A stretch of 34,150 nt of DNA from NCBI GenBank assembly GCA_947631935.1, contig CANRNG010000010.1, positions 1-34,150 on the forward strand, read 5' to 3'. The notes beneath the pieces are model-generated. The model saw nothing but the letters and a program-made list of their open reading frames with translations. It had not been told where the DNA came from and made no database searches. Both the position numbers and the translations under genes were made by a program. This stretch comes from an uncultured Erysipelothrix sp. GTDB lineage: Bacteria; Bacillota_I; Bacilli_A; Erysipelotrichales; Erysipelotrichaceae. Positions within the stretch are counted from its first letter, which is position 1. Each line of letters opens with the position of its first letter. Positions 1-34,150 of the stretch are shown piece by piece.

Positions 1-35
1 CCTTTTATATTTTATCATAGATTATTCGATAAAAC

Positions 36-64
36 TATATCTTATCCTTATAAGACTTTGTCAA
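36..64 (-). promoter_or_regulatory. Possible leftward promoter at the window edge
   Basis: On the minus strand a perfect TTGACA (plus-strand TGTCAA, 59-64) lies 17 nt before GATATA (36-41). It would transcribe leftward out of the window. An inverted repeat TTTATC (11-16) / GATAAA (28-33) lies just downstream and could be an operator. No gene is visible to the left, so this is weak. Confidence 0.3.
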
Positions 65-72
65 CAGTCTGG

Positions 73-98
73 GTGTACCCTTATGGGTACACTTTTTG
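73..98 (+). terminator. Intrinsic terminator
   Basis: A perfect 8-bp stem GTGTACCC / GGGTACAC encloses a TTAT loop and is followed by TTTTTG. It would end a transcript entering from the left of the window. Confidence 0.75.
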
Positions 99-108
99 TT
101 TTATTTTG

Positions 109-117
109 TGGTAAAAT
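109..117 (+). promoter_or_regulatory. Extended -10 promoter for the deoxyribosyltransferase-like gene
   Basis: TGG-TAAAAT forms an extended -10 (TG-N-hexamer) about 24 nt before the start codon. No good -35 is seen at the expected spacing, which is common when a TGN extension is present. Confidence 0.45.
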
Positions 118-140
118 AAAAAGAGTGAAGGAAGAACCCA

Positions 141-620
141 ATGAAACAAATGTATTTTGCAAGTCCCTTGTTTTCTAATGTGAAACTTGAATACATTGCC
201 AAAGTGGTTAAGATGATTAAAGATAAATTTGAAAATGTGAATATTTTCTTACCCCAAGAAGCCGATGCTATCAATGATAAAAATGGATTTGCCGATTCTA
301 AAATGATTGCAAAGTATGATACAGAAGCTGTGTTGGCCTCGGACTTGATGGTTGCGGTTTTGGATGGTTTGATGTTAGATCCCGGGGTGGCTTCAGAAAT
401 AGGTGTGGCCTATGCTCACAAAATACCGTTGATTGGATTATCCACAGATCCAAGGGTGTTGGGAGCATTCAACCCTAAGAAATTAAATGAACTGGGTGAG
501 ATTGCGGAATCATAGTTCCCTTATGTTAATTTATATACGGTTGGATTGATTAAACTCAATGGGGTTGTGGTTGGATCTGAAGTAGATTTGTTAAGTGAAA
601 TTGCCAATTATTTGAAATAA
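141..620 (+). pseudogene. Nucleoside 2-deoxyribosyltransferase family gene interrupted by in-frame TAG
   Basis: The first 124 codons match the nucleoside 2-deoxyribosyltransferase family: an N-terminal MYFASPLFS strand, then a DLMVAVLDG segment, then D-P-G-V-A-S-E-I-G-V-A-Y-A, the active-site style region with its conserved Glu. The family normally exchanges nucleobases on deoxyribonucleosides in salvage. Translation stops at TAG 513-515. The same frame then continues without further stops for 34 codons to TAA 618-620, and that stretch (FPYVNLYTVGLIKLNG...) reads like the usual C-terminus. The joined length of about 159 residues suits the family. The TAG sits where a Gln is common, so one C-to-T change of CAG would explain it. 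A GGAAG ribosome site precedes the ATG. A shortened but active protein, or a sequencing error, cannot be excluded. Confidence 0.8.
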
Positions 621-625
621 TTGTG

Positions 626-637
626 TGGTATATACCA
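626..637. promoter_or_regulatory. NagR/DasR-like (GntR/HutC family) operator palindrome
   Basis: TGGTATATACCA is a perfect 12-bp palindrome 54 nt upstream of mupG. It closely resembles the core of the dre-type sites bound by NagR (YvoA) and DasR, which control N-acetylglucosamine genes (core TGGTCTAGACCA or TGGTATAGACCA). Its place before an amino-sugar catabolic gene fits that role. The assignment is by resemblance only; no regulator gene is in the window. Confidence 0.6.
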
Positions 638-649
638 AAAAGATGGTAA

Positions 650-664
650 ATGATTTTAAATCAT
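650..664. repeat. Small inverted repeat before mupG
   Basis: ATGATTT-T-AAATCAT is a perfect 7-bp inverted repeat around one base. It lies just upstream of a TAAAAT (666-671) that may be a -10. It could be a second operator or chance in AT-rich DNA. Confidence 0.3.
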
Positions 665-691
665 GTAAAATAAAAGTTGAGGTGATATAAA

Positions 692-1777
692 ATGAGTCGA
701 TTGGGCTTTTCAATTTACCCAGAACACTATCCAATAGATCAAGATAAAAAGTATATTGATCAAATGGTAGCCCTGGGCGCAAAACGTGTGTTCACATGTT
801 TGTTGAGTGCTGAAGGAGATAAAGATGAAATCCTTGGACACTATACAGAAGTCATCACTTATGCAAAAAATAAGGGATTGGAAGTAATTGTTGATATTGC
901 ACCCGCTATCTTCGATAAGTTTGGTGTTAATAAAGATGATTTGAGTTTATTTCATAAAATGGGTGCATCAGGGATTCGTTTAGACGAAGGGTTTTCCGCT
1001 GCTGAAAATGCAAGATTAACCTTAAACCCATATGGATTGAGTATTGAACTGAATGCATCCAGTAATGATGCTGTTGCAGATGCAATCATGGCATTTAAAC
1101 CAGATACTTCTAAGTTGATATCTTGTCATAACTTTTATCCCCAAAAATATACGGGTTTGGGTCAAGATTTTTTTGATAAGGTATCTAAGGATGTTAAAAA
1201 ACATAATTTAAGATTGGCTGCTTTTGTTGGTTCCAATAATCCATCCGCCAGAGGTCCTTGGCCTGTAAAGGAAGGGTTGGTTACCTTAGAAGACCACCGT
1301 GGTCTTCCCATTGATGCTCAAATACGTCAATTGGTTGCGCATCCAGATATTGATGATATTATTATTTCAAACGCCTATCCAACGGAAGCGGAATTGGATG
1401 CCATTGGTAAAGTGGATCTCAATCATCTTCAGTTTAAGGTGGCGTTGAATGATCGTGTGACAGCGGTTGAAAGAAAAATTATCTTTGAGCATGAACATTT
1501 TGTGCGCGGCGACATGTCAGAATATATGGCACGTTCTACCATCCCTCGCATTACCTATCAGGATGCAGATATTCCTGCGCATGATACAGAAGATTTAAAA
1601 CGGGGAGACGTGGTTGTTCTTAACAATGACTATGGTCGCTATAAAGGTGAATTACACATTGTTTTACGTGATATGAATAATGATGGAAATAAAAATGTAG
1701 TTGGAAAGATTGTGACATCTGATTTATTTAATCTTCGTTACATCGATTCCTGGAAAGTGTTTGGTTTTGTGGAATGA
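692..1777 (+). CDS. mupG: MupG family 6-phospho-N-acetylmuramidase (DUF871)
   Basis: This 361-aa protein begins with the SRLGFSIYPEHYP segment typical of the DUF871/MupG TIM-barrel family. It continues with LGAKRVFTCLLS, a G-I-R-L-D-E-G strand near residues 97-103, C-H-N-F-Y-P-Q near 145-151, and a C-terminal cyclophilin-like domain (residues about 235-361). The characterised family member in Staphylococcus aureus cleaves MurNAc-6-phosphate-GlcNAc in the cytoplasm after PTS uptake, as part of peptidoglycan recovery. A GAGGTGAT ribosome site precedes the ATG. The stop overlaps the start of the downstream PPC gene (ATGA), implying co-translation. The NagR-like palindrome at 626-637 suggests control by an amino-sugar phosphate. 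The family call is firm; the exact substrate here is inferred. Confidence 0.9.
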   Translation: MSRLGFSIYPEHYPIDQDKKYIDQMVALGAKRVFTCLLSAEGDKDEILGHYTEVITYAKNKGLEVIVDIAPAIFDKFGVNKDDLSLFHKMGASGIRLDEGFSAAENARLTLNPYGLSIELNASSNDAVADAIMAFKPDTSKLISCHNFYPQKYTGLGQDFFDKVSKDVKKHNLRLAAFVGSNNPSARGPWPVKEGLVTLEDHRGLPIDAQIRQLVAHPDIDDIIISNAYPTEAELDAIGKVDLNHLQFKVALNDRVTAVERKIIFEHEHFVRGDMSEYMARSTIPRITYQDADIPAHDTEDLKRGDVVVLNNDYGRYKGELHIVLRDMNNDGNKNVVGKIVTSDLFNLRYIDSWKVFGFVE

Positions 1778-2186
1778 AAGAACATGTGATTCGATTGATG
1801 CCAGGTGAAGACATTCTGGTGGTATTAGTGATTATTGTTATAAACATGATATTGAAGGCGGTTATGTCGCAACGTGTGTTGGAAGTCTTTCTCAAGTTTG
1901 TTTTAGAAAAGGGTATACCCGCACGCGCTTGACCCTAAAGGGCCCATTTGAGATTGTTTCCATGGTGGGTACAGTTTCAAAGGGAGGCCTTCATATTCAT
2001 GCTTCTGTCAGTGATGATGACTTTAAGGTAAGAGGGGGACACCTTGTTACCGATACCTTGGTGCAGTCAACGGCAGAAATTGTGATTGTTGAATTGGAAA
2101 ACTATGAGCTTTCACGCTCAAAAGATCTGGGTTCGAGTTATAAAACTTTAAAGATTACTGAGATTAGAGAAGCACAAGTAGAATAG
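1774..2186 (+). pseudogene. PPC-domain (DUF296) protein gene with a frameshift
   Basis: The frame opening at ATG 1774 gives MKEHVIRLMPGEDIL, the usual start of PPC/DUF296 (AT-hook associated, YaaA-like fold) proteins. It then drifts into a non-family sequence and stops at TGA 1930-1932. From about 1821 the neighbouring frame reads ISDYCYKHDIEGGYVATCVGS and continues through LKGPFEIVSMVGTVS, LHIHASVSD and GGHLV, all hallmarks of the PPC domain, ending at TAG 2184-2186. One missing base near 1816-1825, perhaps one G from a GGTGGG-type run, would restore a protein of about 137 aa, normal for the family. No slippery heptamer is visible, so programmed frameshifting is unlikely. Its conserved His residues (L-H-I-H) are intact. 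It lies between mupG and the amidase, in the same orientation. Confidence 0.8.
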
Positions 2187-2201
2187 GTGGACCATGATTT
2201 G

Positions 2202-3962
2202 ATGAAGAGGTTTTTTAAAATCACGATTGTAATATTTGCGGGTATCCTAAGTGTAATTTCGATTGAAGCGAAATATACAGAAGCGATGATTGATATTACG
2301 GGGATGTCCATTCGCCAACTGCAACAAGCTGTCGATGAGGGTAGACTTAATTATGAAACCATTACTCGTATCTATTTGGATCGTATTGAAGCCTATGCGG
2401 ATGACTATAATGTGATTATTTCAATTAATGAACAAGCCATTGAAGAGGCGAAAGCTTTGGATGTGATTTATAAAGAACAAGGTCGTAATTCGGAAGTTTT
2501 TGGGATGCCGATATTGGTTAAAGACAATATTGATGTTAAAGGCATGCCCACCACAGCCGGTGCCAAAGGGTTAATTAATAACTATCCTATTGCTGATGCG
2601 CCTTTGATTGAAAATCTCAGGGATGCAGGTGTTATTTTCTTAGCCAAAACCAATATGGATGAATTTGCTTTTAATGGTAGTTTTTCTAGGAGTGGTTTTG
2701 GTTTGGTTAAAAATGGATTCAATCCATTATACTCATCTTATGGTTCTTCAGGAGGATCAGCAGTAGGGGTTGCATTGGAGTTGGCTGTTGCAGCACTGGG
2801 AAGTGATACGGGGGTTTCCATTCGGATTCCTTCATCTGCCAGTAACTTGGTAGGATTACGACCCACCAAAACAACAGTACCCGAAGGGGGCATCATTACT
2901 TTTGAATCAGAGCGTGATGTGGTTGGGCCGATGGCCAAATCTGCAGAAGATGCAGCCTTGATTTACAGTGCCATGACACAAACTGAACTTCAACAACAAA
3001 GAGATGATTTAACAGGTGTTGTGGTGGGTGTATTAACGCCGCAAGTAAATAAAGCCTCAGGCTTTATTCAAACACTCTTTAATAAACGTGTTGAGGAATT
3101 AAAATCCTTAGGTGCAACCGTCATCAATGTTGCGTCTCTTAACATCAGTTATGCTTTTGATGCCGGAAATTTTTGTTATGAGTTTAATCAATATATTAAA
3201 GGTACCCAGGGTCCTATTAATTCACTGAGATCTTTGGTGAATTCAGGTGAGTATACCCAATATATTGACAGTTATCTTGGATATTACTGTGATTATAATT
3301 ATAAGGAAACATCCACGTTTAAAACCTATCTTTCAAATCGCAACAACACGATTCAATCTGTTACGCAACAATTTAATAAGTTGAATATTGATGTCTTAAT
3401 TTATCCTACCATGCAAAAAAGCATGATGACTTTGGATCAAGCAATGGTGAATAATGTTCCGACTTATAGTTATATGATTGCACCCCAAACAGGGTTTCCA
3501 TCCATCAATGTTCCGATGGGATTCTATGAGGGGTTGCCCTATGGTATGGAAATGATTGCAAAAACAAATGAAGATTATTTGTTGCTGGAAGTCACGCGTC
3601 AATTAGAATCACAAACCAATTACCAAGTATCCATCGATGCAGTCCCAGCGCTTTATGAGCCGATGGACAATATTGATGCATTATTTGAAATATTAGCAAT
3701 TGAACATGAAGCGATTGAATACGAACCTGTGATGGAAAAATTGAATGACTTTTTAGTTGATTACATTCACTACGACGATAAGGATGCCACTGCTCAGGCA
3801 ATCTTAGAGGAATATGAGAATGTCCCGGCTGTCATTCAAGAAAATAAACGTCTAAGACGCATCAAACTCTTAAAAACCATCGGTGGCACAATTGTGGTAT
3901 CTCTTGGGATAGGGGTAATTGGGATTTGCATTTATCAAAAGGCCTATCAAAAGAAACGTTGA
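2202..3962 (+). CDS. Membrane-anchored amidase-signature family hydrolase
   Basis: This 586-aa amidase-signature enzyme hydrolyses an amide bond. The triad is recognisable: Lys about 107 in PILVKDNID, cis-Ser about 182/183 in YGSSGGSA, and the nucleophile Ser about 206 in DTGVSIRIPSS. The family usually has GGS where this has GVS. The N-terminus is a hydrophobic signal peptide or anchor (KRFFKITIVIFAGILSVIS). The extreme C-terminus is a transmembrane helix followed by a basic tail (QKAYQKKR). The catalytic domain is therefore probably outside the cell. I chose ATG 2202 over an in-frame GTG at 2187 because AGGTGG lies at 2185-2190 and the signal peptide then starts cleanly. It follows the PPC gene directly. 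The substrate is unknown; a cell-wall or peptide amide is plausible from the location. GatA itself is excluded by the signal peptide and anchor. Confidence 0.85.
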   Translation: MKRFFKITIVIFAGILSVISIEAKYTEAMIDITGMSIRQLQQAVDEGRLNYETITRIYLDRIEAYADDYNVIISINEQAIEEAKALDVIYKEQGRNSEVFGMPILVKDNIDVKGMPTTAGAKGLINNYPIADAPLIENLRDAGVIFLAKTNMDEFAFNGSFSRSGFGLVKNGFNPLYSSYGSSGGSAVGVALELAVAALGSDTGVSIRIPSSASNLVGLRPTKTTVPEGGIITFESERDVVGPMAKSAEDAALIYSAMTQTELQQQRDDLTGVVVGVLTPQVNKASGFIQTLFNKRVEELKSLGATVINVASLNISYAFDAGNFCYEFNQYIKGTQGPINSLRSLVNSGEYTQYIDSYLGYYCDYNYKETSTFKTYLSNRNNTIQSVTQQFNKLNIDVLIYPTMQKSMMTLDQAMVNNVPTYSYMIAPQTGFPSINVPMGFYEGLPYGMEMIAKTNEDYLLLEVTRQLESQTNYQVSIDAVPALYEPMDNIDALFEILAIEHEAIEYEPVMEKLNDFLVDYIHYDDKDATAQAILEEYENVPAVIQENKRLRRIKLLKTIGGTIVVSLGIGVIGICIYQKAYQKKR

Positions 3963-3964
3963 TT

Positions 3965-3973
3965 TGGTATAAT
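3965..3973 (+). promoter_or_regulatory. Extended -10 promoter for the PTS IIA gene
   Basis: TGG-TATAAT is a perfect extended -10 immediately after the amidase stop codon. No strong -35 is seen. Confidence 0.6.
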
Positions 3974-4004
3974 ACTATTGTTAAATAAAAAGAAGGAGAT
4001 TAAA

Positions 4005-4313
4005 ATGGAAGGAATTGAATTACTGAGTTTTCAAATGATTTCTTTTAATGGGTCCGCCCGTTCTTGCTTTATTGAAGCAATTCAAGCCGCAAAAGAGGGC
4101 GATTATGATCGCGCAGAAGAATTAATGAAAGAGGGCGAGGAGCAATTTGTTGAAGGACACCGCGTTCATGCACAATTGATCCAAAAAGAAGCTCAAGATG
4201 GAAATACGGAGATTAACTTACTGTTAATCCATGCTGAAGACCAAATGATGAGTGCAGAATTGATGAAGATTCTTGCAGCAGAAATCATTGATATTCACAA
4301 AAAAATTCAATAA
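4005..4313 (+). CDS. PTS lactose/cellobiose-family EIIA component
   Basis: The 102-aa all-helical protein carries the Lac-family IIA pattern: MEGIELLSFQMISFNGSARS at the start, a DYDRAEELMKEG helix, then LLLIHAEDQMM, where His76 is the phosphorylated residue. It passes phosphate from HPr to a Lac-family IIB. ATG 4005 is chosen because AAGGAG (3993-3998) sits at ideal distance; an in-frame upstream codon at 3978 has no such site and would overlap the promoter. No IIC gene is adjacent, and the IIB of the same family lies 560 bp downstream past an unrelated gene. Substrate could be a beta-disaccharide such as cellobiose or chitobiose. A link to the nearby mupG is possible but unproven. Confidence 0.9.
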   Translation: MEGIELLSFQMISFNGSARSCFIEAIQAAKEGDYDRAEELMKEGEEQFVEGHRVHAQLIQKEAQDGNTEINLLLIHAEDQMMSAELMKILAAEIIDIHKKIQ

Positions 4314-4335
4314 GAGCACGGTGTGCTCTTTTTTT
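4312..4335 (+). terminator. Intrinsic terminator after PTS IIA gene
   Basis: The stem AAGAGCAC / GTGCTCTT (8 bp) has a GGT loop and a run of T. It overlaps the IIA stop codon. Confidence 0.85.
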
Positions 4336-4355
4336 AAAAAGGAAAGGAGATAAGC

Positions 4356-4814
4356 ATGAATTTTAATCAAATAATCTTAATTGCGATTAAAGTATTCACC
4401 GTTATTTTGTATGGCTATACTTACTATAAATTCAAACGTGCCCAGGCTTTGGATAATACCCTTAAATTTAAATTGAAGGGCCGGGGTTTCGTTGAGTTTT
4501 ATTTATTTTTGATACTGAATATTCTATTTGTTGCCATGGTTTCTTTAGATAAAGATAAAGCAGGGTTCTTTGTGTTTATTGGAGCCATCTTATTTATTTT
4601 CACCTATCTTAATTTGGAGCGCTTGGTGATGGTGGGGCGTAAAGTTGTCTTTGCTAGATTCTTGGCTTTTGATATGCGCCAGATTAAAAGAAAGACTTAT
4701 GAGCGGGGCAAATTGACGTTTTATTTCCCAAATGGTTCTGTCTCTGTTAGATTTCCTGTTGCTGATATTGGATTGGCAATGCAAATGTTGTCTGGCTCAG
4801 GCAAAAGAAGATAA
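4356..4814 (+). CDS. Small multi-pass membrane protein of unknown function
   Basis: I do not recognise this 152-aa protein. It has a hydrophobic N-terminal helix (residues about 4-23), a basic linker, two more hydrophobic helices (about 48-65 and 70-86), and a soluble C-terminal part (about 90-152). That tail, with VVFARFLAF and an alternating strand pattern KLTFYFPNGSVSVRFP, looks like a small beta domain such as a PH-like fold. A strong AAAGGAG ribosome site precedes the ATG. No promoter is visible between it and the IIA terminator, so it is probably expressed by readthrough. It lies between the two PTS components without obvious relation to them. Confidence 0.7.
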   Translation: MNFNQIILIAIKVFTVILYGYTYYKFKRAQALDNTLKFKLKGRGFVEFYLFLILNILFVAMVSLDKDKAGFFVFIGAILFIFTYLNLERLVMVGRKVVFARFLAFDMRQIKRKTYERGKLTFYFPNGSVSVRFPVADIGLAMQMLSGSGKRR

Positions 4815-4823
4815 CCTAACGTA

Positions 4824-4852
4824 TTGTTAAGTTTCTAAAATAATGTTAAAAT
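4824..4852 (+). promoter_or_regulatory. Promoter for PTS IIB gene
   Basis: TTGTTA (4824-4829), a 17-nt spacer and TAAAAT (4847-4852), with TGT directly before the -10 as an extended -10. Confidence 0.7.
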
Positions 4853-4876
4853 TGAAATTACATAGGAGGTAAAATC

Positions 4877-5182
4877 ATGAGAAAAATTGTTTTATTTTGT
4901 TCAGCAGGAATGTCTACCAGTGCTTTGGTTAAAAGAATGGAAGTTGCTGCTAAAGAAATTGACTATGATGTTACTGTTGAAGCACACTCCGTAAGTGATG
5001 TTCAGCGTTTGGGGGCAGACGCAGACGTTATTTTATTAGGACCTCAAGTGCGCTTTAATCTTGACAGCGTTAAGAAACAATTACCAGACAAACCGGTCGA
5101 AGTTATTGGCATGAGAGAGTATGGTACTATGAACGGCGCAGCCGTAATCCAACAAGTCAAAGACATCTTGGGTGACGCATAA
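4877..5182 (+). CDS. PTS lactose/cellobiose-family EIIB component
   Basis: This 101-aa protein has the Lac-family IIB fold: IVLFCSAGMSTSALV at the N-terminus with the phosphocysteine Cys8 in the P-loop, then a DVILLGPQVRF strand, and a C-terminal NGAAVIQQVKDIL helix. It receives phosphate from a Lac-family IIA (probably the one at 4005) and donates it to sugar bound by a IIC. It is a single-gene unit with its own promoter, a strong AGGAGGT ribosome site and its own terminator. The IIC partner must be elsewhere in the genome. Confidence 0.92.
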   Translation: MRKIVLFCSAGMSTSALVKRMEVAAKEIDYDVTVEAHSVSDVQRLGADADVILLGPQVRFNLDSVKKQLPDKPVEVIGMREYGTMNGAAVIQQVKDILGDA

Positions 5183-5193
5183 ATTATGAATAC

Positions 5194-5225
5194 AAGACCT
5201 CAGATTCTATGGGGTCTTTTATTTT
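5194..5225 (+). terminator. Intrinsic terminator after PTS IIB gene
   Basis: The stem AAGACCTCA / TGGGGTCTT (9 bp, one T-G wobble) has a 7-nt loop and is followed by TTTTATTTT. Confidence 0.8.
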
Positions 5226-5240
5226 AGATAGGAGAAAAAA

Positions 5241-5651
5241 ATGAAAACAAAAATTGTTTATTTTAGCAGTTCAGGTAATACTGAAAAAATCGCAAATTTT
5301 TTGAATACTTATTTTGAAAATGAAGATGTTACAATTCAAAGCATAGAAGCGGCTACTTTTGAAGAAGATGCTGACATTTATTGTCTGGGATGTCCTGCTT
5401 ATGGGGTGGAGGATCTGGAAATCTATAGTTTCAGACCTTACTATGAATCTTTAAAACCCCAACTAAAGGACAAACATGTGGTGCTATTTGGCTCTTATGA
5501 TTGGGGAGGTGGCGTTTGGATGGATAAGTGGCTTAAGGAAACTGAAGCGGCTGAACCCAAAACACTCACGGCTTTAATTGTTGAAAATGAACCAGACCCA
5601 AAAGCACTGGAAGGGTTTGAAACAATCCTAAATAATGTAAGTTTTTCATAG
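5241..5651 (+). CDS. Flavodoxin
   Basis: The 136-aa protein is a short-chain flavodoxin, a cytoplasmic FMN-binding electron carrier. The phosphate loop SSSGNTEKIA is at residues 9-18. The first isoalloxazine loop is near CPAYGVEDLE (51-61) and the second near GSYDWGGGVWM (about 87-97). A GATAGGAG ribosome site precedes the ATG. It stands alone between the PTS IIB terminator and the small-RNA region, with no obvious promoter, so it may depend on readthrough. Its redox partner is not in the window. Confidence 0.92.
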   Translation: MKTKIVYFSSSGNTEKIANFLNTYFENEDVTIQSIEAATFEEDADIYCLGCPAYGVEDLEIYSFRPYYESLKPQLKDKHVVLFGSYDWGGGVWMDKWLKETEAAEPKTLTALIVENEPDPKALEGFETILNNVSFS

Positions 5652-5686
5652 TTTGAAAGATTTTCATAAATATTTGTAAATTGTTG

Positions 5687-5714
5687 TTGACCTTTCAGAA
5701 AAACCGTGTATAAT
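5687..5714 (+). promoter_or_regulatory. Strong promoter of the candidate small RNA
   Basis: TTGACC (5687-5692), a 16-nt spacer and a perfect TATAAT (5709-5714). The predicted start is near 5720-5721, exactly where a 7-bp hairpin begins. No gene with a ribosome site follows before the terminator at 5837. Confidence 0.75.
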
Positions 5715-5720
5715 GAAATT

Positions 5721-5866
5721 ATAGATAAACAATATCTATGTATAATATGTCCGCTAGAAATATTCTTCAATTCACCATTTCCTTCTAAGCAATTTGTATT
5801 TCCTCCAAATTAAAAAGAATTGAGTAATTTCTATAAAACACATCTTTGTCCGGATGTGTTTTTTTG
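5721..5866 (+). ncRNA. Candidate small regulatory RNA with C-rich loops
   Basis: This is a self-contained transcription unit of about 145 nt between a good promoter and an intrinsic terminator. Hairpin 1 is ATAGATA-AACAA-TATCTAT (5721-5739). A longer stem pairs TCAATTC (5767-5773) with GAATTGA (5817-5823), extended by a wobble and three more pairs. Inside it, AATTTG (5791-5796) pairs with CAAATT (5806-5811) to present a TATTTCCTC loop, and ACCATTTCCTTC (5774-5785) is left unpaired. These pyrimidine/C-rich segments are complementary to Shine-Dalgarno sequences, the usual targeting style of Gram-positive trans-acting sRNAs. I see no match to 6S, SRP, tmRNA or RNase P RNA. A 16-codon ORF (5738-5788) lacks a ribosome site. 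The function is unknown; the transcription-unit call is moderately sure. Confidence 0.6.
5837..5866 (+). terminator. Intrinsic terminator of the candidate small RNA
   Basis: AACACATC (5837-5844) pairs with GATGTGTT (5853-5860), followed by an uninterrupted T run. It ends just before the coaD promoter. Confidence 0.85.
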
Positions 5867-5871
5867 TGAAC

Positions 5872-5900
5872 TTTAACTTTTGAGATATATCGGTTATACT
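5872..5900 (+). promoter_or_regulatory. Promoter for coaD-pncA-pepA
   Basis: TTTAAC (5872-5877), a 17-nt spacer and TATACT (5895-5900). GATATA (5884-5889) and TATATC (5900-5905) form an inverted repeat over the -10. Confidence 0.5.
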
Positions 5901-5928
5901 ATATCTATAAATAAAAAGAGGTATAAAT

Positions 5929-6423
5929 ATGATAAAAGTAATGTATCCAGGAAGTTTTGATCCAATCACGATTGGACATGTTGATTTGATTGAACGCAGT
6001 TCAAAAATGTTTGATGAAGTCATTGTGGCTTTGATGGTTAACGATGAAAAAAACTATTTGTTTGATGTCGACAAAAGAAAACATTTGATTGAAGAAGCGG
6101 TTCAACATTTAAACAATGTAAAGGTTGTCATTGGGAATGGTTTAACTGTAGAGTTTGCAGAAAAGATGCATTGTACGGTTCTTGTAAGAGGGATTCGGGC
6201 TGTCATGGACTATGAAGCTGAGCTTCAACAAGCAACCGCCAACAGAACACTGAACCCTGAGTTAGAGACTTTGTTTTTGGTGGCATCACCGAAGTATTCC
6301 TTTGTTTCTTCAAGCATTGCGCGAACTGTTGCTCAATATGGGGGAAATCTATCTCAGTTTGTACCCAAGAATGTGGAAGTTGCCTTGGTTGAACACTTTA
6401 GTAAAGGAGTTAAAGAATCATGA
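5929..6423 (+). CDS. coaD: Phosphopantetheine adenylyltransferase
   Basis: CoaD joins 4'-phosphopantetheine and ATP to dephospho-CoA, the penultimate step of coenzyme A synthesis in the cytoplasm. The 164-aa length is standard. Visible hallmarks are YPGSFDPITIGH with the nucleotidyltransferase TxGH motif (His17), LVRGIRAVMDYEAE near residue 85-98, and SFVSSSIARTVAQYGG near 124-139. An AGAGGT ribosome site precedes the ATG. The stop overlaps the start of the next gene (ATGA). It is the first gene of a coaD-pncA-pepA unit. Confidence 0.97.
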   Translation: MIKVMYPGSFDPITIGHVDLIERSSKMFDEVIVALMVNDEKNYLFDVDKRKHLIEEAVQHLNNVKVVIGNGLTVEFAEKMHCTVLVRGIRAVMDYEAELQQATANRTLNPELETLFLVASPKYSFVSSSIARTVAQYGGNLSQFVPKNVEVALVEHFSKGVKES

Positions 6424-6938
6424 AACGTTTATTATGTGTCATTGATTTTCAAAATGATTTTGTGGATGGTGCCCTTGGTTTTGAGGATGCACTCAACGTT
6501 GTAGAACCCATTTATGAAAAAATTAGAGAGTACCAGTCTACGGGTGATGATTTGATATTTACCCGTGATACCCATGATGAAAATTATCTTGAAACTCAAG
6601 AAGGAAAGAACTTACCCATCAAACATTGTATTAAGAATACTTTTGGTTGGGAGATTTATGGAGAAGCAAATAAACATGCAACAGTAATCTTTGATAAGCC
6701 AGCCTTTGGTTCATTGGAGTTGGGCAATTACCTTTTGGGTAAAGATTATGATGTGGTAGAACTTGTTGGGTTGGTCTCAAATATCTGTATCATTTCAACA
6801 GCCGTAATCGTTAAATCAGCCCTTCCTGAAGCTTTGGTTATCGTGGATGAAAAGTATACGGACAGTTATGATAAGGACTTGCATCAAAAAGCATTGGATG
6901 TGATGGAAGGATTCCAAGTAAAAGTAATACGTAAGTAA
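6420..6938 (+). CDS. pncA: Nicotinamidase / isochorismatase-family cysteine hydrolase
   Basis: The 172-aa protein has the complete nicotinamidase triad pattern: Asp9 in VIDFQNDF, Lys93 in FDKPAFGS, and Cys123 in SNICIIS. Metal ligands Asp50, His52 and His69 have the same spacing as in studied nicotinamidases. It would convert nicotinamide to nicotinate for NAD salvage. Its translational coupling to coaD groups two cofactor genes. The gene symbol rests on these residues; another isochorismatase-family amidase is possible but less likely given the metal site. Confidence 0.82.
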   Translation: MKRLLCVIDFQNDFVDGALGFEDALNVVEPIYEKIREYQSTGDDLIFTRDTHDENYLETQEGKNLPIKHCIKNTFGWEIYGEANKHATVIFDKPAFGSLELGNYLLGKDYDVVELVGLVSNICIISTAVIVKSALPEALVIVDEKYTDSYDKDLHQKALDVMEGFQVKVIRK

Positions 6939-6949
6939 AAGGAGAAATT

Positions 6950-8293
6950 ATGTTAAAGAAAAGCTTAAGTTACCAAAACAATGATGTGATTATATTTTTA
7001 GGAAAAAAACACCCTATCTTTCAAGATCTTGAATTAAAAGAAACGCAGGTCTTTAAGGGTAGGGTATTACTACACAAAGATTTAAGTGAATTATCACTAA
7101 GAGAAAAAATTAAAGGTGCCATTTCACTGTTTAAGAAAGTTCAGTCATTGTCTTATCAATCTGTCTTGGTGGTATTTGATGATTTGTTCAGTGATAATGA
7201 TAAAATCCAAATCTTGAAAAAGTTAATTATTTTCAATACCCCTTTTGATACCCATCAAGAAAAGAAATATGAACCCATTTCAATATCAGTTTATGATGTC
7301 AGTGATACTGTGATTGATAACGCTATGAAACGTGCTGAAGCAGTAAACTTTGCGCGTACTTTGGTTAATGAACCCTCAAATGTTATGACACCCACAAGAC
7401 TGTCAGAAGAAGCAGTTGGTTGGGCGCAAAAACATGATATGGATGTCAGCGTTTATGATGAAGTAGAAATCAAGAACTTAAAAATGGATGCTTTTTTATC
7501 GGTTTCAAAAGGAAGTGAAGCAGCACCTAAGTTTATTGTCCTTCGCTATTTAAATAACCCAAATTCAGAATCTGTTTATGCATTGGTTGGAAAAGGGGTC
7601 ACCTATGATTCAGGTGGTTTGGCCATTAAACCCACAGCGTCCATGGTGAGTATGCACTCGGATATGGGTGGGTCTGCAGCTGTTTTGGGTGCCATGGGTC
7701 TTTTGGCTTCGCAAAAAGCAAAAGTCAATGCGATCGCAGTTGTGGCCGCTTGTGAAAATATGATTTCAGGTACTTCTTTTAAAAATGGAGACATCATTGG
7801 GTCAATGGCCGGTAAATCCATTGAGATTATCAATACCGATGCTGAAGGAAGACTTACCCTGGCAGATGCGATTTACTATGCCCATTCAAAAGAAAAAGCG
7901 ACCCATATTGTGGATATCGCAACGTTAACTGGGGCCGCTGTTGTGGCTTTGGGGACTCAAATTACTGCGGTTGTTGCATCGGATGATACAACCTATCAAG
8001 CCCTTGAGTATGCAAGTGAGATTTCTGCTGATAAGATATGGAGACTGCCTGTTGATGATGAACTTGCCAAAGCAAACCATTCCAATAAAGCAGATCTTAA
8101 GAATGCTACAGTAGGGGGTGCAGGCACAACGACAGCGGCACTTTTCTTAAAAGAATTTACCAATGACCTACCTTGGACCCATCTTGATATTGCGGGCACT
8201 GCCTATAATAAAGCAGGTGACTTTGATCCTGAAGGGGCTTCAGGTGTTGCGGTGGAGCTGTTGAGTGATGCTGTGATTAAAGCTTTCAAATAA
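6950..8293 (+). CDS. pepA: Leucyl aminopeptidase (peptidase family M17)
   Basis: The 447-aa enzyme is a cytoplasmic M17 metallo-aminopeptidase that removes N-terminal residues from peptides. The C-terminal catalytic domain begins with EPSNVMTPTRL (about residue 141) and contains GKGVTYDSGG (metal-binding Lys and Asp), the signature NTDAEGRLTLADA near residue 295, and a late TAYNKAGDFDPEGASG loop. The N-terminal domain (1-130) is divergent, as usual. AAGGAG precedes the ATG. It is the last gene of the coaD unit, followed by a bidirectional terminator. Confidence 0.93.
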   Translation: MLKKSLSYQNNDVIIFLGKKHPIFQDLELKETQVFKGRVLLHKDLSELSLREKIKGAISLFKKVQSLSYQSVLVVFDDLFSDNDKIQILKKLIIFNTPFDTHQEKKYEPISISVYDVSDTVIDNAMKRAEAVNFARTLVNEPSNVMTPTRLSEEAVGWAQKHDMDVSVYDEVEIKNLKMDAFLSVSKGSEAAPKFIVLRYLNNPNSESVYALVGKGVTYDSGGLAIKPTASMVSMHSDMGGSAAVLGAMGLLASQKAKVNAIAVVAACENMISGTSFKNGDIIGSMAGKSIEIINTDAEGRLTLADAIYYAHSKEKATHIVDIATLTGAAVVALGTQITAVVASDDTTYQALEYASEISADKIWRLPVDDELAKANHSNKADLKNATVGGAGTTTAALFLKEFTNDLPWTHLDIAGTAYNKAGDFDPEGASGVAVELLSDAVIKAFK

Positions 8294-8294
8294 A

Positions 8295-8336
8295 ATAAAA
8301 AGCACGTGTTTTCAAATAACGCGTGCTTTATTTTGC
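8295..8336. terminator. Bidirectional terminator between pepA and uppP
   Basis: AAAGCACGTGTT (8299-8310) pairs with AACGCGTGCTTT (8318-8329), 12 bp with one wobble. Flanking A and T tracts make it work on both strands for the convergent genes. Confidence 0.9.
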
Positions 8337-9155
8337 TTAAAAAATCCAGAAATAGATAAGAACAAGGGTACCCAAAACAATGCGATACCAACCAAAGGCT
8401 TTGAAATCATGCTTCTTAATGTAATCCATTAAGAACTTAATTACAAAGATAGAAACAATAAATGCAACAACACATCCCACTAAAAGCGTGATGATTTCAG
8501 GTTGTGTGAAAGCAAATCCGAAATTCAATAGTTTTAAAAAACTCAATCCAAACATAACTGGAACTGCCATGAAGAAGGTGAATTCTGCCACTGCAACACG
8601 GGACACGCCAATTAGGAGACCACCGACGATGGTTGATCCTGAACGGGATGTTCCAGGTACAATGGATAAGATTTGAAATACACCGATGAGGAAAGCCTCT
8701 TTATAAGTGATGGCATGTAAGCTGGTGGTTTTGGGTTCTATTTTTTTGTTTTCGATGACGATAAAGGCAATCCCATATACAATTAAAGCAATTGCGATGA
8801 CAATCGGTGTTTGGAAATGGGCCTCTACATAATCATCAAATAGTAAAGTAATGATGGTTCCTGGAACTAAGGATACAGCCACCTTCAACCATAAATTAAC
8901 GGTATCTTTTTTTATTTCCCATTTATGATCTTTTTTCTCAATGGGAAGCATGCGATTCCAAAAGATAACGACGACCGCCAAAATGGCTCCCAATTGAATC
9001 ACAATAAAGAACATTTCTTTAAAGGCTGCACTCATATCGAGTTGGATAAATTCATCCAACAATAACATATGTCCAGTACTTGAGATTGGAAGCCACTCCG
9101 TAATGCCTTCCACAATCCCCAGGATAATGACTTTTAAGAGTTCAATAAATTTCAT
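8337..9155 (-). CDS. uppP: Undecaprenyl-diphosphatase
   Basis: UppP (BacA) removes a phosphate from undecaprenyl diphosphate, recycling the lipid carrier for peptidoglycan and other wall polymers, and its loss or excess affects bacitracin sensitivity. The 272-aa, multi-spanning protein contains both signature regions: GIVEGITEWLPISSTGH near residues 13-29 and VPGTSRSGSTI near 165-175. A GGAGG ribosome site precedes the ATG (minus strand). It is a single-gene unit convergent with pepA and divergent from lspA. Confidence 0.96.
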   Translation of the reverse strand: MKFIELLKVIILGIVEGITEWLPISSTGHMLLLDEFIQLDMSAAFKEMFFIVIQLGAILAVVVIFWNRMLPIEKKDHKWEIKKDTVNLWLKVAVSLVPGTIITLLFDDYVEAHFQTPIVIAIALIVYGIAFIVIENKKIEPKTTSLHAITYKEAFLIGVFQILSIVPGTSRSGSTIVGGLLIGVSRVAVAEFTFFMAVPVMFGLSFLKLLNFGFAFTQPEIITLLVGCVVAFIVSIFVIKFLMDYIKKHDFKAFGWYRIVLGTLVLIYFWIF

Positions 9156-9184
9156 AATAACCTCCGTGTTATAAAGCTCATTTC

Positions 9185-9213
9185 ATGATAACACTTTTTA
9201 CTTTGTATTGTAA
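9185..9213 (-). promoter_or_regulatory. Promoter for uppP
   Basis: On the minus strand TTACAA (9208-9213), a 17-nt spacer and TATCAT (9185-9190), with TGT before the -10. The -35 is weak and the extended -10 good. Confidence 0.5.
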
Positions 9214-9242
9214 GAGGTTGGGTGGTTTTTTAAAGACATGAA

Positions 9243-9251
9243 TGATATAAT
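9243..9251 (+). promoter_or_regulatory. Extended -10 promoter for lspA operon
   Basis: TGA-TATAAT is a perfect extended -10 twenty bases before the lspA ATG. No good -35 is seen at 17 nt. It rules out the in-frame ATG at 9238, which lies upstream of it. Confidence 0.65.
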
Positions 9252-9270
9252 ACCTAGAGGAAGAGGTACT

Positions 9271-9735
9271 ATGAAAAAGATATATATTTTAATCGGTTCT
9301 TTGGGATTGTTGGTCGTTGATTTAATCTCAAAAGCTTGGATACAAACAAATCTAGCGGTTGGAGAAAGTATTGTCGTTATTGATAACTTCTTTGAACTGA
9401 CTTATGTAAAGAATACGGGCGCTGCTTGGGGGATGATGGATGCTTCTTGGATGCGACCCATCTTTCTATTAATTTCAGTTGTTGTGGCCGTATACTGTCT
9501 CTACTATTTTTTGAAAGAAGATCATCTTTTGGCCTTAATCAGTATTGCATTGGTGATGGCTGGAAACTTGGGCAATTTCTATGATCGTTTGACCTTAGAA
9601 TTTGTGAGAGATATGTTTTCTTTTAATCTCTTTGGTTATCCATTTCCAGTTTTTAATGTTGCAGATATGTGTCTTGTGATTGGATTTGGTTTGTTGATGC
9701 TCTATGTATATTTGGAAGAAAGAAAAGTGAAGTAA
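9271..9735 (+). CDS. lspA: Lipoprotein signal peptidase (signal peptidase II)
   Basis: LspA cleaves the signal peptide of diacylated prolipoproteins within the membrane. From ATG 9271 the protein is 154 aa with four hydrophobic helices. Conserved boxes are VVDLISK (Asp17), TYVKNTGAAWG (about 44-54), AGNLGNFYDRL (Asp105), and the catalytic aspartates Asp114 (FVRDMF) and Asp132 (FNVADM), spaced as in studied enzymes. AGAGGAAGAGG gives the ribosome site. An in-frame ATG at 9238 lies upstream of the -10 and is rejected. The family's usual partner rluD follows 1 nt after the stop. Confidence 0.96.
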   Translation: MKKIYILIGSLGLLVVDLISKAWIQTNLAVGESIVVIDNFFELTYVKNTGAAWGMMDASWMRPIFLLISVVVAVYCLYYFLKEDHLLALISIALVMAGNLGNFYDRLTLEFVRDMFSFNLFGYPFPVFNVADMCLVIGFGLLMLYVYLEERKVK

Positions 9736-9736
9736 A

Positions 9737-10651
9737 ATGAAACATACCGTGATTGTTGAAAATGAATTTGAAAATGAACGATTGGATAAATTTTTAACCG
9801 ATATTCTTAAGGATTTATCGCGCTCTGAAGTTCAAACCATGGTAAAAGAAGGCCTTGTTTTAGTGAACCATGAAGTAACGAAAAATAATTATCGTCTCAA
9901 AGAAGAGGATGTCGTTACCTATGAATTGATTGATAAAAATTATGAAATTAAACCCATTAAAATGGATTTGGATATTGTTTATGAAGATGAAGATATATTG
10001 GTAATCAATAAACCCAAAGATTTGATTGTGCATCCATCTCCTTCATCTTTAAATACACCAACCTTGGTTCATGGTCTTTTGGCCTATACGGATCATTTGA
10101 GTGATCTGGGTGGTGAATTTAGACCGGGGATTGTGCATCGCTTGGATAAGGATACTTCAGGTTTACTCTTGATTGCTAAAACCAATCGGGCCCATGAAGT
10201 CTTAACTGAAGATTTTAAAGCACACACCGTTTCGCGTAAGTATATGGCTGTGGTTCACAATGCATTCAATCATGGTTCTGCCATCATTGATGCGCCGATT
10301 GGTCGTGATCCCAAAAACCGTCAAAAGATGGCTGTGACTCACACAAATTCCAAAGAAGCCAAAACAAAGGTTTATTTGGAAGAGGCCTTGGGTGATTTTT
10401 CACGTCTTAGATGTGAACTTGAAACAGGCCGTACCCATCAAATTCGGGTTCATTTAGAATATATCAAACACCCAATTGTGGGTGATAAAACCTATAGTTA
10501 TAAAAACACCCTGGATACGCAAGGTCAAATGTTGCATGCGTACCAATTGTCATTTGTGCATCCTATTACGAAAGAAGCCAAGTCTTTTGAAGCAGCACCC
10601 CCACAAATCTTTATGGACGTGCTGGATACCTTAAGGAGTCGTCTTGTATGA
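9737..10651 (+). CDS. rluD: RluA/RluD-family pseudouridine synthase
   Basis: This 304-aa RNA-modifying enzyme has an N-terminal S4 RNA-binding domain (NERLDKFLTDIL, residues about 13-60). The catalytic domain contains GIVHRLDKDTSGLLL, with catalytic Asp137. Later landmarks are a CELETGRTHQIRVH motif near 232-245 and a C-terminal LHAYQLSF segment. It isomerises uridine to pseudouridine in rRNA; the exact positions are not deducible from sequence alone. It lies in the widespread lspA-rluD pair and overlaps the rhomboid gene by 4 bp. The symbol follows that context and the S4 domain. Confidence 0.85.
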   Translation: MKHTVIVENEFENERLDKFLTDILKDLSRSEVQTMVKEGLVLVNHEVTKNNYRLKEEDVVTYELIDKNYEIKPIKMDLDIVYEDEDILVINKPKDLIVHPSPSSLNTPTLVHGLLAYTDHLSDLGGEFRPGIVHRLDKDTSGLLLIAKTNRAHEVLTEDFKAHTVSRKYMAVVHNAFNHGSAIIDAPIGRDPKNRQKMAVTHTNSKEAKTKVYLEEALGDFSRLRCELETGRTHQIRVHLEYIKHPIVGDKTYSYKNTLDTQGQMLHAYQLSFVHPITKEAKSFEAAPPQIFMDVLDTLRSRLV

Positions 10652-11856
10652 ATGAACAACAATTAGAAATTTGGGCCCTGCAACTCTCGGATTATTTTAT
10701 CAAGAAACAACGTTATCAATTGATTTCTTTTAACCAAGAAACTTTTGAAATGTGGCTTTTTAAACCGGATGAACTGCTTTATCCGATTATATCAATCAGC
10801 CCCAAACCCATCTCACAATTTAACAACCTAGAACTACAACACCATCGTTTGGCGTTGTCGATGTTGGTAAAAAGTGAACCTAAAGGTTTAAACTTATCAG
10901 TTTATCCCGATAAATCAGAGGGCTCTGATACCAATATTTCGGTCATGGTGGGGGATGTATCTCATGATGGTTTGCGTGAGTACTATAAGGGCATTGAAAA
11001 TGTTTTGGTCCATGCTTCAAATCTGAGATTAGCCCGTCAAAAAGCGATGAATCAAGTCTCTAAAAGTACCCGTCGTTTAAATCAATTGAATTTCTATAAA
11101 AATTACCGTGCTACAACGGCCGTGATTATCGTCACTGTTCTGTGTTTTCTTTTGACCATGTGGTTTGTGCCAAAGGTAGGCGAATCACTTGAAGTGGCCT
11201 TGGTGATGTTGGGAGCATACTATAAACCCATGTTGGTGAATGCACACGAATGGTGGCGCTTATTGACGCCCATGTTCTTTCATGCATCTTTGATACATTT
11301 ACTCATGAACTTAATGGCTTTGCGTAATATCGCATCCATTCTTGAAAAGGAATATGGTTCTCTTAAATTTTTATTAACCTTGGTTTTGGGTGTCTTATTT
11401 GGAAGCATGTTTCTATATATCAGAGATGAAGCCGTCATTGGCGTGGGGATATCAGGCGGTATCTATGCGCTTTTGGGAGCCTTATTTGTAAACCTATATG
11501 AACGGGGATTGTTTAAAAATCCGTCCGTTTTATCGAATATGGTTACAACCTTGCTCTTAAATATTCTCATTTCAACCCTGCCTGGCGTTAGCTTTACGGC
11601 CCACTTGGGTGGATTTTACTTGGGTGTCTTTATGGGATTTATTTTATCAAAAAGAGCAGATTGGGATTTTCTAAGAAAAGCAAGTATGGTTGTGTTGTCC
11701 CTTTCTTTTGTGATTATGATTTACTTAATGTTTATCAATTCGGTACCTTTTGAACCCAGCTTGCTGGATGTTGAAGTCATTAACCGTTGGTATGATCTTG
11801 GATTTGAACGGTATGCACTGCGCCTTAGAGCGCTCTTATTTGGAGGTTCATTGTGA
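10648..11856 (+). CDS. Rhomboid family intramembrane serine protease (GluP/YqgP-like)
   Basis: The 402-aa membrane protein has a soluble N-terminal domain (1-150) and then six or more hydrophobic helices. Catalytic Ser269 is in GVGISGGIYALLG and His319 in FTAHLGGF. The helix FFHASLIHLLMN supplies the usual His217 and Asn221. A WWRLLTPMF motif (about 202-210) precedes it. Rhomboids cut transmembrane substrates within the bilayer; the large N-terminal domain resembles Bacillus YqgP, which acts in membrane-protein quality control. It overlaps rluD (ATGA) upstream and the deaminase downstream (GTGA). Confidence 0.9.
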   Translation: MNEQQLEIWALQLSDYFIKKQRYQLISFNQETFEMWLFKPDELLYPIISISPKPISQFNNLELQHHRLALSMLVKSEPKGLNLSVYPDKSEGSDTNISVMVGDVSHDGLREYYKGIENVLVHASNLRLARQKAMNQVSKSTRRLNQLNFYKNYRATTAVIIVTVLCFLLTMWFVPKVGESLEVALVMLGAYYKPMLVNAHEWWRLLTPMFFHASLIHLLMNLMALRNIASILEKEYGSLKFLLTLVLGVLFGSMFLYIRDEAVIGVGISGGIYALLGALFVNLYERGLFKNPSVLSNMVTTLLLNILISTLPGVSFTAHLGGFYLGVFMGFILSKRADWDFLRKASMVVLSLSFVIMIYLMFINSVPFEPSLLDVEVINRWYDLGFERYALRLRALLFGGSL

Positions 11857-12329
11857 AACGTCAAGAAGTAATATCCTGGGATGCTTATTTTATGGGTGTT
11901 GCCCATTTATCGGCACTCAGAAGTAAGGACCCATCCACGCAAGTGGGTGCCTGTATTGTGGATCCCCATAAGAAGATTGTTGGAATAGGATATAATGGTT
12001 TTCCAACCGGTGTTTCAGATGATGATTTCCCTTGGTCAAGAGAAGGCGATTTTGCGAGTACCAAGTATGCGTATGTGGTGCATGCAGAATTAAATGCGAT
12101 CTTAAATGCCCCAAGAAGGGTACAGGGGTGTACGCTGTATGTTTCTTTGTTTCCTTGCAATGAATGCGCCAAAGCCATCATTCAAGCAGGGATTAAAGAA
12201 ATTGTTTATGAAGATGATAAATATGCGGATTCGGATTCAGTTCAAGTATCCAAGCGCATGTTAAAAGAGGCCGGTATTTCTTTAAGAAAAACCGACCATA
12301 AAGTACAGGTATCATTAGATTTGATCTAA
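11853..12329 (+). CDS. dCMP deaminase / ComEB-family zinc deaminase
   Basis: The 158-aa enzyme has the cytidine/deoxycytidylate deaminase zinc site: His77-Ala-Glu79 (VVHAELNA) and Cys102-x-x-Cys105 (PCNEC). dCMP deaminase makes dUMP for dTMP synthesis. An N-terminal SWDAYFMGVAHLSALRSKDPSTQVG is typical. It starts at GTG 11853, overlapping the rhomboid stop by 4 bp. Its 3' end overlaps that of the convergent rnhC by 15 bp. It resembles ComEB, which in Bacillus lies in the late competence operon, but no other competence genes are here. Confidence 0.93.
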   Translation: MKRQEVISWDAYFMGVAHLSALRSKDPSTQVGACIVDPHKKIVGIGYNGFPTGVSDDDFPWSREGDFASTKYAYVVHAELNAILNAPRRVQGCTLYVSLFPCNECAKAIIQAGIKEIVYEDDKYADSDSVQVSKRMLKEAGISLRKTDHKVQVSLDLI

Positions 12330-13181
12330 AATACGTTCAGTATTTTTAAAATGAACTTTCGCAACACGATAAAGCGATTCAGGTCCGTGGATTTTTACAA
12401 ATTCACGGCCTTTTTCATCCACATGGGCCCCTGCGCCTTTAGGAAAATCAAAATTAAATTCAAGAGACATGGCTTCCAGTGCTTTTAAAAAGGCAAAACG
12501 CGCAATAATGGCACCACAAGCAACCGCCAGGTATTTTGACTCCGCTTTGGTTTCAAAAATAAGGTCATTAAAAACTTCCTTTTCTCCTTTAAGATAGTTG
12601 TAATATAAATTTTTCGGTGTAAATTGGTCAATAATATTGATGCTGGGTAAATCATATTTTTTCTTTAGATGTAAGAAAGCTTGGTTATGAAGTTTGGCCT
12701 TGATGGCGTTGATGTTATTTGTTTTATGAACTTCATTGTATTTTTGGTTGTCTAAGGTTAATAAACTGTATTTTAAATTTTGGGTCAAAATTGGCGCAAT
12801 TTCTGAGATGGTTTCATCTTTCATCAGTTTTGAATCCATAATTTTACCAATGGGTATTTTATCATAGTCATTGGTTTCTATAATAACAGCACAAACGGTT
12901 ATGGGGCCAAAGTAGTCTCCGGTTCCCACTTCATCGGAGCCGCTCATTGATTTTTTTGTGTTGGGGTCAACCGTTTCTTTTTTTTCGATATTTGGAAAAT
13001 GTAGTGATAAATCTTCTACTTGATAGACGACTTTGCCACTCTTATAGGCTGTGATGGTAAAATCAGATCCTTTTATTTGAAAGTGGGTGTGAGGGACATC
13101 ATAACGAAAAGTACTACGGTTGTAGCGTTTTTTTAATTGGTTGATTTCAAATTGACTCATTTTTATAACTTTTGTTTCCAT
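12315..13181 (-). CDS. rnhC: Ribonuclease HIII
   Basis: RNase HIII cuts the RNA strand of RNA-DNA hybrids, removing R-loops and mis-primed RNA. The 288-aa length and architecture are typical: an N-terminal TBP-like substrate-binding domain (residues 1-85, with FTITAYKSGKVVYQ) and a catalytic domain with SGSDEVGTGDYFGP near residue 92, holding the first catalytic Asp and Glu. An IIDQF motif near 176 carries another acidic residue, and GAHVDEKGREFV closes it. I keep ATG 13181 because the VIK at residues 5-7 lines up with the usual start of Bacillus RnhC, although the ribosome site is weak; ATG 13160 is the alternative. It is convergent with the deaminase gene. Confidence 0.93.
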   Translation of the reverse strand: METKVIKMSQFEINQLKKRYNRSTFRYDVPHTHFQIKGSDFTITAYKSGKVVYQVEDLSLHFPNIEKKETVDPNTKKSMSGSDEVGTGDYFGPITVCAVIIETNDYDKIPIGKIMDSKLMKDETISEIAPILTQNLKYSLLTLDNQKYNEVHKTNNINAIKAKLHNQAFLHLKKKYDLPSINIIDQFTPKNLYYNYLKGEKEVFNDLIFETKAESKYLAVACGAIIARFAFLKALEAMSLEFNFDFPKGAGAHVDEKGREFVKIHGPESLYRVAKVHFKNTERILDQI

Positions 13182-13187
13182 AAGTAT

Positions 13188-13216
13188 AGATTAGTTGTTT
13201 ATTTTTCTGTTGTCAA
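13188..13216 (-). promoter_or_regulatory. Possible promoter for rnhC
   Basis: On the minus strand a perfect TTGACA (13211-13216), a 17-nt spacer and TAATCT (13188-13193). The predicted start would lie almost on the ATG at 13181, implying a very short leader, or else use of ATG 13160. Confidence 0.4.
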
Positions 13217-13237
13217 TTCATTATCTATTATTTTATA

Positions 13238-13246
13238 TGGTATAAT
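13238..13246 (+). promoter_or_regulatory. Extended -10 promoter for cvpA-mutS2 operon
   Basis: TGG-TATAAT is a perfect extended -10, 28 bases before the cvpA ATG. No good -35 is seen at 17 nt. Confidence 0.6.
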
Positions 13247-13273
13247 GAAGGAAGAAATTATCGAGGTGATACA

Positions 13274-13939
13274 ATGTTTACTTTTCCAAATGAATATATT
13301 GTTTATTTAAATGCCGTACTGGTAGTGTTTTTAATATTTATGATTTTTAGAGGCTATAAGAAGGGGATGTTGCTACAGGTTGTTGGACTTGTGAGTACTT
13401 TTGTTTCTTTGGTTATTGCATGGATTTTCGCGGATGTTTTCGTGGGTGTTTATCGTTTTGTGTCGTATGATGGCACTTCTATCACAAAAGTAGATACATT
13501 TTTAAGTGGAGAAGCCAATAAACTCATTTGGTTCTTAATCTTATTTATTTTAATTCGTATTCTCATGATGGTATTAACACCGATTGCAGCTTTGATTTCA
13601 AAGTTGCCCCTGATCAAACAAGTCAATTCCGTTTTGGGTGGTTTGTTTAGTGTTGTGAGCTTCTTTATTTATACCATCTTAATTGTTTATTTTCTAACGT
13701 TACCCATCGTTAAAAATGGGCAAACCATTATTGATAACACTTTTTTAGAACCCATTCAATCAACCGTTGTTCCTGTATTGTCTTTTGTTGATGATGTGGT
13801 TGAAGACAACTTAGCATTACAATCTTTGATAGATAATCGTGGCTTGTCACTGGAACAAAAGCAATCTTTAATTGATTTGCTGTCTGACAATGGCTTTTCA
13901 CAAGCTGAAATAAGGGAGTTTTTAGAACATAATGAGTAA
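13274..13939 (+). CDS. CvpA family membrane protein
   Basis: This 221-aa protein has the CvpA layout: a first helix (about 8-24), the RGYKKGMLLQVVGL loop-helix, further helices at about 40-58, 83-105 and 117-140, then a soluble C-terminal tail. The family takes its name from colicin V production in E. coli; its biochemical role is unresolved. Pairing with mutS2 is frequent in Firmicutes and supports the call. A CGAGGTGAT ribosome site precedes the ATG. It overlaps mutS2 by 8 bp. Confidence 0.85.
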   Translation: MFTFPNEYIVYLNAVLVVFLIFMIFRGYKKGMLLQVVGLVSTFVSLVIAWIFADVFVGVYRFVSYDGTSITKVDTFLSGEANKLIWFLILFILIRILMMVLTPIAALISKLPLIKQVNSVLGGLFSVVSFFIYTILIVYFLTLPIVKNGQTIIDNTFLEPIQSTVVPVLSFVDDVVEDNLALQSLIDNRGLSLEQKQSLIDLLSDNGFSQAEIREFLEHNE

Positions 13940-16214
13940 TATTAAGTCTCGTTTAGAATTTGATAAAATATTGGAAAGGGTTGCTTTTTATGCATCTTTT
14001 TCAATGGGAAAACAAAGGGTTTTAAATGCTGAACCCTCTTTTTCTACTTTAATTGTAAATAGAGAACTGAATCGATTGAAAGCGGCCATGGCGCTGACCA
14101 TTGAACAAGGTGCATTCACCTTTGGGGGCATTTCTGATGTATCCTTGCCTTTAGATAAGGCCAGTAAGGGTGCTGTTTTGTCGGTTGAAGAAATTGTAGA
14201 TATCGGGCGTTTTAATTATGGAAGTACGCGTCTAAAGAAACAATATGATGGTCTTGATAAGGGCTATGAGGCTTTGGATGACTTATTTGAAAGTATTGTG
14301 GCTTTGCCCAATTTGAGTCAAGCCACCTCAAAGGCCTTTGGGGATAGTGGGGAAGTCTTAGACAGTGCATCTACTTCATTAAAAGAGATTCGACATCAAA
14401 TTCGTCAAACGCGTCAACAAATTGAAAGACAAACACAATCTTTCCTTTCACAAAATAAGGGTGCTTTGGTTGAAGACGTGGTCACCCTTTTTCATGGCCG
14501 ACAAGCCTTCCTAATCAAACCAGGTGATAAAAACAAGATGGAGGGGAGTGTCTTGGGGTTATCAGGGAGCGGTCAATCTGTTTACTTTGAACCTGCTTTC
14601 TTATCAAGACTTCAAAATACATTGCAATCCTATTACCATCAAGAACAAACTGAGATTGAACGTATTTGTATGGAAATTTCAAACTTAATTGGTGAAAACA
14701 GTCCGCAACTCTTAGCGAACTTGGAAACAGCAGCCATCTTGGATGCCCTCTTCGCAAAGGCTACTTGGGGCGCAAAAAATAATGGGGTAGTTGCGGATAT
14801 TACGGAAGACAAACTCTTTATAAAAAACGCAAGACATCCCTTGATCAACCAAAAAGAAGTGGTACCCAATACGTATTCATTGTTGCCACCGCATAAAATG
14901 ATATTAATTTCAGGTCCCAATACGGGGGGTAAATCAGTTACCCTTAAGACTATGGGTCTTTTTGTGCTCATGACTTTGTCGGGATACCCAATTTTAGCCG
15001 ATGAAGCTGAAATCATGATGGTGGATAATATATTTGTAGATATTGGTGATCAACAATCCATTGAGAAGTCGTTATCCTCTTTCTCTGCCCATTTAGAAAC
15101 AGTGTCACATGTCATCGAACATGCTACAGATAAATCTCTGGTCCTTTTAGATGAGTTGGGTTCACAAACCGACCCACTTGAAGGTGAGTCTTTATCCATG
15201 GCGATTTTGGATCATTTTAGAACTGTTGGGACTTGGGTTATTGCGACCACGCACTTTTCTCGTTTGAAAAAATATGGTACGCAATATGAAGATATCCTGA
15301 TTGCTTCTGTTGAATTTGATTTGGAAGATTTAAAACCCACCTATCGTTATCGTGAAAATGTGATGGGTGAATCCAATGCTTTGGCTATTGCGAAGCGCTT
15401 GGGCATTGATTTGGATATTGTTGAAAAAGCGGAAGCCTATAAAAAAGAAAGCACGTATGAAGCAGATCATTTAATGGAAATATTGGAACGCAAAATTGTC
15501 GAAAATGATGCACTCCATACCCAACTCTTAGAAGAGAAAGAAAATCTTGAACAAACCATCCTTGACCAACAAAGTTCTTACAATCATAAGATTGAAACAA
15601 TCCAACAAGAAAAGCAGGATTGGTTATGGGAACAGGAATTATTATTTGATGAAAAGCTGACCCAATTGGAAAAACGTATCCAAGAAATGGATCAGATGGT
15701 TAAACCAACTGAACGACATCGGGTCTTAAAAGAAGTTCAAAGTTTAAAACCGAATACGATTGTAGAACCCATTCATGTTAAAGATACCGTTAAGATTAAC
15801 AAGTCTTCACAGGTGGGTGTGGTTGAGAAAATTGAGAAGGATATTGCGTTTGTGTCTGTGGGTAATATGAGTTTACAGGTTAAACTTAAAGATTTGACCC
15901 GCATCTCGGGTGCTAAAAAAGAAAAGAAAGCCCAAAGATCCCATAAGGTGTCCAACCAAAAGTCGATGATTCCTTTGGAAGTCAATGTGATTGGTTTAAC
16001 CGTTGCGGAGGCTTTACCTGTTGTCGATAAATATTTGGATGATTGTGTGCTTAGAAATATTTCGAGTTGTCGTATTGTGCATGGTGTGGGTAGTGGTAAA
16101 CTGCGTACGAAAATCCATGAAGCACTCCGAAGAAATAAACATGTGGCTTCTTTTGAATTGGCAGCCATCAATGAAGGGGGCGCGGGCGCAACACGGGTGG
16201 TGTTTAAGGCGTGA
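13932..16214 (+). CDS. mutS2: MutS2 family DNA / ribosome-rescue ATPase
   Basis: The 760-aa MutS2 has the MutS core without the mismatch-recognition domain. The ATPase Walker A GPNTGGKS begins near residue 328, Walker B VLLDELGSQTDP near 404, and a coiled coil runs from about 500 to 600. A KOW-like segment follows near 615-660. The Smr domain (about 680-760) contains HGVGSGKLR near 717. Its first Smr motif reads VNVIG where LDLRG or LDLIG is usual, so its nuclease Asp appears missing. Family members suppress recombination or rescue collided ribosomes. The start overlaps cvpA and the stop overlaps the uvrC GTG. Confidence 0.96.
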   Translation: MSNIKSRLEFDKILERVAFYASFSMGKQRVLNAEPSFSTLIVNRELNRLKAAMALTIEQGAFTFGGISDVSLPLDKASKGAVLSVEEIVDIGRFNYGSTRLKKQYDGLDKGYEALDDLFESIVALPNLSQATSKAFGDSGEVLDSASTSLKEIRHQIRQTRQQIERQTQSFLSQNKGALVEDVVTLFHGRQAFLIKPGDKNKMEGSVLGLSGSGQSVYFEPAFLSRLQNTLQSYYHQEQTEIERICMEISNLIGENSPQLLANLETAAILDALFAKATWGAKNNGVVADITEDKLFIKNARHPLINQKEVVPNTYSLLPPHKMILISGPNTGGKSVTLKTMGLFVLMTLSGYPILADEAEIMMVDNIFVDIGDQQSIEKSLSSFSAHLETVSHVIEHATDKSLVLLDELGSQTDPLEGESLSMAILDHFRTVGTWVIATTHFSRLKKYGTQYEDILIASVEFDLEDLKPTYRYRENVMGESNALAIAKRLGIDLDIVEKAEAYKKESTYEADHLMEILERKIVENDALHTQLLEEKENLEQTILDQQSSYNHKIETIQQEKQDWLWEQELLFDEKLTQLEKRIQEMDQMVKPTERHRVLKEVQSLKPNTIVEPIHVKDTVKINKSSQVGVVEKIEKDIAFVSVGNMSLQVKLKDLTRISGAKKEKKAQRSHKVSNQKSMIPLEVNVIGLTVAEALPVVDKYLDDCVLRNISSCRIVHGVGSGKLRTKIHEALRRNKHVASFELAAINEGGAGATRVVFKA

Positions 16215-17977
16215 AATTAACTTTAGCTGAAAAAATAGAAAACCTACCCATGCATTCTGGTTGTTATTTAATGAAAGACAAACATGGGGAGATTATCTAT
16301 GTTGGGAAGGCCAAGAATTTAAAGAATCGGGTGTCTTCTTATTTTACAGGTGCCCATGATCATAAAACGACCAAGATGGTATCTCAAGTTGTTGATTTTG
16401 ATATCTTGGTGACGCATACTGAAAAAGAGTCTTTAATCTTAGAAATTAATCTCATTAAGGAACATCGACCCCGTTTTAATATTTTATTTATGGATGATAA
16501 ATCATATCCGTATTTGAAATTAAATAAAGTGGGTTTGCCCCAAGTGGTGGTATCGCGTGATAAGAAGCATAAAAGTAATTTTTATTACTTTGGCCCTTAT
16601 CCCAACGCGAAAGCAGCGCGCAAGATGGCGGAACTTTTAAATGAAGTTTTGCCCAGTGAAGCTGGTTTTCTACCCAATAAACAAAAAATATATGCGAAGT
16701 TTAATCGCACAGAACTTAAATTTTCGGAACAAGAAGTTGCGGATTGGCGTCAAAATTTAATTAAAATTTTGAGAGGGAATGATTCGCAATTTAAGAATGC
16801 GTTGATTGAGAAAATGGAAGCTGCTTCTTTAAGTCTTAATTTTGAGGTGGCTCAAAATTATAAAGATCGTTTGGATGCCTTGAACTATGTATCCGATAAG
16901 CAACAGGTTCAATTCAACACAAATGAGACCTTTGATATGTTTAATTATGCAACCCATCAAGGATATTTAGCCATTGTCGGGTTATTTGTTAGGGCTGGAA
17001 AACTGATTGAGAAGCAGATGGCCATTGAGATGACACTTGAAGACTTTGAGGATGCTTTTGTGTCCTTTGTAGCTCAGTTTTATGAAAACCAACCGCTTCC
17101 TAAAGGGCTTTATGTGCCTCAAAACATTGATATTGACCAACTGACTTCTTTATTGGATGTTAAGGTGTATCATGCCTATCGGGGTCGTAAGTTTCAATTA
17201 ATGGAGATTGGTAAGAAAAATGCTGAATTAAAACTTGAAGATCAATTTGATGTGATTTTAAATCGGGAGACCCAAATCCAAAAGGGTTTAAGTCATCTGG
17301 AAAAGCTGCTCAACATTGAAAATATCCATCGGATTGAGATTTTCGATAATGCCCATATTTCTGGTCAATTTGCAGTCAGTGCTTGTGTTGTTTTTGATGA
17401 TGGGATACCCAATAAAGATTTGTATCGCCGATATAAATTGAGTACGGGTGCAGATGATGTGGCTTCGATGAAGGAAGTTGTGTACCGCCGTTACTTCAGA
17501 TTGATGCAAGAAGGGAAACCGTATCCTGATTTGATTGTGATTGATGGGGGTAAAACGCAGTTTAATGCTGCTAAAATGACCTTGGATGATTTGATGTTAG
17601 ATATTCCAGTGATTGCTCTGGTTAAGGATGCTTATCACCGTACGAAGGGGATCTATCTTGGGGATGATCATCAAATAGATTTATCAGTTGAGGATGCCCT
17701 CTATCCACTTTTAGTAAACTTTCAGGAAGAAGTGCATCGATTTGTGGTATCATATCATCGACAACTTCGTAAAAATCATATGACCCGTTCTATTTTAGAA
17801 GAGGTTGAAGGTTTGGGGGAAGTGGGTCGCAAAAAATTATATAAGAAATTTGGTTCTCTAAGAAATATGCGAGATGCATCGGTCATGGATTTGGCTGAGG
17901 TCGTGCCACTGAAGGTTGCAGAGAATTTAAAGATGATATTGAGTATAGATTGGAATAATAAACATGAAGAAAATTGA
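16211..17977 (+). CDS. uvrC: Excinuclease ABC subunit C
   Basis: UvrC makes both incisions around a lesion bound by UvrAB in nucleotide excision repair. In order: the GIY-YIG domain (SGCYLMKDKHG, IIYVGKAKNLKNR, residues 16-40); the UVR motif (EVAQNYKDRLDAL, about 214); the RNase H-like domain with catalytic Asp in EIFDNAHISG and DLIVIDGGKTQ; and a C-terminal HhH2 (VEGLGEVGRKKLYKKFGS, about 537). The segment after LLNEVLP (residues 148-190) has no cysteine, while most UvrC proteins carry a four-Cys cluster there that can bind an iron-sulfur cluster. It uses GTG 16211, overlapping mutS2 by 4 bp, and overlaps murI by 14 bp. Confidence 0.96.
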   Translation: MKLTLAEKIENLPMHSGCYLMKDKHGEIIYVGKAKNLKNRVSSYFTGAHDHKTTKMVSQVVDFDILVTHTEKESLILEINLIKEHRPRFNILFMDDKSYPYLKLNKVGLPQVVVSRDKKHKSNFYYFGPYPNAKAARKMAELLNEVLPSEAGFLPNKQKIYAKFNRTELKFSEQEVADWRQNLIKILRGNDSQFKNALIEKMEAASLSLNFEVAQNYKDRLDALNYVSDKQQVQFNTNETFDMFNYATHQGYLAIVGLFVRAGKLIEKQMAIEMTLEDFEDAFVSFVAQFYENQPLPKGLYVPQNIDIDQLTSLLDVKVYHAYRGRKFQLMEIGKKNAELKLEDQFDVILNRETQIQKGLSHLEKLLNIENIHRIEIFDNAHISGQFAVSACVVFDDGIPNKDLYRRYKLSTGADDVASMKEVVYRRYFRLMQEGKPYPDLIVIDGGKTQFNAAKMTLDDLMLDIPVIALVKDAYHRTKGIYLGDDHQIDLSVEDALYPLLVNFQEEVHRFVVSYHRQLRKNHMTRSILEEVEGLGEVGRKKLYKKFGSLRNMRDASVMDLAEVVPLKVAENLKMILSIDWNNKHEEN

Positions 17978-18698
17978 AGTGTTGGGAATCTTTGATTCTG
18001 GGTTGGGCGGTTATTCTATCCTCAAGGCTTTGAAAGAAGCCTTGCCAGATTTATCGATGGTTCTTTATGCCGACCAAAAGAATGCGCCCTATGGCAATCA
18101 CAGTTATGATGAAATATTAGAACTCACTAAAAAGGGTATGCAATTCTTTTATGATAAAGGTATAAGGGATGTTCTTTTGGCCTGCAATACAGCGTCTGTT
18201 GTTTTGGATGATCTGCGTCCTTTATTTAAAGAGATGAGAATTTGGGGTATTGTGGACATGACTTTATCACAAATTGCGGATCGTAATCTTGTGGCAGGGG
18301 TCGTAGGAACCAAAGCAACCATAGAATCTAGAATTTATGATCGTTATAGTGATCAGCCTTTAAAGTCTGTTGCGATTCCCAATTTGGCAGGGGCCATTGA
18401 GAATCTGGCCGACAAAGACGTGCTTGAGGGCTATATTGAAGCGGCCATTAAGAATTTGGGCGCAATTGATTTGTTGGTTCTGGGATGTACCCATTATCCA
18501 CTGGTTAAAGATATCTTTGAACAGTTCTTTGATGGGGTGGTCTTGGATTCAATCCATCCAGTCATCACTTTTGTGGCTGAAAATTACTTGCCTACTTTGG
18601 GTATGATTCGTATCTATACAACACTGGATGCAGATCATTTGAAGCATCAAATCATGACTTTGTTCAATGAAGCCATTGATGTGGAGGTAGGTCTATGA
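17964..18698 (+). CDS. murI: Glutamate racemase
   Basis: MurI interconverts L- and D-glutamate to supply D-Glu for peptidoglycan. The 244-aa protein has the family start GIFDSGLGGYSIL with conserved Asp11, the two catalytic cysteines Cys74 (ACNTAS) and Cys185 (LGCTHYP), and APYG near residue 41-44. It is slightly shorter than the usual 260-270 aa. The ATG lies inside the uvrC 3' end with little ribosome site, so translational coupling is likely. It overlaps the next gene by 4 bp. Confidence 0.95.
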   Translation: MKKIEVLGIFDSGLGGYSILKALKEALPDLSMVLYADQKNAPYGNHSYDEILELTKKGMQFFYDKGIRDVLLACNTASVVLDDLRPLFKEMRIWGIVDMTLSQIADRNLVAGVVGTKATIESRIYDRYSDQPLKSVAIPNLAGAIENLADKDVLEGYIEAAIKNLGAIDLLVLGCTHYPLVKDIFEQFFDGVVLDSIHPVITFVAENYLPTLGMIRIYTTLDADHLKHQIMTLFNEAIDVEVGL

Positions 18699-19153
18699 AA
18701 GTCGTTATTTGTTCAGATAATCACGGCTTAATCGCGCCTTTAGAGGATATTTTAAAACTACATTCTGATGCGGATGCTTTCATTCACTGTGGTGACAATG
18801 AATTGCCACCTGAGTATATGAAAAAGTTTGAAGCTGTTACGGGTAATAATGATTATTTCTATCATTATCCTGAATCATTGGTGATTGAAGTCAAGGGTGT
18901 GAGATTTTTTATTACCCATGGTCATCAATACTATCGTAACCGTGTTGAGGGTTTGAGTAAAGATGCGCTTAATCATCACTGTGATGTGGCTTGTTATGGT
19001 CATACGCATATCTATAATGTTGAGTCTGTGCGTGGTGTCTTGTGTGTTAATCCTGGATCGCTACGCTACAATCGTGATAATACAGCACCTTGTTATGCTA
19101 TTATTGAGGGTGAAAAGGGTAATTTAAAAGTCACCCAACATTTGACTCTATAG
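18695..19153 (+). CDS. YfcE/MJ0936-type metallophosphoesterase
   Basis: The 152-aa protein has the calcineurin-like phosphoesterase motifs in order: CSDNHG (Asp8, His10), IHCGDNE, TGNNDYF, FITHGHQY and YGHTHI, followed by NPGSL. These form a two-metal site for phosphodiester hydrolysis. YfcE-type enzymes act on model phosphodiesters and their physiological substrates are mostly unknown. It follows murI with an ATGA overlap, a common pairing in Firmicutes. An AGGTAGG-like ribosome site lies upstream. Confidence 0.9.
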   Translation: MKVVICSDNHGLIAPLEDILKLHSDADAFIHCGDNELPPEYMKKFEAVTGNNDYFYHYPESLVIEVKGVRFFITHGHQYYRNRVEGLSKDALNHHCDVACYGHTHIYNVESVRGVLCVNPGSLRYNRDNTAPCYAIIEGEKGNLKVTQHLTL

Positions 19154-19170
19154 GTGCTTTGGTTTATTAT
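19142..19170 (+). promoter_or_regulatory. Promoter for the sugar-phosphate transferase gene
   Basis: TTGACT (19142-19147), a 17-nt spacer and TATTAT (19165-19170). It overlaps the end of the upstream phosphoesterase gene and precedes the next ATG by 22 nt. Confidence 0.55.
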
Positions 19171-19192
19171 TTTATAAATGTGAGGTAATTAA

Positions 19193-20506
19193 ATGAAATC
19201 AGTTCGTAAAATTCTTGTAAATATATTCCAAGTAGGATTGTATGTGTTAATGTACGGTATTTTTATTTTTGGCTTCTCTAATCATTATTTGGGGTTGCGT
19301 TTTATTTCGCGTACCTTGGCCATTGTTACCACGTCATTTACCATCTTTTCAGTTTGGATGGCGAATGTCTACGGTAAAGTTGAAATTGGCGAGAGAAAAA
19401 CGAAACCTTTATTTCATACCCTGGCTTTAAGTCTTTTGGTTACGAATGTATTAACTTTCTTGGCACTTCGCGTCATGACAATTCATGATCATTTTGGCTT
19501 GTCCAAAGATTTGTTGATGTTAATGATGGTATATATTGCCCAGTTAATTATGGCGAGACTTTTGATTGCGGTTGCCAATTCATTTTATTTTAAGAATTAT
19601 GTTGCGGATAGAACGTTGATTGTTTCCAATAATGATCTCCATAAAACAAAAGTATTAAACTATTTGGATGCCCACCAAAAACAATATGAGTTGGTGGATG
19701 TCTTGGAGACCGATGACATTGATGAGATTTCTTTTCTTGATATCGATAAAGTTTTTTTAATTAATGTGGATGGTAATCTTTTCAATAAAGTCCTTCAAAA
19801 AACGTATCTATTGGATTTGGATTTGTATTATACCAGTAATTTTACGCAAGTTATCTTGAGTAAAAGTGATACATTTATGGTGGATGACGTGATGTTCTTT
19901 CACTATAAGACACTGCGTGCTTCTGGTTTCCAATTGCTCTTAAAGCGGCTTATTGATATTCTGGTTTCTCTACTTGGTTTGATTGTGGCATCACCCCTTA
20001 TGTTGTTGATTGCCATTATGATCAAGATTGATGATCGGGGTCCTGTTATTTTTTCTCAGGAACGTTTAACGCAAAATGCACGTGTTTTTAAGATTTATAA
20101 GTTTAGAAGTATGAAATTAAATTCGGGTGATAAACCTGCAAAAAAAGATGATGATCGTATTACACGGGTGGGGAAAATTATTCGTAAAATTCGGGTTGAT
20201 GAGTTGCCACAACTTTTTAACATCATTAAGGGTGATATGAGTATTGTAGGACCCAGACCTGAATCGGTTGAAATTGCACAGGCCATTCTTCGGGAGGTGC
20301 CTGAATTTAGCTATCGTCTTAAGTTTAAAGCGGGTTTGACCGGGACGGCTCAGATCTTGGGTAAGTATAATACAGGATCTAGAGATAAGTTGTTAATGGA
20401 CTTGTATTATATTGAAACTTTTTCTATTTTTAATGATTTGAGATTGATGTTTCAAACTTTATTGGTCTTTGTTAAAAAGGATAGTACTGAAGGATTTGAT
20501 GAATAG
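19193..20506 (+). CDS. Polyprenyl-phosphate sugar phosphotransferase (WcaJ/CpsE-like)
   Basis: The 437-aa enzyme would attach the first sugar-phosphate to undecaprenyl phosphate, starting assembly of a surface polysaccharide. It has four N-terminal helices (residues about 10-130), a middle nucleotide-binding-like domain with ADRTLIVSNND, a fifth hydrophobic segment (KRLIDILVSLLGLIVASPL), and the C-terminal catalytic domain. That domain has FSQERLTQNARVFKIYKFRSM, RKIRVDELPQLFNIIKGDMS, VGPRPE and FKAGLTGTAQ. It has its own promoter, and no other polysaccharide genes are nearby. The sugar substrate cannot be read from the sequence. It is followed by a large hairpin. Confidence 0.92.
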   Translation: MKSVRKILVNIFQVGLYVLMYGIFIFGFSNHYLGLRFISRTLAIVTTSFTIFSVWMANVYGKVEIGERKTKPLFHTLALSLLVTNVLTFLALRVMTIHDHFGLSKDLLMLMMVYIAQLIMARLLIAVANSFYFKNYVADRTLIVSNNDLHKTKVLNYLDAHQKQYELVDVLETDDIDEISFLDIDKVFLINVDGNLFNKVLQKTYLLDLDLYYTSNFTQVILSKSDTFMVDDVMFFHYKTLRASGFQLLLKRLIDILVSLLGLIVASPLMLLIAIMIKIDDRGPVIFSQERLTQNARVFKIYKFRSMKLNSGDKPAKKDDDRITRVGKIIRKIRVDELPQLFNIIKGDMSIVGPRPESVEIAQAILREVPEFSYRLKFKAGLTGTAQILGKYNTGSRDKLLMDLYYIETFSIFNDLRLMFQTLLVFVKKDSTEGFDE

Positions 20507-20525
20507 AAGTGCCTTACTTTTGCTT

Positions 20526-20570
20526 AAATTCAAAGACCCTTTCGCATTTTAAGAAGGTGTCTTTGAATTT
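20526..20570 (+). terminator. Large hairpin, probable terminator or RNA-stabilising structure
   Basis: AAATTCAAAGAC (20526-20537) pairs perfectly with GTCTTTGAATTT (20559-20570), with further CCTT/AAGG pairs inside. The following sequence is T-rich but has no clean T run, so its termination efficiency is uncertain. Confidence 0.5.
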
Positions 20571-20591
20571 CTTAATATTCAAATTTTATAC

Positions 20592-20620
20592 TTGTACTTT
20601 CTAAGTTCTTTTGGTATGAT
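20592..20620 (+). promoter_or_regulatory. Promoter for tRNA-Arg
   Basis: TTGTAC (20592-20597), a 17-nt spacer and TATGAT (20615-20620), with TGG before the -10. It lies 14 nt before the tRNA. Confidence 0.7.
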
Positions 20621-20633
20621 TACTAAGGACATT

Positions 20634-20709
20634 GTCTCCGTAGCTCAGTGGATAGAGCACGCGCCTTCTAAGCGTGTGGTCAGAGGTTCGAGTCCTCTCG
20701 GGGACGCCA
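20634..20709 (+). tRNA. tRNA-Arg (anticodon TCT)
   Basis: A complete cloverleaf: acceptor GTCTCCG / CGGGGAC, D arm GCTC...GAGC, anticodon stem CGCGC / GCGTG with loop CTTCTAA giving anticodon TCT (20667-20669), T arm AGAGG TTCGAGT CCTCT, discriminator G and an encoded CCA. It decodes AGA and AGG. Confidence 0.96.
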
Positions 20710-20724
20710 TTTGTAAATTATAAG

Positions 20725-20750
20725 CTCGCATCCTTTGCGGGTTTTTTTAT
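20725..20750 (+). terminator. Intrinsic terminator after tRNA-Arg
   Basis: CTCGCA pairs with TGCGGG (one wobble), followed by a run of seven T. Confidence 0.8.
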
Positions 20751-20764
20751 TTTGGGGGGAATGC

Positions 20765-20793
20765 TTTTAATTTGTAGTGAATCTTGATAAAAT
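20765..20793 (+). promoter_or_regulatory. Promoter for the unknown 210-aa gene
   Basis: TTTTAA (20765-20770), a 17-nt spacer and TAAAAT (20788-20793), with TGA directly before the -10. Confidence 0.5.
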
Positions 20794-20811
20794 GATAAGG
20801 AAAGGATAAGT

Positions 20812-21444
20812 ATGAATAATTATTATGAAATAGCATTAAAAGAGATAAAAGAACATATCTCTGAATCGAGAGAGTCTGAAGCATTAAGGATGATATCAGA
20901 AGAACTTTCGATGCCCTATATTCCTCAAGATTTTAAAAATGAACTTGAAGTATTGCGTGATGCGTTGGTGGTTAATAAACCCAACTCCATGGCTTTTTTT
21001 ACGAATATTGATGATATTAAAGAAGCCTTAAATGGGGACGATGCAATGCGTTCAAAAGCTTTACTTTCTTTAGAAAATATGAACTTGCGTCCTTATGTTG
21101 AGGACTTGGTTGATATTTTAAGGAATCATGAGGATGATTTTGTGAAGCGTGTTATCTTAATGATATCCATGGATCAAGAGCTCTCATATGATGCATTCTT
21201 GGTTTTAAATGGGATGCCCCATTCACTGAATATTTCAGAAATTGAAGATCCATTTCAAAGTGAGCATTATATCAACCTGTATCAGAGTTTGATTGATACC
21301 TTTGAATCATATGACCCGTCGTTTTTAGTACTTGCGCAAGAAGTGTTAAATTTGGCGATGATGGACGCCTATCCCTTTGTGGATATGCATATTCAGGTGG
21401 ATGATATTATTGAGAAGACCCAGCATTATTTGAATCAGGGGTAA
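20812..21444 (+). CDS. Uncharacterised acidic helical protein upstream of tig
   Basis: This 210-aa protein is almost wholly helical and strongly acidic, with no membrane segment or signal peptide. It has leucine-rich amphipathic helices such as EALRMISEELSMPYIP and ALLSLENMNLRPYVEDLVDIL, reminiscent of HEAT or TPR-like repeats. I recall similar proteins annotated DUF3196 near tig in related bacteria, but cannot confirm this from sequence alone. AAAGGAT precedes the ATG at short distance. It has its own extended -10 promoter and ends just before the CIRCE-controlled tig promoter. Confidence 0.75.
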   Translation: MNNYYEIALKEIKEHISESRESEALRMISEELSMPYIPQDFKNELEVLRDALVVNKPNSMAFFTNIDDIKEALNGDDAMRSKALLSLENMNLRPYVEDLVDILRNHEDDFVKRVILMISMDQELSYDAFLVLNGMPHSLNISEIEDPFQSEHYINLYQSLIDTFESYDPSFLVLAQEVLNLAMMDAYPFVDMHIQVDDIIEKTQHYLNQG

Positions 21445-21455
21445 ATATAAAACTT

Positions 21456-21482
21456 TTAGCACTCTTTACTTGACTGTGCTAA
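21456..21482. promoter_or_regulatory. CIRCE operator (HrcA binding site) upstream of tig
   Basis: The left arm TTAGCACTC (21456-21464) is a perfect CIRCE half-site. Nine bases later the right arm CTGTGCTAA (21474-21482) matches 7 of 9 positions of GAGTGCTAA. It overlaps the -35 of the tig promoter, the expected place for repression by HrcA. HrcA-CIRCE control of protease and chaperone genes is established in Firmicutes and Mollicutes; control of this tig-lon cluster is inferred. Confidence 0.8.
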
Positions 21483-21497
21483 ATCATGTGTTATAAT
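21470..21497 (+). promoter_or_regulatory. Promoter for tig-lon-engB
   Basis: TTGACT (21470-21475), a 16-nt spacer and a perfect TATAAT (21492-21497), with TGT before the -10. The -35 lies inside the CIRCE element. Confidence 0.8.
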
Positions 21498-21521
21498 AGT
21501 TATCGAAGCGTAGGAGGATTT

Positions 21522-22796
21522 ATGAAATCAGTTTGGAATTTAAATGAAAAATCAAAAGGTCAATTAAAAGTTGAGGTTGATGTGCAAGCGTGGAAAGATG
21601 CGCAAGAAAAAGCACTTGACAAACTTATTAAAGATGTAGAAATCGAAGGATTTAGAAAAGGGCAAGCACCTAAAAAGCTTGCTGCAAAACGTGTTAGTGA
21701 ACAATCAGTGTTCATGGACGCAGTAAACCTTGTCGCAAATGATGCATATGTACAAGGAATGGTCGATCACAAATTAGAACCCGTAGCCCAACCTTCATTG
21801 GATGTTGAAAAAATGTCTGCTGAAGAATTAACTTTGGTTTTTGATATTGTGGTTAAACCAGAAGTTACTTTAGGCGATTACAAAGGCATTAAAATTGAAG
21901 CAGAAGATACAGAAGTAACAGATGATGATGTGAATGCTGAATTGAAAAGTCTCCAAGAAAACAATGCTGAACTCGTTGTAAAAGAAGATGTAGAAATTGA
22001 AGTAGGCCATACTGTGGTGCTTGATTTTGAAGGTTTCAAAGACGATGTTGCATTTGAAGGTGGAAAAGGCGAAAACTATAGCCTAGAAATTGGATCCAAC
22101 TCATTTATTCCTGGATTCGAAGAAGCCCTAGTTGGTTTGAAATCAGGAGATGAGAAAGCCATTGATTTAACGTTCCCAGATAACTATCATGTGGATGAGC
22201 TAAAGGGTCAACCCGTCGTATTTAAGGTTAAAGTACATGAAGTTAAGGCACGTGAATTGCCAGAATTGAATGATGACTTTGTGGATCTATTGGATCGTGA
22301 AGGCATTGATACATTGGATGCTTTGAAAGCAGATATTAAAGATGTTTTAACCAAACAACGTGAAGAAGCTGAAAAGGATCGTGTAGACAACTTATTGATT
22401 GAAACTGTAGCGGATAATGCAACAGTGGAAATCCCAGAGGAAATGATTGAGGAAGAACTTGATCAAATGTTCCAAGAATTCACACAAAGATTAACACAAC
22501 AAGGTTTGAATTTTGAAATGTATTCACAAATTCTAAACCAAACAGAGGAAGATATTAAAGAACAAATGCGTGATGATGCAGGCAAGCGTGTTCGTTCTCG
22601 TTTAGTCTTAGAGAAGATTGCTGAAGTTGAGGCATTGAAGGTTGAAGAATCAGATATTGAAACTGAATATGGAAACATTTCTGAGATGTATGGTTTAGAG
22701 ATTGAACAAATCAAACAAATCATCACAAATGAGCAATTAACTTATGATATTTTAATTCGTAAAGCTGTTGAACTTGTTCAAGCTTCACGCGCTTAA
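21522..22796 (+). CDS. tig: Trigger factor chaperone
   Basis: Trigger factor binds near the ribosome exit tunnel and shields nascent chains. From ATG 21522 the protein is 424 aa, the normal size. The N-terminal ribosome-binding domain contains the GFRKGQAPKK signature near residue 43. The FKBP-like prolyl isomerase domain lies at about 150-235 (VGHTVVLDFEGF, FIPGFEEALVG), and the C-terminal helical arms follow. A TAGGAGG ribosome site fits ATG 21522; an in-frame ATG at 21486 lies upstream of the -10 and cannot be used. A CIRCE element overlaps its promoter, tying it to heat-shock control. Confidence 0.97.
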   Translation: MKSVWNLNEKSKGQLKVEVDVQAWKDAQEKALDKLIKDVEIEGFRKGQAPKKLAAKRVSEQSVFMDAVNLVANDAYVQGMVDHKLEPVAQPSLDVEKMSAEELTLVFDIVVKPEVTLGDYKGIKIEAEDTEVTDDDVNAELKSLQENNAELVVKEDVEIEVGHTVVLDFEGFKDDVAFEGGKGENYSLEIGSNSFIPGFEEALVGLKSGDEKAIDLTFPDNYHVDELKGQPVVFKVKVHEVKARELPELNDDFVDLLDREGIDTLDALKADIKDVLTKQREEAEKDRVDNLLIETVADNATVEIPEEMIEEELDQMFQEFTQRLTQQGLNFEMYSQILNQTEEDIKEQMRDDAGKRVRSRLVLEKIAEVEALKVEESDIETEYGNISEMYGLEIEQIKQIITNEQLTYDILIRKAVELVQASRA

Positions 22797-22797
22797 T

Positions 22798-22822
22798 AAA
22801 AAAGACGCCTCGCGTCTTTTTT
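22798..22822 (+). terminator. Terminator-like hairpin between tig and lon
   Basis: AAAAAAGACGC pairs with GCGTCTTTTTT around a CTC loop. No separate lon promoter is visible, so it probably lowers lon expression relative to tig by partial termination. Confidence 0.8.
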
Positions 22823-22846
22823 CTACCTATGAAGGAGGGATTTTAG

Positions 22847-25192
22847 ATGCATGAAGAAAATAAAAAAATGAATGTTCCTGTCGTAGCTACTCGTGGGATT
22901 GTACTTTTTCCAAATCAAGAAATCTTGATTGAGGTGGGTCGTCCTAAGAGTATGAACGCTGTTGAGGAAGCTGAAAAATTCTTCAATGGCCACGTGGTCT
23001 TACTAAGTCAAAGGGATATTATGGTGGATGAACCGATGATTTCTGACCTTTATGAGGTTGGTACATTGGCTCATATTAAATCTGTTAAACAAAAACAAGG
23101 TTTCTTACGCGTAACCTTTAGTGGTATTCAACGTGTTCACATTGATTCAATCAATGAAGATGCGCAAATGCTCTTTTCGTCCATTACTTTGTTGGATGAT
23201 GAGCTTGGCGAAAAGGACGAAGAAACGGCATTGATTCGTGCCATTAATCGTGAAATTAAAAATGCACTTGCGATTGAGCGAACCCAAAAAGTGGGTGGGG
23301 TTAACTTAAATATCCCCAGAGAGTTTTGGGATAATTTCTTACTTCAATCCATGTCGGCAACGCAAATTGCAGATCAGTTTTCACAACATTTTCCATTACC
23401 CCTTGAATCCAAACAAACTTTATTAGAGACACTCAACGTAAACAGTCGTATTGAGTTTATTCTTCAAGAGATTCAACGTGAAAAAACACTTTCAGATATT
23501 GAAACTGATATTAATGAACGTGTTAAGGGTCGTTTGGAAGACAATCAACGTGAGTATTACTTGCGTGAGAAAATGCGCGCGATTCGTGAAGAATTGGGCG
23601 ATACTGTGGATGTCAGTGAAGACAGTGATGAGTTTAGAAACTTAATTGAAAACAACCCTTATCCTGAAAACGTTAAAGCAAAGGCTTTAGAAGAGTTGCA
23701 ACGTTATGAAATGTTGCCGCAAGCTTCAGGTGAATCGGGTGTCATTCGCAGTTATCTAGATTGGTTATTGAAAACACCTTGGTGGCAAGAAACCGATGAT
23801 ATTGAAGACTTAAATGAAGTGAGAGGCACCTTGGATGCGGATCACTATGGTTTGGATAAAATTAAAGATCGTATTATGGAGTACTTGGCTGTTAAAAATA
23901 TGACCGGCAGTCTTGATGCGCCCATCCTATGTTTAGTAGGCCCTCCAGGTGTGGGTAAAACATCCTTGGCATCTTCTATTGCGCGTGCATTAGACCGTCA
24001 GTTTGTGAAAGCATCCTTGGGTGGTGTACGTGATGAAGCTGAAATTCGAGGTCATAGACGTACGTATCTGGGTTCTCTTCCAGGACGTATCATCCAAGGC
24101 ATGAAAAAAGCGGGTGTTGTTAACCCGGTCTTCCTATTGGATGAAATTGATAAGATGGCATCAGACTACAAGGGTGATCCTTCAAGTGCGATGTTAGAGG
24201 TCTTGGATCCTGAACAAAATAAAATGTTCTCGGATCATTATCTTGAAGAACCCTATGATTTATCCAAAGTTATGTTTGTGGCAACCGCAAACTACTTGGG
24301 TGACATTCCAGAGCCTTTAAGAGATCGTTTGGAAATCATTCAACTTTCTTCTTATACAGAAGAAGAAAAATTAAACATTGCAATCAAACACTTGATTCCA
24401 AAACAACTCAAAATTAATGGATTAACCAAATCCCAATTTAAGATGAGTGAAACGCAATTGCGCTATGTTATTCGTCACTATACCCGTGAAGCAGGGGTAC
24501 GTCAACTTGAACGTGTCATCGCATCACTATGTAGAAAAACGGTTTTAACCATTCTAAAAGATGGTCAAAAATCTGTGACTGTTTCTAACAAACGGATTGT
24601 TGAATGGTTGGGTCAAAACATATTTGAATATGGTCGTAAAGAAAAAGAAAACCAAGTAGGTGTGGTCACAGGATTGGCTTATACTTCCTTTGGTGGCGAT
24701 GTCTTGCCTGTTGAAGTCACTTACTTTGGCGGTAAGGGAAGACTCCACGTTACGGGTCAATTGGGTGATGTTATGAAGGAATCTACAGAAATTGCCTTGG
24801 GTTATGTTAAAACGCATGCCAAAGACTTAGAAGTTGCTGATGATTTCTTTGAAACCCATGATATTCATATTCACGTACCTGAAGGGGCTGTACCAAAAGA
24901 TGGTCCATCTGCAGGGATTACCTTAACGACTGCCCTCATTTCAGCAATCACAAATCGTAAGGTTTATTCTGATGTTGCCATGACAGGTGAAGTAACATTG
25001 AGGGGACATGTGCTTCCTATTGGTGGATTAAAAGAGAAATCATTGGCAGCCCATCGTGTGGGTATTACCAGAATTGTCATTCCAAAACAAAATGAAAAAG
25101 ATATGGATGAACTCCCAGACATTGTTAAAAAAGAAATTGAGTTTATTCCAGTTGAGCATATGTCTGAAGTTGTGAAAGCGGCGTTGGTTTAA
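22847..25192 (+). CDS. lon: ATP-dependent protease Lon
   Basis: Lon degrades misfolded and regulatory proteins in the cytoplasm as a homohexamer. The 781-aa LonA type has an N-terminal substrate domain (1-200), a coiled region, the AAA+ module with Walker A GPPGVGKTS near residue 365, and Walker B VFLLDEIDK. The protease domain has Ser688 (DGPSAG) and Lys731 (GGLKEKS), the catalytic dyad at normal spacing. An AAGGAGG site at ideal distance fixes the ATG. It has no own promoter and is separated from tig by a terminator hairpin, so CIRCE control of tig probably reaches it. The engB gene starts 2 nt after it. Confidence 0.98.
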   Translation: MHEENKKMNVPVVATRGIVLFPNQEILIEVGRPKSMNAVEEAEKFFNGHVVLLSQRDIMVDEPMISDLYEVGTLAHIKSVKQKQGFLRVTFSGIQRVHIDSINEDAQMLFSSITLLDDELGEKDEETALIRAINREIKNALAIERTQKVGGVNLNIPREFWDNFLLQSMSATQIADQFSQHFPLPLESKQTLLETLNVNSRIEFILQEIQREKTLSDIETDINERVKGRLEDNQREYYLREKMRAIREELGDTVDVSEDSDEFRNLIENNPYPENVKAKALEELQRYEMLPQASGESGVIRSYLDWLLKTPWWQETDDIEDLNEVRGTLDADHYGLDKIKDRIMEYLAVKNMTGSLDAPILCLVGPPGVGKTSLASSIARALDRQFVKASLGGVRDEAEIRGHRRTYLGSLPGRIIQGMKKAGVVNPVFLLDEIDKMASDYKGDPSSAMLEVLDPEQNKMFSDHYLEEPYDLSKVMFVATANYLGDIPEPLRDRLEIIQLSSYTEEEKLNIAIKHLIPKQLKINGLTKSQFKMSETQLRYVIRHYTREAGVRQLERVIASLCRKTVLTILKDGQKSVTVSNKRIVEWLGQNIFEYGRKEKENQVGVVTGLAYTSFGGDVLPVEVTYFGGKGRLHVTGQLGDVMKESTEIALGYVKTHAKDLEVADDFFETHDIHIHVPEGAVPKDGPSAGITLTTALISAITNRKVYSDVAMTGEVTLRGHVLPIGGLKEKSLAAHRVGITRIVIPKQNEKDMDELPDIVKKEIEFIPVEHMSEVVKAALV

Positions 25193-25193
25193 A

Positions 25194-25766
25194 ATGTTAA
25201 AAGCCAGTGAGGCAAAGCTGATTCTATCCGCTGCTGATCCCAAACAATTTCCAGAAACAACCCAGCCTGAATTTTTAATGGTCGGTAAAAGTAATGTTGG
25301 AAAATCGTCCCTCATTAATGCCATTACCAATCGTAAGCGTTTGGCATATGTGGGACAAAGACCTGGGAAAACGCGTCTCATCAATTTTTTCCACATCAAT
25401 GATGATTTATTATTGGTGGATGTCCCTGGTTATGGGTATGCCAATCGCTCCCACCAGGAACAATTGGACTATGCAACCTTGATGGATGCTTACTTTGAAT
25501 TAAGACATCCAAGAGCCATGTTATTGGTGATTGATATCAGACGTGGTATGGGTGAAGATGATTGGATGATGCTTGATTTTGCACAAGCGAAAAACATTGA
25601 AGCTGCGATTGTACTTTCTAAAGCAGATAAGTTATCTCGTAATAAAATGATGTCCATGAAGATGAAAACTGAGCGTGACACTGGATTGGAAGTCTTCTTG
25701 TTTTCAACACTCAATGCACACCATACCCCCGAAATTCAAAAATTTATTTTAAGAAGCATGGATTAA
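25194..25766 (+). CDS. engB: Ribosome biogenesis GTPase EngB (YsxC/YihA)
   Basis: The 190-aa single-domain GTPase assists 50S subunit assembly. The G1 loop is MVGKSNVGKSSLINA (residues 28-42), G2/T loop RPGKTR, G3 DVPGYG near residue 80, and G4 LSKADKL near 141. The lon-engB pair is common in Firmicutes. The stop codon lies inside the loop of the terminator hairpin. Confidence 0.97.
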   Translation: MLKASEAKLILSAADPKQFPETTQPEFLMVGKSNVGKSSLINAITNRKRLAYVGQRPGKTRLINFFHINDDLLLVDVPGYGYANRSHQEQLDYATLMDAYFELRHPRAMLLVIDIRRGMGEDDWMMLDFAQAKNIEAAIVLSKADKLSRNKMMSMKMKTERDTGLEVFLFSTLNAHHTPEIQKFILRSMD

Positions 25767-25785
25767 TATTCATGCTTTTTTTGTT
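25754..25785 (+). terminator. Intrinsic terminator after engB
   Basis: AAGCATG (25754-25760) pairs with CATGCTT (25771-25777), followed by a T run. The engB stop codon sits in its loop. Confidence 0.85.
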
Positions 25786-25908
25786 TTAAATAAAAATAAA
25801 TTTTGATACTAAAAAAGACAGCGGATGACGATAGTACGATAATTTTCAAATCATTTGAGTTTAAATTCATAGTCATTAGTGATAATCTTTTATTAGGAGG
25901 TTTTACAT

Positions 25909-26130
25909 ATGAAAAAAACTAAAACATTCATTATTACTGCAGTTGGCAGTATTGTAATTTATGAAGCCATGCGTAAAAGTGGCTTATTAGACCGACTCAC
26001 GGGTGAAATTAAGAAACGGGTCGGCCATGCCACAAATGACCCAGACTTAGAGTTTGAAGGTATGATAGATAAAGGTAAAGGCACTGTCAAAGGATGGGTT
26101 CATGACCTTAAAGAAACGGTGGAATCATAA
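25909..26130 (+). CDS. Small CsbD-like stress protein with N-terminal hydrophobic helix
   Basis: The 73-aa protein begins with a hydrophobic stretch (FIITAVGSIVIYEAM, residues 6-20). It then carries a CsbD-like segment, LTGEIKKRVGHATNDPDLEFEG, followed by DKGKGTVKGWV. CsbD proteins are small general-stress proteins of unknown biochemistry and usually lack a membrane helix, so this arrangement is unusual. A strong AGGAGG site precedes the ATG. Its stop overlaps the start of the next gene by one base, making a two-gene stress unit. Similarity to CsbD is seen by eye and is moderate. Confidence 0.7.
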   Translation: MKKTKTFIITAVGSIVIYEAMRKSGLLDRLTGEIKKRVGHATNDPDLEFEGMIDKGKGTVKGWVHDLKETVES

Positions 26131-26363
26131 TGGGTTGGGTATGGACAATATTAGTCGGAGCCCTCATTGGTGCTGTATCCGGTCTATTTTCAAAAAAGAG
26201 AAGTGGTTTTATTTATAATGTGATTGCAGGATTGATTGGATCCAGTCTTGGAGGCTATCTCTTTGGTGGCTTTGGACCCGAACTTGCGGGTATGTATATC
26301 GTTCCAGCAATCTTGGGTGCCGTTATCTTTAATGTCTTAGTAAACCTTGTATTGGGTCGATAG
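26130..26363 (+). CDS. GlsB/YeaQ/YmgE-family small membrane protein
   Basis: The 77-aa protein has three hydrophobic helices with many Gly: WTILVGALIGAVSGLFS, then NVIAGLIGSSLGGYLFGGFG and YIVPAILGAVIFNVLVNLVL. This matches the transglycosylase-associated (GlsB/YeaQ/YmgE) family, often induced by stress. It is translated with the CsbD-like gene (1-base overlap). Its function is not known. Confidence 0.85.
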   Translation: MGWVWTILVGALIGAVSGLFSKKRSGFIYNVIAGLIGSSLGGYLFGGFGPELAGMYIVPAILGAVIFNVLVNLVLGR

Positions 26364-26388
26364 ACTGTCTTAGGACAGTCTTTTTTTG
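26362..26388 (+). terminator. Intrinsic terminator after the stress pair
   Basis: AGACTGTC pairs with GACAGTCT (8 bp) around TTAG, followed by seven T. It overlaps the stop codon. Confidence 0.9.
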
Positions 26389-26468
26389 TTAATTAAGCAA
26401 ATCCATCAAAGGGTGATTTACGATTTTCAGTCTTTGGTCATACGCTTTTTGGTGACTGTTTATAAGCG

Positions 26469-26497
26469 TTGAAAACAAACCAAACTCATGCTATAAT
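26469..26497 (+). promoter_or_regulatory. Promoter for the T-box / valS operon
   Basis: TTGAAA (26469-26474), a 17-nt spacer and perfect TATAAT (26492-26497), with TGC before the -10. Confidence 0.8.
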
Positions 26498-26503
26498 TGA
26501 ATC

Positions 26504-26712
26504 AACATTTTGGATCAAGAGGAAGTACCGATATATTTAGTTTAGAGACTTGTGGGTTGGTGAAACACAAGCTAAATTACTTGGGAAGGGTCGCTTGTGA
26601 AATGGTATTTTGAATTTAAGTAGGGATACCCGTAGTGCTGCGTTAAAGTATTGAGTATAAAATTAGGTGGTACCACGGTTATAGATCGTCCTTTGTGAGG
26701 GCGTTTTTTTAT
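26504..26712 (+). promoter_or_regulatory. T-box riboswitch, valine-specific
   Basis: The 366-base gap before the GNAT gene holds this leader. It contains the T-box motif TTAGGTGGTACCACGG (26663-26678), whose TGGT bulge pairs with the ACCA end of tRNA-Val (discriminator A). Stem I has AGTA (26524-26527), a GGGTTGGTGAAAC distal region, and GTC (26590-26592) followed by a purine as the likely specifier codon for Val. A terminator ends it. Uncharged tRNA-Val would favour the antiterminator and expression of GNAT and valS. The specifier was picked by position and downstream gene, so it is somewhat less sure than the T-box call. Confidence 0.9.
26687..26711 (+). terminator. Regulated terminator of the valS T-box
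   Basis: CGTCCT (26687-26692) pairs with AGGGCG (26698-26703), one wobble, followed by seven T. It is mutually exclusive with the antiterminator that uses the T-box sequence. Confidence 0.85.
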
Positions 26713-26729
26713 TTTTAAGGAGGCAAACG

Positions 26730-27257
26730 ATGATTGAAACAAAACGATTGATTTTAAGACCCATAGAATATGGAGATGCTGAGAGCCTTTATGCCTATAG
26801 TAGTGATCCATTGGTTACAGAAATGGTAACTTATGATACTTATACATCCATGGATGATGCTTATGATTCTTTAGAAAATTTCTTTTTAAATCGGAATCCC
26901 AAAGTACAATTTGAGGCTTTGGCAATTGTTTTAAAAGAGAATGGTAGGATGATTGGGACCGTAGATAGTGGCCCCATCATGCGCGGTGACACTGTTGAAG
27001 TGGGTTATGTCTTACATCGGGATTATTGGAATCAAGGCATTATGTCTGAAGCAGTCCATGCTTATGTAAGGTATTTATTAAATGATAAGGGTTTACGCCG
27101 TCTTGAAATTACGCATTTGCCTCAAAATATTGGGTCCAAACGGGTCATTGAGAAGGTGGGATTTGTGTATGAGGGCAATCGTCGTGCCTATGCTAAGTTT
27201 TATAATGAGTATGTAGATATGCCATACTACAGTTTATTGAAGGGAGATTTGAAATGA
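26730..27257 (+). CDS. GNAT-family N-acetyltransferase (RimJ/RimL-like)
   Basis: The 175-aa protein has the GNAT fold: TKRLILRPIEYGDAESLYAY at the start as in RimJ/RimL-type enzymes, the EVGYVLHRDYWNQGIMSEAV acetyl-CoA region near residues 90-109, and RLEITHLPQNIGSKRVIEKVGF near 129-150. It transfers an acetyl group to an amine; targets of this branch include ribosomal protein N-termini, amino acids and antibiotics. AAGGAGG precedes the ATG. It lies between the T-box and valS and overlaps valS by 4 bp, so it is controlled by Val-tRNA charging. The substrate is unknown. Confidence 0.9.
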   Translation: MIETKRLILRPIEYGDAESLYAYSSDPLVTEMVTYDTYTSMDDAYDSLENFFLNRNPKVQFEALAIVLKENGRMIGTVDSGPIMRGDTVEVGYVLHRDYWNQGIMSEAVHAYVRYLLNDKGLRRLEITHLPQNIGSKRVIEKVGFVYEGNRRAYAKFYNEYVDMPYYSLLKGDLK

Positions 27258-29842
27258 CACAACTTGATCAAAAATATAACCATTTAGAGGTTGAAAAAGA
27301 CAAATATGAAAACTGGATTGAAAAGAAATATTTTGAAGCTGGAGACAAAGGGAAAGAACCTTACAGCTTGGTTATTCCACCTCCAAATGTAACAGGTAAA
27401 TTACATTTGGGTCATGCATGGGATAATACACTACAAGATATTATCATGCGCTACCAAAGGCTTTTGGGTAAAGATGTACTTTACCTACCAGGAATGGATC
27501 ATGCGGGTATTGCGACTCAAGCGAAAGTTGAAGAACGCTTACGTTCAGATGGCATTTCTCGTTATGACTTGGGAAGAGAAAAATTCTTGGAAGTGAGTTG
27601 GGATTGGAAAAATGAATATGCAGGACACATACGCAAACAATGGTCCAAATTGGGATTGTCTTTAGATTACTCTAGAGAACGCTTTACCTTAGATGAAGGA
27701 TTGAACGAAGCGGTTCGTAAAGTATTTGTGGACTTATATAATGAAGGTCTCATCTTTAGAGGATATCGCATCATTAATTGGGATGTGGAAGCACAAACTG
27801 CTTTAAGTAATATTGAAGTAATCCATAAAGAAGTGGAAGGTAAGTTTTATACCTTTAACTATAAAGTCACTGAAACAGGGGAATCACTTCAAGTATCCAC
27901 CACACGCCCTGAAACCATGTTTGGGGATGTGTGTTTGGTGGTACACCCTGAGGATGCGCGCTACCAACACTTAGTAGGAAAACACGCGATTAACCCCGCT
28001 AATGGTGAAAGTTTACCCATTATTACAGATGACTATATTGATATTGAATTTGGTACCGGTGTTATGAAATGTACCCCTGCCCATGACCCCAATGACTTCG
28101 TGATTGGTGAGAAGTATGGCTTAGAGATGCCCATTTGTATGCATCCAAATGGGACTATGAATGAACTTGCTCATAAATATGAAGGCATGAATCGTTTTGA
28201 TGCTCGTGAAGCTTTGGTTAAAGATATTGAAGCTGAGGGTAATTTAATTTCAATTGAGAAACACATTCATCAAGTAGGGCACTCCGAGAGAACGGATGCG
28301 ATTGTTGAACCGTATCTTTCTTTACAGTGGTTTGTGAAGATGAAGCCTTTGGCAGATGAAGTTTTGAAATACCAAGAAAAAAATGCCATTAATTTTTACC
28401 CAGAAAGATTTGGGAATACATTTGAAAGATGGCTTGAAAATATTGAAGATTGGTGTATTTCCCGTCAATTGTGGTGGGGACACCGTATCCCTGCTTGGTT
28501 TCATAATGAAACCGGTGAAGTGTATGTGGGCATGGAAGCCCCCAAAGACATTGAAAACTATACACAAGATGAAGATGTTTTGGATACTTGGTTCTCAAGT
28601 GCACTTTGGCCTTTTAGTACGATGGGTTGGCCCCACCAAACTGAAGATTTAAATCGCTATTATCCAACGGATGTTATGGTCACGGGTTACGATATTATTT
28701 TCTTTTGGGTGGCTCGAATGGCATTTCAAGCCCGTTACTTTATGAATTCAGCACCATTTAAAGATGTATTAATCCATGGCTTGATTCGTGATGAAAAGGG
28801 ACAAAAAATGAGTAAATCCTTGGGAAATGGCGTGGATCCCATGGATGTAATTGAAGAATATGGTGTAGATTCACTGCGATATTTCCTCACAACCAACTCA
28901 ACCCCTGGACAAGATACGCGTTATATTAAAGAAAAGGTAGAAAGTGCATGGAACTTTATTAATAAGATTTGGAACGCGTCTCGCTTTGTGTTTATGCACC
29001 TTGAAGGGGAAACCTTTGAGATGGAAAAGGCACACTTGAGTCAAGTAGACCGCTACATTATTGATCGCTTTAATCAAACTTTAAAAGAAGTCCAAATTAA
29101 TATGGATAAATATGAGTATGCGAATGTGGGGACTGCTTTAACTCACTTTATCTGGGATGACTTTGCGAATTGGTATATTGAGCTTTCGAAAACTGGACTA
29201 CAATCAAGTGATCCAGAAGTAGTTTACGCTACCAAAGCCACTTTATCTTTGATTCTAAAAAATATTACCATTTTAATTTCACCCTTCATGCCTTTTGTGA
29301 GTGAAGAAATTTATCTTAAATTTGGGGATGCGCTTGAAAGTATTAACTTAGAAAGCTGGCCTACTGAAATTGAAGTTGAAACAAGTGATTTGGATGAAGT
29401 TGAATATATTATCAACGGTATTATTGCCATTCGTGAAGCACGCGTTAGCTATGATGTTAAGCCTTCTAAATTATTAAGTGTGAAACTGGTCAATGAAAAT
29501 AATGAGCTGTATCCTTTGAATACAACCATGGAAGCGATGTTTATGAAGATGACCAACACGCATTGTGTAATGGAACTTTCTGATAGTTTAATCTTGCCCG
29601 TTAAATCCGGGGCTGTTGCGCTTGATAAAACAGAACTTGTTGACAAGGAAGCTTTAAGAGTTAAACTTGAAAATGAGAAGGTGCGTTTGGAGTCTGAAAT
29701 CAAACGGGCTACGGCAATGCTTAATAATGAAAACTTTGTTTCTAAGGCACCCAAAGCTAAAGTTGATGCGGAAGCGGATAAACTGAAAGAATACAAACGT
29801 CAACTTGAGTTGGTTGAATCCCAACTCTTAGATTTAAGTTAA
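27254..29842 (+). CDS. valS: Valyl-tRNA synthetase
   Basis: ValS charges tRNA-Val with valine and edits misactivated threonine. The 862-aa protein has class I motifs: PPPNVTGKLHLGHA (HIGH box, about residues 36-49) and GQKMSKSLGNG (KMSKS, about 518). The editing domain contains STTRPETMFGD near 215-225. The C-terminal end is the coiled-coil arm (ALRVKLENEKVRLESEIKRA). The start overlaps the GNAT stop (ATGA). Expression is controlled by the upstream Val T-box. Confidence 0.98.
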   Translation: MTQLDQKYNHLEVEKDKYENWIEKKYFEAGDKGKEPYSLVIPPPNVTGKLHLGHAWDNTLQDIIMRYQRLLGKDVLYLPGMDHAGIATQAKVEERLRSDGISRYDLGREKFLEVSWDWKNEYAGHIRKQWSKLGLSLDYSRERFTLDEGLNEAVRKVFVDLYNEGLIFRGYRIINWDVEAQTALSNIEVIHKEVEGKFYTFNYKVTETGESLQVSTTRPETMFGDVCLVVHPEDARYQHLVGKHAINPANGESLPIITDDYIDIEFGTGVMKCTPAHDPNDFVIGEKYGLEMPICMHPNGTMNELAHKYEGMNRFDAREALVKDIEAEGNLISIEKHIHQVGHSERTDAIVEPYLSLQWFVKMKPLADEVLKYQEKNAINFYPERFGNTFERWLENIEDWCISRQLWWGHRIPAWFHNETGEVYVGMEAPKDIENYTQDEDVLDTWFSSALWPFSTMGWPHQTEDLNRYYPTDVMVTGYDIIFFWVARMAFQARYFMNSAPFKDVLIHGLIRDEKGQKMSKSLGNGVDPMDVIEEYGVDSLRYFLTTNSTPGQDTRYIKEKVESAWNFINKIWNASRFVFMHLEGETFEMEKAHLSQVDRYIIDRFNQTLKEVQINMDKYEYANVGTALTHFIWDDFANWYIELSKTGLQSSDPEVVYATKATLSLILKNITILISPFMPFVSEEIYLKFGDALESINLESWPTEIEVETSDLDEVEYIINGIIAIREARVSYDVKPSKLLSVKLVNENNELYPLNTTMEAMFMKMTNTHCVMELSDSLILPVKSGAVALDKTELVDKEALRVKLENEKVRLESEIKRATAMLNNENFVSKAPKAKVDAEADKLKEYKRQLELVESQLLDLS

Positions 29843-29843
29843 G

Positions 29844-29866
29844 AAACGGGGATAATCCCCGTTTTC
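29844..29866 (+). terminator. Intrinsic terminator after valS
   Basis: AAACGGGGA pairs with TCCCCGTTT around TAA, followed by TTC-rich sequence. Confidence 0.8.
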
Positions 29867-29915
29867 TATTCTGTCATTAGGTTTTAATGTCAAATTTAAA
29901 AACCATCTTATATCT

Positions 29916-29929
29916 TGATACCGTTTTCA
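29916..29929. promoter_or_regulatory. cre-like site (CcpA) at mtlA promoter
   Basis: TGATACCGTTTTCA matches the Bacillus cre consensus TGWAANCGNTNWCA at all constrained positions but one (T for A at position 4). It lies 3 bases upstream of the TATAAT at 29933, where CcpA binding would block transcription in the presence of preferred sugars. This is by resemblance. Confidence 0.6.
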
Positions 29930-29932
29930 TAC

Positions 29933-29938
29933 TATAAT
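29933..29938 (+). promoter_or_regulatory. -10 element of the mtlA promoter
   Basis: A perfect TATAAT 31 bases before the mtlA ATG. There is no TGN extension and no good -35 at 16-18 nt, as expected for an activator-dependent promoter such as one driven by MtlR. Confidence 0.55.
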
Positions 29939-29969
29939 GTGAATGTAAAGAAAAGGAGAATGTTTGTTA

Positions 29970-31313
29970 ATGAAAGACAATATTCAAAAGTTTGGCCGCT
30001 TTTTAAGTGGTATGGTCATGCCAAACATCGGTGCATTTATTGCGTGGGGACTGATTACGGCATTGTTTATTGCTGATGGATGGATTCCAAATGAACGCTT
30101 TGCAGCGTTAGTTGGACCGATGATTTCTTATCTATTGCCTACATTGATTGCTTACACAGGGGGTAAGATGGTTCATGGGGGAACACGTGGGGGTGTTATT
30201 GGAGCCGCAACTGCCTTTGGGGTTATCGTTGGATCTTCAGTTCCAATGTTCTTGGGAGCCATGATTGTAGGTCCGTTGGCTGGATATGCAATGAAGAAAG
30301 TTGATGACGCGCTTGAAAACTCAATTCCTGCTGGATTTGAAATGCTTATCAATAACTTCTCACTTGGAATCTTGGGTATGCTATTGGCCTTGTTCAGTAC
30401 AGTTGTTATTGGACCGGTTGTTGAAGGTGCTACTACCGCTTTAGGAAATGGTGTTAAAACCATTGTTGATGCTGGGTTGTTACCTTTTGCTTCAATCTTG
30501 GTTGAACCAGCGAAAGTCTTGTTCTTAAATAATGCGATTAACCATGGTGTCTTTGGACCTTTGGGAATTGAACAAGTTGCTGAAGCAGGTAAATCAATTT
30601 TCTTCTTAATTGAAACGAATCCTGGACCTGGTTTGGGAGTCTTGTTGGCATGTTTGTTCTTCAGTAAGGGGACTGAAAGACAAACTGCACCTGGTTCAAT
30701 TATTATTCACTTCTTTGGGGGAATTCATGAAATTTATTTCCCATACATTTTGATGCAACCACTTTTAATCTTAGCTGTTATTGCAGGGGGCGCAGCCGGT
30801 GTCTTTACGTTCCAAATCTTGGGAGCAGGCCTATTGGCAGCACCTTCACCAGGTAGTATTATTGCCCTACTAGCCATGGCACCAAAAGGCGGGGCTTTAT
30901 CCGTAATCGCCGGTGTTCTGGTCGCAACTTTAGTTTCATTTGTAGTGGCTACCGTTATCTACCGATTCACAGAGCCAAAGGGATCACTTGAAGAAAGTAA
31001 AACAGCTGTTAAAAATCTAAAGGGGACTAAAGACAGCTTAATTACTGAAATTATCTTTGCTTGTGATGCAGGTATGGGTTCCAGTGCAATGGGTGCAACC
31101 ACCCTTCAAAAACGCTTCAACAATGCGGGTTTGGATATTAAAGTTAAGAATACATCCATTGATGCTTTGCCAAAAGATGCAAAACTTGTGGTAACACATA
31201 AGAGTTTGAAGTCTCGTGCGCAATCTGTAGCAACGGATGCAGAGATCATTGCGATTGATAACTTCCTGGGTGCACCAGAGTATGATGCACTCTTAGAAAG
31301 ATTTACGAAATAA
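29970..31313 (+). CDS. mtlA: PTS mannitol-specific EIICB component
   Basis: MtlA transports and phosphorylates mannitol to mannitol-1-phosphate. The 447-aa protein has the IIC membrane domain (FGRFLSGMVMPNIGAFIAWG at the start, LFLNNAINHG, and the substrate motif GGIHEIYFPYI near 251). A IIB domain (about 358-447) follows, with phosphocysteine Cys365 in ACDAGMGSSAMG. There is no fused IIA; that is the separate mtlF. ATG 29970 follows AAGGAG at 29953-29958; an in-frame TTG at 29964 is less likely. Sequence similarity to E. coli MtlA is high throughout, supporting mannitol as substrate. First gene of mtlA-R-F, preceded by a cre-like site. Confidence 0.95.
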   Translation: MKDNIQKFGRFLSGMVMPNIGAFIAWGLITALFIADGWIPNERFAALVGPMISYLLPTLIAYTGGKMVHGGTRGGVIGAATAFGVIVGSSVPMFLGAMIVGPLAGYAMKKVDDALENSIPAGFEMLINNFSLGILGMLLALFSTVVIGPVVEGATTALGNGVKTIVDAGLLPFASILVEPAKVLFLNNAINHGVFGPLGIEQVAEAGKSIFFLIETNPGPGLGVLLACLFFSKGTERQTAPGSIIIHFFGGIHEIYFPYILMQPLLILAVIAGGAAGVFTFQILGAGLLAAPSPGSIIALLAMAPKGGALSVIAGVLVATLVSFVVATVIYRFTEPKGSLEESKTAVKNLKGTKDSLITEIIFACDAGMGSSAMGATTLQKRFNNAGLDIKVKNTSIDALPKDAKLVVTHKSLKSRAQSVATDAEIIAIDNFLGAPEYDALLERFTK

Positions 31314-31332
31314 GGGCTAACCACCCTTTTTT
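31312..31332 (+). terminator. Weak terminator after mtlA
   Basis: AAGGG (31312-31316) pairs with CCCTT (31324-31328), followed by six T. The stem is short, so termination may be partial. Confidence 0.5.
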
Positions 31333-31393
31333 CATTTTGTCATGAGTTCTCTTGTCAAGATGTAAGGATTAAAGGTAGAATAGAGATAGGATT

Positions 31394-31402
31394 TGTTATA
31401 AT
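31394..31402 (+). promoter_or_regulatory. Extended -10 promoter for mtlR
   Basis: TGT-TATAAT is a perfect extended -10, 24 bases before the mtlR ATG. An alternative pair TTGTCA (31352-31357) and TAGAAT (31376-31381) with 18-nt spacing is also present. Confidence 0.55.
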
Positions 31403-31426
31403 TAAGATAGAAAGGGTGAATGTGAA

Positions 31427-33445
31427 ATGGACAGTATTTTTTCTCCCAGACTTTTATATATTTTAAAAGTCCTGGCACAATCTGAAGACTATGTTACCAC
31501 TAGAGTTTTGGCTGAAGCAGTGGGTGTAAGTACACGCACCATTTTTCGTGAACTCGATAATATCAATACTTTTTTGGAAACTTATGGTATATCTGTTGAA
31601 GCCAAGACAGGTTTGGGATATAAAATGCATGGTGATAAGGAAAATATACATCGCTTCTTAGCCAACATTGAATCTATAAAGAATCCCTTGACTTATACCA
31701 ATCCTGATTCTAGAAGAGAACTGTTAATTTTGCAGTGTTTAAAGGATCGAGAACTGACCAAACTTTCAACTTTAGCTTATTTATTTGATGTGAGTGAAGG
31801 GACCATTTCTAGGGATTTAGAAGCCATTGAGCCTTGGTTTGAATCGTATAAACTCAAGTTGATTCGAAGACAAGGATATGGGGTCAGTGTTGAGGGTGAT
31901 GAAGAACATATTCGTAAAGCCATCACGGACTATATCCATAAGCGCATTGAACTTGAAAACCTTTCAAATCTTGAATCCTATAATATTGATGTCCATCGTT
32001 ATTTCGACCAACAAGAAGAAGGAATATTGGGTCTTTTGAATCGGGATATTCTATTAAAAGTAATCGATGTATTGGAACAATCTACCGTTAATATCGCAAA
32101 AAAAATTACGCAACACTCCTATATTGGTTTGATTATTCATCTAGCGATTGCCGTTGAACGGGTTCAAAATCATGATCTAATTGAAATGGACGTTGATACG
32201 CTCAATGAAATGAAAGACCATCCCATATATAAGGAATCCTATATCATCGCTACGGATATTGAAGATCGCTTTAAGATTCGTTTCCCAGAAGCAGAAGTGG
32301 GCTATATATTTATGCATCTACAGGGAACACGTCCTCAAAATTTAAATCATGATCCTGAAGAATTTAAAGATAATTACGAGGCTTTGATGATAACAAATCG
32401 TTTGATTGAAAGATTTTCTAATATTCTTAAAGAGGATTTTACGCAGGACAGTTCACTTAGAACAGGCTTGATGGCACATCTTAAACCCACTTTAAATCGT
32501 TTAAAATATAACTTAGAGATTCGAAATCCGCTTTTAGAAGAGATTATGAATCAATATGAAGAATTGTTTGAGATTGTAAAAGAAACATCTCGTATTCTCT
32601 ATATAGAATATCAATATAAGCTGTCCAATGATGAGGTGGGTTATTTGACCCTTCACTTCGGGGCTGCGATTGAGCGAAAGAAACATCTGAGAATAAATAG
32701 AAAAAATTTGAGGATTGGGGTTGTTTGTGCCAGTGGTATTGGGATTTCAACGTTGCTCGCATCTAAGTTAAAGAATGCTTTTCTTGATATAGATGAAATT
32801 GAACCCTACGCCATTGCGGATACGCAAGGGGACGCCATGGCATCTGTGGATTTAATCGTCAGTACTTTGGTTATTGAAACATCCAAACCCATTGTTTATG
32901 TGAATCCTTTGCTAAAAAATGAAGACATCTTAAAAGTAAGACAAGCCATTGATTCATTATCGATTCATGATAAACCAAGGATTGTGAAAAACCAGCAAAA
33001 GCATTATAATATGAACATCCTGGATGAAATTGGACTTACGGCAATTTCATTTGAGAGCGATGTAAAAAAGACAGTTTCTACCTTGATTGATGCTTTGGTG
33101 TATGGAAAAATATATAAGGACAAAATATTGGATGCAGTTCTTAAAAGAGAATGCAATGGTTCAATTGTGATAGATGAGCATCAATTTGTGATGTATCATG
33201 CCAGTGTGGCCGGCATTGATGTTCCTGAGGTATTGTTCTTTAAGCACTTTGGTAAAAAGAAACACAGGGACTTTAAGAATATTGAAATTGGGGTTTTGAT
33301 GGTGATTCCCAATCCTGCAAAAAATGTGGATCGTAAGACAATGAGTAAAATAACTGAATCAATGATTGATGAACCCAAAGTTTTGGAATCTGTTCATAAC
33401 TTTGATAAAAAAACGTTGATTGAAGCCATTATTGATTATTTATAA
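31427..33445 (+). CDS. mtlR: Mannitol operon activator MtlR (PRD-containing)
   Basis: MtlR is a DNA-binding activator controlled by PTS phosphorylation. The 672-aa protein has a helix-turn-helix (TRVLAEAVGVSTRTIFRELD, about 22-41), a second HTH (LAYLFDVSEGTISRDLE, about 118-134), two PRDs (about 195-305 and 310-415, with the conserved His in IIHLAIAVERVQ and LTLHFGAAIERK), and a IIB-like domain with Cys434 (VVCASGIGIS). A IIA-like domain follows with His591 (VMYHASVAG). This matches Bacillus MtlR, where the IIB-like Cys and PRD2 His control activity. It lies between mtlA and mtlF, the usual order, with an AAAGGGTG site before the ATG. Confidence 0.94.
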   Translation: MDSIFSPRLLYILKVLAQSEDYVTTRVLAEAVGVSTRTIFRELDNINTFLETYGISVEAKTGLGYKMHGDKENIHRFLANIESIKNPLTYTNPDSRRELLILQCLKDRELTKLSTLAYLFDVSEGTISRDLEAIEPWFESYKLKLIRRQGYGVSVEGDEEHIRKAITDYIHKRIELENLSNLESYNIDVHRYFDQQEEGILGLLNRDILLKVIDVLEQSTVNIAKKITQHSYIGLIIHLAIAVERVQNHDLIEMDVDTLNEMKDHPIYKESYIIATDIEDRFKIRFPEAEVGYIFMHLQGTRPQNLNHDPEEFKDNYEALMITNRLIERFSNILKEDFTQDSSLRTGLMAHLKPTLNRLKYNLEIRNPLLEEIMNQYEELFEIVKETSRILYIEYQYKLSNDEVGYLTLHFGAAIERKKHLRINRKNLRIGVVCASGIGISTLLASKLKNAFLDIDEIEPYAIADTQGDAMASVDLIVSTLVIETSKPIVYVNPLLKNEDILKVRQAIDSLSIHDKPRIVKNQQKHYNMNILDEIGLTAISFESDVKKTVSTLIDALVYGKIYKDKILDAVLKRECNGSIVIDEHQFVMYHASVAGIDVPEVLFFKHFGKKKHRDFKNIEIGVLMVIPNPAKNVDRKTMSKITESMIDEPKVLESVHNFDKKTLIEAIIDYL

Positions 33446-33456
33446 GGAGCACAAAA

Positions 33457-33897
33457 ATGAAGCAAGAGATATTATTATTAGAAAACATTAAATTAAACCA
33501 AAGCAAGATACCCCACACTGAAGCAATCAAATTTGTCGGCAATTTATTGGTGGATTCAGGCTATGTAAAACCCAGATATATTGAAGGTATGTTAAAGCGA
33601 GATGCATCTCTTTCGGTTTTTGTGGGTAATTATTTGGCCATTCCTCATGGAGAGTTTGAATACAAAGAAGATATTATGGCATCTGGAATTGTATTGGCGA
33701 TCTATCCTGATGGCCTTGATTGGCAAGGTGAAAATGTAAAAGTTGTCCTGGGTCTTGCGGGTATCGGTGATGAACATATGGAAATTCTTTCATCGATTGC
33801 AGTTTTATTCTCGGATCTGGATATGGTTGAGAAACTGTTATCACTAGAAGATGAGAGTGCTGTTTATGATTATATCATGAAAGGATTGGGCTCATGA
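33457..33897 (+). CDS. mtlF: PTS mannitol-specific EIIA component
   Basis: MtlF carries phosphate from HPr to the IIB domain of MtlA. The 146-aa protein shows the IIA mannitol/fructose fold, with active His64 in YLAIPHGEFEY and a following DIMASGIVLAIYPDGLDW strand. AAGGAG precedes the ATG. It lies 11 nt after mtlR and overlaps the next gene by 4 bp. Confidence 0.95.
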   Translation: MKQEILLLENIKLNQSKIPHTEAIKFVGNLLVDSGYVKPRYIEGMLKRDASLSVFVGNYLAIPHGEFEYKEDIMASGIVLAIYPDGLDWQGENVKVVLGLAGIGDEHMEILSSIAVLFSDLDMVEKLLSLEDESAVYDYIMKGLGS

Positions 33898-34150
33898 AAA
33901 TCTATACGATTACTTTAAATCCAGCCCTCGATAAGACAATTTTATCTAAAGGTTTTGAAATTGCTAAAACAAACAGCGTTGATCAGTCTATCGAAAACGT
34001 TGCGGGTAAGGGAATAAATGTGTCTAAAAACTTGGATGTTTTTAAACAAGAGAATACAATTATGGGGATATTTGCGGGAAAAATGGGAGATTACTGTCTC
34101 TCTTTTTTGCCGTTTGGAACCCATGTTATTGTGGGTGAAGGGGAGACGCG
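33894..34150 (+). CDS. PfkB-family sugar-phosphate kinase, 3' end beyond the window
   Basis: The 85 visible codons read MKIYTITLNPALDKTI, then VAGKGINVSKNLDVF and FAGKMGDYCLSF. This is the N-terminus of 1-phosphofructokinase / tagatose-6-phosphate kinase type PfkB proteins; the usual GGKG has AGKG here. It overlaps mtlF by ATGA and so belongs to the mannitol operon, in the place where mannitol-1-phosphate dehydrogenase (mtlD) is often found. A FruK-like 1-phosphofructokinase fits best, but the substrate-determining C-terminus is not visible. Confidence 0.85.
   Translation, partial: MKIYTITLNPALDKTILSKGFEIAKTNSVDQSIENVAGKGINVSKNLDVFKQENTIMGIFAGKMGDYCLSFLPFGTHVIVGEGET

Follow-up and report, generated by a model that had tools for sequence, protein, structure and literature searches.

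A genus-conserved candidate small RNA with a putative anti-Shine–Dalgarno loop, flanked by a flavodoxin gene and coaD, in Erysipelothrix

Introduction

Binding of Shine–Dalgarno sites by C/U-rich unpaired motifs is established in low-GC Gram-positive bacteria, as described for LhrC (PMC4132741) and IsrR (PMC9410917). LhrC of Listeria monocytogenes is short and intergenic; it has stem-loops, an intrinsic terminator, and, for binding to Shine–Dalgarno regions, three unpaired C/U-rich motifs that are redundant (PMC4132741). IsrR of Staphylococcus aureus is conserved at the genus level and contains three single-stranded C-rich regions, of which two lie in loops (PMC9410917). The streptococcal csRNAs belong to the CiaR regulon and have strong promoters with 11-bp phased boxes for an OmpR-type regulator (PMC3091779). 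For Erysipelothrix, no description of any sRNA was found in the literature searched, which held few subscription papers, and two papers on the genus that deal with RNA or transcripts (PMC4105556, PMC4968806) mention none. Regulatory RNAs of this genus appear to be undescribed.

The DNA analyzed here, referred to as the window, is a 34,150-nt stretch of an uncultured Erysipelothrix sp. (GCA_947631935.1, contig CANRNG010000010.1). The genus is borne out by G010, a genome of the same genus whose coaD locus is shared with Erysipelothrix sp. AS09scLD_209 (L029). It contains a candidate sRNA gene between a flavodoxin-like gene upstream (5241-5651) and coaD downstream (5929-6423). Like LhrC, the predicted RNA is short and intergenic, with stem-loops, an intrinsic terminator, and three unpaired C/U motifs. 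However, LhrC is multicopy, uses UCCC, and has one site in its terminator loop, whereas the Erysipelothrix sRNA has one copy and carries UUUCCUC(C), two of its motifs are enclosed by a long closing stem, and it has no Rfam match. The LhrC arrangement of UCCC in a loop, a single strand, and the terminator loop was not found; the motifs are UUUCCUC(C) and UUGUCC, and the terminator loop is not conserved across orthologues. The RNA shares with IsrR its conservation at the genus level, three C-rich unpaired regions, and some stems that are constant in sequence. IsrR is controlled by Fur and targets iron enzymes; for the Erysipelothrix sRNA, the flavodoxin neighbour is only suggestive of a link to iron. 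Common to the csRNAs (PMC3091779) and this RNA are the short length, terminal stem-loops, and an unpaired anti-Shine–Dalgarno stretch, but csRNAs are multicopy, have an anti-AUG beside the anti-Shine–Dalgarno sequence, and carry TTTAAG-N5-TTTAAG in their promoters, none of which was found here. Instead, the promoter reads TTGAC(A/C/T)-16-TATAAT with TGTAA boxes, and there is no conserved CAU beside the second loop. In more general terms, the locus has the own promoter, the intrinsic terminator, and the lack of an ORF expected of C/U-type anti-Shine–Dalgarno sRNAs, and it also has conserved C/U motifs that are unpaired and complement ribosome sites, which is clear for UUUCCUCC only. The best explanation is that the RNA may work similarly to LhrC, IsrR, or the csRNAs, which does not imply homology.

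Results

Promoter, predicted start, and terminator of the sRNA gene

The features of the locus are listed below with their positions in the window, their strand, and the evidence.

5675..5680, strand not assigned: TGTAAA box, putative activator site, beginning 12 nt before the -35 element; TGTAA/TTACA boxes recur in relatives
5687..5714, + strand: sigma-A-type promoter TTGACC-16-TATAAT (promoter scan and alignment of 12 genus genomes)
5721..5865, + strand: predicted sRNA of ~145 nt (folding; the covariance model matches 5719-5865)
5721..5739, + strand: P1, 5'-terminal hairpin ATAGATA-AACAA-TATCTAT (folding, structural alignment, palindrome scan)
5747..5754, + strand: unpaired ATGTCCGC, CTTGTCCT in most relatives (fold ensemble, orthologues)
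5755..5833, + strand: P2, closing stem, 5755-5761 with 5827-5833 and 5766-5773 with 5817-5824 (folding, covariation, arm swap)
5778..5785, + strand: loop motif M1, TTTCCTTC, TTTCCTCA in most relatives (86% unpaired)
5791..5811, + strand: small inner hairpin AATTTG/CAAATT, which presents M2 (folding); seen in G000 (centroid) and G010, its place being taken by other hairpins elsewhere
5799..5806, + strand: loop motif M2, TTTCCTCC, putative anti-Shine–Dalgarno sequence (conservation, pairing energies, ensemble)
5835..5865, + strand: intrinsic terminator AAAACACATC-TTTGTCCG-GATGTGTTTT-TTT (folding; covaries in relatives)
5873..5900, + strand: separate coaD promoter TTAACT-16-TATACT (promoter scan; TATAAT/TATACT at this place in 12/12 genomes)

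The initial annotation had proposed a trans-acting sRNA behind the promoter TTGACC-16-TATAAT, and this promoter was recovered at 5687-5714, where it fits at 11/12 positions and ranks first among the 11 promoter-like matches of a 3-kb region. In the promoter alignment, the spacer is exactly 16 nt in 11/12 genomes and 18 nt in one, TATAAT is present in 12/12, and the -35 element reads TTGAC(A/C/T) across the genus. The predicted start was said to coincide with a perfect hairpin, and the 7-bp hairpin ATAGATA/TATCTAT at 5721-5739 indeed starts on the predicted +1. It is the sole such palindrome in the window even with two mismatches allowed (0.22 expected), its sequence is near-invariant, and five of its eight pairs never vary in the structural alignment. 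This constancy at +1 would also suit the operator of a repressor, with a transcript that is mostly unimportant, but the spacing of the half-sites varies with the loop (5 to 9 nt, with arms of 6-8 bp across species), which suits an RNA hairpin better than a protein operator for a dimer, and an operator explains neither the covarying stem downstream nor the conserved loops. We therefore regard an operator as highly unlikely.

The proposed intrinsic terminator has a conserved stem that covaries in relatives, although a simple terminator scan did not list it, probably since part of its T-run is absorbed into the A/T-rich stem. As claimed, no ORF of at least 10 aa preceded by a ribosome site was found on either strand in this species. 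Perfect ribosome sites exist on the opposite strand, which carries GGAGGAAAT, and short frames follow them in some species, as would be seen if the RNA or its opposite strand were a small mRNA encoding a short peptide. This reading is hardly credible, as no frame is kept in length or sequence on either strand, G008 has none of at least 10 aa, it is for the plus strand that promoter and T-run are kept, and a coding pattern would not be expected to include a covarying stem. The conserved peptide-coding pattern that would have spoken against an sRNA is accordingly absent.

Distribution in the genus and the family

The sRNA gene was found between the flavodoxin gene and coaD in 12/13 genus genomes, and the flavodoxin gene lies upstream of coaD in all 12 genomes with coaD. 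The remaining genome, G009 (88% complete, 270 pieces), yielded neither an sRNA match nor coaD. The 12 genomes share a common anatomy, comprising the promoter, the hairpin ATAGAT...ATCT, UUGUCC/AUGUCC, a stem, UUUCCUC, UUUCCUCC, the return stem, and the terminator; UUGUCC/AUGUCC is absent in one genome and UUUCCUC is degenerate in G008, while the second loop reads AUUCCUCC in one sub-group and UUUCCUUC in G012. M2 is the best conserved internal motif of the sRNA. The motifs are conserved although the adjoining flavodoxin gene is only 38-48% identical at the protein level.

A covariance model built from nine sequences matched 12/13 genomes at 56-133 bits, with the next best match at about 32. 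G005, which was left out of the model, scored 86 bits at its site beside coaD, although it falls into one sub-group with G001, G006, and G011. The model revealed no convincing copy in 260 other genomes of the family and nothing above chance at the coaD loci of other genera. Four weak matches outside the genus (30-34 bits) have E-values of about 0.001-0.008 per genome, which over 273 genomes is about chance level. One of them is the terminator of a gene for a ribosomal protein; another, next to feoA/feoB in another genus of the family (G024, locus L086, about 1469-1635), looks like an unrelated terminated transcript. This promoter-like, terminator-bounded short transcript candidate has unpaired-looking CUGGGACUCC and CCAUUCC, is probably unrelated to the Erysipelothrix sRNA, and could be a separate sRNA.

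Rfam (release 15) contained nothing over the RNA, neither in the window at gathering thresholds, nor at the locus (both strands, E<=10), nor at eight orthologue loci (E<=0.5); the best chance match had 18.8 bits against a threshold of 48. This agrees with the initial annotation, which recognized no known RNA family. Elsewhere in the window, a T-box leader (26502-26696, + strand, 115 bits) lies upstream of genes for a GNAT acetyltransferase and a class I (valyl-type) tRNA synthetase.

Independence from coaD

The sRNA immediately precedes coaD and shares its orientation, gene order is conserved, and in several species the terminator ends 47-76 nt before the conserved coaD start. A cis-acting leader or riboswitch, in which the terminator serves as an attenuator setting read-through into coaD, could account for this arrangement. 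However, a separate coaD -10 element follows the terminator in 12/12 genomes, so the sRNA is an independent gene rather than a coaD leader. Moreover, the distance from the terminator to the conserved coaD start ranges from 47 to 192 nt across species, with extra sequence present and gaps of 143-192 nt in G006, G001, and G011, and in G005 a transposon parts the RNA from coaD while the rest of the RNA is intact. The folds revealed no alternative antiterminator pairing, the terminator being a stand-alone hairpin. A coaD leader with terminator-controlled read-through would have no other promoter, and the separate -10 element, the variable distance, and the G005 transposon together make a coaD attenuator unlikely.

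The insertion element of G005 (L062, about 1637-2916) lies inside the sRNA terminator hairpin, placing coaD about 1.4 kb away. It has the IS3-type transposase domains rve and HTH_21 in a broken reading frame and inverted ends of 17 bp (GGAACTGACCTAGTTCC), and is accompanied by a CTC duplication of 3 bp. Within it, there is a 54-bit match to Rfam rli23, an antisense RNA of Listeria.

Folding and covariation

The predicted fold comprises the hairpin at the 5' end, a long closing stem interrupted by internal loops, a small UUUCCUC hairpin (centroid), and the terminator, with a minimum free energy of -24.8 kcal/mol (z-score -2.8; 1/200 shuffles equally good). In the ensemble, TTTCCTTC and TTTCCTCC are 86% unpaired, which bears out the two exposed C-rich loops of the initial annotation, and the single-stranded ATGTCCGC is 98% unpaired, adding a third unpaired C/U element (GUCC) that had been missed. 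Across all orthologues, the C/U motifs are 62-99% unpaired, compared to 36-52% overall.

Alignment with MAFFT alone misaligned the stems, and RNAalifold on this alignment recovered only the terminator. A manual structural alignment was therefore built, with the individual fold of each orthologue as a guide. In this alignment, 96.4% of cells pair, and changes on both sides are found in 15/27 pairs; the covariation score of 0.457 compares to 0.138 in shuffles, none of 500 shuffles reached it, and slid partners abolished the signal. The closing stem is almost fully different in sequence across eight divergent sequence types with its pairing kept, and both sides have changed in 8/9 aligned pairs of P2 across species. 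As the alignment was guided by folds, it was complemented by an alignment-free arm-swap test, in which P2 arms of the same species averaged -13.3 kcal/mol compared to -6.4 kcal/mol for swapped arms, with only 2/40,320 assignments matching the true pairing, which is itself one of the two. Constant in sequence are the 5' hairpin, the unpaired UUGUCC, and the loop motifs UUUCCUC and UUUCCUCC. Hence, stems and C-rich loops, whose loss in relatives had been named as grounds for rejection, are both kept, the stems with compensatory changes.

Pairing with ribosome sites and target searches

The initial annotation had assigned Shine–Dalgarno pairing to both loops. Against 135 ribosome sites of the genus, chosen for having a Shine–Dalgarno sequence, UUUCCUCC paired at or below -9 kcal/mol with 36%, above all 60 permutations (mean 7%, best 27%) and a coding control (3%), and such pairing is plausible for this motif. 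M1 and the unpaired UUGUCC stretch, in their consensus form, were not clearly above permuted controls and did no better than the best permutations. The second loop, which reads UAUUUCCUCCA in its longer form, matches a Shine–Dalgarno sequence together with its A-rich 3' spacer (GGAGGAAA), and presumably has no match in that register to the 16S rRNA 3' end, which makes a simple ribosome mimic less likely.

Upstream of start codons, the 10-mer that complements the second loop was counted 54 times compared to 13 in a backward control, an enrichment that is expected of any Shine–Dalgarno-like word. Pattern searches of the genus genomes gave no nameable or orthologous target, and the genes with the second-loop 10-mer were non-orthologous. 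No target enrichment was found for the GUCC motif (27 vs. 25) or the first loop (25 vs. 19, several being the antisense of the sRNA itself). By eye, many genus genes with TGGAGGAAAT ribosome sites look like genes for transporters, lipoproteins, and surface proteins, the control Shine–Dalgarno pattern being too rare to compare gene classes.

The lack of a conserved mRNA target in these searches would also fit an RNA whose main partner is not mRNA but the ribosome or a protein, the latter in a sponge or scaffold role. The UUUCC repeats would then be protein sites, in keeping with several similar C/U elements that recur at set positions of the structure and do not vary with the changing stems. 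However, UUUCCUCC pairs with Shine–Dalgarno sites better than its permutations, and the data name no known C/U-binding partner of Gram-positives, which leaves this reading as a doubtful one.

Upstream boxes

TGTAA/TTACA boxes recur at 5640-5690 of the window and in the orthologues. In the 80 nt before the -35 element, 17 boxes of this motif, which was chosen after looking, compare to 3.8 +/- 1.8 in shuffles (0/300 reaching this number). In 7/12 genomes, the -35 element is preceded by a TGTAA box whose first base is 11-12 nt upstream; an eighth genome has the variant TGTCA, and the box is absent in G004 and G008. In G003, the boxes form WalR/PhoP-like direct repeats (TGTAAAAATAGTGTAAA), and we take TGTAA boxes to resemble half-sites of WalR/PhoP-type regulators. 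They may hint at an OmpR/WalR-type regulator of the sRNA promoter.

Discussion

As judged by comparative sequence analysis, the locus is an sRNA gene with a 5' hairpin, a closing stem, and a terminator, from which expression is predicted. We consider it likely that it encodes an independent, genus-conserved sRNA of ~145 nt that would act in trans via the putative anti-Shine–Dalgarno motif UUUCCUCC, with its promoter perhaps under a response regulator binding the TGTAA boxes. Conserved covarying stems, kept C-rich loops, and the missing coding pattern support the trans-acting sRNA proposed initially, whose mechanism we infer. The transcript would start at the stabilizing 5' hairpin, be held by the long closing stem, and end at the intrinsic terminator. 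Most likely acting in trans, it would use the exposed UUUCCUCC loop, aided by UUUCCUC and UUGUCC, to pair with GGAGGAAA, i.e., the Shine–Dalgarno sequence and A-rich spacer, of several mRNAs, and such pairing would block translation initiation. Control of the promoter by a response regulator on the boxes just upstream of the -35 element is tentatively suggested by their recurrence and position. A more far-reaching version, in which the RNA is a core post-transcriptional regulator with up to three anti-Shine–Dalgarno elements, controlled by an envelope-sensing regulator via TGTAA and tuning membrane and surface proteins, is rather improbable and at best tentative.

Taken together, the RNA constitutes a new family within a known kind of sRNA, with a well-supported gene and a plausible anti-Shine–Dalgarno mechanism. 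A genus-wide, covarying sRNA provides a handle on post-transcriptional control outside Listeria, staphylococci, and streptococci, and tests whether C/U-loop anti-Shine–Dalgarno RNAs arise repeatedly in low-GC Gram-positives.
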